From positions 1,941,001 to 2,005,000 of the forward strand of contig NZ_CP018097.1 in NCBI RefSeq assembly GCF_001886695.1: a stretch of 64,000 nucleotides of DNA, given 5' to 3'. Of the stretch, positions 1-64,000 are shown piece by piece. This DNA is from Aurantiacibacter gangjinensis (lineage in GTDB: Bacteria; Pseudomonadota; Alphaproteobacteria; Sphingomonadales; Sphingomonadaceae). The translations under genes and the position numbers were made by a program. A model generated the notes under the pieces. That model saw nothing but the letters and a program-made list of their open reading frames with translations, did not search any database and had not been told where the DNA came from. Position 1 is the first letter of the stretch. Every line of letters begins with the position of its first letter.

Positions 1-89
1 CCGACAAGCGCGCCGCGCGGCTCGACCTGCTCGCCCGTTTCCGCGCCGCGGTGCACGGCGTTGCCGATTTCAGCAAGATCGAGGGTTGA
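1..89 (+). CDS. glyS: Glycyl-tRNA synthetase beta subunit, C-terminal fragment
   Basis: Only the last 28 codons lie in the window, read in the frame that stops with TGA at 87-89. The peptide ends in VADFSKIEG, the characteristic tail of the beta chain of the heterotetrameric glycyl-tRNA synthetase, preceded by the anticodon-domain helix LDLLARFRAAVHG. The enzyme charges tRNA-Gly in the cytoplasm. Lying directly upstream of ppdK on the same strand is a common alphaproteobacterial order. The identification rests on a short tail plus context. Confidence 0.75.
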   Translation, partial: DKRAARLDLLARFRAAVHGVADFSKIEG

Positions 90-111
90 GCTGTTTTGCT
101 CCGGCAGAGTG

Positions 112-200
112 TCAACTTCGCTCGCCGCCGGTTTTGACTATGAATAACAACGAGTTGGACGAGAAATAGGCCATCGTCACGATGTCAGGTGTGTCAATTT
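112..200 (+). promoter_or_regulatory. Leader element before ppdK, copy A of a two-copy element
   Basis: This glyS-ppdK intergenic stretch shares its ends and its length with 49044-49131, which lies before a thioesterase gene. Both begin TCAACTTCG and, 60 or 61 bases later, contain the identical block ATCGTCACGATGTCA (173-187 here). That block holds the palindrome ATCGT-C-ACGAT and is followed by a second TGTCAA in both copies. The interior is only moderately alike. Seen directly: the repeated blocks and conserved spacing. Inferred: a shared promoter or operator. Confidence 0.5.
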
Positions 201-226
201 CGAAGTTCAGGAAAGACAGTGATTTT

Positions 227-2893
227 ATGAATACGGTCTACACCTTCGGCGGAAACGCTCCGCATGACGATCCGCGGCAGAAGGACAAGACCGTCACCGG
301 CGGCAAGGGCGCGAACCTTGCCGATATGGCTAGCATCGGCCTGCCTGTGCCTCCCGGCTTCACGATCACGACCGAAGAATGCACCCGCTACCTGACGCAT
401 GGTGAGAGCTTCTCGGACGAACTGCGCGCCGCCGTGGCGCAGGCGCTGGGTCATGTCGAACAAACCGTCGGCAAGCGCTTCGGCGATGCGGCCGATCCGC
501 TGCTCGTCTCGGTACGCTCGGGCGCGCGGGTTTCCATGCCCGGCATGATGGATACCGTACTCAATCTCGGCCTGAATGACGAGACGGTGCAGGGCCTCGC
601 CAGCGCCAGCGGGGACGAGCGCTTCGCCTGGGACAGCTATCGCCGCTTCATCCAGATGTATGGCGATGTGGTGCTCGGCCTCGACCATGGCCTGTTCGAG
701 GAAGCCCTGGAGATCGCCAAGGAAGATCGCGGCTATTTCGCCGATACCGAGCTTTCGGCAGGCGATCTGAAAGAGCTGGTGGGCGAATACAAGACCATCG
801 TCGCTGCAGAGCGCGGTGAGCCTTTCCCGCAGGATGTAAACGAACAGCTGTGGGGCGCCATCGCTGCCGTGTTCGACAGCTGGGATAGCGAGCGTGCCAA
901 GGTTTATCGCCGCCTCAACGCGATCAGTGCCGAATGGGGCACCGCGGTCAATGTGCAGGCCATGGTGTTCGGCAATATGGGCGACAGCAGCGCCACCGGC
1001 GTCGCCTTCACCCGCGACCCCTCCACCGGCGAGCGCGCCTATTACGGCGAATGGCTGATCAACGCACAGGGCGAGGACGTGGTCGCAGGCATTCGCACCC
1101 CGCAATATCTCACCAAGGCCGCGCGCGAGAATGCCGGTGCCGAAAAGCCGAGCATGGAAGAAGCCATGCCCGAGGCTTACGCGCAACTCGCCCGCGTGTT
1201 CGACCTGCTCGAAGACCATTACAAGGACATGCAGGATATCGAGTTCACAGTGCAGCAGGGCACGCTGTGGATGCTGCAGACCCGCTCGGGCAAGCGCACC
1301 GCCAAAGCCGCGCTGAAGATGGCGGTGGACATGGTGGGCGAGGGGCTGATCAACGAGCAGACCGCGATCCTGCGCGTCGATCCCATGGCGCTCGACCAGC
1401 TGCTGCACCCCACGCTCAACCCCGATGCGCCGCGCGAGGAACTGGGCACCGGCTTGCCTGCATCGCCCGGCGCAGCCTCCGGCAAGATCGTGCTGGATGC
1501 GGACACTGCGGAGCTTTGGTCCAACCGCGAGGAAGATGTGATCCTCGTGCGCGTCGAGACCAGCCCTGAAGACATTCACGGCATGCACGCAGCGCGCGGC
1601 ATCCTGACAGCGCGTGGAGGCATGACCAGCCACGCCGCCGTGGTGGCGCGCGGCATGGGGCGGCCTTGTGTATCGGGCGCGTCGGGCGTCTCCATCGATC
1701 TTGCCAGCCGACGCTTGCGCATCGGTGCGCGCGAATTGAAGGAAGGCGACGTCATCACGCTGGACGGTGCAACGGGCCAGATCATGGCGGGCCGCGTGCC
1801 GACGATCGAGCCCGAGCTAGCAGGCGATTTCGGCGTGTTGATGGAATGGGCGGACAAGCATCGCCGCATGGGCGTTCGCACCAATGCGGAAACGCCGGCC
1901 GACTGCAAGACCGCGCGCGGTTTCGGCGCGGAAGGGATCGGCCTTTGTCGTACAGAGCATATGTTCTTCGATGCAAGCCGTATCAGCGCGGTGCGCGCCA
2001 TGATCCTCGCCGAGGATGAGACCGCGCGGCAGTCCGCGCTAGACCGCTTGCTGCCCGAACAGCGCAGCGATTTTGCCGATATCTTCCGCACCATGGCGGG
2101 CCTGCCCTGCACGATCCGCCTACTCGACCCGCCACTGCATGAATTCCTGCCGACGCGCGACGAGGAATTTGCCGAATTGTCCGACTCGCTCGGCCTCGGC
2201 GTGGATCACCTCAAGCGCCGCGCGAACGAGCTGCACGAATTCAACCCGATGTTGGGGCATCGCGGTTGCCGCCTCGGTATTACTTTCCCGGAAATCTACG
2301 CCATGCAGGCGCGCGCCATTTTTGAAGCGGCTTGCGAGGTCTCGACCTCCGACGAGCCGGTCGTGCCCGAAGTGATGATCCCGCTGGTCGCAACGCAGAA
2401 AGAGCTCGCCATCCTGCGGGCGCTGGTGGACCGTGTGGCCGAAGAAGTCTTTGCCGATACAGGCTCTCGGGTCGATTACCTCGTCGGCACGATGATCGAA
2501 TTGCCGCGCGCCGCGCTGATGGCCGGCGAGATTGCGGAGGAAGCGCGCTTCTTCAGCTTCGGCACGAACGACCTGACGCAGACTGCGCTGGGCGTTAGCC
2601 GCGATGATGCCGCGCGTTTCCTCGGCGCTTATGTCGACAAGGGCATTTATGCGCGCGATCCCTTCGTCAGCCTCGATGTGGACGGCGTGGGCCAGCTTGT
2701 CGAACTGGCGGCCGAGCGGGGCCGGGCAACGCGCGGCGACATCAAGCTGGGCATTTGCGGCGAGCATGGCGGCGACCCGGAAAGCATCGCCTTCTGCGAG
2801 AAAGTGGGCCTCGATTACGTCAGCGCCTCGCCCTATCGCGTGCCGATTGCGAGGCTCGCCGCGGCGCAAGCGGCATTGCGAAGCGGCGGCTAG
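227..2893 (+). CDS. ppdK: Pyruvate, phosphate dikinase
   Basis: Interconverts pyruvate, ATP and phosphate with phosphoenolpyruvate, AMP and pyrophosphate in the cytoplasm, linking the pyruvate pool to gluconeogenesis. 888 residues, normal for the family. The N-terminal ATP-grasp part has GGKGANLADM; the swivelling phosphohistidine domain has GGMTSHAAVVARG with catalytic His near 469; the C-terminal TIM barrel has GICGEHGGDP with catalytic Cys near 844. An ATG at 182 would add 15 residues, but the ATG at 227 follows an AGGAAAG ribosome site and starts at the family-typical MNTVYTFGG. Its last bases overlap the convergent gene at 2890. Confidence 0.96.
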   Translation: MNTVYTFGGNAPHDDPRQKDKTVTGGKGANLADMASIGLPVPPGFTITTEECTRYLTHGESFSDELRAAVAQALGHVEQTVGKRFGDAADPLLVSVRSGARVSMPGMMDTVLNLGLNDETVQGLASASGDERFAWDSYRRFIQMYGDVVLGLDHGLFEEALEIAKEDRGYFADTELSAGDLKELVGEYKTIVAAERGEPFPQDVNEQLWGAIAAVFDSWDSERAKVYRRLNAISAEWGTAVNVQAMVFGNMGDSSATGVAFTRDPSTGERAYYGEWLINAQGEDVVAGIRTPQYLTKAARENAGAEKPSMEEAMPEAYAQLARVFDLLEDHYKDMQDIEFTVQQGTLWMLQTRSGKRTAKAALKMAVDMVGEGLINEQTAILRVDPMALDQLLHPTLNPDAPREELGTGLPASPGAASGKIVLDADTAELWSNREEDVILVRVETSPEDIHGMHAARGILTARGGMTSHAAVVARGMGRPCVSGASGVSIDLASRRLRIGARELKEGDVITLDGATGQIMAGRVPTIEPELAGDFGVLMEWADKHRRMGVRTNAETPADCKTARGFGAEGIGLCRTEHMFFDASRISAVRAMILAEDETARQSALDRLLPEQRSDFADIFRTMAGLPCTIRLLDPPLHEFLPTRDEEFAELSDSLGLGVDHLKRRANELHEFNPMLGHRGCRLGITFPEIYAMQARAIFEAACEVSTSDEPVVPEVMIPLVATQKELAILRALVDRVAEEVFADTGSRVDYLVGTMIELPRAALMAGEIAEEARFFSFGTNDLTQTALGVSRDDAARFLGAYVDKGIYARDPFVSLDVDGVGQLVELAAERGRATRGDIKLGICGEHGGDPESIAFCEKVGLDYVSASPYRVPIARLAAAQAALRSGG

Positions 2894-3639
2894 CGACTGC
2901 CGGTCAGGGCAACGATCTCGAACGTCTCGCTGACCTTTCCGTCCTCGTCCGCCTGCGCCATGAACGCCTGCTGGGCTCTGGCGTAGGCGGCCTTACCGAG
3001 CGGCGGGCCGGGGTTGGCAAGGACACTGCCGAGCGCCTGTCCGCGCAGGTCGGCAAGGAGGCTGGCGAGCGAGGAATAGCGCACGGTCAGCACATAGCTG
3101 TCCACAACCGGATTGCGCCAGCCCGCGCGTGATAGCAGGCCGGGGCAGGACCGCGGATCGATCATCGGATGGATGCGCGCGGCGGGGCGATCCGGCTCCG
3201 CCTCGAACATGGCGCGGCGCAAGGCAGGCAGGCTGGTGCCACCGACAAAGCTCGCCAGAGCCACGCCGCCGGGTCGCAGCAATTCGCGCATCTGGATCAG
3301 CGCGCCGGGCAAGTCGTTCACCGTGTCGAGCGCATTGATGCTGGCAACGAGATCGAAGGACGCGGACTGCACGGGAGGAGGACTGTCCAGATCGTGGGGC
3401 ACAGGCGTGAAACTTCGCTGATCACCGGGCAGCTTGGAAACAAGCAACTGAGAGCCGGTGCCATCGAGAAAGACATCGACAGGATCATGCCGCATGAAAG
3501 CCAGACGCTCCACCGCGTCTTCCACCATGTGATCGAGCAGGAACCAGTCACTGGCTCCTTGCTCGAAGATGGCAGAGGCTCGCTCTCGGCGTGCCTGCTT
3601 GCGTTGCTGCGAGAAGATGATGGGTGGCGCGTTCGTCAC
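2890..3639 (-). CDS. NDUFAF5/BioC-like SAM-dependent methyltransferase family protein
   Basis: 249 residues with the layout of the NDUFAF5 (C20orf7) branch of class I methyltransferases. The N-terminal helix is rich in basic residues (QRKQARRERA) and followed by DWFLLDHMVEDAVERL; the Rossmann-type core ends in the usual LRPGGVALASFVGG strand. In mitochondria the homologue modifies an arginine of complex I subunit NDUFS7. The glycine loop here is LDGTGSQ instead of LDLGCGTG, so SAM binding may be altered. It converges on ppdK and lies divergent to comF. Family is fairly clear; substrate is unknown. Confidence 0.7.
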   Translation of the reverse strand: MTNAPPIIFSQQRKQARRERASAIFEQGASDWFLLDHMVEDAVERLAFMRHDPVDVFLDGTGSQLLVSKLPGDQRSFTPVPHDLDSPPPVQSASFDLVASINALDTVNDLPGALIQMRELLRPGGVALASFVGGTSLPALRRAMFEAEPDRPAARIHPMIDPRSCPGLLSRAGWRNPVVDSYVLTVRYSSLASLLADLRGQALGSVLANPGPPLGKAAYARAQQAFMAQADEDGKVSETFEIVALTGSR

Positions 3640-3680
3640 GGCGCTTGCCTACAAGTCGGCGCGCGGGCAGCATAGCCCCA

Positions 3681-4328
3681 ATGGCGCTGAAACAGGCAAT
3701 CGCTCCTTTGGTGGACCTGGTCTATCCGCCGCGCTGCCCGCTCTGCGGCGATGCCATCGCAGCGCAGGATGGGTTGTGCGTGCCGTGCTGGTCCACGCTA
3801 GAGATCCCCGAGCCCGATCCGCAGCGACCCGATATCGTCGCGGCGACGCTCTATACCGATACGGCGCGCAAGCTTGTGCTGTCGCTGAAGCATGGGCGCA
3901 AGATCGCGCTGGCGACGATGATGGCGCGGCAAATGGCAGGGCGACTGGGTGCGTTGGAGGGCAACTGGCTCGCCGTTCCGGTCCCCTTGCATCCGGTGCG
4001 GCTATGGCAACGCGGGTTCAACCAGTCCGCGCTCATGGCACGAGAACTATGCAAGCGCAGCGGGGCGCGGCTCTGTGTCGATGGCCTTAAGCGGACGCGG
4101 CAGACGCCAAGCCTTGGCGGGCTGGGCAAAGCAGCGCGCGCTGAAGTGCTGGAGGGCGCTATCGCTGCCAATCCGCGGCGCAAGGCGGAGTTGCAGGGTG
4201 CCAGCGTCCTGCTTGTCGACGATGTGCTGACAAGCGGCGCGACCACCAATGCCTGCATTACCGCGCTGCGATCTGCCGGGGCGCGGCACATCCGCATCGT
4301 CTGCTTCAGCAGGGTGGTCGAGCATTAG
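3681..4328 (+). CDS. comF: ComF family phosphoribosyltransferase-like protein
   Basis: 215 residues. The N-terminal zinc ribbon is CPLC (19-22) and CVPC (33-36). The C-terminal type I phosphoribosyltransferase fold carries the PRPP loop VLLVDDVLTSGATT near 176-190. ComF proteins act in DNA uptake or recombination-linked processes; the exact reaction is unsettled. The ATG at 3681 puts the zinc ribbon at its usual distance; an upstream ATG at 3624 would add 19 residues unlike the family and reach into the divergent gene. A strong hairpin follows the stop. Confidence 0.85.
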   Translation: MALKQAIAPLVDLVYPPRCPLCGDAIAAQDGLCVPCWSTLEIPEPDPQRPDIVAATLYTDTARKLVLSLKHGRKIALATMMARQMAGRLGALEGNWLAVPVPLHPVRLWQRGFNQSALMARELCKRSGARLCVDGLKRTRQTPSLGGLGKAARAEVLEGAIAANPRRKAELQGASVLLVDDVLTSGATTNACITALRSAGARHIRIVCFSRVVEH

Positions 4329-4343
4329 CTGGCCAAAACGCAA

Positions 4344-4370
4344 AACGCCCGGGCGATTAACCCGGGCGTT
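4344..4370. terminator. Hairpin terminator downstream of comF
   Basis: A perfect 10-bp stem AACGCCCGGG / CCCGGGCGTT with a 7-base loop begins 15 bases after the comF stop. There is no T-run on the plus strand, but the preceding A-runs give T-runs on the minus strand, so it may work better in that direction. It separates comF from hisI. Confidence 0.6.
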
Positions 4371-4698
4371 CGCGTGACGATATCGCTGGAACTTTCGCGC
4401 AGCCCCCCAGCCGGCGCGTCCGCTCCAAACCCTCATGACCGGATGCCCCTTGTCATGAAGGTGACACCCAGACCCCCCATTCCCTGGCCGGAAATGGCAA
4501 CGGCCCGTCAAAGCCGCTGGAGGAGTCATCCCATCGAATGGTGCCAAGCGAAACTGCTTTGTTGCGATCGGTGGTATTTGGAACGAAATTGTGATTATCG
4601 TGCAACAAACGGGTATGTGAAACGCAACCCATTGTGCAATCGCGAAAGGCCGGACGATTTCGACATACGATCTTGAACGCGAGGGAGGCACCGCCTTC
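4371..4698. other. Intergenic region upstream of hisI
   Basis: About 330 bases without a convincing gene. A 100-codon open frame on the plus strand (4374-4676) looks random in composition and overlaps what should be the hisI promoter, so I do not call it. Two TCATGA palindromes at 4433-4438 and 4453-4458 are 20 bp apart, two helical turns, which would suit an operator but may be chance. The last 130 bases are more AT-rich than their surroundings, as expected for a promoter. Confidence 0.4.
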
Positions 4699-5067
4699 AT
4701 GCCGAAATACGATGCCAACGGATTGCTAAGCGCGGTGGTGCAGGACGCGCAGAGCGGGGAGGTGCTGATGGTAGCTTTCATGAACGAAGAGGCCGTCGCA
4801 GCAACGCGCTCCACCGGCATCGCGCATTTCTACTCACGCAGTCGCGGCAAGCTGTGGATGAAAGGCGAAACGTCCGGCAACACCATGCAGGTGGAGGAAT
4901 TGCTGGTCGATTGCGACCAGGACGCCATCGTGATGAAAGTCACGCCGAAAGGCCCGGCCTGTCACACAGGCGTTGTCAGCTGCTTCTATCGCAGGATGGA
5001 CGGGGACCGCTTGGCCCCCGTCGACAGCAATCAGTCCTCCGGCCAGAAATCCGGTACGGAGAAATAA
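4699..5067 (+). CDS. hisI: Phosphoribosyl-AMP cyclohydrolase
   Basis: Hydrolyses the adenine ring of phosphoribosyl-AMP, the third step of histidine synthesis, in the cytoplasm. At 122 residues it is the single-domain form, without the HisE pyrophosphatase half. Diagnostic motifs are in order: [14 protein letters not shown], then [11 protein letters not shown] with the metal-binding aspartates, then GPACHTG and CFYR with zinc cysteines. Its last 37 bases overlap the end of the convergent cysK gene, an unusually long tail-to-tail overlap. Confidence 0.95.
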
Positions 5068-5951
5068 CGCTCCCCGGTATCGTAATTAAAGCCGAGGATG
5101 CGCGTTCCGGCATCAAGTTCTTCGGCTTTCTTCGCAATGGCTGCCAAAGTCGCGCCGGAGCTTATGCCGACCAGCAAACCTTCTTCCGCAGCGCAGCGGC
5201 GGGCCATTTCCTTGGCGTTTTCCGCGCCCACCGTGATGGCCCCGTCGATTGCATCTGTGTGCAGATTGCCCGGAATGAAGCCCGCGCCGATACCTTGAAT
5301 CGGGTGAGGGCCGGGCTGGCCGCCTGAAATGACTGGAGAAAGCTCGGGCTCAACAGCAAAGGCTTTCATATCGGGCCAATGCTTCTTTAGCGCCTCCGCG
5401 CAGCCGGTCAGGTGCCCGCCGGTTCCGACACCGGTGATCATATAGGCTGGCGGCGCGTCGGCGAAATCGGCGAGGATTTCCTTCGATGTCGTTTCAACGT
5501 GCACAACCACATTGGCCGGGTTCTCGAATTGCTGCGGCATCCAGGCGCCCGGCGTTTCGGCGATCAATTCTTCTGCGCGCGCGATGGCACCTTTCATGCC
5601 CTGTTCCTTCGCCGTCAGGTCGAAGGTGGCACCATAGGCCCGCATCAGGCGGCGGCGCTCGATACTCATGCTTTCGGGCATGACCAGCACCAGCTTGTAG
5701 CCCTTGACCGCCGCAACCATGGCGAGGCCGATGCCGGTATTGCCGCTGGTCGGCTCAATGATGGTGCCGCCCGGCTGCAGCTTGCCGTTCTTCTCCGCGT
5801 CTTCGACCATGGCGAGCGCGATGCGATCTTTGATCGAACCGCCTGGATTGGCGCGCTCGCTCTTCACCCAGACCTCGTGATCGGGGAACAGGCGCGAAAG
5901 GCGAATATGCGGCGTGCCGCCGATGGATTGCAGGACGTTGTCGAACTTCAT
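5031..5951 (-). CDS. cysK: Cysteine synthase A (O-acetylserine sulfhydrylase)
   Basis: Makes cysteine from O-acetylserine and sulfide using PLP. 306 residues, full length. The PLP lysine is K41 in GGSIKDRIA; the substrate loop is [12 protein letters not shown]; the phosphate-binding loop is [10 protein letters not shown]; the C-terminal serine contact is GISSGAT. It starts four bases after the upstream MFS gene, so the two are probably co-transcribed. Its C-terminus overlaps hisI on the opposite strand. Confidence 0.95.
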
Positions 5952-5955
5952 GGTG

Positions 5956-7254
5956 TCAGCTTTCCTGTCTGTCAGGTTCGGTGGAGGGCTTTGGCGAAGC
6001 TTCTAGCACATTCGCCGGAGGATCGAAGGTCTTGGTTTTCCGGAGCACGGGGAACAGCCAGGCCCACATCGCGACGGTCGCAACCGCGCCGATACCTCCC
6101 AGCGCGACTGCCGCAATCGGCCCGATTGCCAGCGCAAGGCTGCCGGAGAACGCATCGCCGCCTTCATTACTGGCGCTGATGGTCAGCTGCGACACAGCCG
6201 ATACACGCCCGCGCTTCTCATCGGGCGTGTGCAACTGGATGAGCGACTGGCGGATATAGACGGAGAACATATCCGCCGCGCCGACGACAAACAGCAGCGC
6301 CAGGCTGAGCGGCATCGACCGCGAGAAGGCGAAACCTATCGTAGCAAATCCGAATATCGCGACCGCCACCAGCATCATTGGCCCGACGTTGTTTTTCAGC
6401 GGCCTGACACTGAAGAGGATTGCTGTGGCCGCCGCGCCGACTGCTGGAGCCATGGCAAGCTGGCTCAGCCCCGTAGCACCGACCTGCAGGATGTCGCGGG
6501 CAAACACCGGAAAGAGCGCGGTTGCACCTGCGAGGAATACGGCGAGCAGATCCAGCGTAATTGTGCTCAGCACCATCCTGTTTTGCCCGACATAGGCGAG
6601 GCCATCGCGGATCTGCGCGAGCGGCGGCGCTTTCGGCGTCGGCTGGCGTGGAGGGAGGTTCTTGATCATGGTGATGCCGATCAGCGCGGCGACATACAGC
6701 GCGGTGGCAATGGCATAGGGCAGGGCGGGATCGACAACGTAGAGATAGCCGCCCATGGCCGGGCCGGCGATCATGCCGGTTTGCCACGCAATCGAGGAGA
6801 GGGCGATGGCGGTCGGCAGGAGCCTTGGCGGCACCAGATTAGGCGCGAGGGCGGAATAGGCAGGTCCGGCAAAGGCACGCACGATGCCCAGCACCACTGC
6901 GACGCCCCACAAAAGCGGCAGGGAAATCGCGTCCTGCGATGTTGCGATGGCGAGCGTAAGCGCGCAAGCGATCTGTCCCAGCAGCGTTAGCCTGGCGAGG
7001 TTCCGGCGATTGAAGAGGTCTGCCACCAGACCGGTCAGCGGCGTGAGCAGGAATAGCGGGACGAATTGTAGCAGGCCAATCAGCGCCAGCTGGCCAGATG
7101 CCTCCCCTACGGTCATCCCGCCATCGCGCGCTATGTTATAGGTCTGCCAACCGATGATGAGCAGCATCGCATATTGCGCAAGCATCTTGGCGAAACGCGA
7201 CACCACATAGGCGCGGAAATTCGGGATCTGGAAGGGGTGCGTCGCGTGCTCCAC
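5956..7254 (-). CDS. MFS transporter, EntS/MFS_3-type exporter family
   Basis: 432-residue inner-membrane protein with about twelve hydrophobic segments and a cytoplasmic loop carrying [12 protein letters not shown] after TM2, as in the EntS/MFS_3 group of proton-driven exporters. It starts with GTG. The gene sits four bases upstream of cysK on the same strand, hinting at export of a thiol or amino-acid-related compound, but nothing in the sequence fixes the substrate. A small GC hairpin (GCGGG/CCCGC) lies between it and the upstream PilZ gene. Confidence 0.8.
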
Positions 7255-7331
7255 CCGCGCGCCATGGCAGCGCGGATCGCGCTTGCCAAGCTAATCGGGA
7301 TTTAGCGGGGTAAAGCCCGCAGCATGGTGGG

Positions 7332-7670
7332 TCAGCCGCGGCGTCGAAGGGCGGGGTTCGGCTGCATTTCCGAGATCATGCTCTGGAAATCATCGAGCCG
7401 GATAATCCGCTCGAACTGGAAACCGGCGCGGTCGTCCGTAATCCAGATGCAGTATGCCTCGATCCGGCCGACTGCCGGCAGGCGCACGATCATGCGATCG
7501 CCGCGGCCAACTTCCGGCGCGCCATCGACCATAAAGCCGTGGGCAGAGACATTGGAGATGTGCAGCGTCAGATCGCCATGCTGCAAATGCTCGGCAATGA
7601 CGGAATAGTCCACCGGATGCCGCGTCGACCGCCGCAGATCCGTTACCGAGAGTTGTGCGCCCCCTGCCAT
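7332..7670 (-). CDS. PilZ-domain protein, probable c-di-GMP receptor
   Basis: 112 residues, essentially one PilZ domain. The c-di-GMP signature is present: RRSTRHPVDY (RxxxR-type) followed by NVSAHGFMV (N/DxSxxG). The domain binds cyclic di-GMP and passes the signal to a partner, often in motility or polysaccharide production. The start at 7670 is chosen because AAAGGA lies at proper distance upstream; an earlier ATG at 7721 would add 17 residues with no ribosome site. It lies between tyrS and the MFS gene on the same strand. Confidence 0.82.
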   Translation of the reverse strand: MAGGAQLSVTDLRRSTRHPVDYSVIAEHLQHGDLTLHISNVSAHGFMVDGAPEVGRGDRMIVRLPAVGRIEAYCIWITDDRAGFQFERIIRLDDFQSMISEMQPNPALRRRG

Positions 7671-7741
7671 CTTGAGCTTTTTCCTTTCGCAAGTCTGGTA
7701 GGCGAACGGAATAGCCGGCAAATGGTGGACATTCGGTAAAG

Positions 7742-8974
7742 TCAGGCTCCACGCAAAATACCGTGACGTTTCTTGCCGAGGCTCAGGCGCGCTTCGGACC
7801 CGCTTGGCAGTTCAATCAGATAGCCGGGATCGGCAATCGCCATATCATCCAGCTTCACCGCGCCCTCGGCAATCTTGCGCTTGGCCTCGCCGTTCGACTT
7901 GGTGAAGCCGAGATCGGTCAGCGCGACACCGATGCGGACGCCTTCTGGCGGGACGTCGAGCGTGGGCAGATCCTCGCCCTTGCCGCCGCCCGCAAAGGTC
8001 TGCTCAGCAGTTGCGCGGGCGGAAGCCGCAGCGTCTTCACCGCGGACCAGTTTCGTCACTTCGTCCGCCAGGATCACCTTGGCATCGTTGATCTCGCTGC
8101 CTTCAAGCGCTTCCAGCCGGGCGATTTCGTCCAGCGGAAGATCGGTGAACAGCTTGAGGAAGCGCCCGACATCGCGGTCGTCCGTATTGCGCCAGTATTG
8201 CCAGAAATCGTAGCTGGGCAGCTGCTCTTCATTAAGCCATACGGCGCCCGAAACCGATTTGCCCATCTTCTGACCATCGGCGCGGGTGATGAGCGGAGCG
8301 GTGACCCCGAACACTTCCTTGCCGTCCATGCGCCTGGTCAATTCTATACCGTTCACGATATTGCCCCACTGATCGCTGCCGCCCAGCTGCAACTGGCACC
8401 CGTAATCGCGCGACAGTTTGAGGTAATCGTAGGCCTGCATGATCATGTAGTTGAATTCGAGGAAGGTCAGCGGCTGCTCGCGATCGAGCCTCAACTTCAC
8501 CGAATCGAAGGTAAGCATGCGGTTGATGGTGAAATGCGGACCCACATCGCGCAGCAATTCGACATAGCCCAGCTCGCTCAGCCATTCGTCGTTATTGATG
8601 AGCAGTGCGCCGGTTTCGCTATCGTCGAAACGCAGTATCTTGCGAAAACTGTCCTTGATGGAGGCGATGTTGCTGGCGAGCACCTCCTCGGTCAGCATCT
8701 GGCGGGTCTCATCCTTACCGCTCGGATCGCCGACCTTGGCCGTGCCGCCGCCCATGATGACGATCGGGCGGTGGCCTGCCTGCTGCAAGCGGCGCAAAAG
8801 CATGATCGAAGCGAGATTGCCGATATGCAGCGAAGGCGCGGTCGGATCGAATCCGACATATCCTGTAACGGTTTGTCGCGCGGCTAGGGCATCCAGTCCC
8901 GCCGCGTCCGTCACCTGATGGACATGGCCACGCTGATTGAGCAATCGCAGCAACTCGGAATCGTAAGTAGTCAT
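7742..8974 (-). CDS. tyrS: Tyrosyl-tRNA synthetase
   Basis: Charges tRNA-Tyr. 410 residues, class I. The HIGH signature is HIGN at 50-53, the KMSKS signature appears as KMGKS within GQKMGKSVSG, and the C-terminal S4 RNA-binding domain starts around TDLGFTKSNGEAKRKI. QAYDYLKLSRDYGCQLQLGGSDQWGNI is the conserved tyrosine pocket region. It shares a 61-bp divergent promoter region with the DOMON-like gene at 9036. Confidence 0.96.
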   Translation of the reverse strand: MTTYDSELLRLLNQRGHVHQVTDAAGLDALAARQTVTGYVGFDPTAPSLHIGNLASIMLLRRLQQAGHRPIVIMGGGTAKVGDPSGKDETRQMLTEEVLASNIASIKDSFRKILRFDDSETGALLINNDEWLSELGYVELLRDVGPHFTINRMLTFDSVKLRLDREQPLTFLEFNYMIMQAYDYLKLSRDYGCQLQLGGSDQWGNIVNGIELTRRMDGKEVFGVTAPLITRADGQKMGKSVSGAVWLNEEQLPSYDFWQYWRNTDDRDVGRFLKLFTDLPLDEIARLEALEGSEINDAKVILADEVTKLVRGEDAAASARATAEQTFAGGGKGEDLPTLDVPPEGVRIGVALTDLGFTKSNGEAKRKIAEGAVKLDDMAIADPGYLIELPSGSEARLSLGKKRHGILRGA

Positions 8975-9035
8975 CTCGGGGGATTTGGCCGCTTATATTT
9001 GTTGGGTCGGGGGCGCGTAGCACGGGGTCTCTCAC

Positions 9036-9581
9036 TTGCAAACGCATGACTTGGTCGCACATGCGGCGCATCCACCGCTGGCAGTCCGCAGCATGGAAGC
9101 GCGAATTCTCTCAATGACGGATAGCTGGATGCGGGTGCGCTGGCGCATCGACGGGGTGGAACGTCTCGTCGTGCCGCCTTTCGCCGGCAGGGGCCGGGCG
9201 GATGAGCTGTGGCAGACGACCTGTTTCGAGCTGTTCATGATGCCGAAGGACGGAACGCCGTCCTATAGCGAGTTCAACCTCTCGCCGTCCGAGCGCTGGG
9301 CGGCCTATGATTTCAGCGATTATCGGAGCGGCCAGAGCGAGCGCGTCTTCCGCCGCGAGCCCGACTGCTCGATGCGCGTCGGCCAGGCGATCGCGATCTT
9401 CGACGCATCCTTGCCCCGCATACAGATGCCCGAAGCGCCGTGCGCCATCGGCCTGTCCGCCGTGATCGAGGAAGAGGGCGGGGTGAAGAGCTATTGGGCT
9501 TTGTCCCATCACAAGGAGGAGCCCGACTTTCACGATCCGCGCAGCTTTACCGGCTGTATTGCGCGCACAAGAGCGGCTTAG
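9036..9581 (+). CDS. DOMON-like domain protein
   Basis: 181 residues, no signal peptide. The sequence (WRIDGVERLVVPPF, then LWQTTCFELFM, then YSEFNLSPSERWAAYDFSDYR) fits the DOMON-like beta-sandwich proteins found in sphingomonads beside cell-wall genes. DOMON folds bind haem or sugars; no ligand residues are certain here. It starts with TTG at 9036 with a weak ribosome site; an in-frame ATG at 9093 is an alternative. It lies 72 bases before the NamZ gene, suggesting a linked role in peptidoglycan handling (inference). Confidence 0.6.
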   Translation: MQTHDLVAHAAHPPLAVRSMEARILSMTDSWMRVRWRIDGVERLVVPPFAGRGRADELWQTTCFELFMMPKDGTPSYSEFNLSPSERWAAYDFSDYRSGQSERVFRREPDCSMRVGQAIAIFDASLPRIQMPEAPCAIGLSAVIEEEGGVKSYWALSHHKEEPDFHDPRSFTGCIARTRAA

Positions 9582-9653
9582 CCGCTTGCGCCCTGTCATG
9601 GGGTGAGCGATAGGCTGGTCTCTTCCAATACCGATTATCGACAGGGACTGCGC

Positions 9654-10859
9654 ATGAAATTCGGCATCGATCGCCTGCTGGCGGAACCCGACCTGCGCGC
9701 CGAGCTGGATGGCAAGCGGGTGGCGCTCGTCGCCCATCCCGCATCGGTGACGGCAGACCTGACGCACAGCCTCGATGCGCTGATGGCTGCGGGCGTGAAC
9801 GTCACCAGCGCTTTCGGCCCCCAGCACGGGCTGAAAGGCGATAAGCAGGACAACATGGTCGAAACGGCGCACGAGACCGATCCGGTCTACGGCATTCCCG
9901 TGTTCTCGCTATACGGCGAAGTGCGCCGCCCGACCGGCCAGATGATGTCGAGCGCGGATGTTTTTCTCTTCGATCTTCAGGATCTTGGCTGCCGTATCTA
10001 CACCTTTGTAACAACACTGCTCTATCTGCTGGAAGAGGCGGAGAAGCACGGCAAGAGCGTGTGGGTGCTCGACCGGCCGAACCCTGCAGGGCGTCCGGTA
10101 GAAGGCACGCTGCTGGTGCCGGGACACGAGAGCTTCGTGGGCGCTGCGCCAATCCCAATGCGCCATGGGCTGACCATGGGCGAGATGGGCCATTGGTTCA
10201 TCCGTCACTTCGGGCTGAAGGTCGATTACCGCGTCGTCGAAATGCATGACTGGCTGCCCGAGGCGGGGCCGGGCTTCGGATGGCCGACCGACCGCGTGTG
10301 GATCAATCCCAGCCCCAATGCGGCCAGCCTCAACATGGCGCGCGCCTATGCCGGCACGGTCATGCTGGAAGGCGCGACGCTGAGCGAGGGGCGCGGCACC
10401 ACGCGCCCGCTGGAAGTGTTGTTCGGCGCACCCGACGTCGATGCGAAGGCGGTGCTGGCAGAAATGCAGCGACTCGCGCCGGAATGGATGGACGGCTGCG
10501 CTTTGCGCGAATGCTGGTTCGAGCCGACCTTCCACAAGCATCAGGGCAAGCTCTGCAACGGGCTGATGATCCACGCCGAGGGGCCGCATTACGACCATGC
10601 GCGGTTCCAGCCGTGGCGATTGCAGGCGCTGGCGTTCAAGGCCGTGCGCAGCCTTTATCCCGACTACCCGATCTGGCGCGGCAAGGATTTCAAATACGAA
10701 TATACCGACGACGTGCTGGCGATCGATGTCATCAATGGCGGCCCGTCCCTGCGCGAATGGGTGGATGATGACGCAGCAACGCCTGCCGATCTGGAAGCGC
10801 TTGCAAGCGCCGACGAATCTGCGTGGCGCGCGGATATCCGCGAAGTCTTACTTTACTGA
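9654..10859 (+). CDS. Exo-beta-N-acetylmuramidase NamZ family (DUF1343, GH171)
   Basis: 401 residues matching the DUF1343 family, whose characterised member NamZ removes N-acetylmuramic acid from the non-reducing end of peptidoglycan fragments. Conserved blocks: ALVAHPASVTADLTH, FGPQHGLKGDKQDNM, DLQDLGCRIYTFVTTL, VLDRPNPAGR, AYAGTVMLEGATLSEGRGT. No signal peptide is visible, so it may act in the cytoplasm on recycled fragments. The ATG at 9654 has AGGGA six bases upstream; a GTG at 9603 would add 17 residues. It converges on the next gene with a 7-base overlap. Confidence 0.85.
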   Translation: MKFGIDRLLAEPDLRAELDGKRVALVAHPASVTADLTHSLDALMAAGVNVTSAFGPQHGLKGDKQDNMVETAHETDPVYGIPVFSLYGEVRRPTGQMMSSADVFLFDLQDLGCRIYTFVTTLLYLLEEAEKHGKSVWVLDRPNPAGRPVEGTLLVPGHESFVGAAPIPMRHGLTMGEMGHWFIRHFGLKVDYRVVEMHDWLPEAGPGFGWPTDRVWINPSPNAASLNMARAYAGTVMLEGATLSEGRGTTRPLEVLFGAPDVDAKAVLAEMQRLAPEWMDGCALRECWFEPTFHKHQGKLCNGLMIHAEGPHYDHARFQPWRLQALAFKAVRSLYPDYPIWRGKDFKYEYTDDVLAIDVINGGPSLREWVDDDAATPADLEALASADESAWRADIREVLLY

Positions 10860-11224
10860 GCAGGCTCGAAATCGACCAGGCCGTCCTCGAATTCGGGCAG
10901 CGGCTGCCATTCACCGCTATTGGTCAGCATCATGGCGCAACCGTCCATGGTAAGGTCGACCGCCTTGATATGCGGAACCGCACCCGGCTCGGCAGGCCGA
11001 CGTTGGATCAAAGGTCCCACCGCCTCGCCTTCGAACACTGCGCCTGCATCGGCACCGGGCGCTTCGACATCCGCATTGCGGAAAACATCATCGCAATTGT
11101 TACGCATCGCAGACCAGAGGGCTGTTAAGGCCGCGGTGTCGGCTGTCGGTGCCTCCACTTCGGGCGCATCCTGGTTGGCCACGAGCAGGGGAGCGAGAGC
11201 AATGATCGGCAGCACGGTCTTAAT
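10853..11224 (-). CDS. Hypothetical secreted protein, possible ATT start
   Basis: About 123 residues of unknown function. It begins with a hydrophobic stretch VLPIIALAPLLVANQ that looks like a signal peptide, then an acidic mature part. There is no ATG at the expected place: AGGAG lies 8 bases upstream of an in-frame ATT codon (11222-11224), and the next candidate is GTG at 11213-11215. The frame stays open to an ATG at 11275, but that leader is unlike a secreted protein. Reality as a gene is likely from the signal peptide and ribosome site; the start is uncertain. Confidence 0.5.
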   Translation of the reverse strand: MKTVLPIIALAPLLVANQDAPEVEAPTADTAALTALWSAMRNNCDDVFRNADVEAPGADAGAVFEGEAVGPLIQRRPAEPGAVPHIKAVDLTMDGCAMMLTNSGEWQPLPEFEDGLVDFEPAQ

Positions 11225-11316
11225 AGGTTCATCTCCTGATTGTCCGATAATATCACGAGGCTTGTGCCGCGCCAAGTTAACCGGATTTTCCCGACTCCCC
11301 GCTATCTGGCGCCGAC

Positions 11317-12225
11317 ATGGCGCATGAGAGAAAGATCACGGCGACGCGCATTGCGGTGGAATGCTGCAATCTATGCGGCTCGACCGCGCGCACGCATCTG
11401 TTCACCAAGCACACTTACCATCTGGTGCGCTGCGACGACTGCGCGCTCGCCTATATCGCCAACCCGCCGGATGCCGAGGGTATCGCCGCGATCTATACGA
11501 CGGTTGCCAATTACCATGAGACATTGCTGGACGAGGCGACGGACGGGTTTTCGCGCCAGGCCCGCGTGGCAGACCAGCATTTGGCGATGCTTCGGCGGTT
11601 CCGGCACGACCTTGCGGGGCTGAGAGTGCTGGACGTCGGCTGTTCCAGCGGCATTTTTCTCGACCGCGCGCGCAAGGCCGGCATGGAGCCTTTCGGGGCG
11701 GAGCTATCGCCGGAAACTGCGGCCTTTGCCCGCGATCATTACGAACTGCCAGTGCAAACAGGCGACTGGCGTGAAGCCGGTTACGCGCCTGAAAGTTTCG
11801 ATGTCATCACCCTGTTCGATGTGATCGAGCATCTGCCCGATCCGAAAGCGGAATTGATGGCGCTGCGAGGCCTTCTGAAGGCGGGCGGCCTGCTGCTGCA
11901 GTCCACACCGGATATTGAAGGCCTGTTTCCGCGCCTGTCCGGGAAATTGGCGATGCCGCTCGATTACTGGCCGCATCCGGAGCCGCCGCATCACCTCTTC
12001 CAGTTCTCACAGGCCACGCTCTCTCGCATGACCGAGGACGCCGGCTATCGCATGGAGGCAGCGCACCACACATCCATCGATCTTGCCTATAATTTCGGTA
12101 CGTCCGAAAGCTGGCGGGCGAGCCCCAAAATGCTTGCGTATGCCGCTCTATTCGCGCTCGTCGCCATTGTCGGCGAATGGGTGGGGCAGGGAGACTGGCT
12201 TTATCTGGGCGCGACGCGCGCTTAA
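11317..12225 (+). CDS. Class I SAM-dependent methyltransferase with N-terminal zinc-binding motif
   Basis: 302 residues. The N-terminus has a paired-cysteine motif CNLCGS ... CDDCALAY, typical of C-methyltransferase-like proteins. The methyltransferase core has LDVGCSSGIFLDRARKAG (motif I), then DVITLFDVIEHLPDP (motifs III/IV). The C-terminus has a hydrophobic segment near AYAALFALVAIVGEWV, so it may associate with the membrane. Such proteins often modify sugars or lipids; no pathway genes flank it. It ends with a 4-base overlap with the convergent serine hydrolase gene. Confidence 0.75.
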   Translation: MAHERKITATRIAVECCNLCGSTARTHLFTKHTYHLVRCDDCALAYIANPPDAEGIAAIYTTVANYHETLLDEATDGFSRQARVADQHLAMLRRFRHDLAGLRVLDVGCSSGIFLDRARKAGMEPFGAELSPETAAFARDHYELPVQTGDWREAGYAPESFDVITLFDVIEHLPDPKAELMALRGLLKAGGLLLQSTPDIEGLFPRLSGKLAMPLDYWPHPEPPHHLFQFSQATLSRMTEDAGYRMEAAHHTSIDLAYNFGTSESWRASPKMLAYAALFALVAIVGEWVGQGDWLYLGATRA

Positions 12226-13544
12226 TCGCTTTCGCCAGTGCCCCGATGCGCCGCAAGCGCAGAGCTGGCAAGAGAAAGCAGTTCGCCCGTATTGACCGGC
12301 GCTTCTGGATTGTTCCAACCGAGCGAGAGGACGTAGAACCGCCCTTCCGCATTTTGCAGCAGCCAGCTCATATTGAGCACGCCGGGCTCGGACCCGCCTT
12401 TATAGCCGACATACTCCCAGCCCTCGGTCGCGCTATCCGGCAGCGCGGTATTCACCGCCATGATGTCGAGCGCAACCGGATCGCCGCTGATGCGCTCGAA
12501 AAGCTCGCCCATATCGCGCGCCGAAGCGAACCATTCGAGGTCGATCCGGACGGGATTACCTGAAAACGTCTGGCGTACCCTGTCGAGAGCGACGTCGCGA
12601 TCGGCCAAGCTTTCCAGCACCGCCAGCCTGCCCGCGCGGTCCAGATCGGCGTAGGTGTCCATCCCGCTATTCTCTGCTGCCTTCAGCAGGAACAGTTCGC
12701 GCGTCGTCATAAAAGGCATATTCCGATCCATCGCGCTGTTGCCGGCGGCGCGCATTTCCGCCTCGATGGCTTCACGCCCGAGTACCTGGATGAGCTGGTC
12801 GGTCGCCGTATTGTCGCTGATCGAGATCATCATCGTGGCGAGCGTATGGAGGGTGACCGGAGCGCCTCGCGGCCAGTCCTGCATGGTGCCGCTGGGGAAT
12901 GACGCGGTCGACAATTGAACCGTGTCGCTCCACGACCGTTCTCCCGCGGCAATTTCCTGCACCAGCGTCGACAGCACGTAGAGCTTGAAAGCCGAACCGA
13001 GCGCGAGTGGTGTGTCGGCGTTATGCTCGAAAACCATATCCGACCCGTCCAGCGATGCCAGCAAGATACTCGCCGTCCCCGGCAAATCCGCGACTTGCTG
13101 TGCGATCGGTGTGTCACTGTCGGTCACCGGCTCGATCTGGTTAAGCAGCAAAGTATCGACCATGAAGGCGTCATCGGCGGCGATCTGGATATGTCCGGAA
13201 GCAAGTGCCTGTTCGAAGCGGTATGTCACGAGAGCGAAGCCGTCTGCATCGTCGGGCGTCATGCTCTCCAGGCCGACGAAGCTGCCGAACTGTGCCTCGA
13301 GCTGGGATGTCATCGCCACCATCTGAGCGGCGCTGACCTGGTTGAGGAATGCATCGGAAAACACGTCTTCCGGCGCGCGATCACCACGCAGCACATCGGC
13401 GATGTCTTCGGCTCGCTGGCCAAGCCGCTGTTCGTTGTCGCTATGTATAGCCTCCGCCTGTGCTTCGGCACCCTCTACGGATTGTCCGTACACCGGGACC
13501 GACATGAGAGAGAGGGCTGTGGCGGCGAGAAACAGGCGCGGCAT
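12222..13544 (-). CDS. Secreted serine hydrolase of the class A beta-lactamase fold
   Basis: 440 residues with a signal peptide (LFLAATALSLMSVPVYG). The C-terminal half has the three active-site motifs of the class A beta-lactamase/PBP-like fold: SAFK (184-187), SDN (243-245) and KGG (382-384, in place of KTG). The first 150 residues resemble the NTF2-like or cap domain seen in other sphingomonad serine hydrolases. It may act on peptidoglycan peptides, beta-lactams or esters; the long N-terminal domain argues against a simple acquired beta-lactamase. Confidence 0.75.
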   Translation of the reverse strand: MPRLFLAATALSLMSVPVYGQSVEGAEAQAEAIHSDNEQRLGQRAEDIADVLRGDRAPEDVFSDAFLNQVSAAQMVAMTSQLEAQFGSFVGLESMTPDDADGFALVTYRFEQALASGHIQIAADDAFMVDTLLLNQIEPVTDSDTPIAQQVADLPGTASILLASLDGSDMVFEHNADTPLALGSAFKLYVLSTLVQEIAAGERSWSDTVQLSTASFPSGTMQDWPRGAPVTLHTLATMMISISDNTATDQLIQVLGREAIEAEMRAAGNSAMDRNMPFMTTRELFLLKAAENSGMDTYADLDRAGRLAVLESLADRDVALDRVRQTFSGNPVRIDLEWFASARDMGELFERISGDPVALDIMAVNTALPDSATEGWEYVGYKGGSEPGVLNMSWLLQNAEGRFYVLSLGWNNPEAPVNTGELLSLASSALAAHRGTGESD

Positions 13545-13672
13545 TGGTGATCTCCATCCATTGTTTAGGCAAATGACTAAATGATGCGAGGCCGAGCGTC
13601 AACTCAAGCTCGCATGGTCAGGCAGTCACCGCCGCCGCCATGTTCTTACACAGATTGCAAAAAATTCTGCGA

Positions 13673-15664
13673 TCAGGCGTCGATCAGGTCGCGATCGATT
13701 TCACCGGCGCGGTTCTGGATGAAGTTGAAGCGATGCTCCGGATTGCGGCCCATCAGCTGGTCCACCAGTTCCTTCACCGCGAAACGCTGTTCATGCTGTT
13801 CCGGCAAGGTGATGCGCAGAAGCGACCGCGTCTCCGGGTTCATCGTCGTCTCGCGCAATTGTTGCGGGTTCATTTCGCCCAGGCCCTTGAACCGCCCGAC
13901 TTCGACCTTCTTGCCCTTGAAGACCGTCGCTTCCAGTTCCGCCCGATGCTCGTCATCGCGGGCATAGCGGCTCTCCTTGCCCGCGGTGAGGCGATAGAGC
14001 GGCGGCTGCGCAAGGTAGAGGTGGCCGCGCCGCACCAGCTCGGGCATTTCCTGAAAGAAGAACGTCATCAGCAGGGTGGCAATATGCGCGCCGTCGACAT
14101 CGGCATCGGTCATGATGACGATGCGATCGTAGCGCAGGTTTTCCGGATCGCAGTCCTTTCGCGCGCCGCAGCCCAGCGCCAGCGTAAGGTCGGCAATCTC
14201 GCTATTCGCGCGTATCTTGTCGGCTGTGGCGCTGGCGACATTGAGGATCTTGCCGCGGATGGGCAGGATCGCCTGCGTCTTCCGATTGCGGGCCTGCTTG
14301 GCACTGCCACCGGCGGAATCGCCTTCCACGATGAACAATTCGGTCTCACCTTCGCCGTCTCCGCTGCAATCGGTCAGCTTGCCGGGCAGGCGCAGCTTCT
14401 TGGCATTGGTAGCGGTCTTGCGCTTGATCTCGCGCTCTTGCTTGCGCTTCAGCCGCTCTTCCATCCGCTCCATGACCGAACCGAGCAGCGCGCGCCCGCG
14501 CTCCATATTGTCGGACAGGAAATGGTCGAAATGGTCGCGCACCGCATTCTCGACGAGGCGCGCGGCTTCGGGCGAGGTCAGCCGGTCCTTGGTCTGGCTC
14601 TGGAATTGCGGATCGCGGATGAAGACGCTGAGCATGATCTCCGCGCCCGTCATCACATCGTCCGCGGTGATGTCTTTCGCTTTCTTCGTGCCGGTCAGGT
14701 CGCCAAAGGCGCGCAGGCCCTTGGTCAAGGCGCCGCGCAGGCCCTGCTCATGCGTGCCGCCATCGGGTGTGGGCACGGTGTTGCAATACCAGCTGGTCGA
14801 CCCGTCGGACCATAACGGCCAGGCGACGGCCCATTCCACGCGGCCCTGCTGCTGGCCGTCGTCGCCATCGGGAAAGTCCTGACTGCCTGCGAAAAAGTCC
14901 GCCGTCACGCATTCGCGGTTGCCGATTTCTTCGCGAAGGTGATCTGCCAGCCCACCGGGGAACTGAAATGTCGCTTCGGTCGGAACGTCGTCGGACGCCA
15001 GCGAAGGTGCGCATTTCCAGCGGATTTCGACCCCGGCGAACAGATAGGCCTTGGAGCGCGCGAGCTTGAACAGGCGAGCAGGCTTGAACTGGCGGTCACC
15101 GAAGATCTCCGTGTCCGGCACGAAGGTTACGCTGGTGCCGCGCCGATTGGGAGTGTCGCCGATCTTTGCAATCGCGGCTTGGGGCACGCCTTGCGAGAAC
15201 TCCTGTGCGAAGACCTGCTTGTTGCGCGCAACTTCCACCCGCGTCAGGCTGGAAAGCGCGTTCACCACGCTCACGCCCACGCCGTGCAGGCCGCCACTGG
15301 TGGCATAGGCCTTGCCGGAGAACTTGCCGCCCGAATGCAAGGTGGTGAGGATGACTTCGAGCGTGCTCTTGCCGGGAAACTTCGGATGCTCGTCCACCGG
15401 GATGCCGCGACCGTTATCGCTGATAGTCAGGCGATTGCCTTCCTCCAGATGCATCTCGATGCGGTTGGCGTGACCTGCCACGGCCTCGTCCATCGCATTG
15501 TCCAGCACTTCGGCCGCAAGGTGATGCAGCGCGCGGTCATCGGTGCCGCCGATATACATGCCGGGGCGACGACGCACGGGCTCCAACCCTTCCAGCACTT
15601 CGATTGAGGAGGAGTCGTAATCGCCCGATCCGGTGGGCGTGTTCTCGAAAAGGTCGTCGCTCAT
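13673..15664 (-). CDS. parE: DNA topoisomerase IV subunit B
   Basis: 663 residues. GHKL ATPase motifs come first (VLDNAMDEAVAGHA, DNGRGIPVD, GLHGVGVSVVNALS), then the TOPRIM part with EGDSAGGSAKQARN and DADVDGAHI, and a C-terminal GLGEMNPQQLRETTM block. Together with ParA/ParC it decatenates daughter chromosomes. The length and loop structure fit ParE rather than the longer GyrB. It stands alone on the minus strand, with 128 bases without a gene between its stop and the serine hydrolase start. Confidence 0.93.
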   Translation of the reverse strand: MSDDLFENTPTGSGDYDSSSIEVLEGLEPVRRRPGMYIGGTDDRALHHLAAEVLDNAMDEAVAGHANRIEMHLEEGNRLTISDNGRGIPVDEHPKFPGKSTLEVILTTLHSGGKFSGKAYATSGGLHGVGVSVVNALSSLTRVEVARNKQVFAQEFSQGVPQAAIAKIGDTPNRRGTSVTFVPDTEIFGDRQFKPARLFKLARSKAYLFAGVEIRWKCAPSLASDDVPTEATFQFPGGLADHLREEIGNRECVTADFFAGSQDFPDGDDGQQQGRVEWAVAWPLWSDGSTSWYCNTVPTPDGGTHEQGLRGALTKGLRAFGDLTGTKKAKDITADDVMTGAEIMLSVFIRDPQFQSQTKDRLTSPEAARLVENAVRDHFDHFLSDNMERGRALLGSVMERMEERLKRKQEREIKRKTATNAKKLRLPGKLTDCSGDGEGETELFIVEGDSAGGSAKQARNRKTQAILPIRGKILNVASATADKIRANSEIADLTLALGCGARKDCDPENLRYDRIVIMTDADVDGAHIATLLMTFFFQEMPELVRRGHLYLAQPPLYRLTAGKESRYARDDEHRAELEATVFKGKKVEVGRFKGLGEMNPQQLRETTMNPETRSLLRITLPEQHEQRFAVKELVDQLMGRNPEHRFNFIQNRAGEIDRDLIDA

Positions 15665-15727
15665 GCGCGCGACTATAGGCCCGGGGAATCCCCAGCCACA
15701 AGCGCGCCGCGTCGCTTTATCTGTGGG

Positions 15728-16894
15728 TTAGAAGCCGGTGGGGGCAGGGCTGACGACAGTGAAGGCGCCATTGCCCACCTGCCGTACTTCCATCGCGCGC
15801 TCGCCTATACCGTTGCTCTGGAAACGGATCGGACCGTCGAGGCCGAGGAAGCCGCCATCGTCGGTCAGCAGGCCTTCGGGCAGGTCGCGACCCGGACGCC
15901 AGTCACGCGTCAGGCGAAGAGTCAGTAAAACGGCATCGTAGCCCAGCGTCGCAATGCGGAAAGGCTGCTGGCCGAAGCGGCTTTCATAGCTGCTGGCAAA
16001 CTGGCGATAGCGATCGTCGGGCACGGCGGCGAACCATGCGCCGCGCATTTCGGCGCTGTTCAGCAGCGATCCCTGCCGGCTCCACAGCTCTGTGCCGATC
16101 AGCGAAGGCAGGCTGTCGCCCGCATCTTTCAGGCGAGGGGCCGCCATTGCCGCAAGGCGGGCGTTGTCGGCAATCAGCACAGTGTCGTAGCCGCCAGTGG
16201 TCGCCAGACGATCCGCCGCGCTGATGATGGAGGTGTTACCGCGATCGTAACGCTGCACGTCGACTATCGTCCCCCCGCGGGCCTGCACCGCACGCTCCGC
16301 CGCCACGGTGGTGCGATTGCCGTAATCGCCGCGCGGAGCGAGGATGGCAAAGCGGCTAGCGCCTTGGTCCATCGCGAAATCGACCGTCCGCTCCACCGAT
16401 TGCTCGGGCACGTGGCCCATCACGAACACATCGTTGCGGGCGACAGTGGTATCGTTGGAGAATGTGATTAGCGGCACATTGTTCGCGCGCGCGACGGAAA
16501 GCACATCGCCGACGTTGTCGCGCTGTAGCGGCCCCAGGATCAGGCGATTGCCATCGGCCACCGCACGACGCGCAGCCGACGCGGCACCGCCACTGGTATC
16601 GTAGGTCGTGATCCGCAGGTTTTCGGCCCCGGTATCGAGCAGCGCCATCGTCGTCGCATTGGCGATAGACTGGCCGACCTCGGCATTCTCGCCGCTCATC
16701 GGCACCAGCAGCGCGACGCGGTGGCGATCCTCATCCTGCGGCAACGCAGTCATGTCGGGCGCGGCAGGCGGCGCGCTGGTGACCGGGCCGCTGGTTTCCG
16801 GGCGGGGCGAACCGGCGTCTGGGATGACGGCACAGCCCGCCAGCAACGCGCTGCCGAGGCCCATGGCCAGAATACGCTTGAAACTACCGAACAT
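15728..16894 (-). CDS. Penicillin-binding protein activator lipoprotein (LpoA/LppC-like)
   Basis: 388 residues. A lipoprotein signal LLAGC with lipidated Cys at 21 is followed by a proline-rich linker and a periplasmic-binding-protein fold (VALLVPMSGENAEVGQSIANA, then LILGPLQRDNVGDVLSVA). In gammaproteobacteria the homologue LpoA activates PBP1A from the outer membrane. This form is much shorter, with only the C-terminal binding-fold domain. It is divergent from rsmI, a conserved alphaproteobacterial arrangement. Confidence 0.85.
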   Translation of the reverse strand: MFGSFKRILAMGLGSALLAGCAVIPDAGSPRPETSGPVTSAPPAAPDMTALPQDEDRHRVALLVPMSGENAEVGQSIANATTMALLDTGAENLRITTYDTSGGAASAARRAVADGNRLILGPLQRDNVGDVLSVARANNVPLITFSNDTTVARNDVFVMGHVPEQSVERTVDFAMDQGASRFAILAPRGDYGNRTTVAAERAVQARGGTIVDVQRYDRGNTSIISAADRLATTGGYDTVLIADNARLAAMAAPRLKDAGDSLPSLIGTELWSRQGSLLNSAEMRGAWFAAVPDDRYRQFASSYESRFGQQPFRIATLGYDAVLLTLRLTRDWRPGRDLPEGLLTDDGGFLGLDGPIRFQSNGIGERAMEVRQVGNGAFTVVSPAPTGF

Positions 16895-16931
16895 GCTTGC
16901 TGTCTCCGACCCGTGCGTCCATGGCGCGCCT

Positions 16932-17774
16932 GTGAGCGAACCAGACGGACCACTTTCTCCCGGCCTCTATATCGTGGCGACGCCAATTGGCAATCTTGGC
17001 GACATCACCATACGCGCGGCAGAGACGCTGGAACGCTGCGACGGTATTGCCTGCGAAGATACGCGCGTGACGCAAAAGCTCATCCGCCACTTGGGCATTT
17101 CCAAGCCGCTATGGCGCTATGACGACCATTCCGCTCCCAATGATCGCGCGCGCCTGGTGGAATCTATGAAGAACCGCGCCGTCGCGCTGGTCAGCGATGC
17201 AGGGATGCCGCTGGTGTCGGACCCGGGCTTTCGCCTCGTGAACGATGCGCGCGCTGCCGGCGTGCCTGTCACTGTTCTGCCAGGTGCGAATGCCCCGCTG
17301 GCGGCGCTCGCCCTTTCTGGTTTGCCGAACGACCGTTTCCTCTTCGCCGGTTTCCTGCCGCCGAAAGACAAGGCTCGCCGTGAGGTGTTGGAAGAGCTGG
17401 GCACCGTCCGAACGACGCTGATTTTTTTCGAGACAGCGCCGCGGCTGACCAAAAGCCTTGCCGCAATCGCCAAGGTGCTGCCGGGCCGCGAGGTATCTGT
17501 CGCACGCGAGATCACCAAACTTTACGAGGAATGCCGCACCGGCAGCGCCGACGATTTGCTCGCCCATTACGAAGCGCATCCCGCCAAAGGCGAGATCGTG
17601 CTGCTGGTCGGGCCGCCTGCCGACACGCAGTCCAGCGCCGAGGATGCCGAGCAAATGCTGTGCGACTTGCTTGAAAGCGAAAAGCCATCGCAGGCTGCGG
17701 CGCAAGTGGCCAAGGCAACAGGCCTTGATCGCAAAACGCTCTATGCCCGCGCCATGGAACTGAAAAAGCAGTGA
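16932..17774 (+). CDS. rsmI: 16S rRNA (cytidine1402-2'-O)-methyltransferase
   Basis: Adds the 2'-O-methyl group at C1402 of 16S rRNA, tuning decoding at the P site. 280 residues from the GTG at 16932, which gives the usual short leader before LYIVATPIGNLGDIT. An ATG at 16893 is in frame but overlaps the divergent lipoprotein start, and neither candidate has a clear ribosome site. Motifs: CEDTRVTQKLIRHLGI, SDAGMPLVSDPGFRLV, and FAGFLPPKDKARREVLEEL. Its stop overlaps the GTG of the next gene. Confidence 0.93.
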   Translation: MSEPDGPLSPGLYIVATPIGNLGDITIRAAETLERCDGIACEDTRVTQKLIRHLGISKPLWRYDDHSAPNDRARLVESMKNRAVALVSDAGMPLVSDPGFRLVNDARAAGVPVTVLPGANAPLAALALSGLPNDRFLFAGFLPPKDKARREVLEELGTVRTTLIFFETAPRLTKSLAAIAKVLPGREVSVAREITKLYEECRTGSADDLLAHYEAHPAKGEIVLLVGPPADTQSSAEDAEQMLCDLLESEKPSQAAAQVAKATGLDRKTLYARAMELKKQ

Positions 17775-18121
17775 AGCGGCAGCTGGCAGAAGCAAGCGGC
17801 AGGCGCGCGGAAGACGAGGCAGCCCGCTGGTTGGAAGGGCAGGGCTGGGCCATTCTCGACCGTCGCCGCAAGACGAAACTGGGTGAAATCGATCTGGTGG
17901 CGAAGCGCGACCGCCTGATCGCCTTTGTCGAGGTGAAATACCGGAAGAAGGCCGCCGACCTCGATCTTGCCATAGACGAATACCGCCTGCGCCGTGTGGC
18001 GGCCGCTGCCGAAAGCGTGGCGCATGACTATGCCGCTGCCGGGGAGGACATGCGGGTGGATGTCATCCTGCTTGCGCCCGGCACACCGCCGCGCCACATC
18101 GAAAACGCATGGATGCCCTAG
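17771..18121 (+). CDS. yraN: YraN family (UPF0102) endonuclease-like protein
   Basis: 116 residues. It has the restriction-endonuclease-like core GEIDLVAKR ... FVEVKYRKK, where the D and ExK match the PD-(D/E)xK catalytic pattern, preceded by GRRAEDEAARWLEGQGW. The cellular role of the family is not established. The GTG start overlaps the rsmI stop by four bases, so translation is probably coupled, and gshB follows within eight bases. Confidence 0.9.
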   Translation: MKRQLAEASGRRAEDEAARWLEGQGWAILDRRRKTKLGEIDLVAKRDRLIAFVEVKYRKKAADLDLAIDEYRLRRVAAAAESVAHDYAAAGEDMRVDVILLAPGTPPRHIENAWMP

Positions 18122-18129
18122 GAGACGAC

Positions 18130-19083
18130 ATGCCACTGAATATCGCCGTGCAGATGGACCCGATGGACAGCATCAAGATTGCGGGCGATTCCAGCTTCGC
18201 ATTGATGCTTGAAGCGCAGGCGCGGGGCCATGCCATCTGGCATTACGATGTGAAGACGCTTGCCTGGCGCGAGGGGCGCATTACCGCCTGGGCCAAGCCG
18301 GTGACCGTTCAGCGCGTGAATGGCGACCATTTCAGCGCGGGCGAACTGCGACAGATCGATTTGGCAAAGGATGTCGACATCATCCTGATGCGGCAGGATC
18401 CGCCTTTCGACCTCGGCTATATCAGCGCCGCGCTGCTCCTCGACCGGCTGAAAGGCAGAACGCTTGTCAGCAACGATCCGCGCGAAGTGGTGAATGCGCC
18501 CGAGAAGATGTTCGTGCTGGATTATGCGCGGTTCATGCCGCCCACGCTGATTGCCCGCACGCTGGCAGATGTGCAGGCCTTCCAGCAGGATCACGGCGCT
18601 GTCGTGGTCAAGCCGCTGCATGGCAATGGCGGCAAGGCGATTTTCAAGATCGATGCGGACGGCACGAACCTCTCCGCGCTGTTCGAAGTGTTCAACCAGA
18701 CCTGGCCCGAGCCGCATATGGTGCAGCCTTTCCTGCCCAGCGTGGCCGAGGGCGATAAGCGCATCGTGCTGGTGGACGGCGAGGTTGCCGGTGCTATAAA
18801 CCGCAAGCCGGGCGAGGGAGAGTTTCGATCCAACCTGGCGCAAGGCGGCTCCGCCGAAGCGAGCGACCTGACCGCACGCGAAGAAGAAATCTGCGCTGCC
18901 ATGGGACCTGAGCTGAAGCGACGCGGGCTGACCTTTGTCGGCATCGATGTGATCGGCGGTGAATGGCTGACGGAGATCAACGTGACCTCTCCCACCGGGA
19001 TCGTCGCTATCGACCAATATAACGGCACCAACACCGCCGGGCGCATCTGGGATGCGCTGGAGCGGCGGCATGCGGCGATGTAA
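18130..19083 (+). CDS. gshB: Glutathione synthetase
   Basis: Joins gamma-glutamylcysteine and glycine using ATP, the last step of glutathione synthesis. 317 residues. The ATP-grasp enzyme begins NIAVQMDPMDSIKIAGDSSF, with VVVKPLHGNGGKAIFKI for nucleotide binding and GIDVIGGEWLTEINVTSPTG for metal and substrate contacts. The ATG at 18130 follows AGGAG by five bases; a start at 18109 would overlap yraN and add seven residues. Third gene of the rsmI-yraN-gshB run. Confidence 0.95.
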   Translation: MPLNIAVQMDPMDSIKIAGDSSFALMLEAQARGHAIWHYDVKTLAWREGRITAWAKPVTVQRVNGDHFSAGELRQIDLAKDVDIILMRQDPPFDLGYISAALLLDRLKGRTLVSNDPREVVNAPEKMFVLDYARFMPPTLIARTLADVQAFQQDHGAVVVKPLHGNGGKAIFKIDADGTNLSALFEVFNQTWPEPHMVQPFLPSVAEGDKRIVLVDGEVAGAINRKPGEGEFRSNLAQGGSAEASDLTAREEEICAAMGPELKRRGLTFVGIDVIGGEWLTEINVTSPTGIVAIDQYNGTNTAGRIWDALERRHAAM

Positions 19084-19120
19084 CGCGGGATAGCAGCGCA
19101 TCCTTCGGCGTTAGGTTAGC

Positions 19121-19729
19121 ATGGACACCCTCATCATCGACCTGATCGAGCGGGGCGGATATTTCGGTATCTTCCTGCTGATGGCGCTGGAGAACATCAT
19201 CCCGCCTGTGCCCAGCGAGGTCATTATGGGAATTGGCGGCCTGCTGGTAGAGCGCGGCGCGATGGATTTCTGGCCGCTGCTTCTCATCGGCACGGCGGGC
19301 ACGACGGCAGGCAATTACTGGTGGTACTGGCTGGGCGACAAACTGGGCTATAAGCGGCTGCGCCCTTTGATCGACCGCTGGGGGCGCTGGCTGACCGTTG
19401 ATTGGGAACATATCGAGCAGGCGCAGCGCTTCTTCGTGCGACGAGGCCATTGGGTGATCTTTTTCCTGCGCTTCAGTCCCTTCCTGCGCACGATCATCTC
19501 GCTACCGGCGGGGCTGGCGCATATGCCGCTCGGCAAGTTTCTGGCCTATACTTTTGCAGGCTCGCTGATCTGGAATGCGTTGCTGATCCTTGGGGGACAA
19601 TTGCTGGCAGCATGGCTGGCGGATTCGCAGGACGTGATCGGCTGGATTATCATCGCGATGGTCGTTCTGGCCGTGGCGGCCTATGTCTGGCGCTTCTTCA
19701 CATGGAAACCGCGCGCAGAACGCGACTAA
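19121..19729 (+). CDS. DedA family membrane protein
   Basis: 202-residue inner-membrane protein. It has the DedA signature: ENIIPPVPSEVIMGIGGLLV, then GDKLGYKRLRP, then FFVRRGHWVIFFLRFSPFLRTIISLPAGLAHM with the conserved glycine/arginine block. DedA proteins are thought to move polyprenyl or other phospholipids across the membrane and support envelope homeostasis. It ends with a 4-base overlap with the convergent xerC gene. Confidence 0.88.
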   Translation: MDTLIIDLIERGGYFGIFLLMALENIIPPVPSEVIMGIGGLLVERGAMDFWPLLLIGTAGTTAGNYWWYWLGDKLGYKRLRPLIDRWGRWLTVDWEHIEQAQRFFVRRGHWVIFFLRFSPFLRTIISLPAGLAHMPLGKFLAYTFAGSLIWNALLILGGQLLAAWLADSQDVIGWIIIAMVVLAVAAYVWRFFTWKPRAERD

Positions 19730-20622
19730 TCCCCTTCGCGCGGATGGGCGCTGCGATAGGCGTCCAGCATCCTGGCTGCGTCGACCTGCGTGTAGATTTG
19801 CGTCGAGCCGAGGCTGGCGTGGCCGAGCAATTCCTGCAGGCTGCGTAAATCGGCACCCGCCGACAGCAAATGGGTGGCGAAGGAATGGCGCAATGCGTGC
19901 GGTGTCGCCGTCGATGGCAGGCCCAGCGCCGTGCGGACTCTTGCCATCGCCTTCTGCACCGCGCCTTGCGACAGCGGCCCGCCGCGCACGCCGCGAAACA
20001 GCGGTTCGCCATCGCGCAAATCGTGCGGGCACGCTGCGACATAGGCGGCCACCGCATCGCGGATGATCGCAATCATCGGGACGACGCGTTGCTTGTTGCC
20101 CTTGCCGGTCACGACCAGTGTCTCACTCAGAGGCACTTGATCGGCGGTGAGAGACAGCGCCTCAGCAATGCGCAGGCCCGCACCGTACATCAGCAACAGC
20201 ACGGCGGCATCGCGCTTGCCGGTCCAGTCGCTTTTGGCGGATTGCCCCACCAGGTCGACCATATTGACCGCCTCATCCGGCGTCACGGGGCGGGGCAGGC
20301 CTTTCTTGATGCGCGGCCCGCGAAGACGGGGTCCGCTGCCGGGCTCTGCGCCGGTTTTCTCCCGCGCAAAGGCGATAAAGGCTTTGAGCGCCGACAGCTC
20401 CCGCGCTGCACTGGCATTGTTGATCCCTTCCGCGCGGCGGGCAGCAAGGTGGCTGCGAAGATCGCGCGTGCCGATAGTGGCGATGGCATCCCAGTCGCTC
20501 AGGCCCTGTGCGAGCAGCAGCCGCTCGGCCGTGGCGACATAGGCCCGCACCGTATGCGGGCTGCGCCGCCGTGCGCTTTCGAGGTGTTCGCGCCACTCAT
20601 TCAGAAGCGCGCCAATACTCAC
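19726..20622 (-). CDS. xerC: Tyrosine recombinase XerC-type
   Basis: 298 residues. N-terminal SAM-like DNA-binding domain and C-terminal catalytic domain with the full set R151, K174, H242-R245, H268 and nucleophile Y277 (motifs GAGLRIAEAL, HALRHSFATHLL, LLGHASLGSTQIY). With XerD it resolves chromosome dimers at dif. The length and ordinary neighbourhood argue for the housekeeping recombinase rather than an integrase. It overlaps hemW by four bases upstream. Confidence 0.88.
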   Translation of the reverse strand: MSIGALLNEWREHLESARRRSPHTVRAYVATAERLLLAQGLSDWDAIATIGTRDLRSHLAARRAEGINNASAARELSALKAFIAFAREKTGAEPGSGPRLRGPRIKKGLPRPVTPDEAVNMVDLVGQSAKSDWTGKRDAAVLLLMYGAGLRIAEALSLTADQVPLSETLVVTGKGNKQRVVPMIAIIRDAVAAYVAACPHDLRDGEPLFRGVRGGPLSQGAVQKAMARVRTALGLPSTATPHALRHSFATHLLSAGADLRSLQELLGHASLGSTQIYTQVDAARMLDAYRSAHPREGD

Positions 20623-21770
20623 GCCGCGACCAGCGAATCCGCTACGAGTTGGGGCAGGATGGCATCGAGCAGCGGCATTCCGGCTTCGGTCACGGCAATC
20701 CGAGAACCTGTGCGAGAGATCAGCCTCAATTCTTTGAATTGCTGCAGTTTTCGCGGGTCAATCAGCGCAGCCTCAGGCAGACCGAACCGCGCGGAAAGCG
20801 CAGTAAGATCGACACCTTCTGCCAATCGCAAACCCATCAACAGCGCTTCGGACGCCTGCTCTGCCGCCCCGGGCGCGCGCTCTTCCTTCAGACCGTGACC
20901 GTTGCGATTGACTGCCGCGAGCCAGTTCTCGGGCTTGCGATGGCGGAGCGTCGCCAAGCCGCCACGCCTGCCATGCGCGCCGGGGCCGATGCCGACATAG
21001 TCCTGATATCGCCAATAGGTGAGATTGTGGCGACTTTCCTCACCCGGCGCGGCGTGGTTGCTGATCTCATAGGACGGCAGCCCGGCAGCGCGGGTCATCT
21101 CCTGCGTCAGTTCGAAGAGATCGGCCGCGCAATCATCGTCGAGCGGGGTGAAGCCGCCAGTTCGCACATCGGTTGCAAAACGCGTGCCCGGTTCGATGGT
21201 CAGTTGGTAGAGCGAGAGGTGCGAAGTGCCGAAGTCGAGCGCTCGGAGAAGCTGTTCGCGCCATGCAGCCTCGGTCTGGTCGGGGAGGGCGTAGATGAGA
21301 TCGAACGACACCCGCTTGAACACGTTCTGGCCCGTCTTGACCGCTTTCAGGCCCTCTTCGGCATTATGCAGTCGTGCGAGAAAGCGAAGCGCCTGATCGT
21401 CCAGCGATTGCATACCCAGCGATACGCGATTGACGCCTGCGGCAGCCAGGGCGGCAAAGTTTGCGGCTTCAACGGAGGAGGGGTTGGCCTCCAGCGTAAT
21501 CTCAATGTCAGGAGCGAAACCCCAAAGCTTTTCAGCCTCATGAAGCAATGTTGCGACAAGGCGAGGAGGCATCAGCGAAGGCGTGCCGCCGCCGAAGAAG
21601 ATCGAAGTGAGCGTCTCGCCGCCAGCGAGGTTCGCCTCATGCCGCAAGTCTGCCAGCAACGCCGCCTGCCAGGCATCGGCGTCCACGCTGTCCCGAACAT
21701 GCGAATTGAAGTCGCAATAAGGGCACTTGGCGAGGCAGAAGGGCCAGTGGATATAGAGGGCGCGCGCCAT
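20619..21770 (-). CDS. hemW: Radical SAM haem chaperone HemW
   Basis: 383 residues. The radical SAM cysteines are C12, C16 and C19 in HWPFCLAKCPYCDF, followed by FFGGGTPSLM and ITLEANPSSVE. HemW binds haem and is thought to deliver it to respiratory enzymes. It was long annotated as oxygen-independent coproporphyrinogen oxidase, but the spacing and length fit HemW rather than HemN. In relatives it usually follows rdgB directly; here an opposite-strand CAP gene lies between them. Confidence 0.9.
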   Translation of the reverse strand: MARALYIHWPFCLAKCPYCDFNSHVRDSVDADAWQAALLADLRHEANLAGGETLTSIFFGGGTPSLMPPRLVATLLHEAEKLWGFAPDIEITLEANPSSVEAANFAALAAAGVNRVSLGMQSLDDQALRFLARLHNAEEGLKAVKTGQNVFKRVSFDLIYALPDQTEAAWREQLLRALDFGTSHLSLYQLTIEPGTRFATDVRTGGFTPLDDDCAADLFELTQEMTRAAGLPSYEISNHAAPGEESRHNLTYWRYQDYVGIGPGAHGRRGGLATLRHRKPENWLAAVNRNGHGLKEERAPGAAEQASEALLMGLRLAEGVDLTALSARFGLPEAALIDPRKLQQFKELRLISRTGSRIAVTEAGMPLLDAILPQLVADSLVAA

Positions 21771-21816
21771 GGTGTGTTTCAGGCTCCGTTAACGCCGACA
21801 AGTCAAGTGTCGCGGC

Positions 21817-22350
21817 ATGCAAAAACACAAGGTCGCTCTTGCCGCCGCCATCGCTTCTGTCTTCGCCGTCGTTGCGCTTGCCATGCCGCCTGCGGCAGAG
21901 GCGCAGCGCATTAATCCCTTCGCGGAGGATCTGCTCGAAGCGCATAACGACGCGCGTGATGAAGTCGGCGTGCCGCGGCTTGCCTGGAGCAATCGCCTGG
22001 CGCGAGAGGCGCATGACTGGGCGCAGCACCTCGCCCGCGAAGGCCGGATGATCCACGCCGATCGCGACCAGAGAGGCGGCGCGGGCGAGAACCTGTGGAT
22101 GGGCAGCGCCGGATATTACGGCGCGGACATAATGGTCGGCGGCTTCGTTGCCGAGCAGCAGCATTTCCGCAATGGCGAGTTCCCGCAAGTTTCGACCACC
22201 GGGACCTGGCGCGATGTCGGGCACTATACGCAGGTCATCTGGCGCGACACGCAGGAGCTTGGCTGTGCGGTAGCGCGCGGGCAGACGAATGACTTTCTCG
22301 TCTGTCGCTACTTCCCGGCGGGGAATGTCTATAACCAGCGGGTGTATTGA
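21817..22350 (+). CDS. Secreted CAP-domain (SCP/PR1) protein
   Basis: 177 residues. A signal peptide (ALAAAIASVFAVVALAMPPA ending AEA) is followed by one CAP domain: LLEAHNDARDEVGVPRLAW, then the CAP1 motif HYTQVIWRDTQELGCA and CAP2 motif CRYFPAGNVYNQ. The histidines and glutamates of the CAP cavity (H in AHNDAR, E in GENLW, H in GHYTQ) are kept. Bacterial CAP proteins are secreted and poorly understood. It sits on the plus strand inside the minus-strand rph-rdgB-hemW block, six bases from the rdgB stop. Confidence 0.85.
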   Translation: MQKHKVALAAAIASVFAVVALAMPPAAEAQRINPFAEDLLEAHNDARDEVGVPRLAWSNRLAREAHDWAQHLAREGRMIHADRDQRGGAGENLWMGSAGYYGADIMVGGFVAEQQHFRNGEFPQVSTTGTWRDVGHYTQVIWRDTQELGCAVARGQTNDFLVCRYFPAGNVYNQRVY

Positions 22351-22356
22351 CGCGGG

Positions 22357-22986
22357 TCAGCCGCCGAACTGGTCTGCCACCAACTTTGCAAAGGCATCGG
22401 CGCGGTGGCTGATGGCGTGCTTCTCCACAGGCTCCAGCTCGGCGAAGGTTACATCGCGTCCCTCCGGCACGAAGACGGGATCGTAGCCGAAGCCCATGGT
22501 GCCGCGTGGGGGCCAGGTGAGCTTGCCGTTCGCCCTGCCTTCATAGACGGTGTGCTCGCCATCGGGCCATGCCAGCGCCAGCACGCAGCTGAACCAGCAA
22601 TCGCGCGCGGTGTCCGGCCCTTTGCCTTGCAATAGCCCCTCGACTTTGCCCATCGCCATATACCAGTCGCGGCCCGGCTCGCCCTCGAACCATTGCCGCT
22701 CCGCCCAGTCGGCAGTGTAGACGCCGGGCCTTCCATCGAGTGCCGCGACGGACAATCCGCTATCGTCAGCCAGCGCGGGCAGGCCAGACGCCTCCGCCGC
22801 TGCACGCGCTTTGATCAGGGAGTTCTCGACAAACGTCTTCCCGGTTTCCGGAGGCTCCGGCAGACCCAGCGAGCCGGCGGAGATGCAATCCGGCCCGTAT
22901 GGCTCCAGCAGTTTGGCGATCTCTTTCAGCTTGCCCGCATTATGCGTGGCAATCACCAGTTTACCGCCGCCTAAAGCGCGGCTCAC
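22357..22986 (-). CDS. rdgB: Non-canonical purine NTP pyrophosphatase (RdgB/HAM1)
   Basis: Hydrolyses ITP, dITP and XTP to monophosphates, keeping deaminated purines out of DNA and RNA. 209 residues. The signature [15 protein letters not shown] is at the N-terminus; the active-site block [21 protein letters not shown] and the C-terminal [13 protein letters not shown] and [10 protein letters not shown] follow. Its start overlaps the rph stop by four bases, so the two are translated together. Confidence 0.95.
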
Positions 22987-23696
22987 TTTACCGCCTCTTC
23001 CTGCGCCTTGAAAATCTCGCCGCAGCCCATCTGTGCCAGCCGCAGCAGTCGTAGCAGGCCTTCCTCGTCATAGGTCGCACCTTCGGCGGTGGCTTGCACC
23101 TCGGCGATCCGGCCGCCTTCGATCAGCACAAAGTTGGCGTCCGCATCGGCATTGCTGTCCTCGTCGTAGTCAAGATCGAGTACCGGCGTGCCATTGTAGA
23201 TACCGCAGGAAACAGCTGCGATTTTCGCCGTCAGCGGATCGTCTTTGATCGCTCCCGATGCCATGAGGCTGTTCACAGCGAGCCGCAGGGCGACCCATGC
23301 GCCGGAAATGGCCGCAGTGCGGGTGCCGCCATCGGCCTGGATGACGTCGCAATCGAGCGTAATCTGCCGTTCGCCCAGCTTTTGCATGTCGCAAACAGCG
23401 CGAAGGCTGCGACCGATCAGGCGCTGGATTTCCTGTGTGCGACCACTTTGCTTGCCCTTTGCCGCTTCGCGAGACCCACGCGTATGTGTAGCGCGGGGTA
23501 GCATGGAATATTCACCGGTAACCCAGCCGGTCCCCTTATTGCGCATCCACGGCGGCACGCTTTTCTCTACGCTGGCCGTGCACAGCACGCGCGTATCGCC
23601 AAAGCTGATGAGGCAGCTGCCCTCGGCATGCTTAGTGAAGCCGGTTTCGATAGTAATGGCGCGCATTTCGTCGGGCGCACGGCCGGAAGGTCGCAT
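22983..23696 (-). CDS. rph: Ribonuclease PH
   Basis: Phosphorolytic 3'-5' exoribonuclease trimming tRNA 3' ends. 237 residues from the ATG at 23694-23696, which has AGGAG seven bases upstream and gives the canonical start [20 protein letters not shown]. The frame stays open upstream to 23822 and would add 42 residues, but those codons run through an intergenic palindromic repeat and are not protein-coding. Conserved core: [45 protein letters not shown]. Confidence 0.95.
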
Positions 23697-23723
23697 GATG
23701 AACTCCTCTAGCGAACCCTCTCT

Positions 23724-23837
23724 CCGCTCATCCTGAGCTTGTCGAAGGGTCGTCGTTAACTTCGGGTGCTGGCCTTGAAGAAAAAGCAGCCGGCGGGCAA
23801 CGCCCATCTTCGATTCCGACAAGCTCAGGACGAACGG
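23724..23837. repeat. REP-like inverted repeat between rph and hrcA
   Basis: Two arms face each other across about 65 bases: CATCCTGAGCTTGTCG (23729-23744) on the left and CGACAAGCTCAGGACG (23817-23832) on the right. They match in 19 of about 21 positions when one is reverse-complemented and extended. This CCTGAGC-TTGTCG unit is a widespread intergenic repeat in alphaproteobacteria, and its translation (LRQAQDER) recurs in mis-extended proteins. It sits in the divergent promoter region of rph and hrcA. Confidence 0.8.
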
Positions 23838-23874
23838 AAATTGAAGTTATCGGCTTTCTTGCTACGTCGCTGTC

Positions 23875-24918
23875 ATGGTGTCTCCGCCCATCTCCGAACT
23901 TACTGCCCGCGCGCGCGACATTTTCCGCTTGGTGGTGGAGGACTACCTCGAAAGCGGCCAGCCCGTCGGCTCCAAGACACTGGCGCAGCGGGGAGAGGTG
24001 AACCTGTCGCCGGCCTCTATCCGGTCGGTCCTGAGCGAGCTGGAGCAATTCGGCCTGCTGGCGGCCCCGCACACCAGCGCCGGGCGCATGCCGACCGATC
24101 TCGGTCTACGCCTGTTTGTCGACGGCATCATGCAGGTCGGCGAACCCACTCGGCAGGAGCGCGCCGCTATCGAGCAGCAACTCTCTTCACCTGGTCCTAT
24201 CGAGGAGGCGTTGGAGAATACCAGCGCCATGCTCTCCAGCCTTTCGGGCGCGGCAGGCATGGTGATGGTACCGCAGCGCGAGGGACAGCTGTCGCAGATC
24301 AATCTCGTGCCGTTGGACGCCACCCGCGCGCTCGCCGTGCTGGTTGGCGAGGACGGCCATGTCGAGAATCGCGTGCTCGACCTGTCATCCGCGATCGGTG
24401 CCAGCACGCTGCAACAGGCCAGCAATTTCATCAATGCGCATCTCTCCGGGAGAACGCTGAGCGAGGCCGCGCGTCTGATGCAGCGGGAGATTGCGGCCGG
24501 CAAGAGCGCGTTGGGCGATGCCAGCCGCAGCCTCGTGGAGCAGGGCATAGCGACCTGGAGCGAGGATGCAGCGAAGCGGCCCGTGCTGATCGTGCGCGGA
24601 GCGTCCAACCTGCTCGATGAAAGCGCGATGAGCGATCTCGACCGCGTGCGCCAGCTGCTCGATGATCTGGAAAACAAGCAATCGGTGGCCCAATTGCTGG
24701 AAGACGCGCGCGATGCCGACAGCACGCGCATCTTTATCGGCGCGGAAAACCGTCTATTCGCGCTTTCCGGTTCGTCGGTCATCGCGTCACCCTATCGCGA
24801 CCGAGAGGGAAGGGTGGTCGGCGTGCTGGGCGTGATCGGTCCGACGCGGTTGAATTACGCGCGGGTTGTTCCCATGGTGGATTTCACAGCCCGGTCCCTG
24901 GGCAAGAGAATTGGTTAG
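23875..24918 (+). CDS. hrcA: Heat-inducible transcription repressor HrcA
   Basis: 347 residues. The N-terminal winged helix ELTARARDIFRLVVEDYLES then SGQPVGSKTLAQ binds CIRCE operators; the middle and C-terminal parts carry LSGAAGMVMVP and the end block IGPTRLNYARVVPMVDF. HrcA usually represses groESL and sometimes dnaK operons and is refolded by GroEL. I found no TTAGCACTC-type CIRCE site upstream of hrcA or dnaK, so its targets probably lie outside the window. grpE follows after eight bases. Confidence 0.93.
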   Translation: MVSPPISELTARARDIFRLVVEDYLESGQPVGSKTLAQRGEVNLSPASIRSVLSELEQFGLLAAPHTSAGRMPTDLGLRLFVDGIMQVGEPTRQERAAIEQQLSSPGPIEEALENTSAMLSSLSGAAGMVMVPQREGQLSQINLVPLDATRALAVLVGEDGHVENRVLDLSSAIGASTLQQASNFINAHLSGRTLSEAARLMQREIAAGKSALGDASRSLVEQGIATWSEDAAKRPVLIVRGASNLLDESAMSDLDRVRQLLDDLENKQSVAQLLEDARDADSTRIFIGAENRLFALSGSSVIASPYRDREGRVVGVLGVIGPTRLNYARVVPMVDFTARSLGKRIG

Positions 24919-24926
24919 CAGGTTAC

Positions 24927-25505
24927 ATGATCGACAATGAAAAAGACCGTGACGAAGCGGTCGAAAAAGAACTCGAAGGCGTGCCCGAAGAATTTCTGGA
25001 CGACGGGCAGGATGACGATGAAGGAGAGGGTGCGGACGATGCCATCGCTTCGCTGAAAGCCGATCTGGAAGCTGCCAAGCAGGATGTGCTCTACGCTCGC
25101 GCCGAGACGCAGAATGTCCGCCGCCGGATGGAGAAAGACATTACCGATGCGCGCGCTTATGCCGCGACAGGCTTTGCCCGCGACATGCTGGGCGTCGCCG
25201 ACAATTTGCAGCGCGCGGTGGATGCCATTGCGCCCGAACTACGCGAAGACGACAAGTTCAAAGGGCTGGTCGCCGGTATTGAAGCGACGCTGCGGGAACT
25301 GGAAAAGAACTTTGCCCAGCACGGCATCACGCGCATCGCGGCGATGGGACTGCCCCTCGATCCGAATCAGCACCAGGCCATGATGGAAGTGCCGACAGAC
25401 GATGCAGAACCCGGCACGATCGTGCAGGAGATGCAGGCTGGCTACATGATCAAGGACAGGTTGCTGCGGCCCAGCATGGTGGGCGTGGCGCGCAAGCCCG
25501 ACTAG
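24927..25505 (+). CDS. grpE: Nucleotide exchange factor GrpE
   Basis: 192 residues. An acidic, disordered N-terminus (VPEEFLDDGQDDDEGEGAD) leads into a long coiled coil (LKADLEAAKQDVLYARAETQ) and the C-terminal beta-wing with FAQHGITRIAAMGLPLDPN and MIKDRLLRPSMVGVA. It releases ADP from DnaK so the chaperone cycle can repeat. It forms a two-gene unit with hrcA; dnaK and dnaJ are 3 kb downstream on the same strand. Confidence 0.94.
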   Translation: MIDNEKDRDEAVEKELEGVPEEFLDDGQDDDEGEGADDAIASLKADLEAAKQDVLYARAETQNVRRRMEKDITDARAYAATGFARDMLGVADNLQRAVDAIAPELREDDKFKGLVAGIEATLRELEKNFAQHGITRIAAMGLPLDPNQHQAMMEVPTDDAEPGTIVQEMQAGYMIKDRLLRPSMVGVARKPD

Positions 25506-25639
25506 CCCAAGCCTAGGGGATACGTGATTTGGACCGTATCGGTCCGATTGCCGGGAACCGCATTTTCGTTAGGCAGTAATCTCCGCAAGGGAATGCGCGC
25601 GCCGCAGTGGCGCCGTCGGCCCTTCACGGAGTTTCTGAA

Positions 25640-26320
25640 ATGAAAGCCTCTCTTTACCTGGCTGCAGCAGCGGCCTCGCTCGCGGTAGCAGCGCCTGCTG
25701 CGGCACAGGATGCCGACCGCACCGGCGATATCCAGGTTCGTGTACTTGCCACGGCAGTCCTGCCGGACGGCGAGATCAACAATGTCGATTTCGATGACTT
25801 CGGTTTGCCGGCAAACAGCCAGACCGAAGCGAGCGACAACATCACGCCGACCGCCTCCATCGAGTATTTCATCAGCAACAATTTCTCGCTGGAAACGATT
25901 GCCGGTGTCTCGCAGCATGATGTCGACGGTGTCGGCGGCCTTGCCGGTCTCGAAGTCGTGTCGGATGCGCAGCTGATCCCGGCTACTCTGACGGCAAAGT
26001 ACCATGTCGATCTGGCACCGGGCGTGAAGCCCTATATCGGTGCAGGCCCTGCCTATTTCATCTGGTTCAACGATGATGCCGGCGCTGGCATTACGCCGCT
26101 TGGCGTGACCGATGCCGATCTCAGCAACGAATTTGGCGTCGCGCTTCAGGCGGGTGTCGATTTTGCGTTCGCCGATAGCGGCTTCGGTATCTCGCTGGAT
26201 GCGAAGCGCTATTTCATCGATACCACAGCAACGTTCTCCGCCAATGGCACGGACGTTTTCGCGACCGATCACACCCTCGACCCGTGGGTGCTGAGCGCCG
26301 GCGTGAACTTCACGTTCTGA
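25640..26320 (+). CDS. OmpW-family outer-membrane protein
   Basis: 226 residues. The signal peptide (LYLAAAAASLAVAAPAAAQ) is followed by alternating beta-strands typical of the eight-stranded OmpW barrel: GDIQVRVLATAVLPDG, NITPTASIEYFISNNFSLETIAG, VKPYIGAGPAYF, ending in DPWVLSAGVNFTF with the terminal Phe needed for barrel assembly. OmpW-type channels pass small hydrophobic molecules. The ATG at 25640 follows GGAG; an upstream ATG at 25607 would spoil the signal peptide. A strong terminator follows. Confidence 0.88.
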   Translation: MKASLYLAAAAASLAVAAPAAAQDADRTGDIQVRVLATAVLPDGEINNVDFDDFGLPANSQTEASDNITPTASIEYFISNNFSLETIAGVSQHDVDGVGGLAGLEVVSDAQLIPATLTAKYHVDLAPGVKPYIGAGPAYFIWFNDDAGAGITPLGVTDADLSNEFGVALQAGVDFAFADSGFGISLDAKRYFIDTTATFSANGTDVFATDHTLDPWVLSAGVNFTF

Positions 26321-26340
26321 CATTTGCGCCAGACAAAAGA

Positions 26341-26372
26341 AAAGGCGGGGCAGCGATTGCCCCGCCTTTTTT
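26341..26372. terminator. Rho-independent terminator, probably bidirectional
   Basis: A perfect 12-bp stem AAAGGCGGGGCA / TGCCCCGCCTTT with a 5-base loop ends in six T residues on the plus strand. A-runs upstream give matching T-runs on the minus strand. It lies between the convergent OmpW-like gene and the tandem-repeat secreted protein gene, so it can end both transcripts. It is the clearest intrinsic terminator in the window. Confidence 0.9.
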
Positions 26373-26391
26373 GTTTGCGAGCAGTGGAAGC

Positions 26392-27333
26392 TTACCGGCT
26401 GGATAGCTCCGAAACATACAATTCCGCGCTTTCCGTGGTGGCGCTGCCATAGGTGCCGACCCACACATCGTATTGGCCGGACATGGGTGAATCCCAGCGG
26501 AGCGACGGATTGAAGCCGTTGCCGCCATCGTCATCGCAATACCAGCGACCGTCCGGGCCGTTCACCACCAGCGTCGTGTCGGCGGACGATTCGACGGACA
26601 GGATGAGCGGAAAAGTACCGCCCGCTTCGTAATTCACCCGAACATCGGGCGCATCGGCGACGTAGCCGCGGCATGCACCGTCGACCGATGATGCGTCGTT
26701 CGACCCGCCTGACAGCAGCGAAACGGTACGCGGATCGCCGGTAAATCCCGCGCGCAGGTTCAGCGTTTCATAAGTGGGCGAAAGCGCAAAATTGGGGCCC
26801 CTGGAACGCGTGGTAGGAGGCGGAGCGGAAGTCACCGTCCGGCTTACTCGTGATGCGTTGAGGTTCTCCGCAGGGCCATAAAGCTCCGAAACGTTGACGG
26901 TCGCCGGATAATTGGTCGCGCCGCCATAGGTGCCGACCCAGATATCGTAGCGGCCCGATTGCGGCACCTGGAAGGTGATTAGCGGATTGAGATTGCCGCC
27001 CGAATCGTCGTCGCAATACCAGCTGCCATCGGGGCCGTTTACAACCAGGGTGATATCGTTATCGGCGGTCGCCGAAAGATATAACGGCAGCGAACCTGCG
27101 GTATAATTGATGCTGTAGTCGGGCGCGCTGGCAATGAAGCCGGCGCAGGCCGCGCTGATGCCGCTCGCGTCGATAGGCCCGCCGGACTGGATCGCTTGAC
27201 GAAACGGATCGGGCGTGAAACCGCTGGCGAGTGTCGTTTCACCGTAAGTCGGCGAAGCCGATACGTCTTGCGCATAGGCAGGAGCAGACAGCGCGAGCGC
27301 GCCGGCCGCCAGAAGGATCGGATAGTTTTTCAT
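26392..27333 (-). CDS. Secreted protein of two tandem repeats, function unknown
   Basis: 313 residues with a signal peptide cleaved after AYA (about residue 21). The mature protein is two copies of one domain of about 125 residues (27-151 and 185-310) joined by a proline/threonine/arginine linker. Each copy carries SPTY near its start, then GF(T)xDP, one Cys in a CxGF/CRGY motif, then TLVVNGPDG, WYCDDD, and SGxYDxWVGTYG near its end. The paired cysteines may form a disulfide in each copy and the acidic WYCDDD loop could bind calcium. The beta-rich layout recalls PPC-type domains, but I do not recognise the family. Confidence 0.8.
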   Translation of the reverse strand: MKNYPILLAAGALALSAPAYAQDVSASPTYGETTLASGFTPDPFRQAIQSGGPIDASGISAACAGFIASAPDYSINYTAGSLPLYLSATADNDITLVVNGPDGSWYCDDDSGGNLNPLITFQVPQSGRYDIWVGTYGGATNYPATVNVSELYGPAENLNASRVSRTVTSAPPPTTRSRGPNFALSPTYETLNLRAGFTGDPRTVSLLSGGSNDASSVDGACRGYVADAPDVRVNYEAGGTFPLILSVESSADTTLVVNGPDGRWYCDDDGGNGFNPSLRWDSPMSGQYDVWVGTYGSATTESAELYVSELSSR

Positions 27334-27416
27334 AGATGTCCCCTGTACGTCACGTGTGGTCGTAGCCCCGACGCCGCCCTCTTCCGATTATGCAAGTGAA
27401 CGCCGCATGTATTGCG

Positions 27417-27920
27417 TCAACTGCCTGCGCCGGGGAATTGTACCAATACATCATAGGCGGCCGGATCGGCAACGCCCGGAAGCTTGATTCCATTGCGAAG
27501 CAGAAAGGCATGCTCCACGATACGCGCTTGCTGTTCGATGCCATAGCGCGTGAGCGGCCAACTGGGTTTGAGCGCGTAATCATAGCGCGCCCACGGCATG
27601 CGGTGCAGCACCAGATACCACTCGCCACGCGTCTGGGTTTGCCAGACATGCGTCATCTCGTGGATGAAGAGCGCCTGGCGGCTGAGCGGCGCCGTGGCAA
27701 AATCCTCGCAATAGGCAGTGCCGTGCGGGTGGAAGTGGATGTGGCCGCGCGGTGCCATCGTCACACGCCTGGGCTGGAAAAACGCCCACTTCCGGCGCTT
27801 TATCGTGACTTTCTTATAGTCGATGGCATCGCCGAAAACCCAACGCGCCAGCGCGATCTCGCCTGCCGTCAGCGGTCTTTCACCGCCGACAGGGCAGGCA
27901 GTCACGCTGGCATCGGCCAC
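27417..27920 (-). CDS. Small HExxH protein (so-called vgr-related family)
   Basis: 167 residues. The centre has HFHPHGTAYCEDF, then LFIHEMTHVWQ, a zincin-type HExxH motif, so metal binding is likely; a protease activity is possible but unproven. Sphingomonad genomes often label this family vgr-related, without experimental basis I know of. The GTG at 27918-27920 is chosen because AGGAG lies eight bases before it, just after the stop of the copper chaperone gene. Co-transcription with that gene is likely. Confidence 0.65.
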   Translation of the reverse strand: MADASVTACPVGGERPLTAGEIALARWVFGDAIDYKKVTIKRRKWAFFQPRRVTMAPRGHIHFHPHGTAYCEDFATAPLSRQALFIHEMTHVWQTQTRGEWYLVLHRMPWARYDYALKPSWPLTRYGIEQQARIVEHAFLLRNGIKLPGVADPAAYDVLVQFPGAGS

Positions 27921-27931
27921 GGCGAACGCTC

Positions 27932-28441
27932 CTAGCTTCCGGCTTCCTCGTCTGCGCCCGGAGCATCGCCCGCAGCGCGGATTTCGACCGGGAAGCTGCA
28001 CTTGTCACCGCCGACGAAGGTGAGCGTCGTTTCGGTCTCGGCACCAACTTCAAGCGTGGGATCGGTGTCCATTGCCATGACGTGATAAGTCTCGGGGTTG
28101 AATTCGATGGTTTCGCCGGCAGGCACATCCAATTGCATCAGTTCGCTCATCGAGGCCTCGTAATTCCATTCGCTGGTCTGGTGCAGCATTGCGCTGGACG
28201 CGCCAAGCACATCGGCGCCGCTGATCATACGGTTTCGATCGCTGGTATTCTCGATCGTGAAATAGACCGCCGCAGGATCGCCCGGAATGGCCGGGCTGGC
28301 GAGCCACCCATCCGTCACCTGGATACCTTCAACGCAATCGGTATTTTCGACGACAGGCTCTGCCGTTTCCTCTGCGCAAGCGGCCAGCGCAAGGGCGGTG
28401 CCGAGCACGGGTGCAGCTGCCAGAATGGTCTTCTTATTCAT
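27932..28441 (-). CDS. Periplasmic copper chaperone PCu(A)C
   Basis: 169 residues with a lipoprotein-like signal (LGTALALAAC). The copper-binding methionine/histidine set follows the family pattern: MLHQTSEWNYEAS, then M in SMSELMQLDVPAG, then YHVMAMD. PCu(A)C proteins carry Cu(I) to the CuA site of cytochrome c oxidase, usually together with a Sco protein. No cox or sco gene is present in the window. It lies upstream of the HExxH protein gene on the minus strand, divergent from dnaK. Confidence 0.88.
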   Translation of the reverse strand: MNKKTILAAAPVLGTALALAACAEETAEPVVENTDCVEGIQVTDGWLASPAIPGDPAAVYFTIENTSDRNRMISGADVLGASSAMLHQTSEWNYEASMSELMQLDVPAGETIEFNPETYHVMAMDTDPTLEVGAETETTLTFVGGDKCSFPVEIRAAGDAPGADEEAGS

Positions 28442-28487
28442 CGTAAACCCTCCAAAATCTCGGCCCGATTTCTAGGCCGGCATGTCC

Positions 28488-28518
28488 CTTGTGCCAAGCG
28501 AAAGCGCACCTATATGCG
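28488..28518 (+). promoter_or_regulatory. RpoH (sigma-32) promoter of dnaK
   Basis: CTTG at 28488-28491 and CCTATATGCG at 28509-28518 are separated by 17 bases. This fits the alphaproteobacterial heat-shock consensus CTTG-N17/18-CYTATNTNNG at every defined position. It lies 110 bases before the dnaK start, and the leader between them could hold a short hairpin (CAGCT ... AGCTG). Confidence 0.85.
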
Positions 28519-28627
28519 CCCTCGATACACAGCTTTTATCGAGCTGCCGAATGGCTTCGCCGCAAAAGTCCCAGTGGGATCGGGGGGTCGAAAGCGCAGC
28601 GTCCAACTATGAAAGAGATGGGGAAAT

Positions 28628-30565
28628 ATGAGTAAGATTATCGGTATCGACCTTGGTACGACCAATAGCTGCGTCTCCGTGATGGAAGGCGGCAAGCCCA
28701 AGGTTATCGAGAATTCCGAAGGCGCGCGCACCACGCCGTCGATCGTCGCATTCACCAAGGACGGTGAGCGCCTGATCGGCCAGCCAGCGAAGCGCCAGGC
28801 CGTGACCAATCCGGACAACACGCTGTTCGCGATCAAGCGCCTGATCGGCCGCCGTTTCGACGATCCGACCACGAAGAAGGATATGGACCTCGTCCCCTAT
28901 GACATCGTCAAGGGCAAGAACGGTGACGCCTGGGTCGAGGCTGGCGGCGAGGAGTATTCTCCCAGCCAGATTTCCGCCTTTATCCTGCAGAAGATGAAGG
29001 AAACCGCCGAGAGCTATCTTGGCGAAACCGTCAACAAGGCGGTCATCACCGTTCCCGCCTACTTCAACGATGCGCAGCGCCAGGCAACCAAGGACGCCGG
29101 CCAGATCGCGGGCCTTGAAGTCGAGCGTATCATCAACGAGCCGACCGCGGCCGCGCTCGCTTATGGCATGGACAAGGACGATGGAAAGACCATCGCCGTC
29201 TATGACCTTGGCGGCGGAACGTTCGACATCTCCATCCTCGAAATCGGCGATGGCGTGTTCGAGGTGAAATCCACCAATGGCGACACGTTCCTGGGCGGCG
29301 AAGACTTCGACAATGTGATTGTCGATTATCTGGCCGAGCAGTTCAAATCCAAGGAAAACATGGATCTGAAGACCGACAAGCTCGCTCTCCAGCGCTTGAA
29401 GGAAGCTGCCGAGAAGGCCAAGATCGAGCTTTCCAGCTCGCAGCAGACTGAAGTCAACCTGCCCTTCATCACCGCACGCATGGAAGGCGGCGCATCCACG
29501 CCGCTGCACCTGGTGGAAACCATCAGCCGCTCCAAGCTGGAGCAGCTGGTCGGTGACCTCATCAAGCGCACGCTAGAGCCTTGCAAAAAGGCACTGGAAG
29601 ATGCCGGTGTCGCCAAGACCGAGATCGACGAAGTCATCATGGTCGGCGGTATGACCCGCATGCCCAAGGTGCGCGAAGTGGTCGAGGAATTCTTCGGCAC
29701 CAAGCCGCATACCGGTGTGAACCCGGATGAAGTGGTCGCCATGGGTGCTGCCATCCAGGCAGGCGTGTTGCAGGGCGACGTGAAAGACGTGCTGCTGCTC
29801 GACGTGACCCCGCTTTCGCTGGGTATCGAGACGCTGGGCGGCGTGTTCACCCGCATGATCGACCGCAACACCACGATCCCGTCCAAGAAGGCACAGGTCT
29901 ATTCGACCGCCGAGGACAATCAGGGCGCTGTGACGATCCGCGTGTTCCAGGGCGAGCGCGAGATGGCGGCAGACAACAAGCTGCTTGGCCAGTTCGACCT
30001 TGTCGGCATTCCGCCCGCACCGCGCGGCGTTCCGCAGATCGAAGTCACCTTCGATATCGACGCGAACGGCATCGTGAACGTGTCCGCCAAGGACAAAGGC
30101 ACGGGCAAGGAACAGCAGATCCGCATCCAGGCGTCGGGAGGTCTGTCCGACAACGATATCGAGCAGATGGTGCAGGATGCAGAGAAGTTTGCCGAGGAAG
30201 ACAAGAAGCGCCGCGAGGCCGCCGAAGTCCGCAACAATCTCGACAGCCTCGTCCACGCGACTGAGAAGCAGCTGGAAGAGAACGGCGACAAGATCGATGC
30301 GAGCCTGAAGGGCGAGATCGAAACTGCCGTTGCCGAGGCCAAGACTGCGCTCGAAGGCGAAGATCTCGACGCGATGAAGGACAAGAGCCAGAAGCTCACC
30401 GATGTCGCGATGAAGATGGGTCAGTCGATCTACGAGCAGGACCAGGCTGCTGCCCAGGCAGGCGCTGCCGATGCGGCTGCTGCCGGCGGCGACGATGCTA
30501 CCTCGCAGGAGGAAGAAGTCGTCGAGGCTGAGTTCACCGAAGTGGACGACGAGAACAAGTCGTAA
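28628..30565 (+). CDS. dnaK: Molecular chaperone DnaK (Hsp70)
   Basis: 645 residues, full length. The nucleotide-binding domain begins [19 protein letters not shown] and has [15 protein letters not shown] and [20 protein letters not shown]; the linker [20 protein letters not shown] leads into the substrate-binding domain and helical lid; the tail is acidic, ending [14 protein letters not shown]. It folds nascent and stressed proteins using ATP, with DnaJ and GrpE. A sigma-32 promoter lies upstream; dnaJ follows after a 71-base gap containing a hairpin. Confidence 0.98.
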
Positions 30566-30584
30566 TCTGATTATGGACAAGCAC

Positions 30585-30618
30585 GCCGCCACCGACGCTC
30601 ACCTGCGCCGGTGGCGGC
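30585..30618 (+). other. Hairpin between dnaK and dnaJ
   Basis: A perfect 10-bp stem GCCGCCACCG / CGGTGGCGGC with a 14-base loop sits in the dnaK-dnaJ gap. There is no T-run after it, so it is more likely a partial attenuator or processing/stability stem that lowers dnaJ output relative to dnaK than a full terminator (inference). Confidence 0.65.
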
Positions 30619-30636
30619 ACGCTTTGAGGGGTCAGC

Positions 30637-31770
30637 ATGTCGACTGAAACCGATTTTTACAGCCTTCTCGGCGTCGGCCGCGATGCCGACGCGGCAGCGC
30701 TCAAATCCGCTTATCGCAAGCAGGCGATGAAGTATCACCCGGATCGCAATCCGGGCGACGCCGAGGCCGAAGCGCGATTCAAGGCGGTCGGCGCTGCTTA
30801 CGAGGTTCTGAAAGACCCGCAGAAGCGCGCTGCATACGATCGCTACGGCCATGAAGCGTTCACGCAGGGCATGGCCGGCGGTGGCGGCGGTCCGGGCATG
30901 GGCGGTGCCGAGTTTAGCGACCTTGGCGACATTTTCGAGACCATTTTCGGCAGCGCTTTCGGCGGTGGCGGCGGTGGCCGGGCACGCCCGCGCCGCGGGG
31001 CCGATTTGCGCTACGATCTCAACGTGTCGCTAGAAGAGGCTTTCCACGGCAAGTCCAGCGAAATCACCGTCGATATCGCCACAGCATGCGATGTCTGCTC
31101 AGGCTCCGGCGCGGAACCGGGAACCGGCAAGCGCCGATGCGAGACATGCAGTGGGCACGGCAAGGTACGCGTGCAGCAGGGTCCGTTTGTGATGGAGCGC
31201 GCCTGCCCGACATGCGCTGGCCGCGGCGAGGTTCTGGAAGAAGCCTGCCATAATTGTATGGGCGAGGGCCGCGTGGACACGGAGCAAGTGCTGGAAGTCG
31301 ATATTCCGCCGGGCGTCGACAACGGCACGCGCATCCGCCTCTCCGGCAAGGGCGAGGCTGGTCCGATGGGTGCGCCTGCGGGCGACCTTTACATTTTCGT
31401 GCATGTGAAACCGCACAGCGTGTTCCAGCGCGAAGGCACGGCGCTGTTTACGCGCGTACCCGTCAGCTTCACCGCTGCCGCGCTGGGCGATACGATCGAG
31501 ATTCCCGGCCTTGATGGCGAAGTGCATAAGATCGACATCCCAAGCGGTATCCAGTCCGGCAAGCAGCTGCGCAAGCGTGGCGCGGGCATGCCCGTGCTGC
31601 AAGGGCGCGGTCGCGGCGATCTGGTCGTGGAAGTGATGGTCGAGACACCGACCCGGCTTTCTGCCCGCCAGAAAGAATTGCTGCGCGAATTTCGCGAAAC
31701 CGAAACGGGAGACGAGTGTCCTGAAAGCCGGGGATTTTTCGACCGCGTGAAGGAAGCCTTCGGCGGCTAA
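30637..31770 (+). CDS. dnaJ: Chaperone DnaJ (Hsp40)
   Basis: 377 residues. The J domain has HPD at 34-36 for stimulating DnaK, then a Gly/Phe-rich region, then four zinc motifs of the CxxCxGxG kind (CDVCSGSG, CETCSGHG, CPTCAGRG, CHNCMGEG), then the beta-sandwich client-binding region with GDLYIFVHVKPH. It delivers unfolded clients to DnaK. It ends with a 4-base overlap with the convergent patatin gene. Confidence 0.97.
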   Translation: MSTETDFYSLLGVGRDADAAALKSAYRKQAMKYHPDRNPGDAEAEARFKAVGAAYEVLKDPQKRAAYDRYGHEAFTQGMAGGGGGPGMGGAEFSDLGDIFETIFGSAFGGGGGGRARPRRGADLRYDLNVSLEEAFHGKSSEITVDIATACDVCSGSGAEPGTGKRRCETCSGHGKVRVQQGPFVMERACPTCAGRGEVLEEACHNCMGEGRVDTEQVLEVDIPPGVDNGTRIRLSGKGEAGPMGAPAGDLYIFVHVKPHSVFQREGTALFTRVPVSFTAAALGDTIEIPGLDGEVHKIDIPSGIQSGKQLRKRGAGMPVLQGRGRGDLVVEVMVETPTRLSARQKELLREFRETETGDECPESRGFFDRVKEAFGG

Positions 31771-34085
31771 TCGGCTCCCAGCTTCGCGACGATCTCCTCC
31801 CGCAGCCGCCTGACCAGGTCTATATCGCAAGTGCGCCGTGCTTCCTCTTCATCACAGATGGCGAGGAAGGCGTCGCGCTTGAAGGCTAGGCAACTGACAG
31901 GGTCGTGCCCGCCCGGCACGGTCGAGCAGATCAGGTCGATCATGCGTTCCGCACCGTGCATCCGGCCCCACAGATAATCGTTCTCACGATAGGCGCGGCT
32001 GAAAAACGCGCCGAAATTGAAGAACTCCGTCCCGCGCAGTGTCGCTGCCGTACCGCCATCGCGAATAGCTGGTGCGTCTTCCGGACTGATCCGGTCGACC
32101 TTGACCGGGTCGAATTCGGTCAGGCCCTCGTTCCGCATCAGGGGCAGCGTGGACACATCGTAGAAAGGGAAGCCGAGATAAGCGAGCAGCACGCGTCGGC
32201 GCAGCTCCCTTGGCATGGCCTCCAGCGCCGCCGCAAGCACCAGCTCCGCTTCCTCGTCCGCCGCTTTGAGAGCGCGCTTTTCCGCCAGCAGATCGAGGAA
32301 TACGCCGGGCTCTTCGGCGGCATTGGCGGCGGCTTCTGCAAAGTCGCTGCCGAGCGCCTCGACATCCTCTTTCGAGAAATAGAAGGCAAGCGCGCAGTAG
32401 ATTGCCTCTCGCGCAGCCTCCAGCGCGTCATCGGGAATGTCCGGATCGAGATCCCAGTCCCGCGACAATCGCCGTGCGAGCAATCGCAGTCGGCGCACGC
32501 GAAAGGCCAGGTCATGGTCACGGAAGAACTGAATTGCATCGGCGCTCGCCCCGCCGCCTTTGTTGCCGGAAAGGCTGGCCATGCCGCGCCGCTCGATCTC
32601 TTGGCGCAGGGCCGAGGCGATGGTGGCGTGCGGCGGCATGTCCATGTCGCTCGACGCGCTATGCGCCAGTTCGGCTAGCCGGTCGATAATTCCGCTTAGC
32701 TTTGCCTGTGCGTAGGAATGAAACGCATAGCCCGCTTTCTCGGCGGCAGCCTGCTGCGCCTTGGCGCGCCATGCGGCCAGCCTCTTGCGGTTGGGCTTGT
32801 CGAGGAAGAAGGTCATGCCGAAAAGGCGGTCCACCTCGCCTTCCACTTCGGGCCGCAAAGCGGCGACCATCTTGCGCAGCGTTTCGGCATCACGGGTTTG
32901 CTGTTCCAGCACTTCCAGATTGTCACGAATGGGCTGCGCGCGCGGAATGGCTGAAAGCGATCCGGCGATGGCAGCGAAAAAGCCGACCGGACGCACCGCG
33001 TCCCCTTCCTGCTGGCGCGGTTGGCGCGGGGAAGGGTCGATATAGACGAAACGCCGGTCGACCTCGCGCTGGGCAGGGCGGATATTCAGGCCGGCGATGG
33101 CTCCATCGAAGGGCGCATTGTTGAGCACCGATCCATCCACCAGTGCGACGTGCTCCGTGGTGCCGCGCTTCACATGCGTGGGCATGATCCGCTCCAGAAA
33201 GGCATGGCGGCCGGTCCATTCGCTCGCGTCCAACTCGTCAATTTCGGCCAGGCGCAGTGGGGGAAAGGCCCCGGGAAAACTGGCCGTCGCGCGGGCGGCC
33301 AGCGTCAGTTCGCGCAGGTGCGCAAGGTCATGCCCGCCGAGGCGTGGGGTGTGGGAGCGAAAGCCGATGGGAAGGCGGTGCTCGGGCTCCTCCACCTGTG
33401 GCGGCGAATGCAGGCGCAGCGTCTCCAGCCGCCCGCGAAAATCCGTCGCCGTCACCAGCAGGTCGAGCGGATGGCGTGGCGGCAACAGGGGCTCGCCCGG
33501 CTCTTCATCCTCCATCGCAACCAGCGCATTGTAGATGAGCCGCGTAAACCCGCTGCCGGAAAAGGGCGGCTCGAACCATCGCCCACGCACCAGGCTGGAG
33601 ATTTTGCGGCGCACCTCTTCGCGGCTTTCCTGCGAAACGGTTTCGCTTACCGTGTTGCCCGGTGCGCGCGTCAGATACCATACGATGGGCCGCATATAGG
33701 CGCGCGCCGCGACGGACCATGGCCGCGCCTCGGGATCGACCAAGGTTTCGACATCGGCTGTGTCGAGCCAAAGCCCGGTCAACGGCTCCAGACTACGCCC
33801 GGAATGGATCGCCTGCGCCAGGAACACCGCATTGATGCCGCCCGCGCTCGCCCCCGTGATAATGTCGGGCAACATGCGCAGCTTCAGCTCGTGACGTTCT
33901 TCTATATGGCGCAGCAGAGCGTGATAAACGCCTTCGACACCGCCGGGCGCGGTCTCATTGTCCCCGTGAAAGGCCCTGCTGGCACGCGCGAGCTTCCAGA
34001 TCTCCTTGGTGACACCATGCATGTAAACGGCAAGGCTGACGCCGCCATAACAAACCAGTGCAATCCTGAGCTCTTTCTGCCGCAT
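31767..34085 (-). CDS. Patatin-like phospholipase with DUF3376-type C-terminus
   Basis: 772 residues. The N-terminal patatin domain starts RIALVCYGGVSLAVYMHG and has the nucleophile elbow GASAG with Ser80 (ITGASAGGINAVFLAQAI); the catalytic aspartate lies in VALVDGSVLNNAPFDGA. The long C-terminal half matches the DUF3376 class of bacterial patatins and is largely helical. Such proteins are lipid acyl hydrolases acting at the membrane; the physiological lipid is unknown. No signal peptide is visible. Divergent from the MBL-fold gene. Confidence 0.85.
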   Translation of the reverse strand: MRQKELRIALVCYGGVSLAVYMHGVTKEIWKLARASRAFHGDNETAPGGVEGVYHALLRHIEERHELKLRMLPDIITGASAGGINAVFLAQAIHSGRSLEPLTGLWLDTADVETLVDPEARPWSVAARAYMRPIVWYLTRAPGNTVSETVSQESREEVRRKISSLVRGRWFEPPFSGSGFTRLIYNALVAMEDEEPGEPLLPPRHPLDLLVTATDFRGRLETLRLHSPPQVEEPEHRLPIGFRSHTPRLGGHDLAHLRELTLAARATASFPGAFPPLRLAEIDELDASEWTGRHAFLERIMPTHVKRGTTEHVALVDGSVLNNAPFDGAIAGLNIRPAQREVDRRFVYIDPSPRQPRQQEGDAVRPVGFFAAIAGSLSAIPRAQPIRDNLEVLEQQTRDAETLRKMVAALRPEVEGEVDRLFGMTFFLDKPNRKRLAAWRAKAQQAAAEKAGYAFHSYAQAKLSGIIDRLAELAHSASSDMDMPPHATIASALRQEIERRGMASLSGNKGGGASADAIQFFRDHDLAFRVRRLRLLARRLSRDWDLDPDIPDDALEAAREAIYCALAFYFSKEDVEALGSDFAEAAANAAEEPGVFLDLLAEKRALKAADEEAELVLAAALEAMPRELRRRVLLAYLGFPFYDVSTLPLMRNEGLTEFDPVKVDRISPEDAPAIRDGGTAATLRGTEFFNFGAFFSRAYRENDYLWGRMHGAERMIDLICSTVPGGHDPVSCLAFKRDAFLAICDEEEARRTCDIDLVRRLREEIVAKLGAD

Positions 34086-34182
34086 CTCGCATGGTGATGA
34101 CAGATGCGGGCAGCGCTTGCCAGAGGCTCGACACGCACCGTCCCCGCCGATAGCGTGCGATCAACTCCGAGGGGACTTGTTC

Positions 34183-35043
34183 ATGAAACTGCCGATTGCC
34201 TGCTTCGCTTTGCTCGCTTCCACCGCAATGTCTCTGGCTGCGCAGGATATGGCAGACGTGGAAATCACGGCAGAAGAGGTCGCGCCCGGCATCGCGGTGC
34301 TATTCGGACGCGGCGGCAATATCGGTGTGAGCCATGGCGAGGACGGCACGATCCTGATCGACGACCAGTATGCCCCGCTTACCGGGCGCATCCAGCAGGC
34401 CGTCTCCGATCTGGGCGCAACGCCAGTGCGCTTCCTGATCAATACGCACTATCATGGTGATCATATCGGCGGGAATGAGAATTTTGGCCATGCCGGCGCG
34501 CTGATCATGGCGCATGACAATGTGCGCGAACGCCTGATCACCGGCACCGGGCGCACGCCCGCCGCCGCGCCTGCCGGATTGCCCGTCATTACTTACGATA
34601 CCGGCATGACCATCCATGCGAATGGCGACACGGTCGATATCATTTATCTCGACGGGCACACCGATGGCGATTCCATCGTCGTGTGGCGGGAAGACAACGT
34701 CATCCATATGGGTGACCTGTTCTTCCACGAGTTCGGCTTCCCCTTCGTTGATGTCGAGGCAGGCGGCAATGTGCGCCATTTGCTCGCTTCGCTGGGGACT
34801 GCGATCGGCATGATGGATGACGAGACAGTGGTCATTCCGGGGCACGGGCCGGTTGCGACGCGCTCCGATCTGGTCAATTACCGCGTGATGATCAGCGAAT
34901 CCGTCGCAGCGGTGGAAGCCATGCTTGCGGAGGGGATGGACCGCGACGCGATCGTGGAAGCGAACCCGGTCGGGCCGCTGCGTAATACCGATGGGTTCAT
35001 TTCCGACGAAGCCTTCATCGACGCTATTATTGCCAGCCTCTAG
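34183..35043 (+). CDS. Secreted metallo-beta-lactamase-fold hydrolase
   Basis: 286 residues. The signal peptide (LPIACFALLASTAMSLAAQ) is followed by the MBL fold with the zinc motif THYHGDHIGGNENF (HxHxDH), a middle histidine in GHGPVATRSD and an aspartate in DGHTDGDS. Sphingomonads carry many such broad hydrolases; closeness to the subclass B3-like or QDO-type hydrolases cannot be settled by eye. The ATG at 34183 has AGGGG nine bases before it and gives the signal peptide at the very N-terminus, unlike the ATG at 34117. Confidence 0.82.
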   Translation: MKLPIACFALLASTAMSLAAQDMADVEITAEEVAPGIAVLFGRGGNIGVSHGEDGTILIDDQYAPLTGRIQQAVSDLGATPVRFLINTHYHGDHIGGNENFGHAGALIMAHDNVRERLITGTGRTPAAAPAGLPVITYDTGMTIHANGDTVDIIYLDGHTDGDSIVVWREDNVIHMGDLFFHEFGFPFVDVEAGGNVRHLLASLGTAIGMMDDETVVIPGHGPVATRSDLVNYRVMISESVAAVEAMLAEGMDRDAIVEANPVGPLRNTDGFISDEAFIDAIIASL

Positions 35044-35108
35044 GCGATTTTGCGGCGGCGTGCCGACGGGGACTTGCGTTCCGCCTTTGTTCCGGTTAGC
35101 GAACGAGC

Positions 35109-36476
<1,368 letters not shown>

Positions 36477-36488
36477 TTTCCGCGCCGG

Positions 36489-37001
36489 ATGACGGGTTTC
36501 GATATCATGGTGCTGCTGATCGTAGGGGTCGGCGCAATCGCAGGTTTCATGCGCGGTTTCGTGCAAGAGGCTCTTTCCCTGCTCGCATGGATCGCGGCGA
36601 TTGCGGCCATCCGGTATATGCATACCGACCTGACCGCGGGTGTGATGGATTTCGTCAGCTCTCCGGTTACCGCTTCCATCCTCGCTTTCGCGCTGCTGCT
36701 GCTGATTCCGTATGCAATTATCAAGCTGCTGGCGAACATGCTGGGCAAGGGCACACGCAATTCGGTTCTCGGGCCGATCGATCGCGTATTGGGCTTCGGC
36801 TTCGGCGCGGTGAAGGGCGTCATCATCGTCGTGATCGCCTTCTCCGTGCTGGTGCTTGGTTACGATACGATCTGGGGCGCGCAGGGCCGCCCGGCGTGGA
36901 TTGCCGATGCGCGTACTTACCAGTTCGTCGATGCCGGATCGCGAGCGATGGTGCAGATCGTGGCCGAACGGCGCGAGCGGCTGCAAAGCGACGCCGAGTG
37001 A
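36489..37001 (+). CDS. cvpA: CvpA family membrane protein
   Basis: 170 residues with four hydrophobic segments, starting FDIMVLLIVGVGAIAGFMRG and including FVQEALSLLAWIAAIAAIRY, the standard CvpA pattern. Homologues are linked to colicin V production and to envelope integrity under stress, but the mechanism is unclear. Its stop overlaps the start of the Fe-S scaffold gene (TGATG), so translation is coupled. Confidence 0.88.
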   Translation: MTGFDIMVLLIVGVGAIAGFMRGFVQEALSLLAWIAAIAAIRYMHTDLTAGVMDFVSSPVTASILAFALLLLIPYAIIKLLANMLGKGTRNSVLGPIDRVLGFGFGAVKGVIIVVIAFSVLVLGYDTIWGAQGRPAWIADARTYQFVDAGSRAMVQIVAERRERLQSDAE

Positions 37002-37432
37002 TGGGCGCAGAGCGGCTTTATACGCCGCAAATGCTTTCGGCTGCCGTCGGCCTGGCCGACTATCCGCCCATTGACAATGCCTGCCTGCGCGGCTGTGCGC
37101 GCGCCAGCACATGCGGCTCCACGCTTGATATGGATATCGTGCTGGATGATGACCGCACGATCGAGCGTGTCGGGATGAAAGTGCGTGCCTGTGCCGTCGG
37201 CCAGGCTGCTGCTGCGATCTTCGCGCGCGACGCGGAAGGCCGCTCGCAATCCGATGTGCAGAAAGCGCATGACGCACTGGAAGCGTGGCTGGACGACGAG
37301 AACGCCATGCCCGATTGGCCCGGCCTCGATCTGATCGCTCCTGCCCACGCTTTTCCCGCGCGCCACGGCGCCATGCTGCTGCCGTGGAAGGCCGCGCTGG
37401 ACGCTCTTTCCAGCACCGGCGAAGCGCGCTAA
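37001..37432 (+). CDS. IscU/NifU-N-like Fe-S cluster scaffold protein
   Basis: 143 residues. Candidate cluster ligands are C28, C32 and C38 (in NACLRGCARASTCGS) and a later Cys in VRACAVGQAAAAIFA, which aligns with the GCG region of IscU. The rest has the scaffold fold (ERVGMKVRACAVG). The typical GDPACGD loop is replaced by the denser cysteine motif, as in other alphaproteobacterial members. It starts inside the cvpA stop codon. Role in cluster assembly is inferred from the family. Confidence 0.72.
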   Translation: MGAERLYTPQMLSAAVGLADYPPIDNACLRGCARASTCGSTLDMDIVLDDDRTIERVGMKVRACAVGQAAAAIFARDAEGRSQSDVQKAHDALEAWLDDENAMPDWPGLDLIAPAHAFPARHGAMLLPWKAALDALSSTGEAR

Positions 37433-37462
37433 CCCCGCTCGCAACAATTTTCGGGGGAGCAC

Positions 37463-39121
37463 ATGGCGACACCAGCCGCAGGACAGGTATCGGCCGACAA
37501 GGCTGTTCACGAACCAAGCCAGAAAGAAATCCGCCTCGTCATCGGTGCCAGCTCTGCCGGCACGATTTTCGAATGGTACGATTTCTTTATTTACGGCACG
37601 CTGTTTGCGCTGATCGGCCGCGCCTTCTTCCCCGGCGATAACGAGACCTTGCAAATCCTGCTGGTGTGGGCGGGCTTCGCTATCGGCTTCGGCTTCAGGC
37701 CGCTGGGCGCAATCCTGTTCGGGTATCTGGGCGACAAGCTGGGGCGCAAATACACATTCCTCGTCACAGTCACGCTGATGGGGATCGCGACCGCCGGTGT
37801 CGGGCTGGTACCTAATGCGAAAACGATCGGACTATGGGCACCTGCCATCGTCATCTTTCTGCGCATCCTTCAGGGCCTGGCGCTGGGCGGCGAATATGGC
37901 GGCGCGGCCATATACGTTGCCGAGCATGCGCCATCGGAAAAGCGCGGTTTCTATACCAGCTTCATCCAGGCGAGCGTGGTGGGCGGCTTCGTGATGAGCA
38001 TCGTGGTCGTGCTGCTCTGCCGCGCGCTGATTCCTGAGGCAGCCTTCGAGGAGTGGGGCTGGCGTGTGCCGTTCCTTCTTTCCATCGTGCTGCTCGGTAT
38101 CTCGCTCTGGATGCGGCTCAAGCTTAATGAGAGCCCGGTCTTCCGCGCGATGAAGGCAGCAGGGCAGATGGCCGGCAATCCGTTTGTTGAGAGCTTCACT
38201 TATCCCGGCAACAAGAAGCGCATCTTCATCGCGCTGTTCGGGGTCACGGGCATCCTGACGACCATCTGGTATTCGGCCTTCTTCTCCAGCCTTTCCTTCC
38301 TTCAGCGAGACATGCGGGTGGAAAGCTCCATCGTCGAAATCCTGATGTTGTGCGCGGCGCTCATCTCGATGGTGTTCTACGTGCTGGTAGGCAAATGGTC
38401 GGACAAGGTCGGCCGCAAAAAGCCGATCATGATCGGTGCCGTGCTGACGCTCTTCCTTATTTTCCCGATGTTCTGGACGATGGGCAAGCTCGCCAATCCC
38501 GGCCTGCAAGAAGCGGCAGAGGCAAACCCGGTGGTCGTATCCGGCCCGGCCTGCACCACCGATCCTTTCGCTGAGCTGTTCGACCGCGAGCAGACTGATT
38601 GCGGCAAGGTGCTCGAAACGCTGACAGTAAGCGGTGTCGCCTACGAGCGTGTCGCCGCCGACGACCTGTCGCTGACGGTCGGGGGCCAGCCTGTCGCTAT
38701 CGAGCAAAGCTGGATGGAAAGCGGTAGCGCCCGGCGCGACGGTATCCAGGCCGCTCTCACCCAGCGGGGCTTCGATTTCTCACCGCAATCGCCACCGTGG
38801 CCGAACCTGTTGGGAATCTTCGGCGTCGTGCTGCTCGCATCGTTCCTGTCGGGTCTGACATACGGGTCGGTGGCCGCCTTGCTGACCGAGATGTTCCCCC
38901 CGCAGATCCGCTATTCCTCCATGTCCATCCCCTACCATATCGGCGCAGGCTACCTTGGCGGCTTCCTGCCGCTGATCGCCGGTTTTATCGTGGCGCGTAC
39001 CGGCGATATCTATGCCGGGCTGTGGTACACCTGGGTGGTGGTCGCTTTCGGCATCGTCGTCGCGTGGTGGGGCCTGCCCGACGGTCCGCCCAAGGACTTC
39101 GAGGATCAGCACCAAACATGA
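37463..39121 (+). CDS. MHS-type MFS transporter with a large periplasmic insert
   Basis: 552 residues, about 100 longer than ordinary metabolite:proton symporters (ProP/ShiA/KgtP type). Family motifs: ASSAGTIFEWYDFFIYG, FGYLGDKLGRKYTF after TM2, GLALGGEYGGAAIYVAEHAP. Between two late membrane segments (about residues 342-447) is a soluble stretch with two cysteines, C364 and C380, probably a disulfide-stabilised periplasmic insert. The last four segments then follow normally (SFLSGLTYGSVAALLTEMFP). Substrate unknown. Confidence 0.85.
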   Translation: MATPAAGQVSADKAVHEPSQKEIRLVIGASSAGTIFEWYDFFIYGTLFALIGRAFFPGDNETLQILLVWAGFAIGFGFRPLGAILFGYLGDKLGRKYTFLVTVTLMGIATAGVGLVPNAKTIGLWAPAIVIFLRILQGLALGGEYGGAAIYVAEHAPSEKRGFYTSFIQASVVGGFVMSIVVVLLCRALIPEAAFEEWGWRVPFLLSIVLLGISLWMRLKLNESPVFRAMKAAGQMAGNPFVESFTYPGNKKRIFIALFGVTGILTTIWYSAFFSSLSFLQRDMRVESSIVEILMLCAALISMVFYVLVGKWSDKVGRKKPIMIGAVLTLFLIFPMFWTMGKLANPGLQEAAEANPVVVSGPACTTDPFAELFDREQTDCGKVLETLTVSGVAYERVAADDLSLTVGGQPVAIEQSWMESGSARRDGIQAALTQRGFDFSPQSPPWPNLLGIFGVVLLASFLSGLTYGSVAALLTEMFPPQIRYSSMSIPYHIGAGYLGGFLPLIAGFIVARTGDIYAGLWYTWVVVAFGIVVAWWGLPDGPPKDFEDQHQT

Positions 39122-39204
39122 AGCGACATCAGGCGGTCGCCGCGCGTTTTGCCGGAACGTTTCACGCCTGCGCTGCGTCTTTGGCAGGATGATGCCGATC
39201 GCGA

Positions 39205-40263
39205 ATGACTGATACCACTCCGCCTCCGGCCAGCTTGCGCCTGCGTATCGACGCTGCCGCTCTGGCGCAGAACTGGCGCGTGCTCGACCGGATGTCCGGC
39301 AGTGCGCAAACCGGCGCCGCGGTGAAGGCGGACGGTTATGGCTTGGGCGTAGACAATGTCATGCCGGCCTTGCTCGACGCGGGGGCTCGCACGTTCTTCG
39401 TCGCGCATTGGAGCGAGGTTGCCGATGTCGCGCGGTTCGTGCCGGCCGGCCAAATTGCTGTCCTGCATGGCGTCGCAAATTTGGCGGAGGCGGCATACGC
39501 CAAGGCGACCGGGGCCATCCCCGTCATTAATTCGGTGCATCAGGCGCGTATCTGGGCTGAGGCTGGCGGAGGCAACTGCCACCTGATGATCGATAGCGGC
39601 ATGAACAGGTTGGGGCTGGAGCCATCGCTGGTCGGCGATCCCGCCGTGCAGCAATTGCAGGTCGATACGCTAATGTCGCACCTCGCGTCCGCCGATGAAG
39701 ACAGCGAGCAGAATGAGAGCCAGCTGGCCGCCTTTCGCGATGTCGTCGGCAGCGTCGAGGCTCGCCAGCTTAGCCTCGCCAATAGCGCGGGCATCGCCTT
39801 GGGGCGGGAATATCATTTCGATCTGACGCGCCCCGGCCTCGCACTCTATGGCGGTGTGCCGCGCCCGGAATTCGATGGCCGGATTACCACCGTGGCGTAT
39901 ATCGAGGCGGCAGTCTTGCAAATGCGCGACCTGCAAGCTGGCGACCGCGTGGGCTACAATGCGCGCTGGACAGCGAGCGAGCCGACCCGCGTTGCGACCG
40001 TCTCGCAGGGCTACGCGGATGGCTTCCTGCGAAGCTGCGGAGCATCGGGTGCGTTGCACCATAACGGCACGGTTTTGCCGATACTCGGGCGCGTTTCCAT
40101 GGACATGGTGATAGTCGATAGCAGCGACAGCGATGTGCGCGAAGGCGATTTCCTGAGCTTTTCCTGCGATTTACCGCAGGTCTCGAAGGCGTCGGGCCTG
40201 TCGCAATATGAATTGCTGACCGTGCTGGGCAATCGCTTCGAGCGCAGTATCAAGACTGGTTAA
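39205..40263 (+). CDS. alr: Alanine racemase
   Basis: 352 residues, type III PLP fold. The PLP lysine is K41 in VKADGYGLG; the second catalytic base region is GDRVGYNARW; the C-terminal barrel has RVSMDMVIVD. It supplies D-alanine for peptidoglycan. The start at 39205 gives the family-typical position of the lysine. The next gene, phaR, starts 31 bases downstream on the same strand. Confidence 0.93.
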   Translation: MTDTTPPPASLRLRIDAAALAQNWRVLDRMSGSAQTGAAVKADGYGLGVDNVMPALLDAGARTFFVAHWSEVADVARFVPAGQIAVLHGVANLAEAAYAKATGAIPVINSVHQARIWAEAGGGNCHLMIDSGMNRLGLEPSLVGDPAVQQLQVDTLMSHLASADEDSEQNESQLAAFRDVVGSVEARQLSLANSAGIALGREYHFDLTRPGLALYGGVPRPEFDGRITTVAYIEAAVLQMRDLQAGDRVGYNARWTASEPTRVATVSQGYADGFLRSCGASGALHHNGTVLPILGRVSMDMVIVDSSDSDVREGDFLSFSCDLPQVSKASGLSQYELLTVLGNRFERSIKTG

Positions 40264-40294
40264 TTGCCAATACTATGCTGCACGTGCTAAGCGC

Positions 40295-40894
40295 TTGTGC
40301 ACGGTCGCCACGCATACGAAAGCTCGAAAATTGCCCAGCAAAAACAGTCAGGATGGTTCTGCGATCATCATCAAGAAGTACGCCAACCGGCGGCTCTACA
40401 ACACGCAGTCCTCCAGCTATATCACGCTCGACGACCTGGCGCGGATGGTGCGCACCGGCGTCGACTTCCAGGTGCTGGACGCCAAGAGCGGCGCGGATAT
40501 TACCCATGCCATCCTGACTCAGATCATAATGGAAGAGGAAGCGAATGGCGAGCAGATGCTGCCCGTCAGCTTCCTGCGCCAGCTGATCGCCATGTATGGC
40601 AATTCCATGCAGGCCATGATGCCGCCTTATCTCGAAGCGGCGATGGCGAATTTTCAGGCCAACCAGGCGTCGATGCAGGAAACTTTCCAGACAAATATGG
40701 GTGCCGATGCCTTCGCCAAGATGGCGGAGAACAACATGGCGATGTTGAAGGCGGCAGCCGGCGCATTCATGCCGGGTGCCGTGCCGCCCGCTCCGGCTCC
40801 GGCAGCCACGGAAGACAAGCCGTCTGGCGACATCGACACCCTGCGCGCCCAGATGGAAGAGATGCAGCGCAAGCTCGACCGCCTCGGCAAGTAG
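40295..40894 (+). CDS. phaR: Polyhydroxyalkanoate synthesis repressor PhaR
   Basis: 199 residues. The N-terminal PhaR domain IIIKKYANRRLYNTQ then SSYITLDDLARMV binds DNA and polyhydroxyalkanoate; the later part is a methionine-rich helix and an alanine/proline tail ending in a coiled coil (DTLRAQMEEMQRKLDRL). It represses phasin and related genes when no storage polymer is present. The start is TTG at 40295 or TTG at 40331; neither has a strong ribosome site, so the first 12 residues are uncertain. Confidence 0.88.
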   Translation: MCTVATHTKARKLPSKNSQDGSAIIIKKYANRRLYNTQSSSYITLDDLARMVRTGVDFQVLDAKSGADITHAILTQIIMEEEANGEQMLPVSFLRQLIAMYGNSMQAMMPPYLEAAMANFQANQASMQETFQTNMGADAFAKMAENNMAMLKAAAGAFMPGAVPPAPAPAATEDKPSGDIDTLRAQMEEMQRKLDRLGK

Positions 40895-40989
40895 CCGCCC
40901 TTCCGTTCCCAATCAGCGCAGTCTCGACTTGATGCCGCCGCCGCATCGTGGAAGAGGCTTGGCCGTCAAACAGCGATAGAAAGTCCAGC

Positions 40990-42531
40990 ATGTCCGCCAT
41001 TCGCCACGCCCTTACCACCAAGCGCGAAGACGATTTCGCGGCCTGGTATCAGGAAGTCATTTCCGCTGCCGACATGGCCGAGGAATCCGGCGTGCGCGGC
41101 TGCATGGTCATCAAGCCGTGGGGCTATGGCATCTGGGAGCGCATGCAGCGCCTGCTGGATGACCGGATCAAGGCCGCTGGCGTGCAGAATGCCTATTTCC
41201 CGCTCTTCATTCCGCTCGCCAATTTCGAGCGCGAGGCCTCGCATGTCGAGGGCTTCGCCAAGGAAATGGCCGTCGTCACCCATCACCGCCTGATTGCGGA
41301 TGGGCGCGGCGGGTTGAAGCCCGATCCGGATGCAAAGCTGGAAGAACCTCTGGTTGTGCGTCCGACCTCGGAAACGATCATCGGCGATGCGATGAGCCGT
41401 TGGGTGCAGAGCTGGCGCGACCTGCCGCTGATGCTCAACCAGTGGGCCAATGTCGTACGCTGGGAAATGCGCACCCGCATGTTCCTGCGCACGAGCGAGT
41501 TCCTTTGGCAGGAAGGGCATACCGCCCATGCCGACGAGGCCGAAGCCAAGGCCGAAACCATGCGCGCGCTGGAAATGTATCGCGCCTTTGCCGAGGAAGA
41601 CTTGTCGCTGCCCGTGATCGCAGGCGAGAAGCCGGAAAACGAGCGTTTCCCCGGTGCGGTGGAGACATGGTCGATCGAGGCGATGATGCAGGATGGCAAG
41701 GCGCTGCAAGCCGGCACCAGCCACTATCTCGGCACCAATTTCGCCGAGGCCGCCAATATCCGCTATCAGGACAAGGAAGGCGGTCAGGCGCTGGCGCATA
41801 CGACCAGCTGGGGCGTTTCCACCCGAATGGTGGGCGGCGTCATCATGACGCACGGCGACGATGATGGCTTGCGCGTACCGCCTGCCATCGCGCCGCATCA
41901 GGTCGTGATCCTGCCCATGCTTCGCGACAAGCCTGAGGATCAGGCGCTGCTCGACTATTGCGAGGGGCTGCGCGCCGCGCTTGCCACCCAGCACACGCTG
42001 GACGAACCGCTACGCGTTCTTCTGGATAAGCGGCCCGGCAAGGCTGCGGCCAAGCGCTGGGACTGGGTGCGAAAGGGTGCGCCCATCATCATCGAAGTCG
42101 GAGCGCGCGACATGGAGAACGGCGTCGTCAGCCTGCTTCGGCGCGATGCCTTGTGGAACACGGATAACGGCAAGCCCGCCTTCCAGACGCCAACGCGCGA
42201 GATCGCCGGGCAAACCGTACCGTCCATCCTCGCCGACATGCAAAACGCCCTGCTGACCGGAGCGCGCGAGCGGCGCGATGCCAATATCGTGCGCGATATC
42301 GACACGATGGATGGTGTGGCAGACTTCTTCGGGGCGTCGAAATATCCGGGCTGGGTCGAGGTGCAGTGGTCCAAGCCGACCGGCGCAGGGCTGGAAAAGG
42401 TCGTGGAGCAGTTGAAGGCGCATAAGCTGACGCTTCGCAATGTGCCGATGAACACGCCGCCTGCCGATGGCACCTGTATCTTCACAGGCGAGCCGGCAGT
42501 CGAGCGGGTGTATGTGGCGCGGGCTTACTAA
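40990..42531 (+). CDS. proS: Prolyl-tRNA synthetase, archaeal/eukaryotic-type (ProS type 3)
   Basis: 513 residues, class II. The N-terminus (MVIKPWGYGIWERMQRLLDD) and AYFPLFIPLANFEREASHVEGFAKE belong to the archaeal/eukaryotic-type branch rather than the longer bacterial type with an editing insert. Motif 2 and 3 regions are VRPTSETIIGDAM and RTSEFLWQEGHTAHA. The C-terminal domain includes a CxF zinc-like end ... GTCIFTGEPAVERVYVARAY, which ends in tyrosine as in this type. The ATG at 40990 is preferred over 40948. Confidence 0.92.
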   Translation: MSAIRHALTTKREDDFAAWYQEVISAADMAEESGVRGCMVIKPWGYGIWERMQRLLDDRIKAAGVQNAYFPLFIPLANFEREASHVEGFAKEMAVVTHHRLIADGRGGLKPDPDAKLEEPLVVRPTSETIIGDAMSRWVQSWRDLPLMLNQWANVVRWEMRTRMFLRTSEFLWQEGHTAHADEAEAKAETMRALEMYRAFAEEDLSLPVIAGEKPENERFPGAVETWSIEAMMQDGKALQAGTSHYLGTNFAEAANIRYQDKEGGQALAHTTSWGVSTRMVGGVIMTHGDDDGLRVPPAIAPHQVVILPMLRDKPEDQALLDYCEGLRAALATQHTLDEPLRVLLDKRPGKAAAKRWDWVRKGAPIIIEVGARDMENGVVSLLRRDALWNTDNGKPAFQTPTREIAGQTVPSILADMQNALLTGARERRDANIVRDIDTMDGVADFFGASKYPGWVEVQWSKPTGAGLEKVVEQLKAHKLTLRNVPMNTPPADGTCIFTGEPAVERVYVARAY

Positions 42532-42541
42532 GACGCGCTGA

Positions 42542-42608
42542 GCTCCTGCGAAGGCAGGAGCCTCATTTAGCGTCGCGCAAAGTCGCGGGAGGTCCCAGCC
42601 TTAGCTGG
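42542..42608. repeat. REP-like palindromic element downstream of proS
   Basis: A perfect 8-bp hairpin GCTCCTGC-GAAG-GCAGGAGC (42542-42561) and a second stem CCAGC-CTTA-GCTGG (42595-42608) follow the proS stop. The combination resembles the intergenic repeat (CTCCTGCGAAGGCAGGAG) common in sphingomonads. The first stem may also terminate proS transcription, although only a short T-run follows. Confidence 0.7.
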
Positions 42609-42662
42609 AACTCGTTGAGCGGCCACTTGCCAAGCCATTCTAATTGCGCAAGTCTCCGCGCC

Positions 42663-44063
42663 ATGCGCAACATCCTCATCGCCGTCGCCGCAGCGACCGT
42701 CGCCTTTCCCGCCGCCGCACATGATCATCACGGCGATCCGGGGCTAGAAGTCTCCGAGGAACGGCTTCGCGCCGATATGGATACGATTGTCGGCTTCGGC
42801 ACACGGCACACCCTGTCATCGCAAACCGATCCGGAGCGAGGCATAGGCGCGGCGGTGAATTGGGCGCTGGCTGAGTTTGGCCGCATCGGTGATGCGTGCG
42901 ACGATTGCCTGGAAGTGCTGCCGGTGGGCCGCATAGTCGAGGCCGATGGCCGCCGCATCCCGCAGGACACGCTCGTGCGCAATGCGGTCGCCATCCAGCG
43001 CGGCACGGAGCGTCCCGACGAGGTTATCATCGTGCAGGCACATTACGACAGCCGCGTCACCGATCCGCTCAACGGAACGGACGATGCGCCCGGTGCCAAT
43101 GATGATGGTTCGGGCAGCGTCATGGTGCTGGAAGCCGCGCGTATTCTCTCGCAGCGGGACTATCCTTCTACGATCATCTACGCCCTGGTGACAGGCGAGG
43201 AGCAAGGCCTGTATGGCGCGGGCATCCTGGCCGACTGGGTGGGCGAGCAGGGCATGACGGTGAAAGCCGTGCTCAACAATGACATGATCGGCAATTCCTG
43301 CGGGTCGGACGGCTTCTGCGATGCCGAGCATGTGCGCGTCTTCTCGGAAGGCCTGCGTGCCGATTCCACAGAGGAACTGCGTGCCCGCCAGCGGCGCTTC
43401 GGCGGCGAGAATGACAGTCCGGGCCGCAATCTCTCGCGCTGGCTAAATGATGTGGCCGAAGATTATCCTAACGGGATGCAGGTCCGCCAGATCTGGCGGA
43501 CGGATCGCATGGGGCGGGGCGGGGACCAGATACCCTTCCTCGACCGCGGCTATCCCGCCGTGCGCGTGACCGTGGCGGTGGAAGATTACGAACACCAGCA
43601 CCAAGACCTGCGCGTCGAGGACGGCATCACATATGGCGACACGGTGGACGAACTCGATTGGACCTATCTCACCCGCGCCAGCCAATTGAACCTGCGCGCG
43701 CTGGATCGGCTGGCGCGGGCGCCGATGCCGCCGAGCCTTGACGCGAATGGCATCGTGCGCACGGATACGGTTCTGACCTGGAACGGTGTAGAGGGCGCGT
43801 CGACATATGTCGTGATGGCGCGCCGAACGAATGAGCCGGAATGGACGCAGGATGTGGCAATCGTGAACTACGAAACCTCTTCCGGTACCCGCCCGATCAC
43901 TCCGATGACCGAGCGCGAGCACAGCTTTGTGTCGCCCCTGCGCGGCGATGACTGGATCTTCGGCATTCAGGCCTGCGGTTCTACGCCGAATTCGTGCAGC
44001 CCGTTCTCAAGCGCCGTCCCCGGCGGGGCATTCTATCCGTTGGACGTCGACAACGCAGATTGA
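42663..44063 (+). CDS. Secreted M28 family metallopeptidase
   Basis: 466 residues. The signal peptide (RNILIAVAAATVAFPAAA) is followed by the M28 catalytic domain: metal ligands lie in QAHYDSR (His/Asp), GANDDGSGS, and TGEEQGLYG, where the second glutamate is the likely base. The C-terminal quarter (about 350-466) is a fibronectin-III-like domain, beginning VLTWNGVEGASTYVVM. Such enzymes remove N-terminal amino acids from peptides in the periplasm or outside. The start at 42663 places the signal peptide at the N-terminus. Confidence 0.88.
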   Translation: MRNILIAVAAATVAFPAAAHDHHGDPGLEVSEERLRADMDTIVGFGTRHTLSSQTDPERGIGAAVNWALAEFGRIGDACDDCLEVLPVGRIVEADGRRIPQDTLVRNAVAIQRGTERPDEVIIVQAHYDSRVTDPLNGTDDAPGANDDGSGSVMVLEAARILSQRDYPSTIIYALVTGEEQGLYGAGILADWVGEQGMTVKAVLNNDMIGNSCGSDGFCDAEHVRVFSEGLRADSTEELRARQRRFGGENDSPGRNLSRWLNDVAEDYPNGMQVRQIWRTDRMGRGGDQIPFLDRGYPAVRVTVAVEDYEHQHQDLRVEDGITYGDTVDELDWTYLTRASQLNLRALDRLARAPMPPSLDANGIVRTDTVLTWNGVEGASTYVVMARRTNEPEWTQDVAIVNYETSSGTRPITPMTEREHSFVSPLRGDDWIFGIQACGSTPNSCSPFSSAVPGGAFYPLDVDNAD

Positions 44064-44081
44064 GGCCCCATATAACGGCCC

Positions 44082-46367
44082 ATGCAAAGAAAACAGAACA
44101 CACGGAAGTTCGAGGGACTTCCGAGCAAAGACCAAATCCTTGAATTTATCAAAAACGCCGATGGCCCCACGGGCAAGCGCGAGATTTCCAAACATTTCCG
44201 CCTGAAAGGGCAGGAAAAGATCGCGCTGAAAGCGCGGCTGAAAGACATGGCCGAGGAAGGTCTGATCGACGGCAAGAAGACCGCTTTTCACCGCATGGGC
44301 GGCGTCCCCAAGGTCACCGTGCTGCGGGTGGTCGAGATCGACGAGGGCGAACCAATCGCCATTCCGGAGAGCTGGCAGCCCGACGATGCCACACCGCCGC
44401 CGCGACTGCGGGTGATCGAAAAGAAAAAGCAGGCCGCGCTGCGCGTTGGCGACCGTATTCTTGCCCGCACCGAAGAGCGCGGCAAGGGCTTTCTCGCCCA
44501 TCCGATGAAGAAGCTGCCTTCCGAAGAAGGCGCGATGCTGGGCGTGGTCGAGATCGACAAAAGCGGGCAGGCCTGGCTGGCCCCGGTCGACAAGAAGATC
44601 CGCACCTCTGCCAAGATCAGCGATCGCGGGCAGGCGGAAGCGGGCCAGCTGGTGCTGGCGGAACCGGCCGGCCGCGGGCGGAATGCGAGCGTGAAAGTGA
44701 CGGAAGTGCTCGGCGACCCGCTGGCGCCCAAGAGCTACAGCCTGATTGCGATCCACAAATACGGCATCCCGAACCACTTCTCCGACGAGGTTTTGCAAGA
44801 GGCCGAAGCGGCGGCAAAACTCTCCTTGAGCGAAGAGAAGCGCGAAGACCTGCGTCATCTTCCCATCGTCGCCATCGACCCGGCCGATGCGCGCGACCAT
44901 GACGACGCGATCTGGGCCGAACCGGACGGGAAGGGCGGCTTCAACGCGCTCGTCGCGATTGCCGATGTATCCTTCTACGTGCGCCCCGGCAGCAAGCTCG
45001 ACCGCGAGGCGCGGCGGCGCGGCAATTCGGTCTATTTCCCCGACCGGGTCGTGCCGATGCTGCCCGAAGTGTTGTCCGCCGATGTCTGCTCGCTGCGTGC
45101 GGATGAAGACCGCGCGGCGATGGCGTGCCATCTTTCCATCGACAAGCATGGGCAGATTACCGGATGGCGCTTTACCCGCGCGCTGGTCCGCATTGCCGAA
45201 GTCATTCCATATGAACAGGCACAGGCCCGCGTGGATGACGGCACGGCGGGCGACAACCTGCAGCACCTCTGGGATGCCTGGAAGCTGCTCGCCAAGGCCC
45301 GCGCCGACCGCGACCCGCTTGATCTCGACCTGCCGGAGCGACGCGTCGTGCTCGACGATGAAGGCAAAATTGCCGAGATCGCCGTGCGCGAGCGGCTCGA
45401 TGCGCACCGCGTTGTCGAAGATTTCATGATCGCGGCCAATGTCGCGGCGGCCAAGGCGCTGGAAAGCAAGACCCAGCCCGTCGTCTACCGAGTTCACGAG
45501 CCGCCGACCCGCGAGAAGCTGATCGCGCTGCGCGAATATTTCGACAGCATCGGAAAGAAGTTGGCATTGGGGCAGGTCATCACCCCGGGCCTTTTCAACC
45601 GCATGATGAAGGATGTCACCGATGCGGGCGAAAAGGCACTGGTGATGGAGGCCGTGCTGCGCAGCCAAACGCAGGCCTATTATGGGCCCGCCAATGCCGG
45701 GCATTTCGGCCTGTCGCTGGGCAGCTACGCGCACTTCACGTCGCCCATCCGGCGCTATTCGGACCTGCTTGTCCACCGCGCGCTGGTCGATGGTTTCGGG
45801 CTGGAGCAACCCAAGCCGAACATCAAAAGCGTGCCCGCCAGCTCCGGCCTTTCGGATCAGGATCGCAGCGATCTTGGCAAGATTACCGATGCGATCAGCA
45901 TCACGGAACGCCGCGCCATGGAGGCGGAGCGCGACACGATCGACCGCTATGTCGCTGCATGGCTTTCCGCACGCGTCGGAGAAGTCTTCCCCTGCCGCAT
46001 CACCGGCGTGCAGAAGTTCGGCTTCTTCGCCACCATCGTAGGGCTGGGCGGGGACGGCCTCGTGCCGATCTCCACGCTGGGCCGCGAATATTTCCGTTAC
46101 AACGAGGGTGCGCATGCGCTGATCGGCGAGGATAGCGGGCAGACCTACACTGTCGGCGACAGGTTGGAGCTTCGCCTGGGCGAGGCCAATCCGCTCACCG
46201 GCGCGCTGAAATTCGAGCTGCCCGATAGCGCAGGCGGCGGAAAAAGCGTCGAGCCGCGCGGTCGGCGGCCGGAGAAGAGGTCCCGCCGTGACAGGCAGGG
46301 CAAGCACAGCGTCGGCAAGCGCGGTCGCCCGGGCAATATCCGCCACCAGGGTCGCCGCAAAAAGTAG
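44082..46367 (+). CDS. rnr: Ribonuclease R
   Basis: 761 residues. N-terminal winged-helix and cold-shock domains, then the RNB core with the acidic catalytic cluster AIDPADARDHDDAIWAE, a C-terminal S1 domain (GEVFPCRITGVQKFGFFATI) and a basic tail rich in Arg and Lys. It degrades structured RNA 3'-5', including rRNA and tmRNA-related targets. It starts 19 bases after the M28 gene. The peroxiredoxin-like gene follows after 46 bases. Confidence 0.95.
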   Translation: MQRKQNTRKFEGLPSKDQILEFIKNADGPTGKREISKHFRLKGQEKIALKARLKDMAEEGLIDGKKTAFHRMGGVPKVTVLRVVEIDEGEPIAIPESWQPDDATPPPRLRVIEKKKQAALRVGDRILARTEERGKGFLAHPMKKLPSEEGAMLGVVEIDKSGQAWLAPVDKKIRTSAKISDRGQAEAGQLVLAEPAGRGRNASVKVTEVLGDPLAPKSYSLIAIHKYGIPNHFSDEVLQEAEAAAKLSLSEEKREDLRHLPIVAIDPADARDHDDAIWAEPDGKGGFNALVAIADVSFYVRPGSKLDREARRRGNSVYFPDRVVPMLPEVLSADVCSLRADEDRAAMACHLSIDKHGQITGWRFTRALVRIAEVIPYEQAQARVDDGTAGDNLQHLWDAWKLLAKARADRDPLDLDLPERRVVLDDEGKIAEIAVRERLDAHRVVEDFMIAANVAAAKALESKTQPVVYRVHEPPTREKLIALREYFDSIGKKLALGQVITPGLFNRMMKDVTDAGEKALVMEAVLRSQTQAYYGPANAGHFGLSLGSYAHFTSPIRRYSDLLVHRALVDGFGLEQPKPNIKSVPASSGLSDQDRSDLGKITDAISITERRAMEAERDTIDRYVAAWLSARVGEVFPCRITGVQKFGFFATIVGLGGDGLVPISTLGREYFRYNEGAHALIGEDSGQTYTVGDRLELRLGEANPLTGALKFELPDSAGGGKSVEPRGRRPEKRSRRDRQGKHSVGKRGRPGNIRHQGRRKK

Positions 46368-46413
46368 GAACGGGCAGGGCGCCTCGGCCATTGGTGCAGC
46401 AAAGGAGATCCCC

Positions 46414-46929
46414 ATGCTGAAACCCGGCGAACAGACGCCCGATATCGACCTACCTCTGACCATCGATGCCCGCTTCCACCTCTCCAAGCAGGAGCCTGAA
46501 GCGTTCACCATGCTGGTATTCTATCGCGGCAAGCATTGCCCGATCTGCCAGAAGCAGCTGGAAGAACTGGGCAGCCGTCTCGACGAGTTCGTACAGCGCG
46601 GCATCAACGTGTTCGCCATCTCCATGGATAACGAGGAACGCGCGATGGTGGTGGACGAGGAATGGGACACGCACGACCTGCCTCTGGCCCACAGCCTGAC
46701 CGAAGACGCCGCGCGCGAATGGGGCCTGTATATTTCGCAAAAGCGCGAAGGCAGCGAGGAGCCGGACGTGTTCAGCGAGCCGGGCCTGTTCCTGCTGCGC
46801 CCGGACCGCTCACTGCACATGGCCGTCGTGCAGAACATGCCCTTCTCGCGCCCGTCGCTCGACCAGCTGCTGGAGGGCGTGGATTACACGGTGAAGAACG
46901 ATTACCCGACGCGCGGAACGCTGACATAG
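46414..46929 (+). CDS. Peroxiredoxin-like thioredoxin-fold protein
   Basis: 171 residues. Thioredoxin fold with CPIC in FYRGKHCPICQKQLEELG, as in the AhpC/TSA-like group of peroxiredoxin-family proteins with a CxxC pair. Later blocks are NVFAISMDNEERAMVVDEEW and EPGLFLLRPDRSLHMAVVQN. It probably reduces peroxides or protein disulfides. The ATG at 46414 follows AAGGAG at the right distance; the frame open upstream overlaps rnr and is not protein. A palindromic repeat follows. Confidence 0.78.
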   Translation: MLKPGEQTPDIDLPLTIDARFHLSKQEPEAFTMLVFYRGKHCPICQKQLEELGSRLDEFVQRGINVFAISMDNEERAMVVDEEWDTHDLPLAHSLTEDAAREWGLYISQKREGSEEPDVFSEPGLFLLRPDRSLHMAVVQNMPFSRPSLDQLLEGVDYTVKNDYPTRGTLT

Positions 46930-46931
46930 TA

Positions 46932-47075
46932 ATCCTCCCCGCTGCGGGGAGGGGGACCGCGCGAAGCGGGGTGGAGGGGCGCCGTCGAACGCTTGCTCCG
47001 TTGCTGTCGAAATTAGCTGAGACCGTGCCCCTCCACCATCCTGCGGACGGTCCCCCTCCCCATATTGGGGAGGAT
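46932..47075. repeat. 144-bp intergenic inverted repeat
   Basis: Two arms of about 49 bases (46932-46980 and 47027-47075) are near reverse complements: each end has ATCCTCCCC and each inner end has GCCCCTCCAC on one strand. The 46 bases between are unrelated. This fits a two-armed repeat of the kind found between alphaproteobacterial genes. It fills the gap between the convergent peroxiredoxin-like and universal stress genes and touches the stop codon of the latter, so it may act as a bidirectional terminator. Confidence 0.85.
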
Positions 47076-47527
47076 CAACTCAACCTATCAATCTCTTCGA
47101 CGCTAAGCCCACCCGGTACGATGAAAAGCGGGCATTGCAGGCTGCCTGCATTGGCCGAAAAATGGGCCACCAACGGGCCGGGAGCGCCTTCGGGCGCGGC
47201 GCTCAGCACCAGTGCCGCGACTTCGGGATGTTCGGAAAGATACTCGTTGATAACGCCCTTGCCGTCACCGACTCGCACGGCGATCTGCGGCATTTTGCCG
47301 CTTTCATACATCAGCTCGCCCGCTGCGGAGTTTGCCAGCACTTCTGCGCGGTCGCGCGCTTCCTCCTCGATGGTTGCCTGCACGCCGCCAAAGGCGTTGA
47401 ATGCCTGACGCGGCACCAGTGCCAGCAAGTGGACGACGCCGCCCGTTTTTGCAGCACGCCGCGCGGCAAAGCGCAGGGCGACCTTCGCTTCTTCCGTCTC
47501 GTCGATAATCGCCAGATAGACGCGCAT
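47075..47527 (-). CDS. Universal stress protein family
   Basis: 150 residues. UspA-like fold with RVYLAIIDETEEAKVALRFA at the N-terminus and the end strand LQCPLFIVPGGLS. Universal stress proteins bind ATP in some branches; the ATP-loop here (GxxGxxGxxx) is not evident, suggesting the non-ATP type. The ATG at 47525-47527 follows GGGAG; the longer frame from 47623 is unlikely. It is divergent from pdhC. Confidence 0.82.
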   Translation of the reverse strand: MRVYLAIIDETEEAKVALRFAARRAAKTGGVVHLLALVPRQAFNAFGGVQATIEEEARDRAEVLANSAAGELMYESGKMPQIAVRVGDGKGVINEYLSEHPEVAALVLSAAPEGAPGPLVAHFSANAGSLQCPLFIVPGGLSVEEIDRLS

Positions 47528-47654
47528 GCAAACTCTCCCGCTCCAGGCGGTATCACGCGAAACCGGGATTTTCGCAAGATCGCTTGCCCCTCCCGCGCAA
47601 ATTGGCCAATGAACGGCCAACACGAATAGCAGCTTTCAGGGAGCCCGCGCTTCA

Positions 47655-48968
47655 ATGCCGATTGCCATCAAGATGCCCGCCCTTTCGCCGACGATGGAGG
47701 AGGGCACGCTCGCCAAGTGGCTCGTGAAAGTGGGCGATCAGGTATCCGCCGGCGACATCATGGCCGAGATCGAGACCGACAAGGCGACGATGGAATTCGA
47801 GGCTGTGGACGAAGGCGTGATCGCACACATCCAGGTCGATGAAGGCACCGAAGGCGTGGCCGTCGGCACCGTCATCGCGACCCTTGCCGAGGAAGGCGAG
47901 GACGCGGGCGATGTGCAGCCGATGGGTGATGGTGCAGCAGCTCCGGCTGCGGCTGCGACACCTGCTCCTGTCGAAGATGCGCCAGCCCCTAAAGAGGCCG
48001 CAACGCCCGCTCCCAGTCCTTCGCCAACTCCAGCGCCCACTCCCGCGGCAGCCCCCTCGGGCGACCGCATCATCGCATCCCCCCTCGCGCGGCGCATTGC
48101 CGAGCAGAAGGGCATCGATCTTACCGGCGTGAAGGGCTCCGGCCCGAATGGCCGCATTGTGAAGGCAGATGTGGAGAATGCCCAGCCCGGCACAGCAAAG
48201 GCCGACAAGGAAGCCGCTGCGCCCGCAACGCCGACCGACGCGCTGCCGGTCGCCAAGCCCGAAGCGGCCGATTTCGGAATTCCGCACGAAGTCGAGAAGC
48301 TCAGCTCGATGCGAAAAACCATCGCGCGCCGTCTCACGGAATCGAAGCAGCAAGTGCCGCATATCTACCTCACGGTCGATATCCGCCTCGACGCATTGCT
48401 CAAGCTGCGCAGCGAGCTGAATGCCGCGCTGGAGCCGCAGGGCGTGAAGCTGTCGGTCAACGATTTGATGATCAAGGCGCTGGGCAAATCGCTGGAAGCC
48501 GTGCCCGCCTGCAACGTGCAATTCGCCGGCGACACCATGCTGAAATTCACCCGTGCCGATGTGTCGGTCGCGGTCAGCATCCCCAATGGCCTCATCACGC
48601 CGATCGTCACCGATGCAGGCGCGAAGTCGGTCAGCAAGATCAGCACCGAGATGAAGGATCTCGCCACCCGCGCGAAAGACGGCAAGCTGGCTCCCGAAGA
48701 ATACCAGGGCGGCACGGCCAGCCTATCTAACATGGGCATGTTCGGCATCAAGCAGTTCGAAGCGGTGATCAATCCGCCACAGGGCATGATCATGGCCATC
48801 GGCGCGGGCGACAAGCGCCCCTATGTGGTCGATGACAGCCTGCAGATCGCCAGCGTGATGTCTGCCACCGGCAGCTTCGACCACCGCGCCATCGACGGCG
48901 CAGACGGCGCGCAATTGATGAAGGCCTTCAAGGAAATGATCGAGGCACCGCTGGGGCTGGTGGCATAG
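47655..48968 (+). CDS. pdhC: Dihydrolipoamide acetyltransferase of pyruvate dehydrogenase (E2)
   Basis: 437 residues. One lipoyl domain with the lipoylated lysine K43 ([11 protein letters not shown]), an Ala/Pro linker, a peripheral-subunit-binding domain ([16 protein letters not shown] then [16 protein letters not shown]), and the catalytic core ending in the active-site motif [15 protein letters not shown]. It moves acetyl groups from E1 to CoA in the pyruvate dehydrogenase complex. The E1 genes are outside the window; lpd (E3) lies 950 bases downstream. Confidence 0.96.
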
Positions 48969-49043
48969 TTTCCTACACGGCGCACTTTGCCTACAAACAG
49001 GCCTTGAGAGCGTTCGATCCGTCCGAAAGTTTTCTGCGACGTA

Positions 49044-49131
49044 TCAACTTCGAAGTATCGGCGCAACAGTTTGAAAAGCAAGGATATTGAGCGAAATTCG
49101 GTGATCGTCACGATGTCAACTTTGTCAACTT
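49044..49131 (+). promoter_or_regulatory. Leader element before the thioesterase gene, copy B
   Basis: It shares TCAACTTCG at its start and ATCGTCACGATGTCA (49104-49118) with the ppdK leader at 112-200, with a 60-base offset here and 61 there. After the shared 15-mer comes TTTGTCAAC, giving a tight TGTCAAC-TT-TGTCAAC direct repeat that ends just before the ATG at 49135. A role as operator or promoter is inferred from position and conservation only. Confidence 0.5.
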
Positions 49132-49134
49132 TTC

Positions 49135-49509
49135 ATGGCTGACCGCAACCCCGCCATGCGCGTGACCGCGATGCCTGCCGATGCCAACGCATACGGCGAC
49201 ATCTTCGGCGGTTGGCTGATGAGCCTGATGGATTCGGGTGCGGGCCTCGTGGCGGCGCGCCGGGCGAAGGGCAGGGCAGTCACCATTGCGATGGACGGGG
49301 TGGAGTTCCACAAGCCGGTCAAGGTGGGTGATGAGGTTTCCGTTTATGCCGGGATCACCCGCGTCGGAAATACCAGCATGGTGATCGCCACAGAGGCTTG
49401 GCGCCGTGAGCGGCATTCCGAACAGGAAGAGCTTGTAACATCCGCCAAGTTCACCTTCGTCGCCATCGACGATGACGGTCGTCCGCGCACCGTGGAGGCT
49501 GCAGGGTGA
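49135..49509 (+). CDS. Acyl-CoA thioesterase, YciA-like hot-dog fold
   Basis: 124 residues. The signature NAYGDIFGGWLMSLMDSGAG is the YciA/acyl-CoA hydrolase motif with the catalytic aspartate; VEFHKPVKVGDEVSVYAGI is the core strand. It hydrolyses acyl-CoA to free acid and CoA, with broad specificity in the family. It lies between pdhC and lpd and overlaps the next gene by four bases. The ATG at 49135 is immediately after the shared leader element. Confidence 0.9.
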   Translation: MADRNPAMRVTAMPADANAYGDIFGGWLMSLMDSGAGLVAARRAKGRAVTIAMDGVEFHKPVKVGDEVSVYAGITRVGNTSMVIATEAWRRERHSEQEELVTSAKFTFVAIDDDGRPRTVEAAG

Positions 49510-49913
49510 GGACCATTCTGATCGCCCTCTCTGTCGGCATGCTCGTAGCCCCCGGCGTCGCCGCGCATGATCCGGCCGATGCACAGCCTGTGATGATCGG
49601 CTTAGACGGCCCGAACCTGGATGCTTGCGGCGGCTATGGCGAAGTCGATCCGCTCGATCCCGATGGCGATAATTTCCTCGCCGTGCGCGCCGCGCCCACG
49701 ACCCGCTCCAGCATCATGGACCGGATCCATACCGGGCAGGGGCTGCTATTCTGCGATGTCGATGGCGACTGGGTCGGCGTCGTCTATCGCGGAGAAGGGC
49801 AGGACGACTGGGATTGTGGCACAAACATCAACCTGCCTGAGCCGCGCGAATATCACGGGCCCTGTCGCCATGGCTGGGTCCACGGCGACTATGTTACTTT
49901 GCTTATAGGATAG
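49506..49913 (+). CDS. Secreted SH3-like protein of unknown function
   Basis: 135 residues, GTG start overlapping the thioesterase stop. The signal peptide (RTILIALSVGMLVAPGVAA) precedes a small beta domain resembling bacterial SH3: NFLAVRAAPTTRSSIMDRI, then GDWVGVVYRGEG, then WVHGDYVTLL. Four cysteines may form disulfides. Such domains often bind cell wall or peptides; no catalytic residues are visible. lpd starts four bases later. Confidence 0.7.
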   Translation: MRTILIALSVGMLVAPGVAAHDPADAQPVMIGLDGPNLDACGGYGEVDPLDPDGDNFLAVRAAPTTRSSIMDRIHTGQGLLFCDVDGDWVGVVYRGEGQDDWDCGTNINLPEPREYHGPCRHGWVHGDYVTLLIG

Positions 49914-49916
49914 ACA

Positions 49917-51329
49917 ATGAGCACGAATTACGACGTCATCGTTCTCGGTTCCGGCCCCGGCGGCTATGTCGCGGCGATCCGCTGCGCGCAGCTGGGCTTG
50001 AAAACCGCCATCGTTGAGCGGGAGAACCTTGGCGGCATCTGCCTCAACTGGGGCTGTATCCCGACGAAGGCGCTGCTACGCTCGGCAGAGATCAAGCACT
50101 TCATGGAACATGCCGGCGATTACGGCCTGAAGGTGGCTGGCACGATCGAGGCCGATCTGAACGCGGTCGTGAAGCGCAGCCGCGGTGTCGCCAAGCAGCT
50201 TTCCAGCGGCATCGCGCATCTGATGAAGAAGAACAAGATCACCGTGCACATGGGCGAGGGCACGCTGACGGGCGCAACCAGCCTGACGGTGAAGGGCGAA
50301 AAGGGCGAGGAGAAGCTCTCCGCCAAACACGTGATCGTCGCCACCGGTGCGCGGGCGCGCAACCTGCCGTTCGCCAAGGAAGACGGAAAGCGCATCTGGA
50401 CCTATCGCACCGCGATGACGCCGCCGGAAATGCCCAAGAAGCTGCTGGTGATCGGCTCGGGCGCGATCGGCATCGAGTTTGCCAGCTTCTACAACGATAT
50501 GGGCGCGGACGTAATGGTGGTCGAAATGCTCGACCGCATCGTACCGGTGGAGGACAAGGATGTGTCCGCCTTCCTCGAAAAATCGCTGACCAAGCAGGGC
50601 ATGACCATCATGACCGGCGCGGGCGTCGAAGATGTGCAGGTGACCGGCAAGGGCGTCACCGCCAAGATCAAGGGCAAGGATGGCAAGGTCGCTACCCACG
50701 AATTCACCCACTGCATCACGGCGATCGGCATCCAGCCGAACACCGAGAATATCGGGCTGGACAAGCTGGTGGAGATGGATCGCGGCTTCATCCAGATCGA
50801 CGAGTACGGCCGAACGAAGTCCAAGGGGCTGTGGGCCATCGGCGATTGCACTCCCGGCCCATGGCTGGCGCATAAAGCGAGCCATGAAGGCGTTACCTGT
50901 GCAGAGGCCATCGCGCAGGAATTGGGCAACAAGGATGTCCACCCGCATGGGCTCGACCGCAGCAACATCCCGGGCTGCACCTATTGCCATCCGCAGATCG
51001 CCAGCGTCGGTATGACCGAGGAGAAGGCGAAAGAGGCGGGCCACAAGGTAAAGGTCGGCACGTTCCCCTTCATCGGCAACGGCAAGGCCATCGCGCTGGG
51101 CGAGGCCGAAGGCTTCACCAAGACGGTCTTCGATGCCGAAACCGGAGAGCTGCTGGGCGCGCATATGATCGGTGCGGAAGTGACCGAGATGATCCAAGGC
51201 TTCGTCGTCGGCAAGACGCTGGAGACGACCGAGGCGGAATTGATGCAGACGGTCTTCCCGCATCCGACTATCTCGGAAAGCATGCATGAAAGCGTGCTGG
51301 GTGCTTACGGGCGGGCGTTGCATATCTGA
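49917..51329 (+). CDS. lpd: Dihydrolipoyl dehydrogenase (E3)
   Basis: 470 residues. FAD-binding GSGPGGYVAAIRCAQLG, the redox-active disulfide GGICLNWGCIPTKAL, NAD-binding GSGAIGIEFASFY, and the C-terminal acid/base pair in HPHPTISES at the dimer interface. It reoxidises dihydrolipoamide in the pyruvate and 2-oxoglutarate dehydrogenase complexes. With pdhC upstream it is probably the pyruvate dehydrogenase E3. Confidence 0.97.
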   Translation: MSTNYDVIVLGSGPGGYVAAIRCAQLGLKTAIVERENLGGICLNWGCIPTKALLRSAEIKHFMEHAGDYGLKVAGTIEADLNAVVKRSRGVAKQLSSGIAHLMKKNKITVHMGEGTLTGATSLTVKGEKGEEKLSAKHVIVATGARARNLPFAKEDGKRIWTYRTAMTPPEMPKKLLVIGSGAIGIEFASFYNDMGADVMVVEMLDRIVPVEDKDVSAFLEKSLTKQGMTIMTGAGVEDVQVTGKGVTAKIKGKDGKVATHEFTHCITAIGIQPNTENIGLDKLVEMDRGFIQIDEYGRTKSKGLWAIGDCTPGPWLAHKASHEGVTCAEAIAQELGNKDVHPHGLDRSNIPGCTYCHPQIASVGMTEEKAKEAGHKVKVGTFPFIGNGKAIALGEAEGFTKTVFDAETGELLGAHMIGAEVTEMIQGFVVGKTLETTEAELMQTVFPHPTISESMHESVLGAYGRALHI

Positions 51330-51414
51330 CGGTGGCGCTGCGACCGGCGGTTCGTCGCAAATCGCGGATAAGTTTGGCGTAACAGGCGTTGGTTCTCCAA
51401 GAGGAGAGACGCTC

Positions 51415-51570
51415 ATGGAATACGAATTGGTCGAAGGTCGCGATATCCACCAGCCCGTTGCCGGCCGCGAAAACGGTTATGGCGGCTTTCCGAGCTTGGG
51501 GCAGGGCGCACAGGCAGACGAACCGAACACCCGTCGCCGCGCAATGCACATTCCCGAGCAGGCATACTGA
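51415..51570 (+). CDS. Small protein of 51 residues, function unknown
   Basis: An ATG at 51415 with AGAGGAG nine bases upstream opens a 51-codon frame starting MEYELVEGRDIHQPV and ending MHIPEQAY. It is hydrophilic with no membrane segment. The good ribosome site and position 85 bases after lpd, before a tRNA gene, support it as a gene. I do not recognise the family. The same frame is open upstream into lpd, but that part reads poorly. Confidence 0.5.
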   Translation: MEYELVEGRDIHQPVAGRENGYGGFPSLGQGAQADEPNTRRRAMHIPEQAY

Positions 51571-51628
51571 CCTGCATTTTCGGTACGTGACAGCTGCGTA
51601 GCCTTGCGCTAACCGCCAAACCGCTCGC

Positions 51629-51718
51629 GGACAGGTGGCAGAGCGGTTGAATGCACTGGTCTTGAAAACCAGCAAGGGTGCAAGCCCTTCGTGGGTTCGA
51701 ATCCCACCCTGTCCGCCA
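51629..51718 (+). tRNA. tRNA-Ser(UGA)
   Basis: A 90-base gene including CCA. The acceptor stem GGACAGG pairs with CCTGTCC; the anticodon stem CTGGT / ACCAG encloses loop CTTGAAA with anticodon TGA at 51663-51665, reading UCA codons. The long variable arm (AAGGGTGCAAGCCCTT) marks a class II tRNA, and the T arm is GTGGG-TTCGAAT-CCCAC. The 3' end is encoded as GCCA. Partial copies of its 3' end follow downstream. Confidence 0.97.
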
Positions 51719-51955
51719 GCAGCGTGCGCCACAGGCGTGCGATGATGGCGGATTGGAATGCGGAGAGAACTCAAGGTTCGGAGCCGCAGCGAAGCGGAGG
51801 CGCGCGAAGCGCAATCCCACCCTGTCCGCCAGCAGACACCTCTTCAGGTAGCGTCTGCTGGCGGATCCCGGTGCTGAAAGAATCCCTGGGTTCGGACTCG
51901 GAGACGCAACGCTCCGGAAAGAGCCGTAGCAAAGCGAAGGCCAATCCCACCCTGT
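51719..51955 (+). repeat. Two degenerate tandem units with split tRNA-Ser 3' ends
   Basis: After the tRNA, its 3' sequence AATCCCACCCTGT recurs at 51813 and 51943, the first extending through the CCA and beyond. In both, the upstream T-arm sequence GGTTCG is present (51775-51780; 51889-51894) but separated from AATCCC by 32 and 48 bases. The inserts share the block GAGCCG(C/T)AGC(G/A)AAGCG(G/A)AGGC. Each unit also repeats TGGCGGAT about 22 bases before GGTTCG. Unit lengths are about 113 and 130 bases. No protein is encoded here. Confidence 0.8.
51827..51864. other. Strong hairpin with an inverted tRNA end
   Basis: CCGCCAGCAGAC (51827-51838) pairs perfectly with GTCTGCTGGCGG (51853-51864), and the loop contains a further ACCT-CTTC-AGGT stem. 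The left arm is the tRNA-Ser 3' end plus its downstream bases, so the right arm is an inverted copy of it. It could end tRNA transcription or be a remnant of the repeat's folding structure. Confidence 0.75.
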
Positions 51956-52043
51956 TACTCAATCCAGCGCGTCAGTGACTCACCTCGCCGCATGTGCCAA
52001 ACGAGGCATTTCCTATGCCCCGCCAATCGCTTAAACCCGCAGC

Positions 52044-53078
52044 ATGATCAAACGCCCCCTGCGCCGGATTGCCGCATTTGCCGCCGCCCTCCTGCTCACC
52101 ACCGCCCCCGCCTCCGCCCAGCAGCAGAGTTTCTCCAGCTATCTCGACGATGTTGCAGAAAAAGCGCGGGACGAAGGCGTATCACAGGCCACGATAGACC
52201 GCGTGTTCAACGGCCTCACGCCGAACAACCGCGTGCTGGAGCTCGATCGCGACCAGCTTGGCTCCAGCGGGTTGTCGACCTCGTCCAGCGGCTTTCCGAG
52301 CATGGCAGGCTATATCGCGCGGCATAACACCGCCTCGCGCATTAATGGCGGGCACCGCGCCCTCTCGCGCCTCGGCCCGATTGCCGGGCAGATCGAGCGG
52401 CAATACGGCGTTCCCGCAGAAATCGTCGTTGCTATCTGGGGTCACGAGACCGCCTATGGCCAAGTCATGGGCGGGTTCGACCTGCCTCGCTCCCTGGCGA
52501 CGCTGGCCTGGGACGGTCGTCGGCGAGAGCTCTTTGAGCGGGAGTTGATCGATGTGCTCAAGATGGTGGAGCAGGGCGTGCCGCGCTCCCGCCTCGAAGG
52601 CAGCTGGGCGGGCGCATTCGGTAACGGCCAGTTCCTCCCCAGCGTTTATCTGCGCCTCGCTGTCGACGGTGACGGGGACGGGCAGGCCGATGTTTGGAAC
52701 TCGACCGCCGATTCCATGCATTCCATCGCCAATTATTTCCGCGATGCCGGATGGCGCACGGGCGAGCCATGGGCGGTGCGCGCCTATGTCCCCAATAGCG
52801 CCGACCGCAGCGGGATTGAGAACGAGGTCGTTTCGCCCGTCTGCCCGCGCGTGCATGTCCGCCACAGCCGTTGGATGACGGTTCGCGAATGGCGCGAGAG
52901 GGGCATTACACCGCGCGGCGCCATCAGCGACGACACCATGGCCAGCCTGTTCGAACCCGACGGCCCGGCAGCGCCCGGATACCTCTTAACCCAGAATTAT
53001 AGGGTTATCCTCGAATATAACTGCTCGAATTACTACGCGATGAGTGTGGGATTGCTTGCAGATGAGATTGCCCGATAG
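52044..53078 (+). CDS. mltB: Lytic murein transglycosylase, MltB-type
   Basis: 344 residues. The signal peptide (RRIAAFAAALLLTTAPASA) leads to a family GH103-like domain with the catalytic glutamate in VAIWGHETAYGQ and the core GSWAGAFGNGQFLPSVYL and VDGDGDGQADVW. It cuts peptidoglycan glycan strands, forming anhydro ends. It is the first gene of a ten-gene plus-strand run and overlaps the RlpA-like gene by 17 bases. Confidence 0.9.
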   Translation: MIKRPLRRIAAFAAALLLTTAPASAQQQSFSSYLDDVAEKARDEGVSQATIDRVFNGLTPNNRVLELDRDQLGSSGLSTSSSGFPSMAGYIARHNTASRINGGHRALSRLGPIAGQIERQYGVPAEIVVAIWGHETAYGQVMGGFDLPRSLATLAWDGRRRELFERELIDVLKMVEQGVPRSRLEGSWAGAFGNGQFLPSVYLRLAVDGDGDGQADVWNSTADSMHSIANYFRDAGWRTGEPWAVRAYVPNSADRSGIENEVVSPVCPRVHVRHSRWMTVREWRERGITPRGAISDDTMASLFEPDGPAAPGYLLTQNYRVILEYNCSNYYAMSVGLLADEIAR

Positions 53079-54123
53079 CCAGAACCGCCGCGCGTATCCG
53101 CGCCTGATGGTAACCACGTTTCTTGCCGCTGGCCTCGCCGCCTGCGGTACGGGTGGCGCCCTGCCGCCCGCGCAGGTCGCGGTGCCTGTACAGAATGGAC
53201 CGTCTGCGGATTATCCCATCACGATCGGACCCGCCTATACGATCGACGGCGTCACCTACACACCGGCCGATGTGCTGAATTACGACGAGGTGGGCTACCT
53301 CACCACGGATGCAGGTGCGATGGGCTTCACCGCCGCGCATCACACATTGCCTGTTCCAAGCTATGTCGAGGTCACCTCGCTGGATACAGGCCGAACCGTA
53401 TTGCTGCGCGTGGAGCGGCGCGGACCGATGGCATCCAACCACCTGATCGCGCTTTCGCCCGCGGCTCTGGCGCAGCTCGGCGCTTCTGCCGACGCGCCCG
53501 TGCGCGTGCGCCGAGTCAATCCGCCCGAAGAACAGCGCGCCATGCTGCGTGGGGGCGATGCGGCACCGCTGCGCATGGATACGCCGATGTCGCTGGTGAC
53601 GGTGCTGCGCCGTCGCTTGCCGCCATCGGGTTCGGCCTCGCTTGCAGCCGATCGTGCCGCGCCGCAACCGCTGGAGACAGCTGAGGTCGAACCTTCGACG
53701 GCCCAGACCATGGAACTGCCGCGCAGCGAGCGGTCCGCTGCAAACGAGAATACGGCCGAAGTCGCTGTGAACGACAATCCGGATGCTGAACTCGGCGAAA
53801 CCGAGAGTTTCGAAACGGTCTTCGCCGAGTCCGAGATTGTCGAGCCGATCGATGCTGCCGAAGAGACGCCTGTCGAAGAGCCGGTCGCTATAGTCACTGT
53901 GACGCCGGAGGCGGAGGGCCGCTTCTCAGTCCAGGCCGCGACCTTTTCCAGCCAGGACAATGCTCGCCGGGCTGCCGCCGCTCTTGGTGGCACCGTGATA
54001 CCCGCCGGCGAGTATTTCCGCGTCCGCACCGGGCCCTTCGCAACCCGTGGAGAAGCCGAGGCCTCGCTCGCAAACGTGCGACGCGCGGGGTATAGCGATG
54101 CGCGAATCCTGACGAGCGGCTAG
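53062..54123 (+). CDS. rlpA: RlpA-like lipoprotein with SPOR domain
   Basis: 353 residues. A lipobox-like LAAC near residue 28 suggests an outer-membrane lipoprotein. The double-psi beta-barrel region matches RlpA in order (GFTAAHHTLPVPSYVEVT, then RGPMASNHLIALSPAALAQLG). The catalytic histidine is kept in AAHHTLP, but the usual DRGP reads RRGP and IDLS reads IALS, so lytic activity may be lost. The C-terminus is a SPOR domain (GRFSVQAATFSSQDNARRAA then FRVRTGPFATRGEAE) that binds denuded glycan at the division site. Follows mltB. Confidence 0.75.
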   Translation: MRLPDSQNRRAYPRLMVTTFLAAGLAACGTGGALPPAQVAVPVQNGPSADYPITIGPAYTIDGVTYTPADVLNYDEVGYLTTDAGAMGFTAAHHTLPVPSYVEVTSLDTGRTVLLRVERRGPMASNHLIALSPAALAQLGASADAPVRVRRVNPPEEQRAMLRGGDAAPLRMDTPMSLVTVLRRRLPPSGSASLAADRAAPQPLETAEVEPSTAQTMELPRSERSAANENTAEVAVNDNPDAELGETESFETVFAESEIVEPIDAAEETPVEEPVAIVTVTPEAEGRFSVQAATFSSQDNARRAAAALGGTVIPAGEYFRVRTGPFATRGEAEASLANVRRAGYSDARILTSG

Positions 54124-54159
54124 GCCACGGCCCGCCGCGCAGCTGCTGCGGAGATCATA

Positions 54160-55320
54160 TTGCGCATCATGTCGGCAGTCTGTCTGGCTTTGGCAGCCAC
54201 GCTTGCCATCGCGCCGGCACCTGCCGCGCCTGCTCCGCCCGCCGCTCCCGTTCCGGACGAGATCCCCGTGGGCCTGCTGGTCGACCTTTCGACCGGGCAG
54301 ACCTTGTTTGCGCGCGAGGCGGAGCGGCGTTTCGTGCCCGCTTCGGTCACCAAGGTGATGACGGCCTACACCGCCTTCAAGCTGATCGACGAAGGCGCGC
54401 TGCGCATCACCATGCCTTTCGAATATACCGACGAGCTGGAGGAAGAGTGGTATGCCGAGGGCTCCAACATGTTCCTGCGCGCGGGTGAGCGGCCGACGAT
54501 CGGCCAGCTGCTTCTCGGCATCACGACCGTTTCCGGCAATGATGCCAGCGTAGCGCTGGCCGAGGCAGCGACCGGCTCGCTGGAAAACTGGATTGCGCTG
54601 ATGAATGAGAACGCGCGCGAGCTAGGCATGGCCGACACACATTTCGGTTCCGCAAACGGCTATCCGGATGGCGGCCAGACCTACACCTCCGCGCGCGACC
54701 TCGCTGTGCTGGCGGAAGCGATCACGGAGGATTATCCCGGCCTCTATCGCCGCTATTTCGGCCACCGAACCTTGCGTTGGCGCGACATCACGCAGGCCAA
54801 TCACGATCCCGTCACAGGCCGCGTCGATGGCGCGGATGGTATGAAGACCGGTTATACACGCGAAGCGGGCTTCACTTTCCTCGGATCGGCGGAGCGTGAC
54901 GGGCGCAGGCTGGTAATGGTCCTCGCCGGATCGCCGGATGGACGCCTGCGCGACACGGCATCGCGCGACTTGCTGGAATGGGGTTTCGACCAGTTCGAGC
55001 AGCGGACCGTCATTCCGGGCCGGGTCGAAGTGGGCAGCGCGCTCGTCCAGGACGGGGCTGAGCAGCGTGTCGCCTTGCGCACGCCGGAAGACGTCATCGC
55101 GGCACTGCCGCGCGGGGCTGATCGCGCCCGCTGGACCATGAATGTCGTCTATCGCGGCCCGGTGCGCGCGCCCATCGCGGAAGGCGACCGGATCGCCCGC
55201 CTGCAACTTAGCATCGATGACGAAATCGCGCTGGAAGTGCCCTTGGAGGCCGCGCATCCGGTGGCGCAGGCAAATCCCTTGCAGCGCGTGATCAATGCCG
55301 TCAGGAAGTGGGCCACATGA
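54160..55320 (+). CDS. dac: D-alanyl-D-alanine carboxypeptidase (DacA/DacC-type)
   Basis: 386 residues. The signal peptide is followed by the low-molecular-weight PBP set SVTK (in VPASVTKVMTAYT), SGN (in VSGNDASVALAE) and KTG (in GMKTGYTREAG). It trims the terminal D-Ala from peptidoglycan stem peptides in the periplasm. A TTG at 54160 has GGAG six bases upstream, better spaced than the ATG at 54169. Its stop overlaps the tmk start (ATGA). Confidence 0.92.
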   Translation: MRIMSAVCLALAATLAIAPAPAAPAPPAAPVPDEIPVGLLVDLSTGQTLFAREAERRFVPASVTKVMTAYTAFKLIDEGALRITMPFEYTDELEEEWYAEGSNMFLRAGERPTIGQLLLGITTVSGNDASVALAEAATGSLENWIALMNENARELGMADTHFGSANGYPDGGQTYTSARDLAVLAEAITEDYPGLYRRYFGHRTLRWRDITQANHDPVTGRVDGADGMKTGYTREAGFTFLGSAERDGRRLVMVLAGSPDGRLRDTASRDLLEWGFDQFEQRTVIPGRVEVGSALVQDGAEQRVALRTPEDVIAALPRGADRARWTMNVVYRGPVRAPIAEGDRIARLQLSIDDEIALEVPLEAAHPVAQANPLQRVINAVRKWAT

Positions 55321-55952
55321 CGCGCGGCAAGTTCATCACACTCGAAGGCGGCGAAGGCGTCGGCAAATCCACCCAGGCAGCCATGCTAAGCGATGCCTTG
55401 CGGGCGCGAGGGCTCGACGTGCTGCTGACCCGCGAACCGGGTGGCACCCCGGGTGCCGAAGCGATCCGCGCGCTATTGCTCGATAGCGATCTGGAGATCG
55501 GCGCGCGTACCGAGGCGCTGCTATTCGCCGCGGCGCGGGCCGACCATGTCCAACATGCCATCGCCCCTGCGCTGGAGCGCGGCGCGTGGGTGGTGTGCGA
55601 TCGCTTCGTGGACAGCTCGCGCGCCTACCAGGGCGGGGGAGACGACCTGTTCGACGATGCCATCATGGCGCTTCACAACATCGGATCCTGGGGCATGATG
55701 CCCGACGTGACCTTCCTGCTGACTGCCGAGAGCGAAGAGGTCGCCCGGCGCCTTACAGAGCGTGACGGTGAGAATGCCGACCGCATCGGTGGGCGCTCTG
55801 CCGAGTACCATGCGGGTGTGGCCGACCGTTTCCGTACCCTCGCTGCAAGCGATCCGGAGCGCTTTATCTGCATCTCCGCCGATGGCTCCCCGCAGGACGT
55901 GCATGATCGCATCGCTCGCGCCATGGCGCCGCTGACAGGCGAGGGCGGGTGA
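55317..55952 (+). CDS. tmk: Thymidylate kinase
   Basis: 211 residues. P-loop GGEGVGKSTQ at the N-terminus, DRF/DSS block CDRFVDSSRAYQGGG, and a lid region with arginines (RLTERDGENADRIGG). It phosphorylates dTMP to dTDP for DNA synthesis. The ATG at 55317 overlaps the dac stop; holB begins inside its own stop codon (GTGA). Tight coupling of tmk and holB is common across bacteria. Confidence 0.95.
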   Translation: MTRGKFITLEGGEGVGKSTQAAMLSDALRARGLDVLLTREPGGTPGAEAIRALLLDSDLEIGARTEALLFAAARADHVQHAIAPALERGAWVVCDRFVDSSRAYQGGGDDLFDDAIMALHNIGSWGMMPDVTFLLTAESEEVARRLTERDGENADRIGGRSAEYHAGVADRFRTLAASDPERFICISADGSPQDVHDRIARAMAPLTGEGG

Positions 55953-56926
55953 GCCTCTTACCGTCCGACTATATCGGCCATGACGCGGCATGGACGCAGT
56001 GGCGGCGCGCGCTCGCCGGCGAACGGATGCATCATGGCTGGATCCTCTCCGGCAGGCGCGGCGTCGGCAAATCCGCCTTCGCCATGGCAGCCGCGCGAGA
56101 GCTGGTGGCTGAAGACGGCGTGCCGCAGCCCGATGGCGACCATCCGGATATCCGCTATGTCAGCCATCCGCCGAAGAACGATGGCGAGGCGCGCAAGAGG
56201 GTTGACGGCAAGCCGTTCGAGCTGGCGCGCAATATCAAGGTGGATCAGGTGCGCGAATTGCAGCGCCGCCTCACCACACGCCCGACGCTGGGCAGCCGCC
56301 GCGCGGTCATTATCGATCCGGCGGACGATATGGAACCGGGCGCAGCCAATGCGCTACTCAAGAGCCTCGAGGAACCGCCTGCGGGCACGTATTTCCTGCT
56401 CATCGCACATCGCATCGGCCGTTTGCTGCCGACGATCCGCTCGCGCTGCCGCGTGCTCACGTTCCCGCGCGTCTCGGATAACGAGATGGACGCCGTGCTC
56501 TCACGCGAAAGCCCGCAAGCGAGCTCCGAGATGCGCGCTGCCGCCATTGCCGCCGCCAGCGGTTCGCCCGGGGGGGCCATCGATTTCGTCGAACTGGATC
56601 TGGGCCGCGTACACGCTTTGATGCGCCGCGTAGTCGATCATGGTGATCCCGATTTTCGCCTGCGCGGAGAACTGGCGGGCGCCATGGGCAACCGGCCCTC
56701 GCGCGACAAACAACTGGCCGCCATCGAACTCGCCCGGGCCGTCGTCGCCGATCACATGCGCAGCGTGCAGGGGGAGGGCATACCTGCGCTGGTGGAAACC
56801 CACGGCGCGCTGGTGCGCCTTGCCGGACAGGCACCGACTTACAATTTCGATGCGGGATTGCTGGTGATGGAGATCGGCACCTTGCTTGCCAATCTTGCGG
56901 GTTCTAGGACGCCCGCAAATGGCTGA
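55949..56926 (+). CDS. holB: DNA polymerase III subunit delta'
   Basis: 325 residues. AAA+ clamp-loader subunit with GRRGVGKSAFAMAAARELV at the P-loop, then IKVDQVRELQRRLTTRPT, and AANALLKSLEEPPAGTYFLL with the SRC-type arginine in TIRSRCRVLTF. It helps load the sliding clamp. It starts with GTG overlapping the tmk stop and its end overlaps metG by eight bases. Confidence 0.92.
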   Translation: MSLLPSDYIGHDAAWTQWRRALAGERMHHGWILSGRRGVGKSAFAMAAARELVAEDGVPQPDGDHPDIRYVSHPPKNDGEARKRVDGKPFELARNIKVDQVRELQRRLTTRPTLGSRRAVIIDPADDMEPGAANALLKSLEEPPAGTYFLLIAHRIGRLLPTIRSRCRVLTFPRVSDNEMDAVLSRESPQASSEMRAAAIAAASGSPGGAIDFVELDLGRVHALMRRVVDHGDPDFRLRGELAGAMGNRPSRDKQLAAIELARAVVADHMRSVQGEGIPALVETHGALVRLAGQAPTYNFDAGLLVMEIGTLLANLAGSRTPANG

Positions 56927-58475
56927 TACTTTCTACCTCACCACCGCGATTCACTATCCCAACGGCAAGCCGCATATCGGCCATGCCTATGAGACGATCG
57001 CCGCCGATGTGCTGGCGCGCTTCCACCGCCAGATGGGCCGCGAGGTCCGCTTCCAGACCGGTACGGACGAGCACGGTTTGAAAATGGCGCAAAAGGCGCG
57101 CGACCTCGGCAAGACTCCGCGTGACCTGGCGGACGATATGTCGGCCCATTTCAAAGACCTGTTCGACAAGCTTGGGATCACATATGATCGGTATATCCGT
57201 ACCACGGAGGAGGACCACCACCGCGCCAGCCAAGCGATCTGGCAGGCGATGGAAGCCAATGGCGACCTGTATCTGGATCGCTACGAAGGCTGGTATTCGG
57301 TCCGCGACGAAGCCTTTTACGACGAGAGCGAGTTGGTCGAGGGCGAGGGCGGCGACAAGCTTTCGCCGCAAGGTACGCCCGTTGAATGGACCGCCGAGGA
57401 AACATGGTTCTTCAAGCTGTCGGCCTATGGTGACAAGCTGCTGGCGCTTTATCGCGACAATCCCGATTTTATCCGCCCGGAAAGCCGCCGCAATGAAGTG
57501 ATGCGCTTCGTCGAAGGCGGGCTGCGCGATCTTTCGGTGAGCCGAACCAGCTTCGATTGGGGCGTGCCGGTGCCGGGCAGCGACGGCCATGTCATGTATG
57601 TGTGGGTCGACGCGCTTACCAACTATCTAACGGGCGTCGGTTATCCGGACGAGACGGACGACATGGCGAAGTTCTGGCCGGCGGACCTGCACCTTGTCGG
57701 CAAGGACATAACGCGTTTTCACACCGTATACTGGCCCGCTTTCCTCATGAGCGCCGGCATTGCGCTGCCGAGACAGGTTTACGCCCACGGCTTCCTGCTC
57801 AGCCGCGACGGAACGAAGGAAAGCAAGTCAGCCGGCAATGTCACCGATCCGGGCGAGCTGGTGGACGCCTACGGGGTGGACACGCTGCGCTACTTCCTCC
57901 TGCGGGAGTTCAGCTTCGGACAGGATGGCACCTATTCGCGCGAAGCGATTGTAAACAGGGCCAATTCCGAGCTGGCGAACAGCTTCGGCAATCTCGCCCA
58001 GCGTGTGCTGAGCTTCGTGGCCAAACGCTGTGACGGCAGGCTGGAACCGACCGCTCCGGTGGAAGATGTCGACAGCGAATTGCTTGCCAAGGTCCGCTCT
58101 GCTTGCGCCGAGGAGTTGCCCGCGCAGTTCGAAAAGCTGGCCTTCACCGCCGGTTTGGAGGCCTGGATGCAGGCTGTCTATGCCTGCAACGCCTATGTAG
58201 ACGAACAGGCCCCCTGGGCGCTTCGCAAGACCGACCCGGAGCGGATGGTGCGCGTCCTCCACACGCTCAGCCTCTGTATTCGCGATCTTGCCATTGCCGT
58301 TGCGCCCGTGACTCCGGCCGCGAGCGGCAAATTGCTCGATGCGCTTATGGTACCGGCGGAGGCGCGCGATTTCGCGGCGCTTTCGGGCACAGTTGTCGAC
58401 AATGGAGTTATCACTGTCGACAACCCGCAGCCGGTCTTCCCGCGCCTGGAAATGCCCGAGGGCGAGGACGCGTAA
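56919..58475 (+). CDS. metG: Methionyl-tRNA synthetase
   Basis: 518 residues, class I. HIGH at 19-22 in YPNGKPHIGHAYE; the KMSKS signature is KESKS (300-304). The zinc knuckle and C-terminal dimerisation domain of the longer form are absent, as in the short bacterial type. Tryptophan/tyrosine pocket: TETGVD region replaced by GTDEHGLKMAQKA. It charges initiator and elongator tRNA-Met. The start at 56919 overlaps holB; its stop touches the tatD start. Confidence 0.95.
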   Translation: MADTFYLTTAIHYPNGKPHIGHAYETIAADVLARFHRQMGREVRFQTGTDEHGLKMAQKARDLGKTPRDLADDMSAHFKDLFDKLGITYDRYIRTTEEDHHRASQAIWQAMEANGDLYLDRYEGWYSVRDEAFYDESELVEGEGGDKLSPQGTPVEWTAEETWFFKLSAYGDKLLALYRDNPDFIRPESRRNEVMRFVEGGLRDLSVSRTSFDWGVPVPGSDGHVMYVWVDALTNYLTGVGYPDETDDMAKFWPADLHLVGKDITRFHTVYWPAFLMSAGIALPRQVYAHGFLLSRDGTKESKSAGNVTDPGELVDAYGVDTLRYFLLREFSFGQDGTYSREAIVNRANSELANSFGNLAQRVLSFVAKRCDGRLEPTAPVEDVDSELLAKVRSACAEELPAQFEKLAFTAGLEAWMQAVYACNAYVDEQAPWALRKTDPERMVRVLHTLSLCIRDLAIAVAPVTPAASGKLLDALMVPAEARDFAALSGTVVDNGVITVDNPQPVFPRLEMPEGEDA

Positions 58476-59269
58476 TGGCTTCCGCACCGCTCATCGATAG
58501 TCACTGCCACCTCAATTACGAAGGACTGGTCGAGCGCCAGCAGGATGTGCTCGCCAATGCGCGCGCCGCGGGCGTCACCGGCTTTCTCAACATCTCCACG
58601 CGGGAGCGCGAATGGCGCGATATCGTCGGGCTGGCGGAGCAGGAGAGCGACGTGTGGGCAACCGTGGGCATCCACCCTCACGAGGCGGACAAACACGCCG
58701 ATCTTGGACGGCAGGTGCTGCGCGATGCGACGGACAATCCCCGCGTCATCGGCATCGGTGAAAGTGGGCTCGACTATTATTACGACAAGTCCGACCGGCA
58801 GGTGCAGCGCGACCTGTTTCGTATGCATATCGGCGTGGCCCGGGAGACGGGACTGCCCATCGTCATCCACACGCGCGATGCGGAGGAGGACACGGTCGCC
58901 ATCCTGCGCGAGGAGATGGAGGAGGGCGCCTTCCCGGCGCTGATCCATTGCTTCACCGCCTCGGCCGCGTTCGGCCGCGCTGTGCTCGATCTGGGGCTGA
59001 CCATATCGCTGTCGGGCATCGTGACGTTCAAGAATGCGCGCGAATTGCAGGAGTTTGCCAAAGAGGTTCCGGGCGACAGGCTGCTGGTGGAAACGGACAG
59101 CCCGTTCCTTGCGCCGGTGCCCCATCGCGGTAAGACTTGCGAGCCAGCCTTCGTTCGCAACACGCTGGAATTTGTGGCCGACCTGCGCGGCGAGACAAGC
59201 GAAGACCTCGCTGCAGGAACGTCTCGCAACTTCTTCAATCTATTTACTAAAGCGAAGGCGCCAGCGTGA
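58475..59269 (+). CDS. tatD: TatD family metal-dependent deoxyribonuclease
   Basis: 264 residues. TIM-barrel metallohydrolase with IDSHCHLNYEG, TVGIHPHEAD, GESGLDYYYDKSDR, FPALIHCFTASA and VETDSPFLAPVPHRG, covering all metal ligands of the family. Members degrade DNA 3'-5' and have been linked to oxidative repair. It starts at the metG stop (TAATG) and ends overlapping the next gene. Typical place in this operon across relatives. Confidence 0.92.
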   Translation: MASAPLIDSHCHLNYEGLVERQQDVLANARAAGVTGFLNISTREREWRDIVGLAEQESDVWATVGIHPHEADKHADLGRQVLRDATDNPRVIGIGESGLDYYYDKSDRQVQRDLFRMHIGVARETGLPIVIHTRDAEEDTVAILREEMEEGAFPALIHCFTASAAFGRAVLDLGLTISLSGIVTFKNARELQEFAKEVPGDRLLVETDSPFLAPVPHRGKTCEPAFVRNTLEFVADLRGETSEDLAAGTSRNFFNLFTKAKAPA

Positions 59270-60033
59270 AGCTCATCGTGCTCGGCTCCGGCACGTCGAC
59301 CGGCGTGCCGCGCATCGGCAACGATTGGGGCGAATGCGATCCGAACGAGCCGAAGAACCGCCGCACACGGGTCTCCATCATCGTCGAGAGCAATGAAGGC
59401 CGGCGCTTGCTGGTCGACACCTCGACCGACCTGCGGGCGCAGCTGCTCGCCAATGATATTGCTAGAGTCGACGGCGTGTTCTGGACGCACGATCACGCAG
59501 ACCATTGCCACGGCATAGATGATTTGCGTCCCATGCGCTTCGGGCGCGGCGGCCCGATTGCAGGTTTTGCGTCTGACGAATGCGTGCGGCGGCTGCGCAG
59601 CCGGTTCGGCTATGTTTTCAGTGGGGAGCATGGCTACGACACCATTGTAGAACTCAGCACGCTGGAGAAGCTGCGAATCCACGCAGGGTTCTCCGTAGAG
59701 CATACGGAAATGCCGCACGGGCCTATGACCACTACGGGCTACCGGTTCGAAGCGGACGGCAAATCAATTGGTTACGCGACGGACTTCTGTGAGATTACAG
59801 ACGATATGATCGACCTGTTCGACGGCATCGATATCTTGGTGACCGACTGTCTGCGCCGTGAGCCACACCCGACCCATGCGCATCTCGGCATGGCGCTGGA
59901 CCTGGCGAAAAAGGCGCGCGTCAGGACTATGGTCCTTTCGCATCTCGACAAGAGCATGGATTATGCGACCTTGAGCGCCGAGACGCCCGACAATGTGCTT
60001 GTCGGCTATGATGGAATGGAGCTTGTGGCATGA
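59266..60033 (+). CDS. PhnP-like MBL-fold hydrolase
   Basis: 255 residues. It begins KLIVLGSGTSTGVPRIGNDWG and has the zinc motif THDHADHCHGIDDLR, then a distal aspartate/histidine pair (YATDFCEITDD, SHLDKSMDY), as in the PhnP/cyclic-nucleotide phosphodiesterase group. It probably hydrolyses a cyclic phosphate; no phn genes are nearby. GTG start overlaps tatD. It is followed by a 55-residue membrane gene overlapping by four bases. Confidence 0.82.
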   Translation: MKLIVLGSGTSTGVPRIGNDWGECDPNEPKNRRTRVSIIVESNEGRRLLVDTSTDLRAQLLANDIARVDGVFWTHDHADHCHGIDDLRPMRFGRGGPIAGFASDECVRRLRSRFGYVFSGEHGYDTIVELSTLEKLRIHAGFSVEHTEMPHGPMTTTGYRFEADGKSIGYATDFCEITDDMIDLFDGIDILVTDCLRREPHPTHAHLGMALDLAKKARVRTMVLSHLDKSMDYATLSAETPDNVLVGYDGMELVA

Positions 60034-60197
60034 CGGAAATGGGCATCGCGTCGATCGTTGCCATGCTCGGATGGCTGGTGCTGGTGATCGCAGGATACCG
60101 GTCGTACAGGCTTGGCGCATCGAAGACGATCCAGCTGATCCTGATATGGTCGGCCATATTTGTCACCGTCGGACTGCTTTTCAGCGTGATGGTGTAA
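60030..60197 (+). CDS. Small two-segment membrane protein
   Basis: 55 residues, ATG overlapping the upstream stop by four bases (ATGA). It has two hydrophobic helices (MLGWLVLVIAG and LILIWSAIFVTVGLLFSVMV) joined by a short basic loop YRSYRLGASKT, so it sits in the inner membrane with the loop probably in the cytoplasm. I do not recognise the family. The exact overlap with the PhnP-like gene makes translation and a genuine gene likely. Confidence 0.72.
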   Translation: MTEMGIASIVAMLGWLVLVIAGYRSYRLGASKTIQLILIWSAIFVTVGLLFSVMV

Positions 60198-60233
60198 GGC
60201 ACAGCTGACATTGCTGCATCGCCGACACTTTAC

Positions 60234-60247
60234 ATAATATATATTAT
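60234..60247. promoter_or_regulatory. AT-only palindrome upstream of mazG
   Basis: ATAATATATATTAT is a perfect 14-bp palindrome of A/T only, in otherwise GC-rich DNA, 22 bases before the mazG TTG start. It overlaps a possible -10 box (CATAAT with TTGCTG 16 bases upstream). It may be an operator or simply an unusually AT-rich promoter. Confidence 0.5.
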
Positions 60248-60268
60248 CATCCCAAAGGATCATCGCTT

Positions 60269-61021
60269 TTGTCAGACGAGTTGACCCGCCTCCTCGCGAT
60301 CATGGCGCGCCTACGAGATCCCCAGACGGGCTGCGAATGGGATGTCGCGCAGGATTTCACCAGCATCGCGCCGTATACGATCGAGGAAGCGTATGAAGTT
60401 GCCGATGCGATCGAGCGCAATGACATGGCGGATTTGCAGGGAGAGCTTGGCGACCTGTTGTTGCAGGTCGTGTTCCATGCGCGCATGGCGGAGGAAGCTG
60501 GACACTTCGCCTTCGATGACGTCGCGCGATCCATCGCCGACAAGATGGAAGCGCGGCACCCGCATATTTTCGGCGATGAAGGCGGCACGATGACCGGCAA
60601 ACGCTGGGAAGACATCAAGGCGGCCGAGCGCGAACAATCCGGCGCGACCAGCACGATGGACGGGGTGGCCCGCGCGCTTCCTGCCCTTCTCCGCGCCGAG
60701 AAACTGCAGAAGCGCGCGGTGCGAGACGGGTTCGATTGGCCCGACACCGAAGGCCCGGCTGCGAAATTGCGCGAAGAAATGCAGGAGCTTGCCGAGGCCG
60801 ATGAGGCGACGCGCGAGGAAGAGGCGGGCGACTTGCTATTCGCCGCGGTTAATTTAGTCCGCGCCTACGGTATCGCACCAGAAGATGCGCTGCGCGCGGC
60901 CAACGGCAAGTTCGAACGGCGCTATCGTGCCATGGAAGCGCTGGGCGATGGGCGCTTTGCCAGTCTCGACCTCGATGCGCAGGAAGCGCTTTGGCAGCAG
61001 GTAAAACGCGCTGAGGGCTGA
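60269..61021 (+). CDS. mazG: Nucleoside triphosphate pyrophosphohydrolase MazG
   Basis: 250 residues. Two all-alpha MazG repeats with the acidic metal cluster (EEAYEVADAIERND in the first, LREEMQELAEADEATREEEAGDLLF in the second) and the N-terminal RLRDPQTGCEWDVAQDF. It hydrolyses non-standard and excess NTPs. It starts with TTG after AAAGGA. It ends next to the convergent EF-hand gene. Confidence 0.93.
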   Translation: MSDELTRLLAIMARLRDPQTGCEWDVAQDFTSIAPYTIEEAYEVADAIERNDMADLQGELGDLLLQVVFHARMAEEAGHFAFDDVARSIADKMEARHPHIFGDEGGTMTGKRWEDIKAAEREQSGATSTMDGVARALPALLRAEKLQKRAVRDGFDWPDTEGPAAKLREEMQELAEADEATREEEAGDLLFAAVNLVRAYGIAPEDALRAANGKFERRYRAMEALGDGRFASLDLDAQEALWQQVKRAEG

Positions 61022-61489
61022 TCAACAGCTGCAATTTGCTCGCTGCGGACGCCGTGCCGGGGCGCTGGTCGCAAATTCGGACTGCGTTAGCTCCTGGTCG
61101 TCATCCGCATCCATTTCCTCGAAACGGCTGCTGGTGCGCACCGCCCATTCCTCGAATGTCAGCAGATTGTTGCCATCGGTGTCCAGCCGCCGGAATGCAT
61201 CGGTACGGGTGGAAAGCATTTCCGTGCGGGTGATGCGCAGGTCGCGATTTCGGTCATAGCGGAAGAAACGGCGCTGCTCCCGCGTCAATTCGCTGGCTTC
61301 GGGCGGCTCCGGCCCCGTGAGATCGGCAATGTTCGCGCTGGGTAAGGCGTCGGGATCGTCGACCTCTTCCGTGGCTTCCGGCTCCGGCGGCGGTGCGCCC
61401 TGCTCCACCTGTGCCCTGCCCTGCATCCAGAACAGCCCCAGCCCGACAAACGCCAGCGCTCCGAGCGCCCCAAGGATGAGTCGATTCAT
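61022..61489 (-). CDS. Membrane-anchored EF-hand protein
   Basis: 155 residues. An N-terminal hydrophobic helix (LILGALGALAFVGLGLF) serves as anchor or signal; an acidic Pro/Glu linker follows. Three EF-hand loops are visible: DRNRDLRITRTE (79-90), DTDGNNLLTFEE (103-114) and DADDDQELTQSE (127-138). Positions 1, 3, 5 and 12 of the loops are good calcium ligands in the second and third. It ends in the odd Cys-Ser-Cys. A calcium sensor or buffer role in the periplasm is inferred. Confidence 0.8.
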   Translation of the reverse strand: MNRLILGALGALAFVGLGLFWMQGRAQVEQGAPPPEPEATEEVDDPDALPSANIADLTGPEPPEASELTREQRRFFRYDRNRDLRITRTEMLSTRTDAFRRLDTDGNNLLTFEEWAVRTSSRFEEMDADDDQELTQSEFATSAPARRPQRANCSC

Positions 61490-61521
61490 GCGTAAATCCC
61501 CTTACTGATACGGAGATTACG

Positions 61522-62172
61522 CTATCGTCCGAGGATGCCAACCCGTAGCGTTGTCATCATTGCGCCCGGCCCGTCGAGGAGGTCTCGCGATCCGGCTCGC
61601 ATGCTGCGCCGCGCGAGGGCGTGTAGAACTGCCAGTGGGCGCAGGCGCTTGGGTAGCGCGGGTCGCGCCCAGGCTTCTTCCTTGGCCAGAGCCATAACGG
61701 CCGCACGGTCATCCTCGTGGCCGAGATTGAGCGCAAGATCGACCAATGCCCATTCCCGTGCGGCGGTCGTGATGGCGCCGACTACCTCCGGTTCATCGGC
61801 AGTGAGAGCGTGCCACAGGCCCGCCCTGCCCTGCGCGAACCCGCGAGCCGCCTCGGCATCCAGTTCTTCGGCCAGCAGGATCTCCCATCCATCGACGGCA
61901 GAAGAGAGGTGCGATGGGCTGACATTCGCCGCGTGCAGCAGTTCCAACACGGGCTCACCCTTCGGCCACTCGACAGGCGGCTGGGCAAACCGGTCGCGCC
62001 ACCAGGCAAGCTTCATCTGGGCGATCAGGCGTTCCCCGCGCTGGCGCACGATCTTCGCGAGCCGTGCATCGAGAGCAAGTACCGCCAGCGTCGCCTCACG
62101 CGCGTCGCGCGGCGCGTAGGCTAATGCCAGTCGGTGGGCGACCGGCAGCGTTTCGAGGAGCGCTTCATTCAT
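61522..62172 (-). CDS. Squalene/phytoene synthase-like protein (NDUFAF6-type)
   Basis: 216 residues, shorter than true prenyl synthases. It has the family's LALDARLAKIVRQRGE and LIAQMKLAWWRDRFAQ helices, but the two DxxxD substrate motifs of active synthases are not intact. This matches the NDUFAF6-like branch, whose mitochondrial member is a complex I assembly factor without known catalysis. Catalytic squalene synthesis is unlikely. The upstream Tad pilus gene is on the other strand. Confidence 0.65.
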   Translation of the reverse strand: MNEALLETLPVAHRLALAYAPRDAREATLAVLALDARLAKIVRQRGERLIAQMKLAWWRDRFAQPPVEWPKGEPVLELLHAANVSPSHLSSAVDGWEILLAEELDAEAARGFAQGRAGLWHALTADEPEVVGAITTAAREWALVDLALNLGHEDDRAAVMALAKEEAWARPALPKRLRPLAVLHALARRSMRAGSRDLLDGPGAMMTTLRVGILGR

Positions 62173-62487
62173 CGCGCGCGGCCTTCGGGCAAAGCGGCGT
62201 CCAAGTCAAAACCCGCAGTCATGCTGACGGGCTATTACCAATTTAACCATGTCCTTTCACGGCTTGCTGACAGGCGGCGCGTAAAGCGCTGCAATGACGA
62301 GAAAAGGGCCGATCTGCGCCCGCGGAGCCGACGACACGGTGGTGAAGATGCGAAAATACGACGGAAAAACCGGCCATCTGTGCGGGATGGCATCGCCAAC
62401 AGAATGTTAACTCCAAACCGTTACACCGGCGTAACCACGCAAGTCGTAGACCTGCGAGCATCGCTAAGAAAATAACAGGTGAAATCG
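62173..62487. other. Intergenic region before the TadG-like gene
   Basis: About 315 bases with no supported gene. It contains an inverted repeat GTTAC-N6-GTAAC (62420-62435, centre CCGG) and a GTTAAC at 62406-62411, about 60 bases before the pilus gene start. These could form an operator or part of the promoter. No clear -35/-10 pair or CtrA-type TTAA-N7-TTAA site is obvious. Confidence 0.45.
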
Positions 62488-64000
62488 ATGATCCTACGGT
62501 TGATGCGCGAAAAACTGGCTGGCATTAACTCGTGTGACAGCGGCAATGCGACGCTTCTGGTAGCACTCGGGATGCCGGTGCTGATTGGCGGTGCCGGCCT
62601 CGGTGTCGACGTCACCCAGTGGTATATGTGGAAGCGCGAACTGCAATATGCGGTGGACCAGGCAGCCGTCGCCGGCGCATGGGCAGCCGCCGATGAGGAC
62701 ACCGAGACCACATACGTCCTTCGCGCCGAACAGGAATTCGAAGCCAACCTGTCCGTTACAGACGCTTTCAATGCCGATCCGAATGTGCGTTTGGCGAATT
62801 TTGCAGGCGGCACGGATAATTCGGTTGCGGTCTCGGCCACGGCCACCAAATCCCTTCCCTTCACCAGCTTCCTGACAAATGAAGCGGCGACGATCCACGC
62901 CTATGCCCAGGCAAGTTTCGAGGAAGGCGCGACCTTTACGAGCTGCCTGATTGCGACCGATCTCGATGATGCTGGCGCTATCACCATCGGCGGTAACTCT
63001 GTTCTGACGGCCAGCTGCGGGCTTGCAGCACTGTCGACCGATGATGAATCCATCACCGTCAACGGCAACCCGACGATCGAGGCTGGTTGGATTCTCTCGG
63101 CCGGCGGTATCGATGAGTGGTTGAAGGACAACACCGACGACATCATCATGGAATATATGAGCGGATTGTACGATCCGTTCGAAGAGCTGAGCCCGCCCAA
63201 TCCGACGGAATCGCAGATTTCGCGCACGTATTCCTGTTCGGCTGAATCCGACACGACCTACGCCGATGTCACGGTCCGTTCGCAGAACACCTACACCTAT
63301 TGGGAAGGCGCCAATAAAAACAACGTCGACCCGTGGGAGAATCCGAACGGTAATGCGGATACGGACACGACAAGCACATCAAACGATATTGTCGTCCCGT
63401 CAGGCACCGCTGCTGGCACAGAGATTGAGCGCGAGACCATCTGGACGGAAGTTGGCGGCAGCGGCAGAAACAAGAAATGGCGCAAGCGCGAACGCGTAAT
63501 CACGACGACCTATTCCGATGTGACCGTGATCGAAGGCGGCGAGGCGGGCAATGTCCGCCCCGGTAGCTACAGCGATATTCAAATCGGTTGCGACACGGCC
63601 TTCGCGCCTGGCGTATACAATATCTACGGCGGCGAGCTGCGCATTAACGGCCAGCACGAGGTGACCGGTGCCGGTGTCATGTTTGTCCTGTACGACGGGG
63701 CGAGCATCACTATCAACGGCGGCGCTGATGTGAATCTCACTGCTATGACCGCATCCGACCTTATGTCTGCAGGGCTTTCGCCCGAAGATGCCAACGACCT
63801 GGCCGGCATGCTGGTTTTCGAGGACCGGGACGGACCCGGTACCGGCAATAACGGCCATCGGATCAACGGTAATGCAAACACGATCCTCAACGGGACATTG
63901 TATTTCCCCCAGAGCGAAGTTTTCTTCGCTGGCACCGCCGGTGTGACCAGCCAGTGTCTGATGATCGCGGCACGGAACATCACGCTGACCGGTACGACCG
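62488..64000 (+). CDS. TadG-like pilus assembly protein, partial
   Basis: The frame runs open to the window end (504 codons visible). It starts at ATG 62488 with CAGG upstream. Residues 21-40 (ATLLVALGMPVLIGGAGLGV) form one membrane helix followed by DVTQWYMWKRELQYAVDQAA, the TadE/TadG pattern. The long periplasmic part is beta-rich with Gly/Asn-rich turns (GVYNIYGGELRINGQ, GAGVMFVLYDG). TadG-like proteins take part in Tad/Flp pilus assembly. The rest of the tad locus would lie beyond the window. Confidence 0.82.
   Translation, partial: MILRLMREKLAGINSCDSGNATLLVALGMPVLIGGAGLGVDVTQWYMWKRELQYAVDQAAVAGAWAAADEDTETTYVLRAEQEFEANLSVTDAFNADPNVRLANFAGGTDNSVAVSATATKSLPFTSFLTNEAATIHAYAQASFEEGATFTSCLIATDLDDAGAITIGGNSVLTASCGLAALSTDDESITVNGNPTIEAGWILSAGGIDEWLKDNTDDIIMEYMSGLYDPFEELSPPNPTESQISRTYSCSAESDTTYADVTVRSQNTYTYWEGANKNNVDPWENPNGNADTDTTSTSNDIVVPSGTAAGTEIERETIWTEVGGSGRNKKWRKRERVITTTYSDVTVIEGGEAGNVRPGSYSDIQIGCDTAFAPGVYNIYGGELRINGQHEVTGAGVMFVLYDGASITINGGADVNLTAMTASDLMSAGLSPEDANDLAGMLVFEDRDGPGTGNNGHRINGNANTILNGTLYFPQSEVFFAGTAGVTSQCLMIAARNITLTGTT

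Follow-up and report, generated by a model that had tools for sequence, protein, structure and literature searches.

The tRNA-Ser(TGA) gene of Aurantiacibacter gangjinensis is followed by two further copies of its own 3' end, each preceded by an insert at the place of the T loop, and the locus raises the question of what these units are and how they came to stand behind the tRNA. The window, i.e. the whole stretch of DNA analysed, is 64,000 nucleotides long; the features identified at the locus, with the basis of each assignment, are listed below by window position.

51629-51718, plus strand: intact tRNA-Ser(TGA) (ARAGORN; Rfam RF00005 spans 51629-51715)
51700-51718, plus strand: tRNA-Ser(TGA) positions 58-76, "B" (ARAGORN, Rfam)
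51719-51745, plus strand: unit 1, hairpin h1, abutting the tRNA CCA (sequence, DNA fold)
51746-51766, plus strand: unit 1, region C, weak complement of the tRNA 3' end (sequence, complementarity tests)
51767-51780, plus strand: unit 1, hairpin 0, GAAC...GTTCG (sequence, fold)
51781-51812, plus strand: unit 1, insert "i", 32 nt, two hairpins (covariance model R1, family helices)
51813-51831, plus strand: unit 1, "B2", second copy of tRNA positions 58-76, 19/19 (sequence)
51832-51858, plus strand: unit 2, h1-like hairpin GCAGAC...GTCTGC, 3' of CCA (sequence, fold)
51859-51894, plus strand: unit 2, TGGCGGA and the stretch to GGTTCG (sequence)
51895-51942, plus strand: unit 2, insert "i", 48 nt, diverged (weak R1 match)
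51943-51955, plus strand: unit 2, cut-short copy of tRNA positions 58-70, 13 nt (sequence)

The whole units run from 51719 to 51831 and from 51832 to 51955, and the second keeps the order of the parts of the first. The tRNA-Ser 3' sequence AATCCCACCCTGT, which the original prediction had reported twice more downstream, is indeed found at 51813, within a 19-nt match (51813-51831) reading AATCCCACCCTGTCCGCCA, and at 51943, with 13 nt. The inserts of 32 and 48 nt were correctly placed after the two GGTTCG motifs (51775 and 51889), and TGGCGGAT, described as a further repeat, occurs once per unit, at 51746 and 51859. TGGCGGA (51746-51752), which starts region C next to h1, is the exact complement of the tRNA end TCCGCCA. 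Hairpin 0 of unit 1 reads GAACTCAAGGTTC, and many other units have, by eye, a hairpin like it. In single-stranded DNA folding, unit 1 surpasses its shuffles (z -2.36), which is not the case for unit 2 (z -0.48). A 51-aa ORF (MEYELVEGRD...) is located just 5' of the tRNA, at window 51415-51570 (+); in the relatives L003, L007, L013 and L014 a similar small ORF was noticed by eye 3' of the tRNA, in the opposite direction.

The genome containing the window measures 2.72 Mb, in 2 contigs, and has 40 tRNAs. A 332-nt query matched the same kind of unit behind other tRNAs, and a covariance model, R1, was built from six real units. Sixteen R1 matches with E<=10 were obtained in this genome. The six at E<=0.01 are all family members, located behind tRNA-Arg(TCT), -Ser(TGA), -Tyr, -Arg(CCT) and -Ser(GCT), and within a broken tRNA-Arg(CCT) copy, at its T loop; the ten weaker ones comprise two family members (Arg-ACG and the second window unit) and eight sequences whose loci contain no tRNA (L058, L060, L062-L067). 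The insert of window unit 1 matches R1 with an E of 5.3e-12 in this genome, its sequence being itself in the training set, and that of unit 2 gives a weak match of 18.4 bits (E 1.14 in this genome, 0.042 across 33 loci). A unit stands behind 6 of the 40 tRNAs, five identified by script and the one at Ser-GCT, because its copy is short, by eye only; a tRNA-His match flagged by the script (12/19) holds no unit. The gapped pattern GGTTCG-N10-39-AATCCCACCC, whose gap range leaves out the 48-nt insert of unit 2, matches the whole genome once and the backwards control not at all. Together with the units behind five other tRNAs, this places the window pattern beyond chance. The broken tRNA-Arg(CCT) copy (L056, contig C1, about 2014101-2014200, minus strand), with i in its T loop, has a 22-nt insert in the anticodon loop as well, and an intact tRNA-Arg(CCT) copy lies beside it.

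R1 matches at E<=0.01 were found in 20 of 40 genomes of the genus, the sole match in G015 being a palindrome away from tRNAs (L082), and the model misses some real units, e.g. in G011 and G020. A pattern scan of the GTDB set returned 43 matches. An intact tRNA precedes 32 of them at a distance of 9-89 nt; 41 of the 43 come from alphaproteobacterial groups, mostly Sphingomonadales, and two are assigned only to Pseudomonadota or a proteobacterium. The other 11, inspected by eye, are located behind tRNA 3' fragments (L130, L132, L139, L142, L146, L165), inside the T loop of tRNA-Arg(CCT) copies that are full but broken (L133, L143) or at contig edges (L137, L152, L161). L133 is a broken copy of the L056 kind, and L143 has the T-loop insert alone; the fragments at L130, L132, L139, L142 and L165 belong to tRNA-Arg and resemble, by eye, the attachment sites of integrated elements. 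Unit L135 of the GTDB set is identical to L036 of the genus set, and L156 to L089.

When up to 2 mismatches were allowed, 29 of the 246 genomes sampled across the order matched, some of them by chance, within genes, as was recognised by eye for L207, L212 and L215 at least; all 29 belong to one family, and no match was obtained in the seven other families drawn. An exact pattern without TTCG hit 23 places in 15 of 298 genomes of the family and none in the backwards control: 16 places are behind intact tRNAs, 2 behind tRNA fragments and 5 elsewhere. The unit thus recurs behind at least 12 isoacceptors (Arg CCT, CCG, TCT and ACG; Ser TGA, GCT, GGA and CGA; Tyr; Lys TTT; Gln TTG; Leu CAA) across Sphingomonadales and a few other alphaproteobacteria. 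The proposal of a palindromic repeat family that takes the 3' end of a tRNA as its module is therefore upheld, and the check suggested with it, for occurrence beyond tRNA-Ser in the genome and its relatives, turned out positive; as a rule, the module is the 3' end of the unit's own tRNA, L127 and L131 being exceptions by eye, since their copies are poor.

How closely the copy follows the adjacent tRNA was evaluated on 56 distinct units, parsed by script from the collected loci with a threshold that dropped decayed copies, such as Ser-GCT in the A. gangjinensis genome, Leu-CAA L157 (17/19), and L127 and L131 (poor). Identity is 19/19 in 35 units, 18/19 in 14 and 13-16 in the remaining 7. Compared with 22 distinct tRNA ends, the own one is strictly the best for 54 units and tied for 2. 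The left limit is sharp: base 58 agrees in 49 of the 56 units and base 57 in none, so that the T-loop break common to the units is real. The "split T arm" of the original prediction holds up as far as the position of the break is concerned; the bases to the left of GTTCG, by contrast, are mostly unlike the tRNA T stem, all four bases next to it matching in only 3 of 40 units. Because of this poor match, the tRNA-specific part is set at 58-76, and GTTCG, which is present in nearly every tRNA, is assigned in most units to the constant element. The break is more plausibly the place where a 58-76 copy begins, directly against a constant element, than a cut through the T arm.

The right end is less sharp, since agreement past CCA is somewhat above chance: at each of the ten positions 3' of CCA, 11-20 of 40 non-Tyr units agree (mean 39%), and in 9 Tyr units the agreement runs several bases further. 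The copy was also followed between similar units at tRNA-Arg(TCT) in G018 (L035) and G006 (L036). Their ends differ, ACTCCTGCTGG and AGTCCTGCCGG, and each equals that of its own tRNA, including base 59 of the loop, which favours copying or conversion over pairing as the source of the likeness.

Filled and empty sites are observed in close relatives. At tRNA-Arg(CCT), a unit is present in G000, G002, G025 and G011; in G015, G063 and G012 the site is cleanly empty, with a terminator-like hairpin and the same gene right after CCA. Partial forms were recognised by eye: G013 (L277) retains of its unit just the last part of i plus a copy that has diverged, L284 has the left part of a unit with no copy, and L285 little beyond h1. 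Tandem multiplication is seen in the window, in L071 and in L081, with two units each, and in L230 (G232, C1 about 363560-364010), where four nearly perfect units follow tRNA-Tyr at a spacing of 115 bp.

Units group by tRNA type. The nearest neighbour of a unit belongs to the same isoacceptor in 40 of 56 cases, against a mean of 8.8 and a maximum of 19 after shuffling. Five units of the A. gangjinensis genome have mutual scores of 0.07-0.26, and their best matches elsewhere score 0.37-0.72. When the genus set is compared with the GTDB set, pairs of one type have the higher mean score at Arg-ACG, -CCG, -CCT and Tyr; Arg-TCT and Ser-TGA do not show this difference. Judged from these sequence comparisons, the units at one tRNA type look old rather than recently spread.

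The hairpins of i are kept by compensatory changes. The R1-fitted alignment used here comprises 40 matches, 39 of them distinct, includes a few weak spurious rows, and leans by its fit towards the model; within it, 89.5% of stem cells are paired, against 79.7% in shuffled alignments, and 37 cells are changed on both sides, against 15.7. Double-sided changes involve 5 of 9 pairs, a figure equalled by 20 of 500 shuffles, and pairing falls to 14-56% when the partner strand is slid. Hairpin 1 is made of 3 bp, a 3x3 GNA/GNA internal loop and then 2 or more bp, mostly closed by a GNA loop: in 22 of 37 rows (three weak rows dropped, and R1 itself built on GNA units) the apex consists of three bases, GAA in 17, GTA in 2, GCA in 2 and ACA in 1. 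An excerpt of PMC4686876 describes GNA loops with G-C stems, above all GCGAAGC, as very stable and nuclease resistant in DNA form. In the stems of i, 10 G-T pairs were counted versus 3 A-C, too few to decide from them between the RNA and the DNA level. The 5' arm of hairpin 1 is usually GANTC, N and its partner varying (e.g. L052, L054, L088), and reads GAGCC in window unit 1; GANTC is the CcrM methylation site of alphaproteobacteria.

The insert is also found away from tRNAs. It lies within IS3-type transposase genes at one common site in three genomes (L217, L218, L232), where its 36 nt leave the local reading frame open. A relative on plasmid pYT40 that lacks i reads CTCGACTT/CGTCTCC (the slash marks the junction), compared with CTCGAGTT-i-CGTCTCC in L217, and a second plasmid copy is likewise i-less. 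The junction of the i-less relatives, TT/CG, is CG/AA on the opposite strand. In a second IS3 type (L238), i stands at a like site relative to an i-less plasmid copy and creates a stop codon. Flanking bases are altered in both types, so that these junctions are not perfectly clean. Six intergenic palindromes with i, examined by eye, show CG/AA (L082, L249, L254), CG/AC (L094, L246) or GG/AG (L259). The loop of a hairpin was considered as the target and rejected: by eye, the i-less IS3 gene contains no such hairpin, and a short stem exists only with the insert; only CG/AA was therefore retained. These non-tRNA sites are the best clue to how i might enter, and the T-loop sequence TTCG/AA would be consistent with the hint they give. 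A plain preference for CG/AA would not be the full story, since i is far commoner at tRNAs or their fragments (18 of the 23 places found with the pattern without TTCG) than at other CG/AA sites.

The reading that we prefer, and to which we assign about an even chance, is that of a REP-like, hairpin-rich DNA repeat held between two copies of the last 19 bases of the tRNA (58-76). The two-hairpin part i would enter at CG/AA, which in tRNAs is the T loop TTCG/AA. An event would survive only if it preserved or re-created the 58-76 end in intact form, together with a terminator-like hairpin behind the tRNA, and the intact upstream tRNA would keep the unit from harm. Later in this order of events, the 58-76 direct repeats would permit multiplication and scarless loss, and gene conversion could maintain the likeness of the copy to its tRNA. 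No host benefit would be needed. Several observations fit this reading poorly: the concentration of i at tRNAs beyond a CG/AA preference; three of six non-tRNA palindromes with a junction other than CG/AA; changed flanking bases in both IS3 types; the apparent age of units at one tRNA type; poor copies (7 of 56, as well as L127 and L131); and the recurrence of region C and h1 at different tRNAs, which the insertion of a bare hairpin leaves unexplained. Long retention and a copy that tracks its tRNA could, moreover, mean a function.

Such a function is at the centre of a second explanation, which we consider doubtful: the unit would be a structured RNA trailer or terminator, in which pairing of region C, with either the tRNA end or its copy, steers 3' end formation or shields CCA. 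The compensated hairpins and the grouping by tRNA type agree with it, as do, by eye, the extension of h1 into bases pairing with CCA and a second terminator-like hairpin that follows in several units. Complementarity of region C to the own tRNA exceeds that to others (mean 5.89 vs 5.39; own better in 36 of 55 units, Wilcoxon p 0.009, on rows related to each other), but taken singly no more than 4 of 56 units are significant at p<=0.05. An antisense region C was accordingly discarded as the chief cause of the copy, the effect being weak per unit and modest when pooled. RNA folding speaks against a trailer: the mean z of 55 units is -1.0, and an apparent strand preference (45 of 55, raw) was dismissed as it disappears once shuffles serve as the control, the own strand then being favoured in 32 of 55. 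In several species the T-tract of h1 lies, by eye, 5' of most of the unit, much of which would thus be past the terminator. Furthermore, 34 of the 40 tRNAs of the A. gangjinensis genome and about half of the genus genomes have no detected unit, and the tracking of loop base 59 by the Arg-TCT copies is not required by pairing.

A third explanation, in our view unlikely and close to the scars of repeated integrations considered in the original prediction, takes the unit for a micro-islet, or a scar, left by site-specific integration: at the T loop, a tyrosine recombinase would have inserted a tiny non-autonomous element, leaving attL (the tRNA) and attR (the copy) as 19-bp repeats. Integrative elements at tRNAs have an intact tRNA gene upstream, a copy of its 3' end downstream, a break in the T loop and precise empty sites, and common integration sites occur among the tRNAs for Arg, Ser, Tyr, Leu, Lys and Gln. 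The units resemble them in the direct repeats from T loop to CCA on both sides, in the empty sites of relatives and in the tRNAs used, which include such common sites; several units also stand, by eye, behind attR-like tRNA-Arg 3' fragments. Unlike those elements, the units measure about 100 bp (single units about 80-155 bp) and share one hairpin family over many tRNAs. The 43 GTDB matches, three of them located at contig edges, include no larger element bearing a unit, and no integrase was seen in the matches read. In the plasmid and phage collections, 0 of 212 and 0 of 672 records, respectively, cover 80% of a tRNA-plus-unit query, the best 10 of each matching the tRNA part, and two viral-contig matches are without tRNA and look like chance; a phage, plasmid or viral origin was rejected on these grounds. 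Each element would, in addition, have to bear the right tRNA end for its target.

Quite unlikely, too, is a distinct non-autonomous mobile element for tRNA genes, one that would rebuild the 58-76 end of the tRNA and add a terminator-like hairpin at each entry. The rebuilt end and the hairpin would allow it to settle harmlessly in essential tRNA genes, and the sharp limits of the 58-76 part would allow a copy taken from the mature tRNA, for instance by reverse transcription halting at base 58, a route that was weighed but not adopted.

That one tRNA 3' end was duplicated locally and received unrelated insertions later, the case named in the original prediction as its refutation if nothing recurred elsewhere, is highly improbable and was ruled out by the recurrence of one insert family with one breakpoint and an own-tRNA copy at 12 or more isoacceptors in many genera, even if tandem copies do exist and recombination between 19-bp repeats is expected.

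The preferred DNA repeat was compared with known systems. E. coli tyrT repeats (rtT RNA) are tandem units of about 178 bp that contain the last 19 or so bases of the tRNA, at one tRNA, in enterobacteria. The units described here are likewise tandem and bear the last ~19 bases of the tRNA; they differ in occurring at many tRNAs, in their size and in the conserved hairpins of i, and homology to the rtT RNA family is not supported, as Rfam at gathering score returned only tRNA in the window and 8 loci. The tyrT repeats appear as a table entry in the portion of PMC2658671 consulted. With REP/RAYT (GTAG) systems the units share hairpin repeats. A Y1 transposase, which those systems require, gave 0 matches in the A. 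gangjinensis genome, in a search whose control matched 5 of 14; across the genus it occurs in 3 of 40 genomes, 2 of these belonging to the 20 that have R1 matches. RAYT transposition was for this reason rejected as the general mobiliser, and the absence here and rarity in the genus also weigh against the DNA repeat.

Rickettsia palindromic elements are short palindromic sequences inserted in coding genes, in many cases with the frame preserved. By description, i is like them in its in-frame, 36-nt occurrence within IS3 genes, and the unit is set apart from them by its copy of a tRNA 3' end. These elements are named in PMC3733652, which, in the sections seen, presents CGTC-tagged REPs (2013) as short palindromes, commonest in alphaproteobacteria, some in coding genes, with stems of 8-9 bp, loops of 4-5 nt and a CGTC head, and not associated with transposase genes. 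As far as those sections describe them, the CGTC-tagged REPs are similar to the units in the short palindromes, the alphaproteobacterial hosts and the occurrence of some in coding genes; hairpin 1 departs from their stem and loop sizes, and the unit, unlike them, is tied to tRNA 3' ends. No earlier description of the unit was found among the best matches in open PubMed Central text (titles and abstract openings).

Under the reading as a DNA repeat or any other, the units unite REP-like hairpins and duplicated tRNA ends, which are usually met separately. The identity of the copy to its own tRNA across genera documents, in nature, how a tRNA gene and its flank evolve in concert, and the filled and empty sites of close relatives make gain, loss and the effect on the tRNA directly testable. 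If mobile, the element would repair the essential gene that it enters, a new twist on tRNA targeting; if functional, it would be an unrecognised part of tRNA transcription units.

Composite palindromic repeats of a different kind were noticed by eye near gene ends at L062-L067 and behind tRNA-Trp, -Thr(GGT) and -Phe of the A. gangjinensis genome; some of them also have GCGAAGC-type cores.
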